From positions 71,810,910 through 71,874,909 of the forward strand of contig NC_134839.1 in NCBI RefSeq assembly GCF_965363235.1: 64,000 nt of DNA. Direction: 5' to 3'. A program made the translations under genes and the position numbers. Below the pieces are notes generated by a model. That model did not search any database. It was given only the letters and a program-made list of their open reading frames with translations, and had not been told where the DNA came from. This stretch comes from Mytilus galloprovincialis (Eukaryota; Mollusca; Bivalvia; Mytilida; Mytilidae). This document shows, piece by piece, positions 1 to 64,000 of this stretch (position 1 is its first letter; each line of letters opens with the position of its first letter).

Positions 1-1055
1 GATCATCGAGCTGATCTGATCAGTAGTGTGAACCTTGTTTAATGTTATTTAATTATTTTTGTGATGTTTCAGAAATTCAAGTGACGTAATTTTTGTACCT
101 TTTCGCCATTGGTATGGGACGTCATTTTTATGATTTTTTGCGTTGAAGCCTGGACTAAGTCGGGTGTGTCTATTTTTCTGTGTTGGTCTTTGCATTATGT
201 ATTCGGGTTTTGTTTTCTGTAATTAGTTAATACTTCGGTTTCATTATGTATATCTTTTATATTCATTTGGTGGAATTTGCTGTTTGCATGGCATGGATTG
301 TTCTGGGTAGTAGGGATGTTCTTGACCCAAGCTAATAACATAGCCGTAATTGATGCAGCCTTTTTTATTTTTTGATCTTCAGTGCTGTACAACTTTGTAC
401 TTTTTTTCACTTTCGATCTTTTATATCTGGGCGTCACTGGTGCGTCTTGTGTGGACGAGGCGCCAAAAGGCGTATTGAATTTTAAACCTGATGCCTTTTG
501 TTATCTATTAATCATGTGTTTCTTTATCTAATACGTTCTCCTATTTGTTTGTATTGTGGTCCCGTAATATTATGTTGTCATTTCAATGTTACATTTAACA
601 TTGCCATTAAAGTGCGAGGTTTGGCATGCCACAAAACCAGGTTCAACCCACCATTTTTATCTTTAAAAATGTCCTGTACCAAATCAGGAAAATGGCCATT
701 GTTATATTATAGTTCGTTTCTGTGTGTGTAACATTTTAACGTTGTGTTTCCGTTGTGTCGTTTGTTTTCTCTTATATTTGAATGTGAATTCACATTACTA
801 TAAGACATGTCAAGGTACTTTTCTATCCCAAATTCATGTAATTGGTTTTGATGTTATATTTGTTATTCTCATCGGATTTTGTCTAATGCTTAGTCTGTTT
901 CTGTGTATGTTACATTTTAATGTTGTGTCGTTGTTCTCCTATTATATTTAATGCGTTTTCCTCAGTTTTAGTTTGTTTCCCCAATTTTGTTTTTTGTCCA
1001 TAGATTTACGAGTTTTGAACAGCGGTATACTACTGTTGCCTTTATTTAAAACACT
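1..1055 (+). repeat. family B repeat: 3' tail of a bivalve retroelement
   Basis: Contains the diagnostic runs TGTGGCATGCC-type (here GGCATGCCACAAAACCAGG), ATTCACATTACTATAAGACA, TCTATCCCAAATTCATG and an end reading AACAGCGGTATACTACTG then TTGCC. The same runs recur on the minus strand at 33660-34170 and elsewhere. At 34900-35355 this tail is contiguous with reverse-transcriptase C-terminal sequence, which explains its nature. Confidence 0.6.
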
Positions 1056-1122
1056 TTTAAAAATACTGTGTGAATGCTTTTATCAATAGCGTTTTAATCT
1101 TGCCAAATAATGTAAACGGTAT

Positions 1123-1287
1123 CAGTGGCGGATGCAGGAATTTTCGAAAGGGGGGGTGCTAGCCCAGGGCAAAGGGGGGGGGGGGGTGCAAAACATATGT
1201 CCCGATTGTCCCGATTCAAATGCATTGATCGGCCAAAATAAAGGGGGGGTGCGTACCCCCGGAACCCCCCCTCTGGATCCGCCACTG
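1123..1287. mobile_element. 165-bp MITE with 15-bp TIRs
   Basis: Ends CAGTGGCGGATGCAG and CTGGATCCGCCACTG are inverted repeats with one mismatch. GGTAT flanks both sides (1118-1122 and 1288-1292), a 5-bp target duplication. The inside is made of G and C runs. Non-coding. Confidence 0.85.
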
Positions 1288-1470
1288 GGTATTTTATTAC
1301 TGTTTATAACGTAAACGATACATGAAGTAAATTTTGTGTTTGTGATTTTTTTTTAAATATCAGTTTTATATTATATAATTTATTCCTATAACGAAATATA
1401 AAAACATCATGTTATGAATGATCTGTCATGTGTTTGATTAAGATCCAATTAATATTCGTGTGCATTCAAA

Positions 1471-2404
1471 TAGACATTTGCGGAAACTAGGTCTATACCT
1501 ATGATTACACTTTAGACTTACGATTACAGGTGACTAAAACAAAGGGTCATCTCAAAATATAAAAACAAACCCACAATACAGATACAAAATAGAAAATGGT
1601 TTTTTCTATATAAAAAAGAAAAGATGTAAGCAACACGTTAACATTTCATGTTTCTGAAGCGCTTTTCTAGATTTACTATCAGGACTGCACAAAACCGAAT
1701 ATTTGAAGACAATGCATGATTTAGATGTATGATATATATATTATCAGCAGGAGCAATAAACTTTCCCCGCGAAACTTTTTTTTCTAGGATAGTTCTGATT
1801 TTTTTCTATTGAAACCAAAAACGTACACAGAAGTGTTTGTCCTATTCAGGAAAAAAATTTAAAAAAAAATCAAAATTATACCGAACGGCAAGTGAAATTT
1901 CATGAAGAGTAAAATAGCTCAAAACCACCCGTCCGCTGTATTTCCCTTTTCTCTTTTAAAAACAAAATAAAAGAGAGAAAGTATGTCTTACATTGTAGCA
2001 TACACATGCTAACATGTTTCATGGATGATTACACCTTTCCTAACACAAAGTATTGCTGACATTTTCCAGCAATTGTCCCAATCTAGCTACTGCAACGACA
2101 ATTGCGATATTTTTGTGACTCATGTTAAATTTATCTTTAAAATGATGTCAGTTTATTCTATCACACCTCGAACAATTACAGCATTTTCAACCTGGATAAC
2201 ACCGTATACAATAATTAATATTAACACATAGCTGCAATATAAGAAAAAAATCGTTGTTAAACTACAGAAACACATCACTATCATAACATTGTTTTGGATC
2301 GACAGTTTATTTTTACACTTTGATAAAGCCCATGATTTACATGCTACATGTAAGTGTAATTGTAATCCTAATCGTAGGTGTATGACAGTTTCCGCAAATG
2401 TCTA
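1471..2404. mobile_element. DNA element with TIR TAGACATTTGCGGAAACT
   Basis: A perfect 18-bp inverted repeat at 1471-1488 and 2387-2404. The next about 40 bases inside also match imperfectly (AGTGTAATTGTAATCC versus GATTACACTTTAG-type). TA lies at both edges, consistent with a mariner-like TA target. A second copy of the right end sits at 3047-3117. No transposase frame. Confidence 0.75.
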
Positions 2405-3046
2405 TTATCCATACAAGCAAAGGCGCATTCCAGTCTAAATGCTGTAATTTAGTTCTATTCGATAACATATAACAACATTATTTCTAAAGAAGTATATGAA
2501 AAAATCATCGTTGTTTAATTGTTTAAATGCAATAAATCTAAAGGGTTCACATACATCCGTGTACTTTAAAATTGACAACCAGAATTCTTTAAAAATATTT
2601 TAACGCTTCATTTGAAATGTTATGCATATATATGTTGAATGCAACGTATTTAAAGTTACTTTTATTTTTATAAACGAGGAAACGCTGCTAAGGGCATTTA
2701 GGACCCACAAGTAGAGAAAAAAGACTCCCGTGATCATGATGAAAAAAAGAGACGAAATTGCAAATAAAAAACTCTAAAAAGAAACATAAGGTTCTTTTCA
2801 TCATGACGATTAAAAATCAAAGTACTGAACATCAGATGACCGCAAGTTCTTGTGTATGGTCACAATCACTTGTCTCAGAAAAAAATCACATCTCTTTACC
2901 AAGAAGTCCGAACATTTTACAACAAATCGAAAATCGAACCGTTATTTCTATCAAATCCCGTTGTTCAACGTTAGAAAAACATCATAGGAGTAAGTATTTG
3001 TTTTGAACCGAAGGTGTATAGTTACAATTAGAATCGACCCAAGATT

Positions 3047-3117
3047 AAATGCTACCTGTAAGTGTAATTGTAATCCTATAGTAATCGTAGGTGTATGACA
3101 GTTTCCGCAAATGTCTA
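3047..3117. repeat. extra copy of the right end of the 1471-2404 element
   Basis: GCTACCTGTAAGTGTAATTG through AGTTTCCGCAAATGTCTA repeats 2341-2404 in the same orientation with a short insertion. Either a second, overlapping element (1471-3117) or a separate truncated copy. Confidence 0.7.
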
Positions 3118-3159
3118 ATAGGCTTTGTGATAGCTTTTAGCAATTGCGAGTACTCTGTG

Positions 3160-3480
3160 TCTGTATTTATCATGTTAGTTGCTAGTGTGCTCTAACTAAT
3201 CGTTTCTATCTGGTTTTTACAGTTTTTGTCTTATTATTTTGTGTTGTTAGATAGCCTGTTTAGTTCAGTGTTTACCGTACCTTCATGTGATCATAGATTC
3301 CTTTCACGGATTTGGCCTTACTTTTTTGGAACTTTTGGATTATAGCTCTACATCTTTTATATAAGCTTTGGATTTTACATATTTGGCCACGAGCATCACT
3401 GAAGAGACATTATTTGTCGAAATGCGCATCTGGTGCAGAAAAATTGGTACCGTTAATGTTATTATAACTGACAAATAAAC
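3160..3480. repeat. dispersed bivalve repeat (family E)
   Basis: Contains CGAGCATCACTGAAGAGACA and GAAATGCGCATCTGGTGCA followed by a GGTACCGTTAATGTTATTA end. Recognised by memory as a common mussel repeat; single copy here. Confidence 0.4.
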
Positions 3481-4139
3481 TCTACTAAGTAGTATCTTAA
3501 TAAATATACAGCATGAAGCATAACAAAATAAAATTCTATGAGATACGTTGTGTAAAGGCAGTCCAAACCTTTGCAAGATATATGACTGAATAATGAAGTG
3601 AAACCCAAATTTCCACTTACAAATTCACTAAATTAATATTTTGATACTTGAAGTTCAATAAATACTCATTTTTATTCAAAAATTCAAGTTACACATAGTT
3701 TCATTTGTAAATGTTCATGAACCATATCACTTCATTTTATATTACCAATATATTTAAAAATTATGTTGGTTTATCTCGTCTCTTCTTAAAATAATGTTTG
3801 ATACTTACGTTGTCTGTAATAAGCCTCTGTTAAAACGTCTTCATTGCAAAATACATTCATAAATAAACATTTGTTTTTATGGATGAGCAACTAAGACGAA
3901 TTTGTTATTGTTGTTATTAATGTAGGTAGTTGATTTTTCGGAAATTATGAATTAATAGTTGTGTATTTTACTAATAAGATGTAACATGGTGAATAACTAG
4001 AACAATTTTAAAGCGGTAATATGATCTAATAACCCTCAAAATCAAAATTTTTGTAATTCGAACATGAGACCGAGTTCAAAATTGATAGATTGACATTGTT
4101 ATTTTTAAAAATAGCGTATGATTCTTAGAAAAGACTCAC

Positions 4140-4800
4140 AGAGCTGTGTCTGTGTTCCTTTTTATGTAAATGGTGTTTCGTTTATGGTCGTATTGACCTA
4201 GGTCTATCTTCATCTGATATCCCTGTTTTCCTGTTTGTAATATTAAGAATTGTTTGAATTTGATTTTTACACATGGTGATAATTTTCTCTGTATCCAACA
4301 GTTCGAACAATTCTTAATTTACTGTTATCTGTTGTTATCCCCTATCAATTGTCACCTATTTTAAGCCAAACCGTTTTGCTGTTATTGGCTTCCCATTGTC
4401 CCCCCTCTACCAGCTTCCCAAATAATACATTGCTGTCTTGAAGTATAGATTCTAGGTTCTGACATTGTTTATCATCTTGATTAAGAATGTAACACACTGT
4501 TGACTGCTGTACCCCAAACTTTTGCCAACTTTTACCGATTATGTCTGTTTGTTTTGGTCACATATGTTTGTCAAGATAATGCAATTTAATGCGACTGTCA
4601 TATACGTGGGAGGTTTAGCTAGCTATATATATATAAAAAATGTTTTCTGCATAAGGAAATGCCTGTAGCCAAGTCAGGAATTTGACAGTTGTTTTTCATT
4701 TGTTTGATGTGTTTGAGTTTTTGATTTTGCCATTTGATAAGGGACTTTCCATTTGGAATTTTCCTTGGAGTTAAGTATTTAAGTTATTTTATTATTCTAT
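4140..4800 (+). repeat. dispersed repeat (family D)
   Basis: The end (GTTTGATGTGTTTGAG, GATAAGGGACTTTCC, GAATTTTCC) recurs at 43945-44050 and, inverted, at 22320-22440. No open frame. Confidence 0.5.
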
Positions 4801-5079
4801 TGTATTTTATATGGCAACGTCATAGACCGTACATTAAGACCCTATCTCGCGTAGAGCTTAAAGTCAATGGCTTTGCAATAAAAAGTTACTTATAGACTCA
4901 AATATATATTTTCATTGTTATACGTAGCAACAGATGAAAATGATTTCAATTTGCCAAAAAATCTTTCTAGAGTTTCCATAAGAATACAGATAAAAATCTA
5001 AAATTAAAAACTGAGCTCGCAACAGAAATATTAAGTTTTACCTTTGTCCATCTACAGTGCGTCCCGAAATTAGTTTCCG

Positions 5080-5530
5080 TTCTCCAACTTTATAGTTTGC
5101 CTCAATCAAATGTTTTGAAACTTATACACAACATTTATTATTAAAAAAAAACTAAAGTTTAAATTTGGAGTTTTGTGGCGTCAATTTCACAATTCTAGAG
5201 TTATGCCTCTTTACAAATGGAAAAAAAAATGCTGAATTTTATGTTTCAGTTTTTTAACGCAAGCTTGCCTCAACTAAATGATTGGATATTACATGCACAA
5301 TGCTTATTAACACAATTCTGATGGCATCACTTTTACCTTCTGGAGTTATGCCCCTACACACATTGATGGAAGCATTGTTGAATGTTTCGGTTCCCTTCTT
5401 TCTAACTTTAGTTTGCCTCACTAAACGTTATGAATATTATACATAATATGTATACCACAATACACAGATCAAATTTGAATTTTCAGTGTCACTTTTACTG
5501 TTCTTGAGTTATGTCCCTTTATAATGTTGT
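5080..5530 (+). repeat. three diverged tandem units of about 140 bp
   Basis: Each unit carries TTTGCCTCA-A near its start and GAGTTATG-C-CTTTA-A near its end (about 5095-5212, 5265-5355, 5405-5525). Old and diverged. Confidence 0.5.
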
Positions 5531-5777
5531 ATATGCAAGCGGGGCATAATCTGTGTCACTTGGACACATTCCCCCTTTATTAGATTATATAAAACTAAGG
5601 AGATGTGGTATTATTGTCAATGAGACTACTATTCACCAAACTTCAATGAAGTGGATGCAAGCCATTTATAGACAACCGTACGAAAAAACACGTAGATTTT
5701 TCTCAATGATCATATTAACAGTTGTTATAGCAATATCGTATGGATACGAAGTTGGAAAAAGAACACATTAAAAAGTC

Positions 5778-5923
5778 TGTTTCAGTAACTTTTTTTTATT
5801 AAAATATAATTCGAAATCAATTAAAGCTTTACTTTTAACAAACCTAATATGACATTTCATATCTTCTCTCTGTCTGTGCGAAATATGAAATGCCTCGTTT
5901 AACCTGTTCATCATTGGAATAGA
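5778..5923 (-). terminator. SLC17 3' UTR with polyadenylation signal
   Basis: On the minus strand, AATAAA lies at 5800-5795, about 125 nt after the stop. Cleavage probably falls near 5775-5785. This gives a short 3' UTR of about 145 nt. Confidence 0.55.
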
Positions 5924-6124
5924 CTACACCTTATTATTTGATTTTTCATCATGCTCTTGATCTTCTTCTTGTATTTCGTGAAGTTCTGTTTTTTGTCCTT
6001 GTTTGTGATTTATATCCGCCCATTCCTGTACCTCACCTTTAGCCAAAATAATGTAAGCAACAGCCCCAACACAATACACGACAGCGGCTATGTAAAATGC
6101 TATCCGCCATTCCTTTGGTTTTTT
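5924..6124 (-). CDS. SLC17 last coding exon, TM12 and C-terminal tail
   Basis: Residues 553-618 and the TAG stop. KKPKEWRIAFYIAAVVYCVG is the family's last helix, followed by a highly charged tail (ELHEIQEEDQEHDEKSNNKV). Acceptor TTTTCAG. Confidence 0.9.
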   Translation of the reverse strand, partial: KKPKEWRIAFYIAAVVYCVGAVAYIILAKGEVQEWADINHKQGQKTELHEIQEEDQEHDEKSNNKV

Positions 6125-9100
6125 CTGAAAATTCAATTTATAACTATGTTTATATCATATTTATCATTTATAGTGCATATTTGCAATAACATATTCCCCT
6201 TTTGTAAATTATAAAACTCAAAAAGGTCAAATTATTGTTTTGAACTTGTTTTTTTTGCGTTTATTTGCAAAATGATTTCCGATCTGAATCCTTTATTTTG
6301 GTTTGCTTGATGCGCATGATTTCAGTCATACTTGTTATATTTATAGATTCATAATTGTTTTGTTTTGTTTGGTACTTGTTATAAACCCAAAAACCATCAC
6401 TAATTTTGCAGACAATCATGGGTCTTTCTGATTGTTAAGCATCGTTTCATTTTCCCATACCATTAAAAGGAAGAATTTACATTGCAAAATAAGTCAGAAA
6501 CCTATCATTCTCAGGAAAACCTCTCAATTTAGCTATTTTCTTCAGAAGATATTCAGATTTTTTTCTGATTTTTTTTAATCACATATGGACAAACACAATC
6601 CATGAAATTACTAACGTATTTAGTATTTGCACCTAACTTACATTTTGAGTGATTGCACCAACAACATAAGGTGCAATAATCCCCGGTACACTAGCTCCCA
6701 TATTGGTGATTCCAAATAACGTTCCTGCAAACTTTGGTGCAATATCACCGTGATTAATGAAGAAAGAACTAAATTGAAAACCACAAAACGCCATGGACAA
6801 TGTGAGGAGTACCACCGCTTCTGTTTGTTTAAAACAGTCCATATATCCTAGTATTACAAGAAAAATGGCGGGAACAAACATACCTGCAATAAATGATAGA
6901 AACTATCAGGATGAAATATTTTCCGTGATTATTGCCAGCGAGATCTTGTCGCTTACGTTTTTAGTGCTTTATGGCCAAGTATACGTTATTTTGGCGATAT
7001 TTATGTTTTCATGAAAGTTTCGTTTTTAAAACTCGTTTAATTGCATTCGAACATCGTAAAAACATAAGTATTATGATTTTAAAATAGCATTCCACATTTA
7101 GAGATGACATTAATTTTAAAGTAGAATAGAGATACAAATGTATAAGGGAACGACCAATTAACTTCGAAAGAGGGAAGCGTATGTTGGTTTTTTCCTGAAA
7201 ACATATTCTGATCCTCAATTTGATGGAAAAAAATATTGTGAACTAACAGATGACCAAACAAATATTCTGAATCCAGATTTTTCGCATACCTTATAGTGTT
7301 AAATTCTAAAAAAGATAATTTGATTGATAGCGTCGATAAACTAAATAAACATGTTGCAATTCCTGTTAATATCTTCTGGCATATCCTTTTGCAAACAGTA
7401 AAGGGACATTTATTAAGAAGAACATTTTGTACCAAGAGAGGTTTACAAAAATAGACTAACTCACCTATTGAACAACATAGTTTACGTGTAGCACCAGACT
7501 TACCTATTGAACAACATAGTTTCGTGTAGCACCAGACTTACCTATTGAACAACACAATTTACGTGTAGCACCAGACTTACCTATTGAACAACATAGTTTA
7601 CGTGTAGCACCAGACTTACCTATTGAACAACACAATTTACGTGTAGCACCAATGGAAAGTATCTCTCTAGCTATGAAGAAATCGGCGAAAATTCCAGCAA
7701 TTATAATAAAAACCCAAAATAACAAGTATGGTATCATAGAAAACACTCCGTTCTGAAAGTAATAAATCAAAGAACTATCTAAAGAAACACATTACTAGTA
7801 ATTGAAGGCTCTAATGACAATAAAAACTCAACTTTGAGCTATTTATGGTCCGATGTCATATAAATGAAATAAATAAATAAATACATTTTGTAAATATTTT
7901 ATCATTTATACATTGGGAAGAAATTTTCAAAGGTGTCCGCGGATCTCCGACGGTATAGAAAGCAAGGATGTTAAACAACTATGAATTTTGAAAATCAAAT
8001 ATAAAGTTGAATTTCTGAAGTTTTTTAACACATATTCCAATTTGTATTTTGTATCGCATCTTCCAATTTGTATTTTGTATGGGTTTGGATTAAATTTCAT
8101 TTTAGTTTTCTGTCTTTTTCTGTGTTGTTTTAGTCTAAAGCTTTACATATCAGACTATGTAAAGACTATGACAAACTTGAACACGAGATGTAAGCAACCA
8201 GTATGCGTCAAACCAGGGATATGTTAAATTTTTGAACTGAATGCATGTCAAGTTAATATAAAAAATATATTCAAATAAAAGTAATGAAATATATGACCTT
8301 TCTTCTACCTACCGACTTAATATCAAACTTTAAAACTTCTTTCATATATGTAGGCATTTGCGTCAACAACATATAAGCACCATAGTTACCACACGCATTA
8401 GCTATAAGTATTGCCCACATAGCACCAGACGTCAAAATGCTTTTCCAAGGTTTCGCTGTATGCTATATGAACAAAAATCAAGATGACAACAATTAGTCTA
8501 GAACTACAGAGACAAGCTATTTCTGGTACTTCCGTTTTATAAAGTACGTATTTTGACTGTTACACTTACAGTTTGTCTTAAAATAAAAGTCTGCGCATGG
8601 CAACACTTTGGTTGTGACTCCCTCAAGTGATGTTCACCTTATATGGTTTTGTTTAATCCTTACAGGACCATGTGTGTCGATTATCTTTTCCTTTGCATAC
8701 TACTGTCTTGTCTTAACAAGTATGTCAATTACTTTTTCGATTGCAAACTGATATTTGATCAGTTAACCGTGTGTCGACTACTGGTTTGTTATTATTTCGG
8801 TGTCTTACGAAGTGTGTCAATAACTTTTTCGATTCAACCTTGCACTCTATCAGCGCGTTGTCGTAAACAGTATGTCGATTACTTTTTTGTTTGCACACTA
8901 GAATCTTGTCTTCAGAGTGTGTCGATTACTTTTTCGTTTGCACACTAGTATATCGCCATACAAAGTGTGTCGGTTACTTTTTCGTTGTCTTACCAATTGT
9001 GTAAATCAATTTTTCATTTGCACACTAGTATCTCGTCTTACCAAGTATGGCAATGAATTTTTCGATTGCACACTATCATCATGTTGTCTTAATATTAAAC

Positions 9101-12100
9101 AAAGTATGACGATTACTTTTTACATATTTCTCCATCTTACCTTATGATGATGCTGATCATCAGGATCTTCGTCGTCGCCAAGGGAATGCAATATATATTT
9201 CTTTTCTATATCTGTTATACCTGGCATTTCCTCAGGTGAATCTCGAACAAAAACTATCCATACAATACACCATACAAATGATACAGCACCTTATTATGAT
9301 GAAGAAAATGTCAATAACAAAAAGTGTATCAATAAACAGGCAATGATATAAATTGACATTAAACACGAAAAATCATAATTCAACCAATTTTTTTTATGAA
9401 GAAACATAAATTGCACAAGAAGATGAATATTTGAAATATCGATACTACTAAATTAATGACGTTCAATATTGTATGTAGTCTTCGACAAACATTGAATTTG
9501 CGCATCAGAAACTTCCTGCTACAGATAAAAAACCGTTTGAAGCTAAATCTTAAACACGAGACAAGAGAAGCATTCGATGCACTTTTCTTGATTTGTCTTT
9601 TTCAGGAAAGCTCACAGTCAAATTTATGTTTGAAAGCAAAAGATGATTTTAAATATATGAAATGGAAGAGAGTAAAAGCAGCAGATTCACTTGTTCTGTA
9701 TAAAAAGTTAAAAACAAAACAAAACAAACAAAAATTTGTTTTTAAAGAATTCGAAACAGTGTTTTCCATAGATTTGCAACTTTTGTGGCAAATAGTGATT
9801 TTGTCAATTTATGCTATATAGGCATAACTTCTAAGACTTAAATTTATTAATTCTTTTCTTTCTAAATTATTCCTCCGATTGTCAAAATTTTAACAGGTTG
9901 TCACAATTAGTATAAGGCACTTGCTTTGATTACGTTCAAAACGTTAAAATAACAAAAAAGTTAATTGTAACGTTGGATACTTATTGCCGAGTTTGGGTAA
10001 CGAACTAGTCCTATAATATAAGACTTCGGAGTTTCCGAAGTTCCAACATTGATAGTAAAAACAAAATACCAGGGGGGGGGATGCAAATGATATGAACTTC
10101 CGAAGTCTTGTATCATATGACTAGGTGAGGAACCGATTAAGTACGAAGGTAACAATTATATTTGTAAAGAATAAACTCATCATAGATACCATGATTACAA
10201 TTTTATATTTACGCCAGACGCGCGTATCGTCTACAAAAGACTCATCGGTGACGCTCGAATCAAAAATATTTAAAGGTCAAATTGAAATAGAATGAAATTC
10301 AAAACAGTGTGGCTGTGGCCATTGATTGACACATTAAATTCATCCATTGACTGGGACAATTTACGTGAACGTTTGTCTGTAACGACCACTGTTCACGACG
10401 TACCTACGATAGACATTTAAACTGTGGGTCACCAAAGGTTTCTTAACGCCTTTAATTATAAAATAATTCGAAAAATTAATCAGGAATAATCTTTATGTTT
10501 TGATTTATATAATTGATATAAATCAAAACATCGTGTAATTTCTGATTAATTTTTCGAATTACTTTATTAAGGTGTTGAGAACCTTTGGTGACCCCATAGT
10601 TTAAGTGTCTTTAAAAAGTACATAGAGAGCAGTGGTCATTACATACAAACGTTTACCTAAATTGTCCCAGTCAATGGATGAATTTAATGTGTCAATCAAT
10701 GGCCACAGCCACACTGTTTTGAATTTCATTCTAAGTACGAAGTTGAAGAGCAAAAAATTCCTAAACGTTTTGCCAAATACAGCTAAGGTAATCTATTCCT
10801 GTGGAAGAAAAGCCTTAGTAATCCAAAAATTTAAAATTTGATTAACAGATAATTTATAATTATGAACATATCAATGATAACTCAAGTCAACACAGAAGTG
10901 CTGACTACTGGGCTGGTGATACCCTCGTTATGCCAATATAGAACATTTGGTTTGACTTTTTCACCTAAAACATAATATATCGAAGGCCATCCACCATCAA
11001 AGCCGTAGGCACACAATAAACTACCAATAGGGAAAGCTAGGGCATTTCCAAGCTGGCATCCTGTAAAAATACGACATAATTAATAGACATTAGACATTCG
11101 CCATTATTTCATTATACAAATCATGGGCCCTTGTCGGGCAAGATACAAAAACATCATAGTACAATGATTATATAAACATTAGTGAAATACACAATAAGTA
11201 ATACACAAATAATAAATTGATAATATGAGCAATGTAGGATATAATTATGGTAAGAGGCATTGAGTGTAATGAGGCCGATTTAAGATTAAAAGAATATGAT
11301 ATAAAGTTTATTAATACGGAAACAAAAAAAAGTAAAAATAGAACCAGGAATATAGTATCTCATTCTGCAGTAGTTCCCCTAATGACCAGTGCACAGCAGT
11401 GAGGGATTTTTACATCACAACAATGCAAAGGTCATCAAGGGGAGATCCTTCAGAACTAGCTACAGATACATGAGATTACTCCAATAGTGATTCTCCTCAT
11501 GATTAATGCACAGCAGCAAGGGTTGACATTGCTACTGGGTAATATTCATCAAGGGACGGTGCTCTAGAACTCACTATAGAGAAAATATAGTGAGTTCTAT
11601 AGGGGTAAATTCAGTAAAAAATCTCCCATTGACTTTAATGCTAATCTATGTGTGGAATTAAATTTATACCTGATTTACCTTTAGAAATTGGAAACTTTCA
11701 TATATCATTCATGAAAGTACAAATGTAGCCCTATCTTTTGCAACAATAAAAACATAGGGTCATGCGGCATTTTTGGGCATTCACATGGCCTTGTTTACAA
11801 ACAATGTAGATTCGCACTGAATTCCTATACTGACCCCCATTACTTTTCAACCCTGTAGTAAAAAAAAATAGTACATTCAGCATTTATTTTTTATTTTTTT
11901 TCAAATCTAGTTTTGATCCATCTGCCAAAAAATATTTATTAAAAACATTATCTACCAATCAGAAGAGCATAGGACTTCAGTGTTATACAGAGAGCTCTCC
12001 CCTAAATGGGCGGTCCCTGATGACGTATATTTATTTACTGAATTTACCCCTATATACTCCACGGAAATATAAAGATAACATTTGACAAAATAAACTTCAG

Positions 12101-15100
12101 ATGGCTTTATTTAATTTTTTATTTCAATCATCCCCAAAGTTTTGAAATATTTCACTGTGTAGTGTAATTTCGGAGATGAAAATTTTTGAAAGTAGGCCAA
12201 TAAAAATAAAAGATTGCTTGTCCATTTTTCCATCTGATTAGAATCATCCATCTCGCTAATAATGCACCTGATATCATATATTAGGGAAGTTATGTTTGAG
12301 TGAATGAAGAACATTTTAATTAAAACACGGTGCTAATAGTGGTATTGAAACCTGACATAGGTATCATTACTTAAATAGTGGGTGTTTAAACTTATTTAAA
12401 TTATATATAAATCTACCCCGTAATAATCCAGGGACCGTGTCAACGAAGCTGTCCTAGGACTAGGACATGTCTTAGGATGGTCTTAGGACACGTCTTAGTC
12501 CTAAGTCAGGTTAACAAAAGTCTCCTAAAATAAGATATGTCCTAAATTTGGTCCTAAAGTTAAGACATACAAATAGGTGTCTTAGGATAGTCCTAAAGGT
12601 TACAATGTCCTAAAACGTAATAAAAACAGCAAATATGGCATAAACTCAATACTAAAAATACTTATACAATATTAAACTATCAAACTGTTATAAGAATTAA
12701 ATTAATAAACACACAAATTTTTTTTTCAATTTTTGTTAAAGATTCAATTGTTACTGTATTACATTAAATAAATGATTAAATTATTTTGTGCTGCCTTTTT
12801 TGAAGCCTAAAAAATAATATCAGTAAAGCAATATTTGTGCGACTGACCAAAACGGTGCAATAAAAATTTAAATATGGGGAAAAAAATACTTTTTTTTTTT
12901 AACTAATCCTCATTCGATACATGTAATGAAATGGAGTGGACCTAAGGACAAAACTAGTTTACGTACTAAAATTTCAGCACGAATATCGCATTTAACAAAG
13001 TTTTGTGACTATTTCATTTTGTTTTCGTATTAAAATCATTTATATCTTCCATCATACTTTTAAATAACGTATTATAATAGTATTACGTTAAATCTTTAAC
13101 TTTCATTTTGCGTTAATTGTTTTCCATACAAAGGTCATATAAATATTAAAATACAATAAAATCTATGTCATAGAAATCTCTATGTATTTTTTTCAATTAA
13201 ATATATATGTGTGTTAGGATGGTCCTAGGACCATCGTAGTTAGTACTGTCCTAAGACAGCTTTGTTTTACATCCTAAGACATGTCTCAGACACGTCCTAA
13301 GACCATCCTAAATAATGTCCTAAGACCTATCTTAGGACATATCCTAGGATACTTTCATTGACACGGCCCCAGAACATTAGAACAAAAAATAAACGTACAT
13401 ACTAGTTACAGACCATACAGTATAACTAATAACAAGAACATGCAAATCTCTTATGAGAGCTGTCTCATTGGCAATTATACCACATTTTCATTTTTATAAA
13501 ACAATATTAAACAAATGTATCAAAAAATGCTCTCAGATACTGAGAGAAGATTAATATCGGCGGCTGTACTTCTGAGGGTTAATTAAATACCATTATATTC
13601 ACAAACGTCATAAAAAATTAAAGGAAGGCACGATCTTATAATCTTGTTTCGATATAAGAATTTGCGAATCATGTTAAATCTCTCAAAACATGTCAGACGC
13701 AATAATTAAACTATTATTAGCATATTATCAGTTATCAGTAAATCACGTTAATTGCATCAGAATATATAAGAAAGCTTATAACGGAATAATGAAAGTATGC
13801 CTGCGTTTTTCTTTTGAAATTTACCGTTAATCCTTTACCTCCAAATGAAAATCCAACTAATCTACTTCTTTCTTCCGGAGGAGACCATTTTGCCCACAGA
13901 ACCTGTGCCCCGGGATACATAGTTGCCTGAATTATGACATTGACAAATAAGATTATCGTTTTTGAATAATAAAATGCATCACAATATATAAGTGCAAATA
14001 TTTGTAGACATCATGGTCATTTTGCCCGTATGTGTAGTTTTCACGTTAAATCATGTGAAAACCCAAACCCGAAGAAGAAATCAAAGTCGAAATCCAAAAT
14101 TCAGAGAGATAGTGACCGTATGAGAACGTTTATTGAGAAGAAGCAAATGTCTCGATTTCCGTTTCAAGAACTTGAGGACAAGGAAATCTCTTCATTTACG
14201 TGTTCCATACAGGACGAATCCGCTGTCCGGACCTTGCTAATAAAGTTTAAAGTATTGGTATTCCGTCTTTGAATTACTATAACACGGAAAACGCCCGGTT
14301 ATAGAAGCATTGTAGGGGGGGGGGGGGGGCACGGATATTTTAGAGAGAACAAAATTCTGGCCCCGAATTTTGCCTTTAAAACATTCTGGTCGTGCCTGGG
14401 TTGAAAAGAATAATCTTGACAACTTATTTGCTATTAAAAAAAAATTCCAACAAAATTATTTAGCATTAAATTTATGAAAAACGGGCGTATTTATTTACAA
14501 CGCTTAAATGCCTTCTATTACACGTCTTATACTTTTTTATATGTCAATAAAAACATTGAACATAACTATTACTTCAAATCATTGACGGTTTTCCTCGACT
14601 AAATCAGAGGAAGATGCTTCTGGTTAACCCTATGGCTTTGACGAAAGATTTGTACAGAAGTCACCACTAGAAAACGTTATTTGTGTATTTTGTCATTATA
14701 ATACTTCTATGGTCTAATTCTTAGCGTTACCTTATTCACTTTTAATCGACATACATCGACATACAACCTTTAGAAGATTTTTTTTTTTATCATTTTACTC
14801 TTTTTTGTAATTATTTTTTTCTTAATGGTTATGTTTTTTTATATTTTTTTTTTTGTTTTTTGTTTTTGTAAGTGTTTTTGACAAATAACTAACTATTAGA
14901 AATAAATTCACTCACATGGGAAAATTTATGTTTTTATTGGATATAATTTGTTTAGTTTTTTTCGTGTATCATATTCAATGTCAACACTATAGTGTATCTT
15001 TATCTTTGTTTACTAGAAAATTGTAGAATGAAATGGCGTTCAATGTCACTTTATTCAATATGAACGAAATATCCTAATCCCCTACATTGCCGTTGATATG

Positions 15101-18100
15101 TATAAAAACGTGAAAAATATTGTACTCACTTCGCCCACACCAATAAATACTCTACAAACAGTTAGAAGATATGGACTTATTCTGGCACAGATTGGTGTAA
15201 GTAGTGTTAGTGTCGATACTAGTAGCATTCCTATTGAAATAATAAGTCGAGGTCCAAATCTTTCTGCCAACCATCCTCCGGGAATCTGTAGAAAGGTGTA
15301 ACCCCAGAAAAATGCACCAAGTATCACACCTTGCAGTTGTTTGTCCCAAACAAATTCTCCCTTCTAAAGAATAGGATATAATTGAAATTAATTAATATCA
15401 AAGACAGTGGAAAATGTCTTTGAGCTTCTTTGAATATATTTATGAATAAAACAAAAAGTCTCACTATGTGTTTACAGCATGTTTTACAAGTTTCTTTAAA
15501 AAAGTATAATTCAGAAACACTGCTGTGTTGTGTGATAACTATTATTTATGTGTCATATGTGGAAATAAGTTTTTAGTCATTCACTATATTACTTTATATT
15601 TGTCGGTTCCTTTTTTGGAAATAAAACTCTTCTCAACTGTATCGGTTAATATTCACCCTGGGCTTTCAGGTTTTCGGCTCTGAGTGTTCCTGATCATGCC
15701 GATGACTGTAAATCTAAAATAGCGATTCGGACGCATACAATTTTTAACGTGTTGTTTTCATTTTCTTTTGTCTATATTAGTTTATGGTTATATGTATAAA
15801 GACCTAATCCAAAAGACCTTCAGACACCATTCAGTGAACACTGACAATCTGATGATTCGTTGATTTTTCAGATCCATTAAAGGAAAATAAATTAAGTATT
15901 TCTTCATATTTAGAAACGTATTTTTGATAGGATCTATTTATTTGCTTTAATAATAAGAAAAGATGACGAAAACAACAATTTATGAATTTCATACGACCGA
16001 AGCGCTTATCTTGGTGTACATACATCAAGAATACACAATGCCCATTATTGAAAGGCAATGATGTATAAGAACCGAAACAGTTCAAGTTTAAAGTTGTGGT
16101 TTTATCAGCGGGAGGTTCAGCTAGCCATAAAAACAGGGTCAATCCACAATTTTTTCTTAAAATGTGCTCTGTCAGTTGTTATCTACCGTCCTTTTCTATG
16201 TATGTTGGTGTTTGCTTTTGTTGTAGTTCAGTGTTTCTGTTGTTCCGTTTTTTTTCCCTTAAAGTTTATGTGTATCACTCAGTTTTGAGTTTGTTACCCG
16301 GATTTGTTTCTTATTAATAGAATTATGACGATTGAACAACGATATACTACTTTTGCATTTAAAGATTGTTTTCATATTTCTTTAAAAAAAATAATTACTG
16401 TTACATGTACTTTTTTGAAAATAAATAAAGGTAATCAGAAAACCAAATGGGTTTTACTCACTTATTGTATTGATTCACGGTTTTAATTTTGTAAATTGCA
16501 ACTGAAAACAATTATAAATCATTAAAAGCTGAGAGGGGGATCAATATCCAATACAATTATGTAACATTGTTTTGTTGTTTTGTTGCAGTGAATAAACAAA
16601 TGTGTTTGTGATAATTCTCAGAAACAGCAATTATTTACGACACGTATTGATATAGCATTCCAAATTTGATGATAATTGGCATAACTATATTTTAGATTAT
16701 GGAATTACTGCATTTGTACACAACTCTGACTTATTTAGAACAATGGTCAAATGAAGCATCATTGGGATGTAATTCTGCATAATGCCGAAAGGGAATACCA
16801 TTAAAGAGCATTTTCAGCAACATCTAGTCTGAGAAGGCTAAAATCTCACAAAATGGCATACTTCTTAACAGAGGCACATTGATTTATGACTGGCATTAAA
16901 AATATATAGTAATTTTGTCGTTTTGTAGCAATATATTTATTGACCCAATGTGTTTTTAAAGATTTTCATTCAATTTGTATGTTCATTTTCTATATTTTAG
17001 TGATCAAAGATATTATTTCTCATGCCCTATATGGGACAACAGCTGCTATTATCTTACCTCCTATACATTTCTAGGAATATGATTGGTTAAAAGCGTCCAC
17101 GTGAAGACCGTGTATATTCAATATTAGGTTAGTAGGGAGGCGGGGCTTAGTTCAATACACGGTTAGTAGTGGATTTACGACTTTGGCACTGTTTGTTTAT
17201 TTAAAAGATAATAAATAGTTATTGTTTGTATTATTTTTTAGTACAGACCAATTGAAGAAGGTTCTTAAAATTGAACACTTGAACACTTAAATATAGAAAT
17301 AAGAAGATGTGTTGTGATAGCAAATGAGACAACTCTAGTCTAAATTCAACAAATAAAGATAGTCGGTAAGATATATTCGTTACATAGTGTGCTAGTGACC
17401 TAATATGATATATACGGGATCAGTAAATATCATATTAGGTCACTAACACACTATGTAACTAATCTATACTATTAAACGAGAAGACCTCATTTTTTGGTGT
17501 CGCTTCTCTTCTTTCCACAATAAATTAATCAACACGCCTCTGTGTCCTATAGGTACAGTGCATAGTCGCATTTGTCATCCATTCATATGATTATTCAGAT
17601 TGAGTTATTTTAGGAGAAAAACGAGAAAAAAAGGCATCCGGGTATTGTCCCGTCATTGTACGAAATTTTAAGTCAGATTAGACTTCCGGTTTGCGTTTTT
17701 CTGTATACTTTGAACATACATATATACTACGAATAAAGTGTATTTTCAGTATTTTATCTGCTATCATTTACAAGTTTACTATTCACGGCAGTCACAGAGT
17801 TTATTAAATAGAGAGTGTCTGTATACTATATCAATGATCACCATGGATCGATTAGTAAACTTAGAATTGAAAGTAAATACGCTTTATTTATATAGAGGGG
17901 GGATAGGACCTTTATCGGGACTCCGGGATCGGGTGTTTTTAAGCTCGGGATTTCGGGATTGACCCTTTCGGGATCCGGGAATCCTTTTTTTCGGATTTCG
18001 GGATGTCGGGATTTGCTTTATTTAAATTCGGGACCTCGGGATTTCGTTTTTTCAAGTCCGGGATTTCGGGATCAAGACCCCTCCTATCCCCCCTCTATAT

Positions 18101-21100
18101 AGTAATGAATGTTCATAATATACAGATAAGCGCTAAAATTATTCATGTGAACTTTTGATACTTTTTCTGAAATTCTCCAGTCATTAAATCTTTTACAAAA
18201 TTCATTGATTACAAAAAAAAAGAAGATGTGGTATGATGATTGCCTTGTTGAGACAACTCTCCACAAGAGACCAAAATGACACAGAAATTAACAATTATAG
18301 GTTACTGTACGGCCTTCAACAAAGAGCAAAGCCCATACCGCATACTCAGCTTCAAAAGGTCCCGAAATGACAATGTAAAACAATGCAAACTAGAAAACTA
18401 GAGGCCTTATTTATGTACAAAAAATGAACGAAAAACAAATATGTAACACATAAACAAACGACAACCACTGAATTACAGGCTCCTTACTTAAATAAATGTT
18501 CATAACATACTAAATGTATGTTCATATTGAAATTGATAGAAAACCAAAAATTGGGAACTTTGGAAATAAAGGTGGAGGGTAAAAAAAAACATTTTCCTGT
18601 CCCCAATAACCTATGACTTATGATACTTTTGCTGAAATTCTCCAGTCATTCTGTATTTAACAAAATTCTTCCAACAACACTTTACATACTGATACTTTAA
18701 ACTACGCTCTGAATGCCCGCGATTTCGCGGGTGTGTTCTAGTAATATTTAGAAATGTATCATTTATCCAGTTTCGTATTTGGTAGGCCTTTTGTACGATA
18801 TGTTTTTTGTTTTGTTTTGTTTTCAATAATCTACATAATATATACTAGATCTACAATGCGTATTAACGGTAGATGAAACCTGCTTCTTGGATCATCCATC
18901 TTTCCGATGATGAAGCGGATTATAGGTTTAGAGCTAATTTCCTTAATGCTTGTAAATGCTTTGTTTGTATAGATGTTTACTCAAGCATTATAATTAAGAT
19001 TGACATCTGCATCCTCTACAAGCATTAGGAAATTAGCTCTAAAACTTTGACAAAGTGCAACCGAATTGAATTTTTGTCTTAATAGAGAAAAGAAAGAAAA
19101 CAATAGAACAAAATAAAACGTTATTGAAGATTTAATTAACTGCTAATACGGTGGCGGTGTTTACCATTAATCTAAACTTGATATGCCATGAGAAAAACGA
19201 CCAAGATACAATGAATATTTAATATAGACATATTTGTATCGTCTTCAGTTTTGTATGATATATTTCAGTTGTCTTTTTCTTGATGTTTTGCTAAGCGAGT
19301 CAATTAAGTCGCAAATTAATAGCTTTCATATTGGGCAAAAGCTCTCGTTATCTTTGTTTTTTTTTAATATTTGGAATCAGTTTGTTTGAATAAGATTAAC
19401 AAAAAACACGAACAAATTTTCAACAAAAATCAAGAAATTCGGATTTTTAATGGGAAATATTTGAACTAAGTCACATGCATGTCCTTAGCAAATACATTTT
19501 ACATCTATATTCCGAAACGAAAACACATATGTCGACAGAGTTACCACGAAACAGCTTCAAAGCTTCAATTTTATGACATTTAAGTGACTTTGTACTTGTA
19601 CTCACCAGAGTTGATGTTGACAGTGCCACTGGGCACTGTTTTATTGTACTTCTAATGATCACTGTACTTGTTTCGTCCTCGGAATGTGTATATATAGTTC
19701 CATTAGAAGTAAAGTTAGAACTTATATTGTATATAGATGAACTATTATCGAGTGTTTGGCCATTGTTCGTAGAATGTCCATGTTTTACCATACAAACAAT
19801 GGCTATACTGAGATTTACCCGTTGAGCATAAAGACAGAAAAATCCACAAAAACATACTATAGATAAACATAAACGTTTAGATGTCCACCATGGAACTGAA
19901 AAGGAAATAAAAACATATCCTTCAAAATGAACTTATTCGTAAAGTGACATGACGGAAAAGAATTTTTCTTGTTGGTTTTATTTTTGCTCGCCAAAGAAGA
20001 TAATCATTGTATGAAACAAATTTTCTAGATATTTATCTTTTTTACGATTCGATTTTTTTTCGTTATGTTATGTTTTTTTTTATGTTATTGTTATTCAATG
20101 TTATTTTTTAATTTTTTATATATAAATTCATTTTTATCCTCATAGAATTTCAAAGAAGGAGAGATTCAAGTTATAATATAATTCAAATTGAATATTTTTA
20201 GTATGCTCACGATGCGTATACTATCATATTGTTGATATCCAATATTATATATTTTACTGGCAATATGAGGTATTTGAGGAGTTGTCTCGCAAATAAATCT
20301 TCGAGACAAGATGTCTTATTTTTATGTTTGTATTATTTGCTTAAATTTAGCACTTTTCTATTCATTTATAAACCTTGGAAGTTCACATTAACACACATAT
20401 TTGATAAGACTCGCCAAGCTATAATCATTTGACAAATAAAGTAAAACATGCTGGGTTTTTTTTTTTTCGATTCAATGTTATATGTTTCTATTTGTCATTC
20501 GTCTAAAGGTTATTGTCTGTATTATGTTGAAATTATATACTTTAAAAAATAGCAGTGAACCTTGTTTTTCTTCACTTGAATCCGCAATGAGTAACAAAAC
20601 GTGTACACAAATTAATTTTCAGCTTCTTAAATTCCTTAAAATTTGATTAAAAAGTGGAAATAGTAGACATTTCTAGCTAAATTCAATTTGTCATTGTCAA
20701 TGCAAAATGAGACAGAGAAAATTTGCGGAATTTGATACAATAAAGGTAAAAACTGACTCTCTAACTTCGTAAAGAAGAAATAGGCGTTTACAATACATCA
20801 ACTAAACACAAAATCAATACTGCTAGAAAAAAATATAAGACGAGAAACAAAATAAAAAAAAAAGAAATAATAAAAAAAGAAAACGAACATTCCATTAACA
20901 ACATTTATAATGACAACTTTATGGTCTTACTCCTTCTGGCATAGTGTTCCTCGACTGTAAAATAGGATTAGATAAATTAAAAGTAATAAAATAAAGAGTG
21001 TTATGTAAGATATCCTCATAATTCTAAGTTTTCACATTGTGGAGGCTATTATCACTAGAAAGGGTTTTACTGCCGGGCAATAGAAGTGAAGGGCATATCA

Positions 21101-23296
21101 TATTTATACACTCCATTCAACTTTTGGGTCTTTTAAAATATAATCTTTGGTCTTGACAAGAAGATACATAATAATATTACTGACAGAACGAAAATTATTA
21201 ATAGGCGATGTTCTAGGTTACCGCATTTTGGAAACAAGAGATTATATTGATATAAAAAAGCGAGGTTATGGGTTACTGCATTCTAAAACAAGAGGCTCTA
21301 AATAGACTGAATCGCACACCTGTATATCTTTTGCTAAACTTTTTCATCAATGATTATTTTTGGTTTTTACCCTTGTGTTCCATTTATGTTTATTTTCCGT
21401 AAAGTAAGCAAACTAGATAAACAAATTGTGAAAAATTGTCATTAAATGATAACTCGTATAGGGGTAATTGACAATTTTGGTCATTTAAACTAATTTGCTG
21501 AACATTGATGTTGTTTACAGTTTATCTTTATCTATAATAATATTCAAGTTTATAACCGAAAACAGCAAAATTCCTTTTAAAATCACAAATTCAGGGGCAA
21601 TAACCTAAAAATCAGAAAACCGATTTGGCTGATAATTTCATTTTAAGACCTTATCCTAATGTATATTTCAACTTCTTGTCTAATTTGCTCATAAAGACTA
21701 AATCCTTTAATTTTTTTAGATATAAGTGAAAATCTGCATTTTACCCATATGTTCTATTTGTAGCCATGGTGGCCTTGTTTTTCTGAGGAAACAGAAAATA
21801 AATCATGCACAAACTGTATTCTAGGTTACCTACAAATCAATTTGTTTTAAGTTCGGTTTAATTTGGTTCATGTAGTTTCAGGTGTGAGTATTTTTAAAAG
21901 TTAGTAAACATGATAAACAAATTTTGTAAAATTTTCCGTAAAAGGAAAATAACTCCTTAAGAATCAATTGATAATTTTGGTCATGTTAACTTTTTTATAA
22001 ATCTTTAATACTTCGCTGAACGTTTTTGCTGTTTACAATTTATCTTTATCTTCAATTAGATTCAAGATAATAACCAAAAACTAAAAATTTTCCTTAAAAT
22101 TACAAATTTAATGGCAGCGAGTTGTTCGATTCATAAGAAAATTTCAGGTCTAATAGATCTTGCCCTTTTGAACATTTTAATCCAATGTCAGATTGTTCTT
22201 AATGATTTAGTCTTCGAGATATTAGCCAAAAACTGCATTTGACCCCTACATTCTATTTCTAGCCATTGCGGCCATGATTTTAATGGATCAAGACTTCGGA
22301 TACACATTATATAAACTCGATACCCCAAGGAAAAAGTAAAATCACAAAAATACTGAACTCAGAGGAAAATCTAATCGGAAAGTCGATAATCACATGGCAA
22401 AATCAAATAACAAAACACATAAAAAACGAATGGACACGAACTGTTTGAAGGTATTTGGCCCAGTAATTTCAGAGAAGATTCTTCGACAAGGCAGACGAGA
22501 GACAACGGACGACGACTGACGCTGATGTCAAAAGCTCACGGCCCCGATGAGCTAAAACGAGATGTCACTTAATTATTCGTCGTGAAGAAGAAAAGTACCA
22601 GCCCCCGGATGTTAAGAAAAAAAAAGGTACCAAACTCCGGATATCCTTTATATCTTTAATTGCTTCCAAAGTTTGTTTATCTGAATATGTTCTATCGTTT
22701 ATTTGTCAGGTTTCTCAACACGTGAATGGGTTTGCATTTGATTATACTTTTCCAATTACTTCACTTATTTATAAATAAAAGAAGAGGTTTATAGTATGCA
22801 CATTAATGAGATAGGGGTCCGACCTATTTCAATACGTTGGTAAAATATTTTTCAGTGAAATTTACTATTCAGAAACTATTGTTTATCTTAATATTTATCA
22901 TCATACCCTTTATTATGATGAGGTGTTCAAGATCCAAGATATATTGAATTCAAATGTTGAAAAATGCAGGTGATATAGTACAAGGTCCCTCTCCGATCAA
23001 ACTAAAGTATTAACTAATTTACCTCCTTCCTTTGCTACCTCTATTTCTTTCTTTTCTTCAAGTATCATGGACTTAAAAGAGTCACAGTGAGGTAGACCAA
23101 GACTCGACTGTCGTCTGTATGACAACCGACGATGGAGACTCCCGCTCCCGATACTCCGACCGCTGAGAACAGAATCATGACGAGTTCTACTGGCAACTGA
23201 ATCATGACGACTTCGTTGGTTCTTTAGTAATCTAGCTTTGGGAGATCCTACATCTCTCATATCTCGTTCTGGTGATTTTGTTGATTTTTCAGACAT
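5924..23296 (-). CDS. SLC17-family vesicular/lysosomal anion transporter, 10 coding exons, complete
   Basis: Exons in coding order: 23296-23023, 19895-19606, 15363-15130, 13926-13839, 11060-10965, 9289-9141, 8462-8313, 7752-7620, 6883-6642, 6124-5924. Every junction has AG and GT sites and the phases agree, giving 1857 nt, 618 residues and a TAG stop. The family is the major-facilitator SLC17 group (sialin, VGLUT, VNUT). Seen: a 91-residue hydrophilic N-terminus; TM1 with RVNLSIAIV; a luminal loop with sequons N142, N148, N152 and N156; QLQGVILGAFFWGYTFLQIP with PGGWLAERFG; a PPEERSRL loop; KPWKSILTS; DIAPKFAGTLFGITN; and an acidic, charged tail. The protein probably sits in vesicle or lysosome membranes and moves organic anions using proton or voltage gradients. 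The substrate cannot be read from sequence. The N-terminus is longer than in typical sialins. SLC17 membership is sure; the subtype (sialin-like or another invertebrate branch) is not. Confidence 0.93.
6642..6883 (-). CDS. SLC17 coding exon 9, TM9-TM11
   Basis: Residues 472-552. MFVPAIFLVILGYMDC, a helix, then NHGDIAPKFAGTLFGITN and APYVVGAIT, all conserved in SLC17. Acceptor TTGCAG/GT, donor AAT/GTAAGT, phase 0. Confidence 0.92.
7465..7650 (-). repeat. 39-bp tandem repeat carrying exon end plus splice donor, five copies
   Basis: The unit reads GCTACACGTAAACTATGTTG then TTCAATAGGTAAGTCTG on the minus strand. It spans the last residues of SLC17 exon 8 and its donor. Possible exon ends are 7620, 7581, 7542, 7504 and 7465. 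Spacing is 39, 39, 38 and 39 nt, so donors 2 and 3 keep frame (13 extra residues each) and donors 4 and 5 do not. Four donors are GTAAGT; the outermost is GTGAGT. Confidence 0.9.
7620..7752 (-). CDS. SLC17 coding exon 8, ending in a duplicated splice donor
   Basis: Residues 428-471 plus one base, assuming the first donor (GT at 7619-7618) is used. NGVFSMIPYLLFWVFIIIAG then FADFFIAREILS and ATRKLCCSIG. Joining this donor to the next exon gives SIGMFVPAIF, the normal family spacing, so the first donor is the ancestral one. Four more copies of the exon end and donor follow in the intron. Confidence 0.87.
8313..8462 (-). CDS. SLC17 coding exon 7
   Basis: Residues 378-427. Contains KPWKSILTSGAMWAILIANA, then a helix, then LLTQMPTYMKEVLKFDIKS, a close family match around TM7-TM8. 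Acceptor ATATAG, donor TCG/GTAGGT, phase 0. Confidence 0.9.
8650..9125 (+). repeat. intronic minisatellite, about 48 bp x 10
   Basis: Units begin GTGTCGATTACTTTTTCG and continue TTGCACACTAGTATCTTGTC. Copies differ by up to about 25 percent and some are shortened. It fills the intron between SLC17 exons 6 and 7, starting only about 15 bases from the exon 6 donor. Confidence 0.8.
9141..9289 (-). CDS. SLC17 coding exon 6, TM6 and central cytoplasmic loop
   Basis: Residues 328-377. GAVSFVWCIVWIVFVRDSPE, then MPGITDIEKKYI as in the family's central loop, ending in an acidic and His-rich stretch (DDEDPDDQHHHK). The acceptor is a plain AATAAG with a weak polypyrimidine tract. Donor AAG/GTAAGA, phase 0. 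Confidence 0.85.
10190..10850 (+). repeat. family C repeat interrupted by a foldback element
   Basis: Family C hallmarks are ACGCCAGACGCGCG, TCGTCTACAAAAGACTCATC and GTTGAAGAGCA. The left part (10190-10288) and right part (10733-10850) are split by a 444-bp palindrome. Other copies: 28258-28660, 34220-34400, 38340-38495, 41542-41640, 45412-45838, 61515-61605. Confidence 0.7.
10289..10732. mobile_element. 444-bp foldback element nested in family C
   Basis: The whole element is an inverted repeat with arms of about 220 bp, roughly 85 percent alike, meeting near 10512. Ends are AGAATGAAATTC and GAATTTCATTCT. A single end of the same family lies at 23543-23616. Non-coding. Confidence 0.85.
10965..11060 (-). 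CDS. SLC17 coding exon 5
   Basis: Residues 296-327 plus one base. CQLGNALAFPIGSLLCAYG then FDGGWPSIYYVLG matches the family segment before TM6. Acceptor TTTACAG, donor TTAG/GTGAAA. Confidence 0.88.
11598..12054. mobile_element. 457-bp MITE, TA target
   Basis: Perfect 21-bp inverted ends starting TATAGGGGTAAATTCAG and ending CTGAATTTACCCCTATA. TA at each edge suggests a mariner-like target duplication. Lies in the intron before SLC17 exon 5; no open frame. Confidence 0.8.
12431..13370. mobile_element. 940-bp TIR element with CTAAGAC arrays
   Basis: Ends GGGACCGTGTCAACGAAG and CTTTCATTGACACGGCCCC are inverted repeats. Just inside both ends are runs of CCTAAGAC/GTCTTAGG words, about 10 at the left and 9 at the right, in opposite orientation. 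The core is AT-rich and non-coding. A truncated second copy is at 48867-49480. Confidence 0.85.
13839..13926 (-). CDS. SLC17 coding exon 4
   Basis: Residues 267-295 plus one base. MYPGAQVLWAKWSPPEERSR aligns to the SLC17 cytoplasmic loop after TM4, followed by LVGFSFGG. Acceptor ATTCAG, donor GGAG/GTAAAG. Confidence 0.9.
14030..14272 (+). other. small Lys-rich open frame, likely mobile-element relic
   Basis: 80 residues: CENPNPKKKSKSKSKIQRDS, RMRTFIEKKQMSRFPFQELE. The composition resembles short basic proteins of bivalve mobile elements, but I cannot name one. It lies in an SLC17 intron on the opposite strand. Confidence 0.2.
15130..15363 (-). CDS. SLC17 coding exon 3, TM2-TM3
   Basis: Residues 189-266. 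Contains the strongest family match, WDKQLQGVILGAFFWGYTF followed by QIPGGWLAERFGPR, then a hydrophobic helix and CRVFIGVGE. Acceptor TTTAG, donor GTGAGT, phase 0 at both ends. Confidence 0.93.
16060..16380 (+). repeat. family B-like tail fragment
   Basis: GGGAGGTTCAGCTAGCCATAAAA, GTTACCCGGATTTGTTTC and ATTGAACAACGATATACTAC match the family B layout with divergence. Related fragments lie at 39400-39560 and 40495-40680 (inverted). Confidence 0.5.
17050..17462 (+). repeat. dispersed repeat ending in a long hairpin, copy 1
   Basis: Begins TTATCTTACCTCCTATACAT and includes GGAGGCGGGGCTTAGTTC. It ends in a palindrome (17379-17459) with arms GTTACATAGTGTGCTAGTGA and inverse. Copy 2 at 55088-55604 has the same order of blocks. 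Confidence 0.75.
17889..18101. mobile_element. 213-bp foldback MITE full of CGGGATTTCGGGA
   Basis: Ends TATATAGAGGGGGGATAGGA and its inverse. The inside is a run of GGGAT/CGGGA words. Non-coding. Confidence 0.75.
18220..18500. repeat. family A dispersed repeat
   Basis: Hallmarks GAAGATGTGGTATGATTGCC, GAGACAACTCTCCAC, GACACAGAAATTAACAA. Other copies or parts: 26015-26430, 26575-26825 (inverted), 36430-36730, 49680-50130. Probably a SINE or the tail of a LINE-like element; no coding sequence. Confidence 0.6.
18931..19041. repeat. inverted repeat, 24-bp arms
   Basis: GAGCTAATTTCCTTAATGCT at the left and its inverse at 19022-19041, about 63 bases apart. Confidence 0.7.
19080..21420. other. no gene apart from SLC17 exon 2
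   Basis: AT-rich intronic sequence on either side of exon 2 (19606-19895). Nothing else recognisable. Confidence 0.5.
19606..19895 (-). CDS. SLC17 coding exon 2, TM1 and glycosylated luminal loop
   Basis: Residues 92-188. VPWWTSKR leads into TM1, with the family's RVNLS signature. A long Ser/Thr/Asn-rich loop follows, with four clustered N-glycosylation sequons (residues 142-158). Acceptor TTTTCAG; donor CTG/GTGAGT, phase 0. Confidence 0.88.
21430..22560 (-). repeat. family G bivalve repeat, diverged, with nested family D
   Basis: On the minus strand it begins with a hairpin AGCTCATCGGGGCCGTGAGC at about 22553, then a CGTC-rich run, then ACTGGGCCAAATA and GGTTATTATCTTGAAT blocks as in 41777-43594. 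A family D piece is inserted at about 22315-22440. Confidence 0.65.
23023..23296 (-). CDS. SLC17 coding exon 1, cytoplasmic N-terminus
   Basis: Residues 1-91 plus one base of codon 92. The ATG at 23296 follows a TTTTCAG acceptor by a few bases, so a 5' UTR exon lies upstream. The donor is GGAG/GTAAAT. The segment is hydrophilic, rich in Ser and Arg, with a repeated RHDSV unit (SRHDSVAS, TRHDSVLS) and RRQSS, all plausible basophilic-kinase sites. KARLLKNQ holds a possible dileucine sorting signal. Confidence 0.85.
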
Positions 23297-23542
23297 TCTG
23301 CTGAAAACAAAATGTTTAAGTAAAAATGATAGGAAGTATATTGGACAAAAAAGAAAGTATCTGAAACATCTCGTAAAAAGATGTAAATATAACCATAAAA
23401 TGCAACACATTTTAGTGTGATGTCAATTCACTTACGTCAACTTGGCTTGAAAAAAAAAAACCGTAAAAATTGTCCAAAGGTATTTGCGCTTATAAATTTA
23501 GCTGTATTATGTTGTTTAAGTTGGAGTCTTCTAGACAGACAA

Positions 23543-23616
23543 ATTGTCCCAGTCAATGGATGAATTTAATGTGTCAATCAATGGCCACAGCCACACTGTT
23601 TTGAATTTCATTCTAT
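23543..23616 (-). repeat. solo end of the 10289 foldback family
   Basis: Nearly identical to 10660-10732: GTCCCAGTCAATGGATGAAT through TGAATTTCATTCT. Confidence 0.75.
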
Positions 23617-23929
23617 ATCTATTTTTTTAAAACGGATTCTTAAAGTCACTGTTCATGTTGAAAACTACAAAGATTTCAAAATTGTTTTTTTTTTTACTCA
23701 TTTCCCATTTTTCCAATATTTAGATGCAAAGGTTTGGATTTCAACATTATGTACTAAAAATGAAGTATCATTTTCATGTATTCAAGGATTTGTATAGTAT
23801 TGCAAGATCTTTGAGCCAATATATACTTACAAATACGGATGGCTTTTCTTTAATAGTTTTTTTTAAATTTAGTTTGCGTAAAATTTAAAATAGAAGACTA
23901 AAAAAAAAAGTATAAGAAATAATACTTAC

Positions 23930-24060
23930 TTTGTTCTCCAAATAAACTGAATTGAAATAACGCTTATAATACTTTCTTCAGAAATATCGTGTGATCATGT
24001 CGTCAGCATTTTTCAGTCAATCCTAACAATAATCAATAACAACACATAATGTATTCGTAA
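23930..24060 (-). other. possible non-coding 5' exon of the SLC17 gene
   Basis: The acceptor just before the start codon requires an upstream exon. The best donor found is ACAAA/GTAAGTATT at 23929-23928. The 5' edge is a guess; no clear TATA box was seen. Only the donor is supported. Confidence 0.3.
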
Positions 24061-25250
24061 ATATGTATTCCTATGTCTATCTATTGGTTTGATTCAAAAA
24101 CACTTTCAGGACATTTACCATTAACAATCACTATTTGTTAAATGACATAAAATGCGATTATTATAATCGATTAAATTCGACTTATCGAAAACGCTGATTG
24201 GAAACATGTATCAAGGTCGGTATAAGGACACAACAACCTTCATGTGGAGACTGGAATCGATACGTGCAAGAATTTACCGATTTCATCAGATATTTAAAGC
24301 ATCGATTGTTAATCAATTCAAACGAACTACCCGCTGCAGCAGTAATATCATAACCTTTGCATAATAGTGTAATGCGCATTTGATTAGAGAACACGACCTT
24401 AACATCGTGTAAGTACATGCAACAATAGGAAGACAATCAAACGGAAGCAGGTTATTTCCGTAGAAGTTCACAGTTTGTCGATGATCAGCGTATTTGTATA
24501 AGTATGAACTTAAATAAGTTCAGATTGAGATGTGCATCCAAATACCTGTACTACAGCACATATCAGTTTTACTATCTTGGACATCTACCATCAAACCATT
24601 ATACTTTGAAGTTAATCATTTTTCTGCGTTAGTTTAATTTTGTATAATCGGGGTATTTTTTCACACCTTGAATTTTAATTCTCATAGAAATTGCCATTAA
24701 AATTCAATTTTGCTAATTCGAATATATCATTTATAGCTTTGTATTAAGTACAAATGTATATCTCACGGTATTAATAAGTAATGAGTCACCGAGTTAGTAA
24801 ATTTAGGCAAGGCTTATAAAACAAAGCTAGTTTTGTTAATTTCAAATTTTTGTGCCTTTTGCCTTCAAAGAACATATTGAAAAACCATGACCTCTGCAGT
24901 TTGAATACTAGAACAGAAAAGACAAAACTCTTGCGTAGGGTCCATTTATATATAAAGATAATGATTAAACCTTCGCCTCGAGCAATAATTTGTATCTCAG
25001 GGATAACAAACTTGGTATAAACCTCATAACCAGTCAATAGGTGTATTCTAGCACCAGTAACATGTGGTGCACATATTCAGACATACTAAGGATACATATT
25101 ATCATGCTTACTGAAATGGTCGAATGGTAAACAATGACTATAATAAACAGCTATTTTCATACCAGTTGAATGTTGTGGTTCATATGTGAATCAAATTGAA
25201 CACAAACACAGAAGTAAAAAGTAATACAAACTCGGTAATCTTTACCAATG
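24060..25250. other. intergenic, nothing recognised
   Basis: Upstream flank of the SLC17 gene. Short random frames only; no clear repeat family or promoter motif. Confidence 0.4.
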
Positions 25251-26014
25251 CTGTGGCACCGTTAAAGTCCACAATTCCTCGAAAGTCCACAACACCGCTA
25301 AAGTCCACAACAAATCGCCGCTAAAGTCCATAACGCCGCTTAAGTCCAAAAAACTTTCCGCTAAAGTCCACAGATTACCTCCGCTAAAGTCCAAAAGAAA
25401 ACGCCGTTAAAGTCCACAATAACAAGTACCGCTAAAGTCCACAAAATAACACCGTTAAAGTCCACATATTTTTCTTATAAATAAAAAAATCGGTTCGATT
25501 GGTTTTTTTTTTTTTTTTATCCCGGTAGTACAATACAAAGCATGGGCTTTTGTGCTTGATAGCTATTTTTTTTATCAGTTTGATAAATGGAAAAAAGTAC
25601 TATCTATAAAAGATTTTGTTCCATTCATTTTAAAAGTTATATTATGATGATCCAATCAATGAACCAAACAGGCTAATTTGGACATAATTTCTAAATTGTC
25701 ATCTAGTCATAGTAAATTCGTTATTTATAAAAATAATAACTGCATTCTTCAAGAACTGGTTTTTTCTTCTTATTCTTAATATAATTATAATCACTTTTTG
25801 ACGTCACTAATGTACTGTACATATCAAAAGTATCGGAACATGTTATTAATAATGTTTTTTATGTTGGTGTTTAAAAACACGAGCACGTACAAGAAATTCG
25901 ACAAATGAATTGATTTTCCTAGTTTTAATTAAATTGTTACCAAACATAAGCACATGGACATGGGGTCAAAATAATGTATCATGCACTCACGTCCAGCAAT
26001 TTTTTCAAACTTTG

Positions 26015-26825
26015 ATATATAAAAAAGAAGACGATTGCCAATGAGACAACTCTCCACAAGAGACCAAATGACACAGAAATTAACAACTATAGATCACTGT
26101 ACAGCCTTCAACAATGAACAAAGTCCATACCGCATAGTCAGCTACAAATGTCCCCGAAATAACAATATAAACAATTAAATCGATAAAACTAACGGCTTAT
26201 TTATGAACAAAAAATGAACGAAAAACAAATATGTAACACATAAACAAACGACAACCACTAATTTCAAACCCCTGAATTGAATGTGGCGGGATTAAACATG
26301 TTAGAGAGATCTAAACCCTCCCCTAACCTGGGACAGTGGTGTAACAGTACAACATAAGAACGAACTATAAAAATCAGTTGAAAAAGGCATAACTCATTAG
26401 ATGGATACAAATACAAATACTACACAGAGTGGACGTATATTTTAAAAAATGCAAGTGGGAATAGAAATATGGTCACTTTGGTCTTCTTCCCACTGGCAGT
26501 AAAGACTTACCAAAATCGGGCGTCCGTTTAATTGTGCGGGGAGTACGATTTTCAACAAATGTCAGAGAGTTGTAACGCTATATCCGATCCGTAGAAAGAG
26601 TGTCATTTCAACAACTCTTTGATGGGCCGTCGGAGGCCTTCTCGTTTGAATTGTTTTACATTGTCTTATCAGGGCCTTTTATAGCTGACTATGAAGTATG
26701 GGCTTTGCTCATTGTTGAAGGCCGTACGGTGACCTATAGTTGTTAATGTCTGTGTCAACTTGGTCTTTTGTGGATAGTTGTCTCATTGGCAATCATACCA
26801 CATCTTCTTTTTTATATTTTGTCTG
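26015..26825. repeat. two family A copies facing each other inside the TIR element
   Basis: 26015-26430 and 26575-26825 are the same family in opposite orientation (GAGACAACTCTCCAC versus GTTGTCTCATTGGCAATCAT). The spacer is about 145 bases. Confidence 0.65.
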
Positions 26826-27144
26826 AGCCTGTTTCAAATATTCAAATACTATCATTGTCCAGTGACAGTCCAAGTTTTATTAACCTTTTTTATATTTTTT
26901 TATATCCCGGATGACATCTTTTACAGGACCTACCTATTGTATGTATTGTTCAATTGTTCTCGTGATGAACATGCATGAAATATTCGCCACTGCAACATTA
27001 TAATATTGTAAGTACTTTATCAGTTTATGATTATGTTATTATCATTTTGAGGACTCTGGTGAGGATTAGATTTAACTAATGGGATTATTCTCTTGCAATA
27101 CAGATTATTTATTTAAAATATTGTTCAATAAGTTCGTATCGAAC

Positions 27145-27265
27145 TACTGGGGTGTCGGACTATTTGGGTGTCGGACCATTGGGGTGTCAGGTTAATGGGG
27201 CGCCGGACTAATGGGGTGTCGGATCAATGGAGTGTCGGACTAATGAGAAGTAGGAATAACGGGGC
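27145..27265 (+). repeat. 16-bp minisatellite, about 7 copies
   Basis: The unit is GGGGTGTCGGACTAAT with small changes (CGCCGGAC, GTCAGGTT). Confidence 0.8.
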
Positions 27266-28257
27266 TGCCGAAAGTTATTGTGATTTTAACATTAAGTTAT
27301 ATTTTCATTTATTTAATGAAGAATGCATGTCTTTCAGTTATTTGCTTATTATCATAAAAGGCAGTGTTAAATTTTTCACACGAATGAAATAGTTAGATAA
27401 AAATTCTTAGTATTAGTACATTTAATCTAATTTTGAATTAATCTTGTTCCAAAATCTCCAATAACGAAGTACATCTGTTTCACTGAGAGTCTTGGACTGT
27501 GTAGGGTACTTGGTCCTAAAGATGTAAATTTCGGTATAAGATATAATGAGTAAAGGGTTATATCGAATCCATTATTGTACGGTTGAAAGTCAAGTCAAGT
27601 ACACGACCCTGTTGGTCATGTAAGCTATGTAAGATGTTAGATTTTCCCTAGCTTCAGTAGAATAGACGTTAAGATTTTAGTTTTAAAAAATGCATGTCCA
27701 TGGGACAGAGCATTAGAGGTTCAAAGTTTAGAATACGCTTCAATAGAAAAAGCTTTAACAATGTATTCCCTTCCATATAAACAATATACCTAAGAATACT
27801 GTTTAAAGTACTAAAGTGACCCACAACATATATGTTCCAGACGAGTATACTCATACGGTCCGACCGTACGCGTAAACTATTTTATACTTGTTGTACTCAT
27901 CATTGGTAAGACACAATACAGAATTGCATCCGAGTATAATTTATTCAATTCATCTTCAACGTATTTTGAAACAAATACATTTTCCTTTTTGAAAATCAAA
28001 CAAACATGCAAACCAATGAGTTTTCGAAATCAGCTCAGCACCACAAATGCATGTTGGGAATTCTTTTATTTATCATTATTTGATTTCAAAGAAAGAACAT
28101 TATGGTAAAAGTCAAGTTTTTAGATTTATGGACCGTTTTGGCTGCTGTGGAGCCTTACAGAAACTGAATGGATTTCGTTCTTATTAAAACGGTGGTTCGT
28201 AGATATTTTCAAAGGAAATTTTGATGCCAAATATAGGCGCCAAGATTTTTCAGTGTG

Positions 28258-28660
28258 TATATAGTTATCAAAGGTACCAGGATTATAATTTAGTATGCCA
28301 GACGCTCGTTCCGTCTACATAAGACTCATCAGTGACGCTCATATCAAAATATTGATAAAGTCAAACAAGTACAAAGTTGAAGAGAATTGAGGATCTAAAA
28401 TTCCAAAAAGTTGTGCCAAATATGGCTAGGGTAATCTATGCCTGGGATAAGAAAATCCTTAGTTTTTCGAAAATTTCAAAGTTTTGTAAACAGAAAATTT
28501 ATAATTATTCATGATATTCATGTCAACACCTGGGCTGGTGATACCCTCGGGGACGAAACGTCCACCAGCAGTGGCATCGACCCAGTGGTGTAAATAGTTA
28601 TCAAAGGTACCAGGATTATAATTTAGTACGCCAGACGCGCGTTTCGTCTTACATAAGTCT
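28258..28660 (+). repeat. family C repeat, unit plus partial second unit
   Basis: Starts AGTTATCAAAGGTACCAGGA and TTTAGTATGCCAGACGC, runs through GATACCCTCGGGGACGAAAC and GTCCACCAGCAGTGGCATCG, then begins again at about 28600 with the same AGTTATCAAAGGTACCAGGA. The 45412-45838 copy has the same unit-plus-start structure. Confidence 0.75.
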
Positions 28661-29224
28661 TGCTTCTGTATAAATACTTCATACCTATAGGGCCCAATAG
28701 CTACTTATTCTGTGTCTTGACGTTGAGGTATACATAATGATTATCCAACATGAATATAATAATATAAATTGTTACCAAAGAATACAAAAAAACCATCATA
28801 GCTAGATAACTTTTCAGAAATGTTACCTGTTTGATTGATAGAAAATCACAATACAAAGATCAAATTTATGGGGATCAAAATCATTTATCAAAAATATAAT
28901 TCAAGCTGATAAGAAAACTTTCCAAGACCCGAAGTCTATGGTTTTTATTAGATCTATACCATCATAATTTTTTTTAAAAAGAAGCGAATTGATTTTTTAA
29001 TAATAAAAAAAAAGTTGTGTGGACTTTAACGGTGTTATTTTGTGAACTTTAGCGGAACGTGTTATTGTGGACTTTAACGGTGTTGTGGACTTTAAAGGAA
29101 TTGTGGACTTTAACGGTGCCACAAAGCAGAAACATGAAGATATCCAAAAGTTTTTTTTTTGTTTTTTTTTTTATATAAATAACCGCTTGTTGTATGATAT
29201 ATATGGCGTCACTGATCATGAGGC

Positions 29225-29350
29225 CAGATAAAGTCTCCAAGGGCACAGGACGTTTGCGCTTTTTTACCTGTAAAACGATAGGACATTTGCGCTTTTAATT
29301 TCATTCACCTGTATTAAATTGACCGGACATTTACGCTTTTTACCTATAGT
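29225..29350 (+). repeat. short tandem block, GGACATTTGCGCTTTT x 3
   Basis: Three copies of GGACRTTTRCGCTTTT spaced by about 30-40 bases, each followed by an ACCTGTA-type word. Directly follows the TIR element. Confidence 0.6.
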
Positions 29351-30404
29351 CGTCTACCTGTTATTTAAATGAGAAGTAATTATTACGTAAATTTTACTTA
29401 TATTTCTCATTAGTACGACAAATGGTCCAGAAGCCTTTCATGTTTCTACTTGACTGATCCTGCTAATTTTTTTTTTTATCTTTTTGAAGAGTATCACTTA
29501 ACAACAGTCTGTGAATTACATTATTTGTTATATTGATGAACAGGCACCCTTGACAAGAATTGAGAAAGAGAAACTTGATTATTTATTTGAAAATGTGGTC
29601 GAAATACCATTTAGAACAGATAACAATAGCTAAATTTGTTCACTCCTTGGGCTTCAGATATCAAGCGAAAACTGACCTGTGATGACTGTACGTATTTTTG
29701 TGTCTTTAGAATGTTTACTTTAGCTCATTGTATATAAACTTTTAACCACATATCAATGTGCTATAAAATATGCTATGAAATGATTTTTTTAAACTTTGAA
29801 CCATAAAGAAAAATATGACTTTAACTCCGTCCCACGCCGGTTTACGGTCTCTAATGACACTGTTATAGCTTCACTTGTTCCTAAATATATGATGTCCTAA
29901 GTGTTATTAAGTACCAAAAATGGAACTTTTTTCATAGTTGAGTTACATTTATCTTCTACTTATTTTTTGTTTGTTGCTAAAACAATATTCGAATGCGTCA
30001 ACGAAAACTTATACATGCATAGCATTAGCTGAAATTTGTTTTGAACCATATCTTCTAGTAACTGCGAATACTCTTATATCACTACTTTATTTATTTTATT
30101 TTTGTTATTTTTTTGTGTGTGCATTTCGTGCTAATGTGACGAGTCCAACCATTTGCACCAGAATGGTATTACATTGTGCGGTTACACCACTGTTTCAAGT
30201 TAAGAAAGAGGTTGGGACAGTGTTCAAAAACATGTTTAATCCCATTAATTCATTATGCATGTCCCACGTCCATAATCTGTCATTCGATGCTTGTCGCCGA
30301 TTGCTGTTTATCATATTTGTTTTATATGACACCGCAACTGAAAGTTGAGGCATATTGTTTTACCACTGTGCGTCCTTCCTTCCGTCTGTACATCCCAACT
30401 GTTC

Positions 30405-30680
30405 ACTTTGCTGGGTGTTTGTAAAGATATTGAAGGGGTGCATGGGGTCTGGGTCTGGGTTTGATGTATATTAATGTTTGCTCTTTTGGGAGATAGCTGA
30501 AATTTTTGGAGTTTATACTTGCATAAAAGGTACATAGCTATTCCAGATAACTCCTTCAACAGTTTGAATGCTATTAAGTTATCATTTTGCTGGCTGTTTG
30601 TAAAAGTATTGAAGGTGTGCATGTGGTCTGGGTTTGATTTTTATTAATATTTGCTCTTTGGAGAGATAGTTATACTCTGT
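30405..30680 (+). repeat. two-copy direct repeat, about 180-bp period
   Basis: TTGCTGGGTGTTTGTAAAGA at 30409 and TTGCTGGCTGTTTGTAAAAG at 30593. Each is followed by GGTCTGGGTTTGAT and TTTGCTCTTT-GGAGATAG. Confidence 0.7.
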
Positions 30681-30849
30681 ATCTTTTTAGTATATACATG
30701 CATGAGAGGTGAAAAGCGTTACCATATAACTTCTCCTTTGGTGAACCATAGAACTACATATGTTCTCCCATGCTCAACGTATATGTACTTTAAAATAAAA
30801 CTTTGCATCTGCGTAGGTATCGTCTGTGTCTCCCAGACACAATAATATC

Positions 30850-32160
30850 TCAAAGAAATTTTTAATTGACTTTGTAATAATACCGTTACTTTAGAGTGGA
30901 GTGCGGGGTATCACTTTGTCTTGTTGTAATTGTTATGCCATAAATCGGTCCTTTGGCTTTCTCGTTTGAAATGTTTGACATTCTATAAAGTCTTCTAATA
31001 GTGTTGTTGTTTTGGTTTTGCAGCATGCAGGTGGTAATTTAAACAAAAATACGCAATAATATGATCATTCAAATACGCAATTAATGATCTTTTCGTGGCA
31101 CGATTGTGTTGTTCGCGAAGTTAATTGCAAATATAACAGGTTTTAAAGAGTCTGTTTCTAAAATAGAATAGCTCTTTTTATTGGGTCATATAAATTTTTT
31201 TTTGTAAATATAAATACAATACGAACTCATGCCTTGTGTCTTTTGTTATGAAATCTACCCTGTCTAAAATAACACAATTTATCAGCATTTTATAACTATT
31301 GTTTCATCATTTTTTAAACTGCGTAGTTCTATTCTCATGCCCTTAGTAAGATTGTTTTTTCTACATTTTTCTTATTGCTTTGTTAAATCGATTAATTTTT
31401 TTCAAATGTATGGCACATAGAATCAGGTTTATATCCTGCATTGCTACGAAAATGGGTAAAGGTCAGTTTTTTTTCTTGACTGAACACATATCGACATTAT
31501 AGTGTTCTAGCAAATTCATTGTAGTCTTTTTGATAATTTGCGTTTTGATTGATTAACTACATGCTTGTTCATGTTGTTTGCATGTGCTACTTTTTGTTGA
31601 ATTTAAATATTTATTCCGTTCTTTTTTTTATATTTAAGAAAGGGAATTCTTTGCTTTTTAGCATTTTAATGAAAACGACGTGCCATTGTTGAGTTCACAT
31701 TGTGTGATTCTCTTAGCTGCGTTCCTTTGTAGAACTCACATTTGGTGGCATTAAATTATATAAATATATATATTAAAGAAAACATAATCGATGATGAAAA
31801 ACTAGTTTTAGAAAAGAGGGTTTAAATTCATTCATAAACCTGAAATTAAGAATGGAAAACAAAAGCTTTTACATGATTTTAACAAAATAGCAAGAAAAAA
31901 AATGAAATGCAATTTCAATTTGAAGATAATTCCAATAAATATAAATATTATAATTGGAAAAGTCGACAAGAATTCATCCATAGTCGTAAGCAATCATACA
32001 TTAAACAGGCAATGGTTATACTTAATAACAATATGCATTATGAACACAGGAGATTCACACAAAAGAAATTTCAGAAACTATAAATAGGATGCTGAAGCGG
32101 TTACATGATATGCAATAACCTTGTTAACACTACATATGAGCATTTGACAAAATATGAAAA
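30850..32160. other. intergenic, nothing recognised
   Basis: AT-rich; only short frames without protein-like composition. Confidence 0.4.
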
Positions 32161-32161
32161 T

Positions 32162-32167
<6 letters not shown>

Positions 32168-32256
<89 letters not shown>
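32168..32256. repeat. (TA)n microsatellite, about 44 units
   Basis: Uninterrupted TA dinucleotides. Confidence 0.97.
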
Positions 32257-32257
<1 letters not shown>

Positions 32258-32289
32258 CCAAAAGATACACAGATTAATTCAAACTGAAT

Positions 32290-33240
32290 AAAACAAATGA
32301 TAAAGCAAACAGTGAGTACTTAAAGGAAATTTATAACCCTATTTTCTCAAACCAGTTTGAAGTAAACTTTGGAAATACAAAGGACACGACCGCTTTCACC
32401 AACAACTAAAAAGTGTAACAGAACGAAACATATCAGTTTTGATTTTCGAGTAAATACAATTCACTCACACACAAAGAGATAATTGAAGCGGTAGATATAT
32501 GATATACCTCTTCCGCATAAGAACAAAATTCTCAAACTTTTGAATTACGTATCAACAAATAATGTATTTCAATTGATGAGATATTCAAACAGCGATGAGG
32601 GATTCCTATGGGAAACCCAATAAGTCCTAGTTTAGCTACTTTGTCCTATTTAACTCAAGTAAAGAGAATCTTCTAGTTTTGTTCTACATTGCTAATACTA
32701 TACACCCATTATGAGATACCATCGGAAGTATGCAGTTTCTTGAAATAACTGTCTTCAAAGATGAAAGATGAAAAAACAAGTTTAGACATCAAATTATAGA
32801 AAACTGAGTGATTATTTTCAGTACCTGGAACGACCATCAACCAAGCCTACAGTATTCCTTAACGAATTCATTTCCGCAGAAATTATTCGATTTATAAGAT
32901 CTTGAAATAACCTAAAAGACTTCAATAAAGAAGTTTTTAAATCTAAACTTCTTAAAAGAGAGCAGTAAGAACATGAGATTGGCAACATTATAACAAATAC
33001 AAGAAAACGAGAAAGGAAACACACTTTAAAATATAATTATAAAAATAAGAAAGTGGCTCCACGACTCGTTTTGGAAACAAGATTAAATCCCGCATTTAAA
33101 GAAATCGGGAGAGCTTTCAGGAAACATTGGCAGCTAATCGAACAAAACAGAAATGCAAAAACTCTTTTTGTAAAACAACCGATTATTGCATACAAAAGAC
33201 ATAAAATCTGAGAGAGTATTTAACGAATTCAAAGATGAAT
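32290..33240 (+). mobile_element. decayed reverse-transcriptase remnant (Penelope/LINE-like)
   Basis: Protein-like runs in shifting frames follow the RT order: LLNYVSTNNVFQ, GIPMGNPISPSLATLSYL (RT palm motif), then KKVAPRLVLETRLNPAFKEI, RAFRKHWQLIEQNRNAKTLF and KQPIIAYKR as in the region after the RT of Penelope-like elements. Heavily degraded; the family assignment is from memory. Confidence 0.5.
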
Positions 33241-33659
33241 AATAATATAAACAAATCAAATTAAAGATGAAAATATCACACACATTAAAGTAATAGAATA
33301 GTTTAAATAAAAACGGAAATAACTAACAAGAACACAGTAACAAAAAAAAAAAGAAAGAAACGAACGAACGTATATACCCATAAGTAAAATCAAATTCGAG
33401 CCATTCTAAAATCATTGATTAAAAGAAAGGTAAATATAGGCTAGAGATACCTGATGATGATATGCATATGTCTACATGATCATAACCGAAACACATCTTT
33501 TCGTACGAGATACACATACCAGATCTGAAATGCTGAAATATGCATCATACACTAAGTATACAAGCTCTAAATAACTCTGCATATATACACATGAAAATGG
33601 AATTAATTTATAAGGATTAAAACAAGATATACTAGTACTGGATTGGTCATGGATCTGAC

Positions 33660-34170
33660 TGATTTTCATATAATATATAAAGGCAACAGTAGTATACCGC
33701 TGTTCAAACTCATAAATCCATGGACAAAAAACAAAATCGGGGTAACAAACTAAAACTGAGGGAAACGCATTAAATATAAGAGGAGAACAACGACACAATA
33801 CTACAATGTAACACACACAGAAACGGACCAAGCATCAGACAAAATCCCACGAGAATAACAAATATAACATCAAAACCAAATACATGAATTTGGGATAGAC
33901 AAGTACCGTGACACGTCTTATCGCAATGTGAATTTCCACTCAAAAATAAGAGAAAACAAACGACGCAACGTTAAAATGTAACACACACAGAAACGAACAT
34001 TAATATAACAATGGCCATATTCCTGACTTGGTACAGGACATTTTTAAAGGAAAAAATGGCAGGATGAACCTGGTTTTGTGGCATGCCAAACCTCCCCTTT
34101 TAAAGCCATGTGAAATATAACATTAAAATGACAACTCAACACCACAGGACTACAATATAAATAAATTAGA
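33660..34170 (-). repeat. family B tail, minus orientation
   Basis: Inverse of the 1-1055 tail: AGCGGTATACTACTGTTGCC is read at its 3' end, and GGCATGCCACAAAACCAGG appears near 34065-34090. Confidence 0.7.
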
Positions 34171-34574
34171 GAATACAATTGACAAAGAAACACACGAACA
34201 ACAGCCAACAAAAGGCAACAAGTTGAAAAATTTTAATACGCCAGAAGTGCATTTTATCCACACAAGATCTACTAGTGATGCCCAGATACAAAAGTTTGAA
34301 AGCCGAAACAAGCACAAAGTCGAACAGCATCGAGGACCAAAAGATCAAAAAAGTTGTGCCAAAAACGGCCAAGGTTTTCTGTTAGTTACCAGAACATCCT
34401 TATTATTTAGAATAATATATACTTTTGCAAACAGTAAATTTATAAAATTACTAAACAAAAGCTGTACATGATAGAACTGAAGTATTAACTAATTACAGGA
34501 AACAACATAACCAGACATTTGCAACACAAAATGTAGATCAATGTAGACACATCCGAATAAGTTTAACCTCAACG

Positions 34575-34690
34575 CCAAGTGACGTCATATTTGAAATTGT
34601 AAAAAATGACAAAAAAATGATGACGTCATTTGAATTTGTAAAACAGATCATCAAAAAATGAAAAAAATGACGTCATTTGAATGAATAAGA
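34575..34690. repeat. three TGACGTCA boxes in a 45-bp tandem repeat
   Basis: TGACGTCAT occurs at about 34580, 34621 and 34668, each followed by a TTGAA word. TGACGTCA is the CRE palindrome, but here it is part of a small tandem repeat. Confidence 0.6.
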
Positions 34691-34899
34691 TAGAATTAGG
34701 ATTGATTTAAGATTACATTTGAACTAAATACTGATATTGCATTTAATAACAATGCACATTTTAATATTTATTAATAGCAAACTAAGGTAGCAATTAACTA
34801 TTTTATAAAGCTATGTCCGGTTTGTTTTGAATCTTACTTCAAACGTAAAATATCGTACTGATTACGTTGAACAAAATGAAATCTAATAAATGAATGCGG

Positions 34900-35355
34900 T
34901 GATTAATATTATTTAACATAACACATAAATATAATAGAAAAGACGTCAACACATTTGACAAAATCCGATGAGAATTACAAATATAACATTAAACATTTAA
35001 ACTAAATACATGAATTTGGGATAGACAAGTACCGTAACACGTCTTATAGTAATGCGAATTCACACTCAGCAAAACAGTCACAATCGGGAATAAGTCACGT
35101 TTGGTAATTAAAAGATTAGACGACATAATGACAAACAACAATCTACCATGTGGTAAAATGTCCTTAGCTAGTTTGGTCAAAGATACATCGTATGGATCCA
35201 CCAATTCGTGATGGTGTCCATAAAATTTACGGAGTGTCAATTTTAATCTGTCCTCCTCATAACTTTGTTGGAGCAGTTTCTGCGTAAGGAGCACACTCCT
35301 GTATATGAAGTCCGTATAGTGTGAACAAGCACGAGAATAACGTATCAATTGTGAT
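34900..35355 (-). mobile_element. 5'-truncated retroelement: RT C-terminus plus tail
   Basis: Reads IRYSRACSHYTDFIYRSVLL, TQKLLQQSYEEDRLKLTLRK, FYGHHHELVDPYDVSLTKLA, then passes without a break into the family B tail (AATTCGCATTACTATAAGAC, TCTATCCCAAATTCATG). The protein part matches the C-terminal region of abundant bivalve reverse transcriptases. A shorter copy is at 62565-62760. Confidence 0.65.
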
Positions 35356-35359
35356 ATGT

Positions 35360-35736
35360 AAATAATATTGTTTATATGGACCTCTTTCTTTTGTTTTTAA
35401 CTCTTTTGCTATGTTCCACAATGCATTGTCTTTGATGAGTGTTCGTTGGAGTTCAGATTTGTAGTAAAATCCAGCTATTCCCTCTTCATTTACATCTTTA
35501 ATGCTATAAAAAGTGTCATATATCTCCAAAACCTTCCTGATATCATAAAACCTCACCCGTCCATGTTTCTTTATAATCAATTGAGAATATATTTCTCCAA
35601 AATTTAAGTCTTGCTTGATCACCAAGTTAAACTTAAAGGTAAAATATTTCTGCAACTTTTCGCACTGTTGCCTGGAAAGATATGCCGACAATCTTACAAT
35701 TACTTCGTTTTCTGTCTTTACTTCAATTGGCGACAT
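35360..35736 (-). CDS. death-fold-like open frame (possibly DED), partial
   Basis: From ATG 35736 the frame reads MSPIEVKTENEVIVRLSAYL, CEKLQKYFTFKFNLVIKQDL, FGEIYSQLIIKKHGRVRFYD, IRKVLEIYDTF, and ends within KTKERGPYK before running into a reverse-transcriptase fragment at about 35355 read in another frame. The helix spacing (IYSQL then a short loop then F-DIRKVLEIY) resembles death effector domains, but no single residue is diagnostic. The composition is protein-like and charged. It may be an exon of a host gene whose 3' side was interrupted by the retroelement, or a fragment. No convincing donor was found. Confidence 0.35.
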
Positions 35737-36939
35737 ATCTATAGTGATATGAATGGTTTGGTTGTATCCATCTTGCAGTTTGTTTACATATCTGGAAGAC
35801 CTTTTTGTACGAAAATCAGCGATATAGTTTGGCTTTAATAGTTTTTATAAGAAGCTCGGACATGGATGCCTTTACCTCATTAAAGGCATACAAATGAGTT
35901 ATTCCTTCATTTTTAAAAACTGCATGTTCTGTTTTTGCCTTGAAACTGCCCCATATCCGTTCTTATTCTATCACTTCGATTCATACTTAGAAATACCGAA
36001 ACGTATCAATATTCTTTATTGTATTTTGCAAATTGAAGAATTTCCATGAGATCGGCAGACCATTGATCATCTGTACCGGCAACTATAATAGCCGCTCAAT
36101 TCCTTGTTCTTCTTGATGCTGATTGTAAACTGTATGGTTCACGATTTTTTAACAATTTTCGTTTTTTTTTTCTATTTACTAAAAACAGAATGGAATTTTA
36201 AGTTAAGTTTGTATTTTATTCCTTTTTGTTCATAATCAAGATTTGGGCTGATCCAGAGAGACTAGCCAGATATGATGGATTAAAGTGAATGTCCTTTAGA
36301 TATTTCTCCCAAGCAGACATGTTTGCAATACAAGTATTAATGTTGGTATAATTAAGATCGATTGAGTACGTATTACATGTGATGATGTTACACTATTGTT
36401 TCGGGTAAGGGTAAGGTTGGTACCTATTGAAACGTTTAAGCCCGCTTCATTTGTTTGCACCTGTCCTAAGTTCAGTAGTTGTTGTTTGTTGGTTTGGTTT
36501 ATAAGTGTTTCTCGTTTCTCGTTTTTTTTTTATATAGATTAGACCGTTGGTTTTTCCGTTTGAATGGTTTACCACTAACAATGTTTGGGGCCAATTATAG
36601 CTTGCTGTTCGGTTGAGCCAAGTCTCCGTGTTAAAGATTAGACTTTGACCTTTAAAGGGGTCTCTTGTACTAATTGTGACTTGGATTGAGAGTTGTCTCA
36701 TTGGCACTCATACCACATCTTTCTATCTAGTATATAGTATTTTATATACATTATCTTTCTCTTCCTCAGTTTCGTCCGCATCACATTCCTTGTCGTCGTC
36801 GTCTTATGTAATCATCCTTTTCACTCACAGACACCTGTCTCTGAAAAAAAATCCTATATACCTTTTATTTAATAACTTAGGTATATAATGGATTTTTTCA
36901 GAGACAAGTGATGTGGTTACATTATTCATTTCAAAGTTA

Positions 36940-37118
36940 TCATCGAATTAATAATTTATTAAATTGGTATCGATTTTTCCTGAGAATACGCTGAATTGTA
37001 GTTTCGTAATTTTTATCGTCTTTAACTTTATCCTGAATTTTTCGAACAATGTCCGAGGGCACATTACTTTCCTCCAGGGGTACTATCAAATTTAACAGAT
37101 AGGTATTAGGTTTAAAAA
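36940..37118 (-). CDS. exon-like open frame, probable last exon of an unknown gene
   Basis: A good acceptor (CCTCTTGTTCTAATTCAG) precedes 37118. The frame reads FKPNTYLLNLIVPLEESNVP, DIVRKIQDKVKDDKNYETTI, RILRKNRYQFNKLLIR and stops at TGA 36942-36940. Amphipathic, Lys-rich, no recognised motif. It may belong with the frames at 37.3-38.1 kb. Confidence 0.35.
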
Positions 37119-37279
37119 CTGAATTAGAACAAGAGGACTTATGTAATATAGTTATTTAACTATATTGCATTGTTGAACAGTATCGTCATTATTCATACAT
37201 TCTTTTATATACTTGTCATGTATATATTTATTCTCAAATATCTTTGGTCGATAGCTGTGTTATGTATCCTTCATATTCG

Positions 37280-37640
37280 TCTGTATTTCCATCTTCAATT
37301 TCACTACTATCACATGAGCCAATATCGTATTCAACCAATTCAGTGTTTGACTTTTAGAAGGAATTTCGTCATATAGATCCTCGTCATCTCTTTTCCTTTC
37401 AAAGATTTGTTTTCAGGACACCATAGCTTAACAAATCGTTCATGCTGTCGGGCTTTATACCACATTCGTCACAAGATGGGACTTTTATCGGGAATTTCTC
37501 GTGGGACGATTGATTTTTTGCAGGTTTTAAACTCCATGGACAACAGTAACAGATTTATGTGTCTCTTCATAAAAGCATTCACCACATCATAGAATTACCA
37601 AATTTGCAATATTTGATCAGTTAAATTAGAAAATATCGCA
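37280..37640 (-). pseudogene. decayed coding-like stretch, unknown
   Basis: Protein-like runs occur in changing frames on the minus strand, for example CGECFYEETHKSVTVVHGV, PSCDECGIKPDSMNDLLSYG and VEYDIGSCDSSEIEDGNTDE. The Cys pairs and acidic patch look selected rather than random, but no single frame stays open. Probably a frameshifted relic of a host exon; it could also be separate tiny exons. Confidence 0.22.
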
Positions 37641-37778
37641 TTTAGAAATGTTCATACCTTGCCAAGCGGTGACAGTAACTCAAGTATAACTAGAAAACCC
37701 TCTCACGGTTTTCATTGAAGAACCGATTGTTTTGCTTGTATAGATTACCAACCGTGATTGTTTAAATCAACATGTGCT

Positions 37779-38097
37779 TTAACAGTCCTTTGCATTTCGT
37801 CGCAGAGTGGCTGCCAACGTCTGCATAACCATATTATTCTCTTTTAAGTGGGTTAAATAAATCGTAAAACATGGAGGAGTTGTTTCAAAACATGTTTTCC
37901 GCAAGACAAAGGCCGACTCATTGTCATCGTGTATGGATTTTTGACACAATTTTCCTATATATCCCTTCCTCTGTGGCACCGCGGCAGAAGTGTATCTTCG
38001 TTTTGCGACGACTGCGGCGTTGGTGGTAGTGTTTATTTCTTCTTCAGTTGCGGAGGGAATGTATCTTCCCTTAGTGGCGATGGTGACGGATTGCGCT
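37779..38097 (-). CDS. exon-like open frame, unknown protein, with stop
   Basis: An acceptor CCATTTCTTCAG precedes 38097. The frame then reads TIATKGRYIPSATEEEINTT, AAVVAKRRYTSAAVPQRKGY, KLCQKSIHDDNESAFVLRKT, LTHLKENNMVMQTLAATLRR and ends in NAKDC-stop (TAA 37781-37779). Two loosely repeated Arg-Tyr-Ser/Thr motifs are visible. I do not recognise the family. It may be a last exon, or a relic, of a minus-strand gene in this interval. Confidence 0.35.
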
Positions 38098-38109
38098 CTG
38101 AAGAAATGG

Positions 38110-39390
38110 TTACATTTATGAGAAATATATTGTCACGTGAATATGACAAAAAATGGACTGATGAGGTATTTAAGATATCAAGAAGGTTTTGGACAAATAA
38201 ATAAATGTATGACACCTCTTCATCGCATAAAAAAAAACCAAAGAATGGGAATAGCTTGAATTTACTACCAATCTGAACTCCAACTAATACTCATTAAAGA
38301 CAATGCATTGTAGAAAATTGAAAAAGTGTTAAATTTTAGAATTTTGGAATTTTGGATCCTCAATGCTCTTCAACTTTTTACTTGTTTAGCTTTATAAATA
38401 TTTTGATATGAGCGTCACTGATGAGTCTTATGAAGACGAAACGCGCGTCTGGCGTACTAAATTATAATCCTGGTACCTTTGATAACTATTAAAACCCAAA
38501 TGAAGAGAGTCCTATAAACAATATTTATTTTATATTAAATGATTAGTTTAATTCTTGGGTGAAAACATACAGTGACATTGAAGATTATTAATTTAATAGA
38601 TTTGCATACAATTGTTTATTATTTCTTTTTTCATAACTGTATTTTAAACATAAAAAATGAACGAAATAAAAGTGTGAATTGTACTATAAAAATAATATAT
38701 ATAAAATAAGATTACGAATCTTCAATTTTCCAACTAAAGAGCCATATACATGATATAGTACGCATGCAGTGACAAATTGTATATGATCATCCTCAACTTT
38801 ATTAATGTACAATATGAACATTTATTTTTCTAAGTTTTTTATTCAAAATAATTTGTGCGTATTTATCGGTCTCAATCCTTTATTGATGAGCTTATTCTAA
38901 TCTTACAGAATGATTGCCTTAATCTAAAATCTTTAAAATCCAAATATTTTTCAAAACAGAATGCAGGAAAATCAAAGGGAAAATAAATATTACATTTACC
39001 TTGATCTGATTATTTCACTTAATTCCCATTTTCCTTCAAGAAATGAAGATAGTTTTTATGTTTTTTTTTATAGATTTTGTGAAGGAGTAGATATATATAT
39101 ATATATATACTATATATATCGTGTATGTTTATAAATAATCAGTAAATAAAAAGCAGGTAAAAACTGGCATAATCTAGATATAGATTGATCGTATTCTAAA
39201 CAAATCTTTAAAGACAAATTGACTGTCACTTTGTCTTTGATAAACATGTTTGAAACAAAGACAAAAAGCGAGCAAGGCAAACAAGCTAACCAAACTCTTA
39301 CTCTCCATGTATTGAAAATTGACTCTAACACAGTGATTGTTTAAAGTACGTCCTTTATATACGGCAGTTGTTATCAGATACATTAATTTT
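38110..39390. other. intergenic; one family C fragment
   Basis: Family C, inverted, at 38340-38495 (GATGAGTCTTATGAAGACGA, AACGCGCGTCTGGCG). The rest is AT-rich with nothing recognised. Confidence 0.45.
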
Positions 39391-39582
39391 GTAGTTCGTT
39401 TCTATGTTTATTTGCGTTTGTTTTTGTTGCACTGCAGTGTTTCTGCTGTTCCGTTGTTATCCTCTTATAGTTGATGTGTTTCCCTTTGTTTTATTTTGTA
39501 ACCCGGATTTCTTTTCTCTCAATCGATTTATGACGTTTGAACAGCTGTATACTAGTGTTGCCTTTATTATATAATTTTATGT

Positions 39583-41095
39583 TACAGTAAATATTGACTC
39601 TAACACAGTGATTGAAGTTGTGAATTAGTCGTGTTACTAAAAAATAAGAATTACATGTAATTCCTGATGCACTTAGTTGACACAAATAAAATTATTCCTG
39701 AAACTGCCCAGTTATAACCAGTAATTATTCATTTTTAAAATAAGTTTTACACCTAACTACTAACTGTTAAAACAATGTTGTAATATGAAAAAAAAATATC
39801 CTTCTAATATGTACCTTGACATTTAACTGTTTCAAACATATTTGTAGAAAATGGCTGATGAGAAAAATATTTACAGAGCAGTTTTTTCTCCAATTGTATA
39901 ATGAAAACTGTGATAGAGTCTTTAAGCAAAAGGAGAAGCTGAACAATGTAGTCCGCAAATAAAGCATTTTGTTTGAAAATAAAACTACAAAGAAGAGATG
40001 AATACAATAAAACCTTTGAAGTGGAAACCTCATTTCTAGTGATGTTGGTATCACTAGCCCAAAGTGACTCTGTAAAAGATCTTTATCCGTACGAGGTGCA
40101 TAGCTTACAATATAAACGCGAATGCAACAAATTCTCTGTATATAATCAGACGGATTCAGCATTACAGTTCTGTTGCGACATGTGTATCCGTTTAGAATGC
40201 TTCAACGGGAATGGCATGCATGTCGCTCACATAAAAGTGGAAATTTTTCCCCATTCCTAGTGTTGATAGCGGATCCATGAAGTCTTTTCGTTCTGTCTAG
40301 TTTTGGAACATGAACCGACAAATGACCAGTGTAAGCTCTGCTCAAAAGATGGAATAATAAATGGATCTGTCTCTAGTAATGTCAGTTCTCATCAATCTAT
40401 GGTTTAACAGGATGAACATACCCAGGTCGAGTCACGTGTTAGAAAAGCACATTTTTTGCATGCCATAATAAGTGAATTGCAATCATTGTGTAAATAAGGC
40501 AACAGTAGTGTATCGCTGTTCAATTATCAACAATCATAATTCGATTAAGAGAAAACAAATCCAGGTAACAAACAAAAACCGAAGGAGACACGTCAACTAT
40601 CAGAAGAAAACAACGGAACAACAGAAACGCTGAACTACAACAAAAGCAAACGTCAGCCTACATAGACACGGACTAATATAGATAACAATAGGCAAACATA
40701 CGATGTTAATTGATGACAGAATGCATGTTTGTTTTAGATAATTTGCTGTTGCATGAATTGATATTATTGTCGTGCATGGTGCAAATGATTTTAATTGAAT
40801 TTTAATCATTTTAATACAGCCATATTCCACTTTAAATACACAAAAGAGCATGTAGTCATTAAGGATCTTTTATTCCTTTACTCTAAAGTAAGCTTTTCAA
40901 TCCTTACACTATTCTTTCTCAAACGGTTTCTTGAATCATTTCTAAAGTTTTGAAACACAAACATCATGTAAGTAAATAGCTGTAAAATTATCGAAAATAT
41001 TAGTGATTTCCTGTAACCACTGAAACAATCAGTAAATAAATGTAATTACTAAATTGAGGAGTAATTACAGGTATTTACTGAATTGTTTCGTTTAA
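39583..41095. mobile_element. TIR element of the AATTACATGTAATT family, damaged copy
   Basis: The left side ATGTTACAGTAAATA and AATTACATGTAATTCCTGAT, through AAAACAATGTTGTAATATG, match 50904-51092. The right side (GTAAGTAAATAGCTGTAAAA, CACTGAAACAATCAGTAAAT, AATTACAGGTATTTACTGAA) matches 52670-52785. The outermost right end is missing. An inverted family B fragment is nested at 40495-40680. Confidence 0.7.
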
Positions 41096-41776
41096 TCGTT
41101 TCCCTTATATCAAAACCTTTTCCCAGGTTATCTTATTAATTGCGGATAACCAGTTGAAACTAGTATAAAGAAAGGACATTCGTGGTCAAAGAAGGTAAAA
41201 AAAACCATACTGCTATACACCTGTTTCTATGGGCTTTAAATTTTAATAAAGGTGCCGAATTAAGGAGTTCATGCATCTTATATGCGAGTTTTGACTTGAA
41301 TTAAAGTATGGAGCTTCGAGATATTAAATCTTTTGAACTACTAGAGATACAAATTTGTTATAGCTAAAATACAAGTGGATCATTCATGTGCAGAAGTATT
41401 AATTATGGGGATAAAATTCCATAGAAAGATAAAAGGTTAATCTTTTCAAAGAACCAACTTCCATCTCGGTCTGCGGCGACATTTTTATGGAAAAAATCTT
41501 AAAAGTGAGTTCAGTTTCGCACTTTATTTGGCCTTTTAAACATTTTTTGATTCGAGCGTTACTGATGAGTCTTTAGAAGACGAAACACGCGTCTTGCGTT
41601 AGTGTAAAATTTTAGTCCTGGTATCTATGATGAGTTTATTTCATCGAAGAGAAAGTCGTTTGCACCTTATTATGTTCTGGCGTGTTGCATTTAACTATTT
41701 TGTCTTGAGAACATATAAAACAACATACACACAAAAATTGATTCATCAATCTACTTCAGTTTCTCTCTTTTTTTAG

Positions 41777-43594
41777 CTCACCTGGCCCGAAGGGCCAAGT
41801 GAGCTTTTCTCATCACTTGGCGTCCGTCGTCCGTCGTCGTCCGTCGTCCGTCGTCCTGCGTCCGTCGTCGTTAACTTTTACAAAAATCTTCTCTGAAACT
41901 GCTGGGCCAAATTTAACCAAACATGGCCAAAATCATTATTACGGTATCTAGTTTAAAATTTGTGTCCGGTGACCCGCCCAACCAACCAAGATGGCCGCCA
42001 TGGCTAAAAATAGAACATAGGGGGAAAATGCAGTTTTTGGCTTATCACTCAAAAACCAAAGCATTTAGAGCAAATCTGACATGGGGGTAAAATTGTTTAT
42101 CAGGTCAAGATCTATCTGCCCTGAAATTTTGAGATGAATCGGACAACCCGTTGATAGGTTGCTGCCCCTGAATTGGTAATTTTAAGGAAATGTTGCTGTT
42201 TTTGGTTATTATCTTGAATATTATTATAGATAGAGATAAACTGTAAACAGCAAAAATGTTCAGCAAAGTAAGATCAACAAATAAGTCAACATGACCAAAA
42301 TGGTCTGTTGATCCCTTTAGGAGTTATTGTCCTTTATAGTCAATTTTTAACCATTTTTCGTAAATCTTAGTTATCTTTTACAAAAATCTTCTCCTCTGAA
42401 ACTACTGGACCTAATTAAACCAAACTTGGCCACAATCTTCATTCAGGTATCTAGTTTAAAAATTGTGTCCGGTGACCCGGCCAACCAACCAAGATGGCCG
42501 CCATGGCTAAAAATAGAACATAGGGTTAATGCAGTTTTTGGCTTATCACTCAAAAACCAAAGCATTTATAGCAAATCTGACAGTGGTAAAATTGTTTATC
42601 AGGTCAAGATCTATCTGCCCTGAAATTTTGAGATGAATCGGACAACCCGTTGATAGGTTGCTGCCCCTGAATTGGTAATTTTAAGGAAATTTTGCTGTTT
42701 TTGGTTATTATCTTGAATATTATTATAGATAGAGATAAACTGTAAACAGCAAAAATGTTCAGCAAAGTAAGATCTACAAATAAGTCAACATGACCAAAAT
42801 GGTCTGTTGATCCCTTTAGGAGTTATTGCCCTTTATAGTCATTTTTTAACCATTTTTCGTAAATCTTAGTTATCTTTTACAAAAATCTTCTCCTCTGAAA
42901 CTAATGGGCCAAATTAAACCAAACTTGGCCATAATCATCATTCGGGTATCTAGTTTAAAAATTGTGACCTGGCCAACCAACCAAGATGGCCGCCATGGCT
43001 AAAAATAGAACATAGGGGTAAAATGCAGTTTTTGGCTTATCACTCAAAAACCAAAGCATTTAGAGCAGATCTGACATGTGGTAAAATTGTTTATCAGGTC
43101 AAGATCTATCTGCAACAACAAAAGAGAGTTTTTAACGACCTCAGCTGGCTATACAACCCTTGCACAATCAACTGAATTTTGCAGAAATCATTAATAGGAT
43201 AGATTGCCCTTTAAATAATCTTGATAATTTTTTATTACCTTTTTGGTTTTTTTGGCAAAGGGGGAGCGGGGGGGGGGGGGGTTGCGCAACAACAAAACAA
43301 CTTCACAACTTTCTCATTACTTTGCATTTCTCGTTAGATAAATTTTACAAAATTCTCCCCTGAAACAACTGTCAAATTTAAACAAACTTAGTTTAAATCA
43401 CCACTAGGATATCCAGGGACCACTGTGTATGATGACCCTGCCTGCCCACATGGCTGAAATAAAACATAGGTTTCAAACGCACTTTTTAGTATTATATCTC
43501 TGAAACTAAACGACAGTACAACAGTTGCATTTATCATGCATCAATTGTAAATAAAAATATCAGGTGAGCGACACAGGGTCCTTGGACCCTCTAG
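41777..43594 (+). mobile_element. family G bivalve element, hairpin at both ends, possible Helitron kin
   Basis: The left end is a 29-base hairpin (GCTCACCTGGCCC, GAA, GGGCCAAGTGAGC). The right end is a hairpin AGGGTCCTTGGACCCT followed at once by CTAG and T. GCTCACCTG and CAGGTGAGC mark the two ends. Inside, a 499-bp unit is repeated about 2.5 times (CTTTTACAAAAATCTTCT at 41874, 42375 and 42874), each with CCAACCAACCAAGATGGCCG. The 43115-43330 part is unrelated, probably an insertion or rearrangement. No coding. Confidence 0.7.
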
Positions 43595-43699
43595 TTAATA
43601 ATATCTAGACTACATGTTGATTTAATAAGTACTAAGAAATGAAATATATTGGGTGATCTAGGGTAACAGAGATGACTATTGTTGAGAACTCCTCTGTAA

Positions 43700-44095
43700 C
43701 ACAAAAGTTACAGTTAACGTCAGTGACTTACACTTTTACCTGGCTCTTCCCGGCACTTCCACGTTTTGGTGTGTTTCATCTTTAGTAGATGTAGAGTTTT
43801 GTTGTTTTTCTTCTTCTTATGTTTCTAGCGATCTTCACTTATTGAAGATTATTCTCCGGGCGTCGACTATGAATCATTGTTGACTGTTTTTGTCTACTCA
43901 TCTTTTTTCAACGGTGTTTCTCAAGTCAAGTCAGAGATATGATAATGTTTGTCCATTCGTTTGATGTGTTTGAGCTTTTGGTTTTGCCGTTTGATTAGGG
44001 ACTTTCCGTTTTGAATTTTCCTCAGTGTTCGGTATTTTTGTGATTTTACTTTTTTCTCTCCCTCTTTGATTTATAACATTGACTTTTTTCTTTTA
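43700..44095 (+). repeat. family D repeat
   Basis: TTCTCCGGGCGTCGACTATG, then TTTGATGTGTTTGAGC and TTAGGGACTTTCCGTTTTG shared with 4690-4780. Confidence 0.6.
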
Positions 44096-44514
44096 GATTT
44101 AGCACTGAAGTAACACTGATTTTTGTAACCACAATTTTAATTATAATGAATACTGAATGCAAAACATATTTTTCATTGACCTTTAACTCGTTAAGTAAGT
44201 TAAGTGTCCAAGTTGACATTTGAGAGTTGATATAAAGACAAGCAATTCATTTTCAACATACATTGATTTAATTTCGATTTTCGATTAGCCACCAAATGCT
44301 ATGAAATTTTATATGTATTTGTCTTGCCTATCGTTCCTTATGAGTTTTTTTTTTTTTGTTTTGTTCTTTGGCATGTGTCAATATCTATAAGTACTTTTTA
44401 GTCTTAAGATAACAAAAACAATGATACAGTTCTTGCTCAAACTTGTAATTGGTAAACACGAGCACATATGTCTCTTCAGATAAAGAATTTTGTCGGAGTG
44501 TGTGGTGTATGTCT

Positions 44515-45000
44515 TGTATCATATTATTGTCAGTGAATATCTTGTGTGGTACCATTGTGAGTGGGTTTCTTGTGGCATATCATTAACTGTGGTTGTCTCG
44601 TGTCATATCATTGTCAGTGAATATCTTGTGTGGTACCATTGTGAGTGGGTTTCTTGTGGCATATCATTAACTGTGGCTGTCTCGTGTCATATCATTGTCA
44701 GTGAATATCTTGTGTGGTACCATTGTGAGTGGGTTTCTTGTGGCATATCATTAACTGTGGGTGTCTCGTGTCATATCATTGTCAGTGAATATCTTGTGTG
44801 GTACCATTGTGAGTGGGTTTCTTGTGGCATATCATTAACTGTGGTTGTCTCGTGTCATATCATTGTCAGTGATTGCTATGTTTCATACCATTGTCAGTGG
44901 TTGTATTTCGTCATATCATTGTTAGTGGTTATCTTATGTCATGTCAATGTAAGTTGTTGTCTTGTATCATATCAATGTAACTGATTGCCTTGTATCAAAG
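44515..45000 (+). repeat. 28-bp satellite in an 84-bp higher-order repeat
   Basis: Three 28-bp monomer types (ATCATTGTCAGTGAATATCT, ACCATTGTGAGTGGGTTTCT, ATCATTAACTGTGGTTGTCT starts) alternate to form an 84-bp unit repeated four times almost perfectly (about 44520-44856). About five single diverged monomers follow. Because 84 is a multiple of three, one frame stays open for 164 codons; this is not evidence of a gene. Confidence 0.95.
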
Positions 45001-45411
45001 ACTGGTTGTCCTTGGCCTCTAGTAAGTGTTGTACGACTAATGCTTTTAACAAGTACCTTAACTACTAATAACGAGCTTATTATAAACTTTTGTAAAAAAA
45101 ATATATGAACAAAGTGGAATTAACTATTTTTGGTGTGTAAAAAATTCTTTGGATGCTTTAGATAAATAACGTGCTTTTGATTGTCCTTTTGATTCTGTTG
45201 ACAGTTCTGATTTTTCTACTCTTTACACTACACTTTCACACTATCTTATCAAACAAAAGTTTTCATATTTAATTAAATGGTCGTTTGGTATATATCTGAA
45301 TACAAACATATTTGCTGCAACTCATTTAAAGCCTTCTATTCTAATGAGAAAGGTAAATATGCTAGATATACTCACCTGAGGTGTGATGAGATGATTGAAG
45401 CTGTTAATAAT

Positions 45412-45838
45412 TAAACTCATTATAGATACCAGGACTAAAATTTTACGCCAGACGCGCGTTTCGTCTACAAAAGACTCATCAGTGACGCTCGAATAAAAAA
45501 ATGTTTAAAAGGCCAAACAAATTACGGAGTTGAAGAGCATTGAGGACAGAAAAATCCTAAAAGTTTAGCCAAATACAGCTGAGGTAATCTATTCCTGACG
45601 TAGAAAAGCCTTAGTATTTCAAAAAATTCAAAGTTTTTGTAACAGTTAATTTGTTATTATGAACATAGCAATGATAACTCCAGTCAACACAGAAGTGCTG
45701 ACTACTGGGCTGCTGATACACTCGGGGAAATAAATCTCCACCAGCAGTGGCATCGACCGAGTGGTTGTAAATAAACTCATCATAGATAACAGGACTAAAG
45801 TTTTACACTTACGCCAGACGCGTGTTTCGTCTACAATT
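45412..45838 (+). repeat. family C repeat inserted in the RT remnant
   Basis: AACTCATTATAGATACCAGG, ACGCCAGACGCGCGTTTCGT, GTCGA-type middle, CCACCAGCAGTGGCATCGAC, then the start repeated at 45773. The RT frame resumes directly after it (LLDNIYVRFG-like). Confidence 0.75.
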
Positions 45839-46349
45839 TTCTCCTTGATAATATTTATGTACGTTTCGGCAATAAAGTTTATCGACAGTTTGCAGGTATC
45901 CCTATGGGCACTTATTGCGTCCCTTTAATAGCTGACTTGTTTTTGTACTGTTATGAATCATAGTTATGACTAAACTCGGTAAAGACCCGTCGAAATTAAA
46001 ATCAACAACACTTACAGTTATCTTGGTGAGATATTTTCGTTAAATAATCAAGAATTTTCTCAATATACTGCTGAAATTTACGTCAAGGAACTTACTTTAA
46101 ATAATTCAAATTTAAACGGTTATAACATCCTTTCCTAGATTTAGATATTTCGGTATTAAACGGGAAACTCCAATCTAAAATTTACGACAAAAGGGACGAT
46201 TTTTCGTTCCCTAATTTTAAGTTTCCATTTTTAGATGGTGATGTTCCTTTGGCATCATCTTACGGTGTTAATATTTCACAGCTGCGCTATGCCGGTGTCT
46301 GTTGTGACGTTTTTGAATTTATAGGTGTTCAACGTAATCTATGTATTAC

Positions 46350-46495
46350 TGGTAAATTATTAAGCCAAGGTTTCATTACTGGTAAATTATTAAGCCAAGG
46401 ATTGATTACTGGTAAATTATTAAGCCAAGGATTAATTACTGGTAAATTATTAAGCCAAGGATTAATTACTGGTAAATTATTATGCCAAGGATTTC
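46350..46495 (+). repeat. 30-bp tandem repeat inside the RT remnant, 5 copies
   Basis: The unit is ATTACTGGTAAATTATTAAG CCAAGGATTA, ten codons (ITGKLLSQGL). In related elements this motif occurs once, so it was amplified in place. Confidence 0.9.
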
Positions 46496-46569
46496 GTTAT
46501 CTTTACTTAACTTTTCCATAGATATAAAGATTTGGTTTGAAGTTTGGTTGTACCTGTAGAATAAAATTG

Positions 46570-47175
46570 AGAATGGGAATGGGGAATGTGCCAAAGAGAC
46601 AACAACCCGACCATAGAAAAAAAAAACAACAGCAGAAGGTCACCAACAGGTCTTCAATGTAGCGAGAAATTCCCGCACCCGGAGGCGTCCTTCAACTGGC
46701 CCTAAACAAATATATACTAGTTCAGTGATAATGAACGCCATACTAATTTCCAAATTGTACACAAGAAACTAAAATTAAAATAATACAAGACTAACAAAGG
46801 CCAGAGGCTCCTGACTTGGGACACGCGCAAAAATGCGGCGGGGTTAAACATGTTTGTGAGATCTCAACCCTCCCCGTATACCTCTAGCCAATGTAGAAAA
46901 GTAAACGCATAACAATACGCACATTAAAATTCAGTTCAAGAGAAGTCCGAGTCTGAAGATGTAACATAAGAAAACTAAACAAAATGACAATAATACATAA
47001 ATAACAACAGACTACTAGCAGTTAACTGACATGCCAGCTCCAGACTTCAATTAAACTGACTGAAATTTATGATTTCATCATATGAACATCAGGCACAATC
47101 CTTCCCTTTAGGGGTTTAGTATCATACCATCATAACATATATGAGAAGAACATAACCCGTGGCATGCCAACAAAC
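46570..47175. repeat. family F dispersed repeat, near full
   Basis: GGGAATGTGCCAAAGAGACA, CAACCCGACCATAGA, TCTTCAATGTAGCGAGAAAT, GAGGCTCCTGACTTGGGAC, and GGCGGGGTTAAACATGTTT. Inverted copies at 59060-59345 and 60755-60870. Confidence 0.65.
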
Positions 47176-47349
47176 TTCTTTCAAACGGGATAGCACATCT
47201 TCATTTTACGGAAATGATGTTAACCGTGCCTGGAAATTTAGAAATTTAGAAATAACAAGAAGTAATTGTAACAGGATGCTGTTACGAAGTCTCCCAAACA
47301 AAGCTCCCATAACTCGCCATTCATATGGTCCCATATTCATTTGATTTGA

Positions 47350-48515
47350 TTTTTTGTCCCATACAAGAATATATATGGCTTAGGGGTGGGGATCTCCACC
47401 ATTTACAAGTATTCAAACAGGACAGGGTGGTGGTGACCCCCCAGGTACTTTACCTGCATTTCATTTGATTTGTTTTATTGTCCCATACAAGAATATATCT
47501 GGTTTAGGGGTGGTGATGTTGACCGTTTACAAGTTTTCAAACAAAAGGGGATGGGGTGACCCCCTCGGGACTTCCCGTGAATTACATTTCATTTGTTTTA
47601 TTGTCCCCTACAATAATATATATATATGGTTTAGGGGTGGGGATCTGGACCGTTTACAAGATAATAGCACATTCTCAGATTGAACGGAGTGGGGGTGACC
47701 CCCAGGAACTTCCCTTTAATTTTATTTGATTAGTTTTATTGTCCCATACAAGAATATATATGGTTTAGGGGTGGGGATGTTGACTGTTTACAAGTTTTCC
47801 AACAAGAGGGGGTGGGGTGACCTCATAGGGACTTCCCTTTTATTTCATTTCATTTGTTTTATTGTCCCCTACAAGAATATATATGGTTTAGGGGTGGGGA
47901 TGTTGACCGCTTACAAGTTTTCAAGCAAGAGGGGGTGGGGGGACCCCCTCGGGACTTCCCCTTTATTTCATTTCATTTGTTTTATTGTCCCCTACAAGAA
48001 TAAATATGGTTTAGGGGTGGGGATCTGGACCGTTTACAAGATAATAGCACATTCTCAAATTGAACGGGGTGGGGGTGACCCCCAGGAACTTCCCTTTAAT
48101 TTCATTTGATTAGTTTAATTGTCCCATGCAAGAATATATATGGTTTAGGGGTGGGGATGTGGACCGTTTACAAGTTTTCAAACCAGAGGGGGTGGGGTGA
48201 CCCCCTAGGGACTTCCCTTTTATATCATTTCATTTGTTTTATTGTCCCCTACAAGAATATATATGGTTTAGGGGTGGGGATCTGAACCGTTTACAAGATT
48301 ATAGCACATTCTCAAATTGAACGGGGTGGGGATGACCCCCGGGGACTTCCCTTTAATTTAATTTGATTTGTTTTATCGTCCCATTCAAGAATATATATGG
48401 TTTAGGGGTGGGGATCTGGACCGTTTACAAGATAAAAGCATATTCTCAAATTGAAGGGGGTGGGGATGACCCCCCAGGGACTCCCCCTATATTTCATGTG
48501 ATTTGTTTTATTGTC
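47350..48515 (+). repeat. large minisatellite, about 10 units of 115-135 bp, two unit types
   Basis: Every unit has TTTTATTGTCCC, CAAGAATATATATGGTTTAG, GGGTGGGGAT and GTTTACAAG. Type 1 continues TTTTCAAACAAGAGGGGGTG; type 2 continues ATAATAGCACATTCTCAAAT TGAACGGGG. Types alternate irregularly. Both end in GACCCCC-GGGACTTCCC. Confidence 0.9.
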
Positions 48516-48589
48516 CTATAATCATTTCTAAAGACTGCATGTATCTATCACTTACAGTTTTCAAGTTATATTCATTTGAAAATTTTAGA

Positions 48590-48866
48590 AAATAAAATCC
48601 CATAGGGTTCTATAGTAAACCCCTCCCTCCTTGCTACCCCACAAAATACCCCTTAATAGACCCCAATGCACAAACTAAAGACTGATGGCTCACCTAGACA
48701 TATTAGTCTACCATTCTATGAAACCCTAAGTAAATCTGACAAGCGGTTTTGGAGAAACGCCGCGGACAAGTTCATTTTTAAAGTGGCGGAAGAAGAAGAA
48801 GAAGAAAAATAATAAGAACTGAGCAAAAACAATAAGTCTCCAAACTTTGTTTGGGAGACTTAATTA
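48590..48866 (+). repeat. dispersed repeat with terminal hairpin (family H)
   Basis: Ends in GAAGAAGAAGAAGAAAAATA, then AAGTCTCCAAACTTTGTTTGGGAGACTT, a 28-base palindrome. It abuts the 48867 TIR element. Recognised as a common mussel repeat. Confidence 0.5.
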
Positions 48867-49480
48867 TGGGGCCATGTCAACGAAGCTGTCCTAGGATTAG
48901 GACATGTCTTAGGATGGTCTTAGGACACGTCTTAGTCCTAAGTCAGGTTAACGAAAGTCTCCTAAAATAAAACAAGTCCTAAATTTGGTCTTAAAGTTAG
49001 GATATACAAAAAGGTGTTTTAGGATAGTCATAAAGGTTACAATGTCCTAAAACCTAAAACGTAATAAAACAACAAATATGGTTTAAACTCAATACTGAAA
49101 ATACGAATACAATATTAAACTATCATACTGTTATTAGAAATAAACCAATAAAACAAAATATTTTTCAATTTTTGTCAAAGATTCATTAAATTATTTCGTG
49201 CTGCCCTTTATGAAGCCTAAAAAACACTATCATCATAAGCAACTTTTTTGCGACTAACCAAAAACTGTGCAAATTTTAATTTAAATATGGAAAAAACTTA
49301 TCCTGAATCGATATATGTAATGAAATCGAGTGGACCTAAGGACAAAAAAGTGTGTGTACTAAAATTGTAGCACTAAATTCGCTTTTCACAAAGTTTTGTG
49401 ACTATATACTTTTGTTTTCGTATTTAATTCATTTACATCTTTTATCATAATTAATAATGTATTTATAAGTATCACGTTAA
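48867..49480. mobile_element. truncated copy of the GGGRCCGTGTCAA element
   Basis: Starts GGGGCCATGTCAACGAAGCT and follows the 12431 copy through its CTTAGGA array and AT-rich core, but loses the right end. Same orientation. Confidence 0.75.
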
Positions 49481-49679
49481 ATCTTGTGCTTTTCTCTGAC
49501 TGTTTATGACTTCTTTACATTAAATCAATTTGATGTTAGATGTGTACAGATTGATTATTTAGTCTTAGATGCATGATTTTATTTATAAATTGTTAGTGGC
49601 TTTGAATTAGCTGCCAGTTAACTAACTACGAGTACTATCAGATCTGTACTTAGTGTCTTTTTATTGTTGGGATGTACAA

Positions 49680-50130
49680 GTACCCGGCCTCGTCCAGTTG
49701 AATTTTTGTCCATCTGATGAGTTAAGCCTTTTTCAACTGATTTTTTTAGTTCGTTCTTATGAAGTACTGTTATACCACTTTCCTAGGTTAAGGGTAGGGT
49801 TGGGATCCCGCTAACATGTTTAACGCCGCCACATTATGTATGTGTGTGCCTGTCCCAAGTCAGGAGCCTGTAATTCAGTGGTTGTCGTTTGTTTCTGTGT
49901 TACATATTTGTTTTTCGTTCATTTTTTGAACAAAAATAAGGCCGTTAGTTTTCTCGTTTGAATTGTTTTACATTGTCATTTCGGGACCTTTTTAAAGATG
50001 ACTATGCGGTTTGGACTTTGCTTATTGTTGAAGGCTGTACTACTGTTACCTATAGTTGTTAATTTCTGTGTCATGTTTGTCTCTTGTGTAAGGTTGTCTC
50101 ATTGGCAATCATACCAGATCTTTTTTTTAT
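49680..50130. repeat. family A dispersed repeat, long copy
   Basis: TTAAGGGTAGGGTTGGGATC, GTCCCAAGTCAGGAGCCTGT, TCTCGTTTGAATTGTTTTAC and GGTTGTCTCATTGGCAATCA. The longest copy of this family here. Confidence 0.65.
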
Positions 50131-50137
50131 ATATTGT

Positions 50138-50275
50138 GTCATATCATTGACAGATAGTCTTGTGTTATATCATTGTCAATGGTACTGTTGTGTCATATCA
50201 ATATGGTAGATGCCTTCTGTCATATCATTGTGAGTGTTTGTGAAATGTGTCAAATCATTGCACGTTTTTAACCTC
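50138..50275 (+). repeat. second block of the 28-bp satellite
   Basis: Monomers TCATATCATTGACAGATAGT, TATATCATTGTCAATGGTAC, CATATCAATATGGTAG and CATATCATTGTGAGTGTTTG, period about 28. Same family as 44515-45000 but without the higher-order pattern. Ends about 60 bases from the GPX polyA signal. Confidence 0.8.
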
Positions 50276-50319
50276 AATTTAGCATTTCGCGGTGCTTTTT
50301 TTTTTGTTTTAAATAATTA

Positions 50320-50580
50320 AATCATATCTTTCAGATCTTTTATTCATCGTAAAGTCATACTTGTATCTAATTCGCTAAGAAAGCACGAATGATATAGGAA
50401 AAGAATGCACAATCTACCTATATCTTATCATGTTATCAACTATATTCTACAGTCATCACTGTTTACGAATAGAGTTTCATAATGCCTTTGAAATTAGATA
50501 CAACTATAACATAAAGCGATCAATATGAATATTTGTTATGATATGAAATATATGAATAAGAAAATTGTTTATATGAACAT
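50320..50580 (-). terminator. GPX 3' UTR with polyA signal
   Basis: AATAAA on the minus strand at 50344-50339, about 240 nt after the stop. The UTR contains the SECIS hairpin. Beyond it lies satellite sequence. Confidence 0.55.
50436..50480 (-). promoter_or_regulatory. SECIS element, type II fold, in GPX 3' UTR
   Basis: Read 5' to 3' on the minus strand: ATGA (50480-50477); helix strand AACTCTATTC (50476-50467); GT; unpaired AA (50464-50463); mini-helix ACAGT, loop GATG, ACTGT (50462-50449); A; helix strand GAATATAGTT (50447-50438); GA (50437-50436). The main helix pairs 9 of 10 bases with one C-U mismatch and the mini-helix pairs 5 of 5. AA lies 12 nt after ATGA, as in known SECIS. The helix below the core is weak. 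It lies about 100 nt after the stop codon and before the polyA signal. Confidence 0.85.
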
Positions 50581-50811
50581 TTATCCGACTACCGGTATAT
50601 CTACCGGTCCATCATGTCGGCTTTTCTTTAATTCTGCTGTAATATCATCTTGAACTCGAGGTTCTGTTGGATCTACCAAAATATAATATCTTTTAACAGG
50701 CTTGCCGTCTCGGCCAATCAAAAATTTCTCAAAATTCCATCTTACGTCTCTTGAGTCTATTGGGCTCCAATTCATGCCAAACATTCCATATGAAGTTGGC
50801 TCACAATATTT
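50581..50811 (-). CDS. GPX: GPX exon 3, C-terminus
   Basis: Residues 151-226 and TAA stop. [12 protein letters not shown], then [20 protein letters not shown] with catalytic Trp175 and Asn176, then a basic/acidic end. Acceptor ATTTCAG. Confidence 0.93.
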
Positions 50812-53800
50812 CTGAAATAAATTAAAAATTTACTAAACATGTAGCTTGAATCAAACAAAATAAACTTTATTTTTTATTTTGTAACTTACAGAGATCAAAT
50901 TATATATATGTTACAGTAAATAGGTGAAATTAGGAATTACATGTAATTACTAAAATTTAGGAATTACATGTAATCCCCAATGCACCTAGTAAATACATGT
51001 AATTCCTGAAACGGCCTAGTTATTACCAGTAATTACTAATTTTAAAATGATTTTTTACACCTATTTACTAACTATTAAAACAATGTTGTAATATGGTCAG
51101 CTGAGGAAAAGTTATGGTAATACTAACTATAGAAGATCAGTGATATAGTGAAATTATAATTCACTTTTAGCAGTCAATCTGGATCTATTTTACTAAAAAA
51201 AAAGCTGAGAAACTTGCTTGATGAGTTGTGCACTTGCAAGTGAATAATTGGACCTCATTGGATACTTATTCATGTGACCTTCAATTTAACCCCTAGTTGT
51301 AGATAGGTTACCAATGTATTCAGATTTAAAATTGAAAGGGTTTCATGGAACCCAGTATATCGCCTACATTTGCTGTTAGTTGCAGGCTCAACAAAAATGG
51401 GGGGGGGGGGGGAAATATTAAAATTTTCCTCCATATACTATCTTTTGTCTAGGACTGTAAGAAGTTTTTGTCCAAATTTAGTTAAAATCCAGGATGGTTT
51501 ATGAAATCTAATACGTGTTTAAGAAAAACTTACATAAAAACTAGTATAAGTTTTTTTTATAAAATACGGAAAAAAATGATTATATTTTTACAAAATTTTC
51601 TTCTTGAAAATGATCTTATGATCATAAGCAAGCTTCTGTTCAAGTTTGGGAGAAATCTAGAATAATTTTAGAAAGTTATCAAAATTTTACGAACTTCAAG
51701 GGGGTAGGCCTTGGTAACACCAAAATTTTCCTCTCGTTTAATTTTTCTTATATTTGCATCATTGAAAATATGTGCATCATCTGCCAAAGTCTTAAGGAAA
51801 TTGACCTTTTCATTTTATGTTTAGGGTATATTGAATATGACCAGTTTTGGGGTACCCTACAAACCTCGAAAAGACTAGTAGGTAAAAATCATTGAATGTT
51901 TTTGCACATGTTGTCATTAGAAATACCCCTGACTGTAAAATTGCATAGAAGAAACATATTTAAAGTAAATCTGAAACATAATGATAATACAAGAGGGTTT
52001 GGATGGGTTTAAATGATTAAAGAATAATGCCCTTAAAAATGAAGATTAGAGAATAACGGGCCAAAAAAAAAAAGGAAATTAGAGAAAAAAGGGGTTAATT
52101 TTTTGAAGATTAGAGAAAAAAGGGGTGAAAATTAAATGTTTATAGAATAACAGCCCCCCCCCCCCCCCCCCCCCCCCATTCCAGACCCTCAAACAAATAG
52201 CCTGAATTTTAAAAAGAAATAAGTATTTATTCATTGATACGGCGAAAAGTCTTGCCAGCTCAGATAACACATTTTTTTTCAGATTTAGACAGAAAAAAAT
52301 TGTAGTTTAATTCCTGCAAAAAATTGTTTAAACATTTGTTGGTTATTAATCTTTAAAATCACAAAATTTTGCTTTATCAAATGTCTATCATCAAAATGAG
52401 GTTGCGAAGTTGTCTGTAAACTTCTCACAATATTTTTCAATTTTGGATTGATATCATTTGACTCGCATGCTGAAAATGATTTGTAGGGAGTATCAAAACT
52501 TTAATAACAACTATTTTCCAGTTTCAATTCACAAACACTACAGAGCATACACTTTCAGTGTGCCTTATATTCTTTAATCCTTAATTAAGTAAGCTCTAAA
52601 ATACCTACCGTTTACTTTCTTATTTTGTATCTTGATTTATATCTTTAATTTTAAAACAAAAATATCAAGTTAGTAAATAGCTGTAAAAATTACAAAAAAA
52701 GTCAGTGAATACCAGTAATCACTGAAACAACTAGTAAATACATGTAATTACTAAATTGTCTAGTAATTACAGGTATTTACTGAAATGTTTAGTAATTACG
52801 TGTAATTCCTAATTTCACCTATTTACTGTAACATATATACCATTTCCTAATATAGAAACACATGACTGTATAAACTTGAAGAAGTAAATAATATTGACAG
52901 TTAATAATCATAATAATCTGTATTGCAAAATTACACCCATAAGGGCCAAGCAATACAAACAAACAATTATACATTTTAAATACAATGCAATACAATACAA
53001 TATAATAGAACATTTTTTAAGAGTTCGAATTATATATTGATATATAAAACACAATCATGAGCTTGTCTGAATTATACTTCGCACGCATCAAAAACGAATC
53101 TTGTGATATTATTCATGGTAAAGTACTATACGTGTACATGTATAAACTTGTATACCAATTTGAGTTTGCTGTTTTTCGTTATTATTCAAAGACACTATAC
53201 GCCAGTTCTAAATCTAGAAATAACAAATCCTCCGCATTCATGTTTTCAGTGATAGACAACGATTCAGTGGAATCTAAACTGTTTTCAGTTGTTTTTAAAG
53301 ATTTATAGCATATTTTTTTACTATGGTATTTGAATTAACATCCGTATATAGTTATATGGTTCCGAGACGTCTATAAATGCACAGAGTTAGCAGCATCTTT
53401 CAGTTCCCTGAGTTTCATCACCATTATGATAAGCATGCAAGTCCTTCAATTGAACATCTCGAAATGTGTATACATTTGAGAATATCTTTATTAATAAGAG
53501 ATAATATAAATTACCTTTAAGTACGTGAAAAGAGGGTCTTGATTTTGCCCATTGACTTCTATCTTTTCTGTTAATGGAAAATTGGGAACAAACCCAAATC
53601 CGGGACGGACATGAGTAATTCCATTCATGATTTCTGTTGAGTTTGCGCCAGGTTCTTGCTGTAACAAAAAAAGGTATTACTATCATGAAAAATGTAATCT
53701 TGCATCTTTTTGGGATAATTGGTTTATGAATAAAAAAAAATGAAGCTTTCCTTTAACACAAGCATAGAATAGAATAGAATATACTATTCCGAATGAAATG

Positions 53801-56113
53801 GCCCACAATGGCAACGTGAGATAAAAACATTACACATATTAAACAAATACGAAAGAACAACACTGAGGGAGAGAGTTATTAATTGATAGCATTTATTGAC
53901 GCTCACAAAAACAAGGATATACATATAATCTTCAAATAATCTACGTCATTTGGTATTTGGAGGATGATTGTCTCATTGTCAATTTAATATATCACATCAT
54001 CAATATTTTATCTATTTTGCAATCGACCTTTCTACTAATACATGATACAGGTGTGCAGATAACACTTAGCGTATATTATATATTCCTGATATTGTGACAG
54101 CGATATTTTCCGCTTTGTTTTATTTCGTGGACATTCAAACTTCATCAATAAGCAACATTTCATCAAAAAGCAAGATACTATTGTTCTCAAAATTGTCAGC
54201 TTACATGTTAAGAAGTTAATAAATTTTAATCCTAGCATTGTCTATTTCTTGTTATCGTATATATGTTTTTAATTGTATTATTCGTTTATAGCATTACGTG
54301 ACAAATGTAAATGAGCAGTTGGATACCAGCGGTCAAGCTGTACGGACGCCGTGCATTTACAGTGACATTCATTGTGTTTAGTATAGAACATTTATTGGAA
54401 TTACCATTTGTTTTGTCTTTTCGGAATATTTACCGTTGAACTGTTATTGTAATTAATGTATTGCACTATTGAAGAAGTTGTATATAAACCATCGTAAAGC
54501 TAAACTTATGTTTGTTTCATCAGTATCCAGTGACTTTTCACCCGAATTCTAAATATAACAGGAACGACGAAAACCCCTGTTGTAATATCCTGCTTCTGTA
54601 ACGAGCGAACGGTTATGTCAAATTACTGTTAACGTCACGGTTCAATTTGGAGTCCTCTTAGAGGTCCGCGTTTAAGATTTGATTTGAGATAATAACTTTT
54701 TAGTGTCTTTATATATTAGCTGTATAAGTGTACTCGGCTCGAAACAGTGGTACTAGCTCATTGAAACTCGCATTACACCTGTTACTTAGCCTTGTACATT
54801 TGTACAAATACAACTGATTCTAAACAGTTAATGTCTATAATCCATATACATGTAGGTAGAATTCCACGTACTATCAAACAAATTAAATATAATTGTCCAA
54901 ACATTACAATGAAGCATATTTGTATTTATTTACCATTTGGATAATTAATGCATATTTATTTTAATTTGTGTATATCTCAAAGCATACGGACTTAAAAAAA
55001 TAATAATAAATTTGCGACGCTGACAAATTTGATGTGTAAATGAATAGACAGCAGATACCATGTAAAAATGCTGGTATGATACTTTATCTTACCTCCTATA
55101 CATTTCTAGGAATTTGATTGGTTGAAAGCGTCCTCGTGGAAACCGTGTATATTTAATATTAGGTTAGTTGGGAGGCGGGGCTTATTTCATACACGGTAGT
55201 AGTGGTGTTACGTCCCTTTAGAAAAACAAAACAGTACTGAGAAAAATCTTAATGGTTTCAACAGACGAAGAAAGTGATGATAAAGTGAAATAAATTCATA
55301 AAACACATTTAAATCTAACAAGTTGTCATTGTTGTTATCTGTTTTTGTAGGATGCAAGGAAGTAGTTTCTTAATCATGTTAATGCTAACTCAGTGTATTG
55401 AAGACTTGCTCATTTTGATAGGTCACTAGTCTAAATTTTACACGTTAAGATAGTCGGTAAGATAAATTCGTTACATAGTGTGCTAGTGACCTAATACGGT
55501 ATATATGGCGTCAGTAAATTCCATATGGGGTAAGAGCGGCACCCCATATGGAATTTACTGACCCCATATATACCGTATTAGGTCACTAGCACACTATGTA
55601 ACTAATAATATTAGGAGAGAGCCACACACAATATGTTAAGAGAAGTTGCGATAAAGTTTTTTTTTATCATTTTTAAATCTCTTTTAAAAGTTTTATTTTA
55701 AGTTGGAAAGAAAATAATATAGCAAATTGTTCGCAGTAATAAGAGTTTATTAAGAGTTTCATATTAAAGGACATTTGGAAGTGTGAATAAATAATTATTA
55801 AACTTACATAGTGAAACTGGTTACAAGGAACTCCAATCATCTGAAAGTCCTTGTTGTTTGATTGTAGTGCATTCATTCCATGGTACTGGTACGTGTGCCC
55901 TCAGTAGGTAGCCACGTTAACCAACATTACCACTTTTCCTCGATAGTCGGAAAAATTAATGGTCTCATTCATATGAACATTTTTTAGTTGAAAGTCGTAC
56001 AAAGTAGTATTTTCGCTACTAGGAACATGACAATTGCCCACCCCATTCTCTTGCCCCCGGATTGGGGACAAAATTGTCAGTACAGCAGAGAAAAGTAAAC
56101 GCCAGTCAGCCAT
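50581..56113 (-). CDS. GPX: secreted glutathione peroxidase, selenoprotein of GPX3 type
   Basis: Exons in coding order: 56113-55808, 53658-53515, 50811-50581; all junctions phase 0; 226 residues, like vertebrate GPX3. The enzyme reduces hydrogen peroxide and organic hydroperoxides with thiols. Residues 1-20 form a probable signal peptide ([20 protein letters not shown]), so it is secreted or lumenal. The in-frame TGA at 55901-55903 falls in NVATY-Sec-GHT, exactly where GPX selenocysteine lies (residue 71). The rest of the catalytic tetrad is present: Q103 (HYQEPG), W175 and N176 (RWNFEKFL). PCNQF and the loop [10 protein letters not shown] through the start of exon 3 match tetrameric GPX1/3 enzymes. 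A TATA-like palindrome lies about 50 nt upstream of the ATG and a SECIS hairpin lies in the 3' UTR. A conventional annotation that stops at TGA would truncate it to 70 residues. Confidence 0.95.
50904..52839. mobile_element. 1.94-kb TIR element in GPX intron 2
   Basis: Outer inverted ends: TATATATGTTACAGTAAATA GGTGAAATTAGGAATTAC and its inverse. Inside each end lie several copies of AATTACATGTAATT and AGTAAATAC/GTATTTACT words, so the arms (about 190 bp) contain sub-repeats. The core has G and C runs and no transposase frame. Confidence 0.85.
52154..52177. repeat. 24-base C tract
   Basis: Uninterrupted C run inside the TIR element. Similar G runs occur near 14319, 43270 and 51400. Confidence 0.95.
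53515..53658 (-). CDS. GPX: GPX exon 2
   Basis: Residues 103-150. It opens with [20 protein letters not shown]; the first residue is the catalytic Gln. [20 protein letters not shown] and LFTYLK follow, as in GPX3. Acceptor GTTACAG, donor AAG/GTAATT. Confidence 0.93.
53690..55080. other. GPX intron 1, no repeat or gene recognised
   Basis: AT-rich. Short frames only. Confidence 0.45.
55088..55604 (+). repeat. dispersed repeat ending in a long hairpin, copy 2
   Basis: The hairpin at 55470-55602 has 60-base arms, longer than in copy 1, with a short loop AAGAGCGGC. The left block (TTACCTCCTATACATTTCTA, GGAGGCGGGGCTTA) matches copy 1. It lies in GPX intron 1, about 200 bases from exon 1. Confidence 0.78.
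55808..56113 (-). CDS. GPX: GPX exon 1 with selenocysteine codon
   Basis: Residues 1-102: signal peptide, N-terminal strands with two sequons (NTT, NET), [15 protein letters not shown] (Sec71), [13 protein letters not shown], and GVPCNQFHY. Donor TAT/GTAAGT. The frame stays open for 31 codons past the TGA with family-specific sequence. Confidence 0.94.
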
Positions 56114-56155
56114 GGCGGACTTGGCTTATGAATCTTCGTGTTACTTTGTTTGGAA

Positions 56156-56169
56156 GGGTATATATACCC
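56156..56169 (-). promoter_or_regulatory. TATA-like box of the GPX gene
   Basis: GGGTATATATACCC, a perfect palindrome, centred about 50 nt upstream of the ATG. If used, it gives a start near 56130-56135 and a 5' UTR of about 20 nt. No wet evidence. Confidence 0.4.
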
Positions 56170-56449
56170 ATTATAGGACAGGCAAAGGAAATTTTAAGTT
56201 AGACGTTTGTAAAGAGCTTATCATATTTTTGTTTACAATTAACGATATGCGAGTTTTTCGTTTTGTTTACACGTTCACTTTTTTTTTTTTTTTGCTTTTG
56301 CTTTTTTTTAATCATGTATTGTCTCTATTAGCTGTCTTTTTACACGCATGTTTATGTCGAGTATTGCACTATATGTGGGTTTCTTCTTTGCCGTTTCTTG
56401 TAAAATCAGTCTCTTTTGATTCCTCCCAGTTCTTCGCAAATTAAAGAAA

Positions 56450-57640
56450 GCATTTAAAACATTCAAAACCATATAGCTAAAAATAAAATAAAATAAAAAT
56501 GATTTCTGAATTTTAGTATTCGAATTACGTTTGAGAGGGAAAAAATCGGAATAATCAAAATATAATAAATTTGGCCTTTAAAATTATTACTGAAAATATC
56601 ATGGAGATACAAGAATTATAATATGATAAGTGATTAAAGTTATAATGCAAGGTTATCTAAGTACCTATAACTTCTTCGCTGTATAGTGACTATATTATGT
56701 CCCAGATAAACAACTACGGTATGTCAATGTGACTTTCAATGATTCTATGTTACCGAGTGCTTGCTAACCTTCCCAAATATCATTAATGGTTTTCTGATTA
56801 ACAACACACCCTTGTAATTTTAATCATAAAAAAATGAAGCGATCATTCAGGTCGAGGTTTTGTTGTATTGAAACTATAGCTTTAAAAAGCCGATTTCTAA
56901 TTTTGAATATACTTTATATTATTCAGTTTTGTCATTCTAGTCCTTTTGCTTTCAAAGATGGTTTTAGATCGAGTATTTCTAATCATCGGTAACGGCGACA
57001 GCCAAAGGCCGCCTTTTTCACATGTAAAACCAAGGAGTTCAATGTTCATCTGTGTAATGTGTAATGCATGAACACCGTTGATGTTATCTTCGCACAGTTC
57101 TGTTTAAATCAAAAGTACCAAAATCTATGGCTTTTTTCTAAAACATTTCAACTTGTTTTTTTTCAGTAAATAATAATATTATGATACAAAATGACTGGTG
57201 TTGATACGTCACAAATATAATTGAATTTGTAAGCCAGGATTTACAAAAACTTTTAAAACGCGTCAATTTTTAGAACTTCATAAGACAAATCAAGTTTTGA
57301 ACATTAATACAAGAATCAGGTTTCAGATTTTCAAAAGAATTTAGGTTGACCAGTATATTTTTTCAAGTTAATAGTAATGATAAAACAGAACACTATGGGT
57401 ACCAATCTGCTCCATCACCCTCTCGGCTATGTGTTATTTAATTTATTACACTGAATGTCCTATCATTATTGTCTCATACTTTTGTTTTTTAAATATAAAA
57501 TTTTAAGTATTTTACCATGACGTAACTAACAATTTTACAGATATTTAGAAAAATAAACAGAAGGTTTTTATATTTTGAGATTCTGTGAAAAAATTCTGAG
57601 AGAAAACGTAGAACTTGAGCATTGTAATTAATTATTTGGT
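56450..57640. other. intergenic, nothing recognised
   Basis: AT-rich upstream flank of GPX; no open frame with protein-like composition. Confidence 0.4.
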
Positions 57641-57679
57641 GTTAGTTCAATTCATTGTCCTTTAAATTATCGATTTATT

Positions 57680-57960
57680 ATTTGTTTATACACGAGGGTG
57701 ACATTTAAAAACATTGTCTCCCGCTCAGCCCTCGTATAAGCCAATCAAAATCTGAAATTGTAATGTGAATTATAATAATATCAGATTATTACATGGCATT
57801 TTTCATATCGCATGTATTTTCAGCCCTAGGTTCAATTTCAGCCCAAGAGCCGCATGACTCGAGGGCTGATATTGACCGAGGGCTGATAATATACGCGATA
57901 TGAAAAATGACATGTTATGATCTTTTTATCATATGCTTCACCAGTACAGAAAAATAACAG
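57680..57960. repeat. dispersed repeat with inverted ends
   Basis: GGCATTTTTCATATCGC at 57796 and GCGATATGAAAAATGAC at 57895 are inverse copies around CAGCCC/GGGCTG words. Followed by TTTATCATATGCTTCACCAG. Confidence 0.55.
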
Positions 57961-59040
57961 ATTCATATATTGATCCTTTTGCGTGGTATCCGAAAAGCAG
58001 TTAAAAGTAAAAAGTTCACGGACGTCGGATCCAAAATTTTATACATTCAATATGAAATCTTTCTTTCATATGCCTCAACAGAGAAAAAAACACATTTTAA
58101 TATGGACGAATCGACAAAAAAATAATTCAACAATATACATAATGAACATTGTTTGGAAAAATCAACTTTTTTAAAGTAACTTTCTAAATTATGTTTCAGA
58201 AAAACTTTAAAATATGCATAGATTTAATACATGTTTTTTAAATTTTATTTTATTATTTTACACAATATACTTTCCAGTATTCAAAAAATTGTTTTGTACA
58301 CTACTTTGTAATGTTTTTCACTGAAAACGTAGCATTGAGGTGTATTTTCCGGAATTTGCTGAGTATCACCGGAGTGCCATGTGATAACGTTACGGAAAGG
58401 CATGTGTTAACAATCGAAGCATATGATAAACTTTTCATATCAGCCCGTTAAGCACCAATTCGAAAAATATGGAAAATACTTTAATTTAATGCTATTATCA
58501 TACGGTAAAATTCATATGTTATTTAGTCTAAGTATATGATAACATGTTTTATTCGAGGTCAACAATATCGATCGATAAAGTCTTATTTCGTTTTTGATGT
58601 TTTATATTTTGAGACATTTTAAGTATTGAGTGATATGCATATGTGTTTATCATCTACACGTATATATGAGCTGATAAATTGGCATTTTATAATCATTTGC
58701 GTGCATAAGATATTTTAATTCGTGTTCAAACAGTAAAGGATCGACACAAAAATCCATAAAACTTAAAGAATCAATTTACTGTTGACTTTTTATATATATG
58801 TTTTCCCCTCTTGAACATACTCGTCAAACAAAACGATATTACTCGGTATCCTTTTCACTAGAAATACACAAGTCAAATGGTGAAATAAAGGTAAACGGGT
58901 AAGAAATATTCAGTTAAATTTATATGTTGAAATAAATATATAATTATTGAAATTTGTTTAAATGAAAAAAATGTTTTTAGAATTTTTTTACATCGTTAAA
59001 AATCTATATTTTCTTAAAATTAACTGTATGGAATGAAAAA
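57961..59040. other. intergenic, nothing recognised
   Basis: AT-rich; several ATATGATAA words, no gene. Confidence 0.4.
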
Positions 59041-59059
59041 ATACACTGTTAATACTTTA

Positions 59060-59345
59060 ACAAAACATGTTTAACCCCGCCGCATTTTTGTACCCGTCCA
59101 AAGTCAGGAGCCTCTGGTCTTTCAGGTTTGTATATTTCTAATTTTAGTTCATTTATATGTTTTGGAGTTTAGTGTGACGTCCGTTTCACTGAACTAGTAC
59201 ACCATTTTATTAATGGGCCAGCTTAGGACCACCTCTGGGTGCGGGATTTTCTATCTGCGTTGAAGACCCATTGGTGGTCTTCGGCTGTTGTGTGCTCTTT
59301 GGTAGGGTTTTTGTCTCTTTGACATATTCCCCATTGTCAATCTCA
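59060..59345. repeat. family F repeat, inverted, partial
   Basis: TTAACCCCGCCGCATTTTTG, AAAGTCAGGAGCCTCTGG, TTGAAGACCCATTGGTGGTC and TCTTTGACATATTCCCCATT are the inverse of 46570-46870. Confidence 0.65.
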
Positions 59346-59439
59346 ATTTTATTCAATAACCTGAATTTAAAGAAACAGTCTTCAACAGAAAGTCCTGTTA
59401 CTATTTTTTTTTTATAGAAATTGAAAGGTCAAAGAATTT

Positions 59440-60600
59440 TTGTTGTAGTATTGCGTCAACCAAAAGTTTGTTGTATCACCGTCGTCTCTCAAAAGCTCTT
59501 TGTGTCAACGTCGTTTCCAACAAAAAAACATCGTAGCATCTCCATCGTCCCACAAATATTTGTTGCACGATTACCGTCCTCTAAAACATCGTCCCACAAA
59601 AGTTCGTTGCATCACCATCGTCTCCCGGAAGGTTTGTGGCATAACCATCGTCCCCCAAAAACTCGTTACATAACCATCATCTCATAAGAGTGCACAGCAT
59701 CACCATATTACCACAAAATTGCAATGCATCAACATTGTCCCCCAAAAGTTCATTGCACGATTACGTCCTCGAAAATATCGCAGCATCAACATCGTCCCCA
59801 AAAAGTTCAATGCATCACAAATTCAATCGTGCCCAACAGTTTGTTACATCTCCTTTATGTCTCAAAAGTTGTTACATCACTATAAACACATAAGAATTTG
59901 TTGCATCACCATCGCCTTCTTATAATTTGTTGTTACACACATTTGCCCTAAAAGTTCGTTAAATTACTATCGTCCCCTGAGTTCTTTACATTACCGTATC
60001 GTCCCCTAAAAGATCGTTACATTACTATCGTCCCATAAGAATTCGTTGCACCACCATCGTCTTACAAAAATAAGTTGCATCACAATCGGGCCCAAAAAGT
60101 TCCTTGCGTCACCATCGGCCCCAAAGGTCCGCTATATCACAATCGTGCCCTAAAAAGTAAGTTGCAATACAGTCGTCGCCCAAAACTTCGGTGCATCGCC
60201 GTCGTCTCAAAAATATTCGTTCTTCTTCTTCCAATAATTTGCATACCACCTCTGGTGTATTATCGCAAATGAATATTTTCACATGCCCAAAAGAAACATC
60301 GTTCCAACATACTATATATAAAAATTCGGTTAAAAGCCATCGTGGTGTTATATACAATTAAAACTGAAATATCTAACATGAAGCAGGTGTCTGGAGGCTG
60401 TCTTTGAATCCTTCCAAAGTGGAAGCTGTGACGACAGCAGATGGTTGTTCATTCCACAGGCGAATTGCAGATGGAAAAAAATGATTGCATCACCATCGCC
60501 TCCAAAAGGTTTTATGAATGAATAACCGTCTTCCAAAAAAAGATTTACGAATCACTTTCGTCCCAATAAAATTCTTTGAATCAGCTTCGTGCTCAAAGTC
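59440..60600 (+). repeat. degenerate minisatellite, about 30-bp unit, interrupted
   Basis: The unit is roughly CAAAAGTTCGTTGCATCACCATCGTCCC with many changes, some 25 copies at 59440-60220 and about 4 more at 60480-60600. Unrelated sequence (60225-60475) lies between. Confidence 0.8.
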
Positions 60601-60754
60601 TGTTTGGCGTTATATTGCTCAAAAACCAGTCACATGACCTAGATACGATATGATGACATACAGGGTGTAAGAAAAATGATGTAAACGGCTAACACTTGTT
60701 AAAACTATTGACAAGAAAATTCACCGTCATAAAAATTTAATGCAAGTTATAACA

Positions 60755-60870
60755 TTCGGGAGTTTCTTACTGCATTGAAGACCCAATGGTGGCCCTCGGC
60801 TGTTGTCTGCTATATGGTCGGGTTGTTGTCTCTTTGACACATTCCCCATTTCCGTTCTCAATTTAATTGT
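60755..60870. repeat. family F end fragment, inverted
   Basis: TTGAAGACCCAATGGTGGCC and TTTGACACATTCCCCATTTC. The same end as 59250-59345. Confidence 0.6.
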
Positions 60871-61169
60871 ATATTATAGTCTGCTTATATATAGTAATGA
60901 TTTGTTTTTCAGATCACAAGACAAGAATAAAATGGCCTCGGGTAAGTAAAAACATAATTGCTTTCTCTAAACACAGAAAAGAGAGCAAAAGGCAAAAGAT
61001 GAATACATCTCATACTCAAAAACAACGGGACAATATTTCCAGACCTCATTTTCAGCAGTTATCCGTGAGCAACTATGATGCTTCCTGTATTTGATAGCAA
61101 TAAGAACATGTTATATTACTGTCTATTACACCAATGAACTAAAAACAAATATGGCAAGAAGCAACATAG

Positions 61170-61520
61170 ATAAACGCAAGAGTAATATACCGCTGTTCAA
61201 AAGTCATAAATCAATTGAGAGAAAACAAATCCGGATTACAAACTAAAACTGAGGGAAACACCAAAAATAAGTGAAAAACAACGAAACAACAGAAATACTA
61301 AAGTACAACAACAACACAAAAAAAAACTACAATGCAACACACAAAGAACAAAACTAAAAGAAGACAATTACAATTTTCCTGACTTGGTACAGGTCATTTT
61401 TAGAAGAAAACATGGTTGGTTGAACCTGGTTTTGTGGCTATCCAAACCTCCCACTTTTATGGCAATTATATAACACTAAAATGACATAATCACATTACAG
61501 GACTACAATACAAATAAATG
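61170..61520 (-). repeat. family B tail, minus orientation
   Basis: CCGCTGTTCAAAAGTCATAA, GACTTGGTACAGGTCATTTT and AACCTGGTTTTGTGGC are inverse family B blocks. Confidence 0.6.
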
Positions 61521-62190
61521 CGTGTTTCGTCCACATAAGACTCACCTGTGCACTCATGTCAAAATAGTAAAGAAACCAAACAAAGATGAAGTGCATTGAT
61601 GACCCAAATTCAAACAAGAATGTGTCCACAGAACACGGATGCCCCACTCGCACTATCATTTTCTATGTCCGGTGGACCCTGAAATAGGGATAACCATATA
61701 ATTTGGCATTTAAATTAAAAGATCATATCACAAGGAACATGTGTAATAAGTTTCAAGTTGATTGGACTTCAACTTCCTCAAAAACTACCTTGACCAAAAA
61801 CTTTAACTTGAAACTTGCACTTTCATTTTCTATGTTCATTGGACCGTGAAATTGGGGTCTTGGTGTCAAAAATCTTATTTGGCATAAGAATTATAAAGAT
61901 CATATCATAGGGAACATGTATACTAAGTTTGAAGTTGATTGGACGGATGCACAGACGGACGGACGAACGGACAAACGAACAGACGGACGCACAGACTAGA
62001 AAACATAATGCCCCTCTACTATCGTAGGTGGAGCATAAAAAGTTGTGCCAAATACGACTTAGGTTATCTGCCTGGGATAAGAAATTACTAGAGTATTTAG
62101 AATATAATTCAAACTTTTGAAAACAGTAAAATTATCAAAATGATCATATATAATTGGTATACATGTCAACACAGATTAAAAACGAACACT
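61515..62190 (+). repeat. family C fragment with family I nested inside
   Basis: Family C runs 61515-61605 (CACATAAGACTCACC) and resumes at 62039 (AAGTTGTGCCAAATACG). Between them lies a 430-bp repeat: CAAGAATGTGTCCACAGAAC, two tandem copies of a CATTTTCTATGT-GGACC block, and a GACGGACGGACGAACGGAC run ending in ATAATGCCCCT and GGAGCATAAA. Confidence 0.65.
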
Positions 62191-62564
62191 TAAAAAACAA
62201 CCTAAGTCAGCACACAAAAAAACAGCACAACAGAGCCATGCATTGTATGATCGACACACAAACGTAACGTCACAGGTAAATTTCTGAAAAAAAATTAGAA
62301 AAAATGATAGGATACAGTTCAAGATAAGGTTTGCAATAATATATTCTATTATAATATTATTGTGTTAGTAGTAAGAAAATTTTATTGTATTATCTAGCTT
62401 TGTTGGTACTTCTTCTAAATCAAACTGTAAACCAAATACATCGTGTAATAGTAGTTGCCCCAACATTTAATATTATAAATGAACTTAGTGATTAATTATC
62501 CTTCACACACGAACAGAAATTATAGTTAGAATAACAACTACAAACGATAAGATATTTAACAATA

Positions 62565-62760
62565 TCCGATCAGTATAACAAATAAAACATAAACACGGTT
62601 TTAAAGCAATGCGAATTGACATTCAGCAAAACAGTCACAATCGGGAATAGGTCATGTCATTTTTAATTTTCCCTCCTAATAACTTTGTTGGATCAGTTTC
62701 TGTGTAAGGAGCACACTCCTGTATATGAAGCCCGTATAGTGTGTCATGATCCGTAAAATT
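62565..62760 (-). mobile_element. short copy of the RT C-terminus plus tail
   Basis: Parallels 35040-35330: the block TTCTGTGTAAGGAGCACACT, CCTGTATATGAAG-CCGTATA and CAGTCACAATCGGGAATA. Internally shortened. Confidence 0.65.
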
Positions 62761-63026
62761 TGACATTGAATCAATTATTTTTTTATCTCAAATCTCTTCA
62801 AATAGCTTTGTTGAAGGGTTGTCTCATTGGCAACCACAACAAATCTGTTTTCGTAAATTTTAAAACGTTTTCATCCACCCGTGGACATTGGTTCCAACCG
62901 ATAAGTAAATTTTGACCAAGATCCTCTTCAAACATTATGAAGTCCCAGACCCTTGGTGAGTTGTCTAAGTAATTCTTATCAAGTTATGCTGGCAAGAATG
63001 GTATGAGACGACAGGTATTGTTTTTT

Positions 63027-63377
63027 ATGGATAAAATATCTGTAAAATATCTTACAGATAGTTCTGATTACCAATTGGAGGACGAACTGGTACAAGAATT
63101 GTTTTCTAAACAGTTTATCGGTGATATGTCAAGAAAAATTGTCGGTATTCAAAATGTTGTTCAGAAGTTTATCGAAACAAATACTATGTCTGATGATGAG
63201 AAGAAATCTCTTCTAGAAAAGAAGGTTGCTGACATCAAATTTAGTAAGCTGATAAAGGTTGTTACTAAACACTGCGAAAACAACAATATTCAGGTTTTGA
63301 AGAGTTTCATTTGCGCACTTGAAGAAACTAAGAATAGTGAACTAGCAAAACAGCTGACCTTGGTGTATGATGAACGG
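63027..63377 (+). CDS. CARD-like exon of a gene running off the right edge
   Basis: An open frame from ATG 63027 (or an upstream in-frame ATG at 63003) to a good donor ACGG/GTAAGA, phase 0. Residues after about 40 read VVQKFIETNTMSDDEKKSLL, KKVADIKFSKLIKVVTKHC, and LKSFICALEETKNSELAKQL. This follows the caspase-recruitment-domain pattern of six short helices ending in a FxxALxETxxxxLAxxL helix. Such domains mediate homotypic contacts in apoptosis and innate immunity. I see no catalytic or other domain in the remaining 600 bases. It could also be another death-fold subclass. The start is uncertain because an acceptor-like CAG lies at about 63013. Confidence 0.5.
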
Positions 63378-64000
63378 GTAAGATCTCAATTCTGATGATT
63401 AATCAGTTCACGTTATTAACGAACCCATATATCTAAACTATATATTTTGTCACATGTTTCATTGTTAATGCATCTCTGTTTGCAATGAAATTGTAAACTA
63501 CAGCAACAAATCTCCATTTGAATGCGTGCTTTTGGCATCGAAAAAAGACCGTACTACGCCGAGTGACCGATATTTATTTATGATTAGTCGAAAAGATAAT
63601 AATAATAAACTAGACGTATTAATTTTAGTGTTTTTTTACTAAAAAAAAATGAGTACTGAAAGAAAGGAACAACAGATATAAATTGTCCTACATATTGGGA
63701 TAAAACGCAAAACCAAATGAGTCTTAAGGGCACAAATATTTCAAGTTGTTCTTTTAAAAACGTCAAAGTTTACAAGAATACTTCTCACAATCTGTCATTC
63801 TAGAGCGTATCTTGTGAACATAGATATATCTGTTATGATAATTTCTTGATAAAGTGTTTCTATTGACCTTGAAGCTATGGCATCAAATGTTAAAGTCATT
63901 TCTGCAAATGTTTTATGGCCATCACCATGATTTAGTCAAAATGTATGAGATATCCTTTGCTTTACTTTAAGTTGTTTTCAGTGAATTCAGTATACTTATT

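Follow-up and report, generated by a model that had tools for sequence, protein, structure and literature searches.

A probable selenocysteine-containing, GPX3-like glutathione peroxidase gene of Mytilus galloprovincialis, with a type II SECIS of its own and a second SECIS in a neighboring retroelement fragment

The stretch of mussel DNA analyzed here, 64,000 nucleotides long and referred to as the window, carries on its minus strand a host gene that we consider, with high confidence, to encode a selenocysteine-containing glutathione peroxidase (GPX) of the molluscan GPX3-like group. The gene is most likely functional, its product is probably secreted, and its in-frame UGA would be decoded as selenocysteine under the direction of a SECIS in the 3' untranslated region (UTR). 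For a bivalve this is an ordinary gene; it is of a known kind and is a new member of that kind at this locus. Its features are as follows.

55808 to 56113, minus strand: GPX exon 1, with a hydrophobic N terminus (signal-peptide-like by eye), the catalytic NVATYUG and PCNQF
55901 to 55903, minus strand: in-frame TGA, residue 71, the presumed selenocysteine codon judging by alignment and paralogues
53515 to 53658, minus strand: GPX exon 2, in phase 0 at either end, with query borders identical to those of its counterparts in paralogues L043a and L045
50581 to 50811, minus strand: coding part of GPX exon 3, with RWNFEKF and the TAA stop
50427 to 50488, minus strand: type II SECIS of the GPX gene, its ATGA starting at 50480
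50339 to 50344, minus strand: AATAAA poly(A) signal, 136 nt past the SECIS ATGA
50897 to 52845, strand not applicable: 1.9-kb element in GPX intron 2 whose terminal inverted repeats have arms of 58 nt (95%)
55466 to 55606, strand not applicable: foldback (66-nt arms, 97%) in GPX intron 1

The three exons are all in phase 0 and encode 226 residues, and the exon borders, phases, product length and selenocysteine at residue 71 are as claimed by the first-pass annotation, which had described a complete selenocysteine GPX gene. All four splice sites of the two introns are GT/AG. The TGA is the single internal stop in the frame, which ends in TAA, and across the 226 codons there is no further stop and no frameshift. 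The product matches the Pfam GSHPx model (PF00255) with 105.6 bits, where the cut-off is 27, and contains the catalytic tetrad as U71, Q99, W175 and N176, the last three being the Gln, Trp and Asn that had already been pointed out; these residues have a catalytic role in the GPX tetrad. Sequence related to the foldback in intron 1 is also present at positions 17049 to 17463 of the window.

When the product was compared with the PDB by phmmer, 41 distinct sequences were matched at E values of up to 0.001, the best being GPX5 (4.7e-47), GPX6 and GPX3. All five alignments shown cross the TGA, at which GPX5, GPX6 and GPX3 have Cys, Cys and Gly, respectively, GPX2 has Cys and 1gp1 has X. This bears out the earlier statement that the TGA occupies the GPX catalytic position and that family sequence continues beyond it.

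The SECIS of the gene starts 568 nt past the UGA and precedes the AATAAA. It consists of ATGA, a helix formed by AACTCTATTC and GAATATAGTT, GTAA, the apical mini-helix ACAGT-GATG-ACTGT and GA. The ATGA, AA and GA elements, the 5-bp mini-helix and their order and spacing are therefore as the first-pass annotation had described for a type II SECIS, except that its 10-bp helix is made up of 9 Watson-Crick pairs and one C.U mismatch. The ACAGT/ACTGT mini-helix is also present in the minimum free energy structures; MAFFT gave no structural alignment of the SECIS set, and the pairs were tabulated by hand. In its motifs and spacing, the element fits the NTGA__AA__GA rule given in the accessible part of PMC2375036.

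Rfam SECIS_1 matches the GPX 3' UTR with 22.1 bits at an E value of 0.057, which refers to 351 nt and 4,227 families and corresponds, by our own division, to about 1e-5 for a single family; this score is short of the gathering score of 35. Consistent with this, no SECIS was listed in the Rfam scan at the gathering score, and the GPX SECIS was not among the matches of a relaxed scan of the whole window. The gathering score is a cut-off set by Rfam and not a structural feature, and it is a weak test here because Rfam also lists nothing for a well-formed SECIS candidate of a paralogue (L041). A strict SECIS pattern applied to the two strands of the 64-kb window gave two matches in all, of which the GPX SECIS ranked first with a score of 18 versus 13 for the other, the second SECIS described below. 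In 40 shuffled windows, the pattern matched 1.6 times each on average, and 0.15 times each at a score of at least 18 with a mini-helix of at least 3. Among dinucleotide shuffles of the 241-nt UTR, 1 in 1,000 equaled the score of the GPX SECIS. The folding stability of the 3' UTR stretch is not unusual (z of -0.38), but the pattern itself is more than chance.

In the genome, a 1.38-Gb assembly of 331 contigs, the window occupies C2:71810910-71874909. The assembly contains two tRNA-Sec genes, scoring 79.6 and 77.0 bits, with the anticodon TCA. The GSHPx model gave 19 exon-sized matches in this assembly, and those outside the gene described here were compared in nine fetched stretches (L041 to L049). 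Six more GPX exons have TGA at the catalytic codon (L041a and L041b, L042, L043b, L044 and L045), while the codon is Ser in L043a and Cys in L048 and the catalytic exon was unmatched in L046, L047 and L049. For five of these TGA paralogues, a SECIS-like pattern was seen beyond the final exon that could be located; in the sixth, L041a, the last exon was not located. The candidate of L041b is well formed (0 of 1,000 shuffles as good) and that of L045 is fair (11 of 1,000), whereas L043b and L044 have weak candidates (equaled by 86 and 63 of 1,000 shuffles) with the quartet GTGA, which is assigned to class II in the accessible part of PMC2679728. The best-scoring candidate among the paralogues is that of L042, but it is separated by 1.7 kb from the final matched exon position, and the shuffle controls cover the other four candidates. 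No SECIS pattern was found within 1.4 kb of the genes in L043a, L046 and L047, in which no TGA was seen. A wider scan gave a weak pattern about 4.9 kb on in L047, two patterns at a score of 19 in the Cys-encoding L048 (a copy of the retroelement discussed below and one 5.2 kb on) and none in L049. Over kilobases, the association of the SECIS pattern with TGA paralogues is thus suggestive and not exclusive. Rfam SECIS_1 gave no match in six paralogue loci at E values of up to 5, nor in the L041 3' UTR at E values of up to 3.

The closest GPX paralogue, L045, has at positions 62 to 1513 tandem units of 114 nt, composed of an intron end and part of the selenocysteine exon, 5' of the full exon. 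A GPX with multiple selenocysteines encoded by this repeated exon was considered and rejected, as stops interrupt the array between units and each unit contains an intron end, which makes the array non-coding.

Taken together, a selenocysteine GPX with a type II SECIS is the best-supported reading of the locus, because homology flanks the TGA, the SECIS lies 568 nt past the UGA and before the AATAAA, tRNA-Sec genes are present in the genome and paralogues retain the TGA. We propose that the two introns are spliced out of the transcript and that the 3' UTR SECIS recruits the machinery for selenocysteine decoding, allowing tRNA-Sec to read the UGA of codon 71; the resulting enzyme would then reduce peroxides by using its Sec/Gln/Trp/Asn active site. 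It is conceivable that the gene is instead a decayed copy, with the TGA acting as a genuine stop and the SECIS match arising by chance. The Rfam score below gathering would agree with this, as would the broken appearance of one paralogue (L043 gene a, of C9), a tandem GPX copy at 2973 to 3173 of L043 whose catalytic residue is Ser, whose last exon contains a stop and which is likely itself decayed. However, 226 codons free of any other stop or frameshift, GT/AG splice sites, retained tetrad residues and a correctly placed SECIS make decay of the gene in the window very unlikely.

Apart from the SECIS of the GPX gene, the window contains a second one, with the following features.

47079 to 47143, minus strand: second SECIS, in a retroelement remnant outside the GPX gene, SECIS_1 32.2 bits
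46555 to 47173, minus strand: 3'-end fragment of the retroelement that holds the second SECIS, presumably Penelope-like, boundaries approximate

It was the one match of the relaxed SECIS_1 scan and hence the strongest in the window. The first-pass annotation did not mention it. It lies on the same strand 3.3 kb downstream and ranks above the gene's own SECIS in Rfam. Since it is stronger (32.2 bits versus 22.1), on the same strand and 3.3 kb away from ATGA to ATGA, the GPX gene could be thought to rely on it by way of a 3' UTR that is longer or spliced, and animal genes with two SECISs, namely, Nematostella Gpx_a and Branchiostoma DI_b, are reported in the accessible part of PMC3473315. We regard this as even less probable than decay of the gene, as the second SECIS lies beyond both the gene's own SECIS and its AATAAA and represents one instance of a retroelement end that is dispersed in the genome, 39 further instances of which were scored at 94 to 98% identity. 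Least probable of all is that the 32.2-bit SECIS, which has no known gene attached, marks a host selenoprotein gene that has gone unrecognized in the region from 47 to 50 kb, since ten minus-strand open reading frames (ORFs; eight of them from 47 to 50.3 kb, most with TGA read as selenocysteine) gave one Pfam match at E values of up to 1, a DUF below the cut-off (E of 0.11), and SECIS copies elsewhere sit behind a retroelement frame. The second SECIS belongs to the retroelement and most likely has no part in the GPX gene, and a stronger SECIS lies near this gene because a retroelement 3' end is present there.

A genome search with 251 nt around the second SECIS gave 1,635 first-look candidates, 40 of which were scored; the 39 copies other than that of the window mostly match from position 47173 onward. 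Twelve copies (L029 to L040) were fetched with 5 kb upstream, and nine of them contain frame pieces of at least 110 codons of one protein with the motifs YLDDI and IPMGTNCAPL, which by motif we take to be a reverse transcriptase (RT). Farther upstream, the element has a part with CGIQYVGET that is presumably GIY-YIG-like. The copy in the window consists of the 3' end only. Among 23 SECIS instances, a tail of the RT-like frame was found 5' of the SECIS in 18 by regular expression and in two more by eye, the exceptions being the window copy, L013 and L048. Twenty of these 23 instances differ solely by A or C at one position of the apical loop. This near-identity reflects a young family and is no sign of selection on the SECIS, because an exact 23-base core served to select the instances, which come from the best-scoring copies.

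The retroelement seems to use selenocysteine itself. Four TGA sites in its frames were scored by alignment with X at the query codon: TGA is present at EN1 in 3 of 3 matched copies, at EN2 in 4 of 4, at EN3 in 4 of 5 and at RT1 in 6 of 6. The fifth sequence at EN3, a different but related one (L038), has TGT (Cys), and at RT1 the shifted L033 gives TGA in one of two alignments. The rest of the 12 copies gave no match at the four sites, and the sites are not independent across near-identical copies. Frameshifts, further stops and isolated extra TGAs disrupt the frames in the fetched copies, and searches of these frames against Pfam, NCBIfam and, with the RT piece, PDB sequences gave no domain match over the cut-off. 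Scans of viral contigs with the second SECIS, the GPX protein and the repeat core, and of a genome-contig collection with the second SECIS, gave no matches.

Several other features of the window were noted. At 46126 to 46521 on the plus strand, an ORF (FLDLDISVLNGKLQSKIYDKRDDFSFP) resembles by eye the RT-like frame of a retroelement of the kind described above, on the strand opposite to the fragment. Positions 47336 to 48520 hold about nine tandem units of about 125 nt inside a longer element, whose ends by eye seem to be AGTCTCCCAAACAAAG inverted repeats. Four matches to the hammerhead type I model were found at 38412 to 38455 and 41556 to 41599 (plus strand) and at 45445 to 45488 and 28295 to 28338 (minus strand), with 26.1 to 33.0 bits, all short of the gathering score of 34. 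None of the ten ORFs compared with Pfam, out of 24 in the window of at least 100 amino acids, had a match over the cut-off.

The GPX described here adds one more well-delimited selenoprotein gene, a kind that annotation reportedly gets wrong in vertebrates (PMC12822975). The retroelement result outweighs it in interest. If correct, it would mean that strong SECIS elements are spread genome-wide by a young selenoprotein-encoding retroelement. Because the best Rfam match in the window is mobile, a SECIS scan of the mussel genome cannot be read gene by gene. Sense copies of the retroelement SECIS lie near two host GPX genes, namely, 3.3 kb past the SECIS of the gene in the window and, at about position 2600 of L048, about 95 nt past the end of a Cys-GPX exon match and probably in an intron. 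An enrichment near GPX loci (2 copies in 153 kb versus 0.18 expected from the 1,635 candidates; P of about 0.015) is not claimed, because the comparison is post hoc and the copy number is uncertain. That host genes could co-opt such mobile SECISs, easing the gain of new selenocysteine sites, is an unlikely though conceivable extension. A retroelement with four shared TGA codons, its own SECIS and many near-identical copies provides a natural test of SECIS movement between genes.

Naiad Penelope-like elements of clams and spiders reportedly encode multiple selenocysteines (Craig et al. 2021). Like these elements, that of the mussel seems to have an N-terminal GIY-YIG-like part followed by an RT-like part, several shared TGA codons and a SECIS in its 3' UTR; this likeness concerns the neighbor at 47173 to 46555 and not the GPX gene, and the clade assignment is a tentative one by motifs.

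As for the GPX, its assignment to GPX3 is partly supported. GPX5, GPX6 and GPX3 gave the best PDB scores, and the GPX3, GPX5 and GPX6 chains (2r37, 2i3y and 7fc2) share the tetrad and 45.8 to 46.8% identity over the matched parts. However, GPX1 is about equally similar (46.2%), and the GPX3/5/6 chains have RPGGGF or RPGGGY where the mussel protein has RPGFGF. A small tree built from 11 sequences places the protein next to L045 and joins these two to the C9 pair, outside vertebrate GPX1/2 and GPX3/5/6, with supports of 74 to 79. We use the term GPX3-like because this tree sets the gene apart while published trees, in the accessible part of PMC7824116, place mollusc GPx3 beside vertebrate GPx3/5/6. 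The same part of that work describes selenocysteine GPX3 genes as expanded in bivalves, and those of the scallops C. farreri and P. yessoensis resemble the mussel gene in having several copies per genome and PCNQF and WNF-type motifs. These are other species, and the mussel locus, its SECIS and its introns are known from sequence only. The crayfish CqGPx3a/b, as presented in the accessible part of PMC8872551, likewise use UGA for selenocysteine and have a type 2 SECIS and a signal peptide (by eye only in the mussel), and the CqGPx3a form also has AAUAAA in a short 3' UTR; in contrast, these arthropod proteins have a longer C-terminal part than the mussel GPX.
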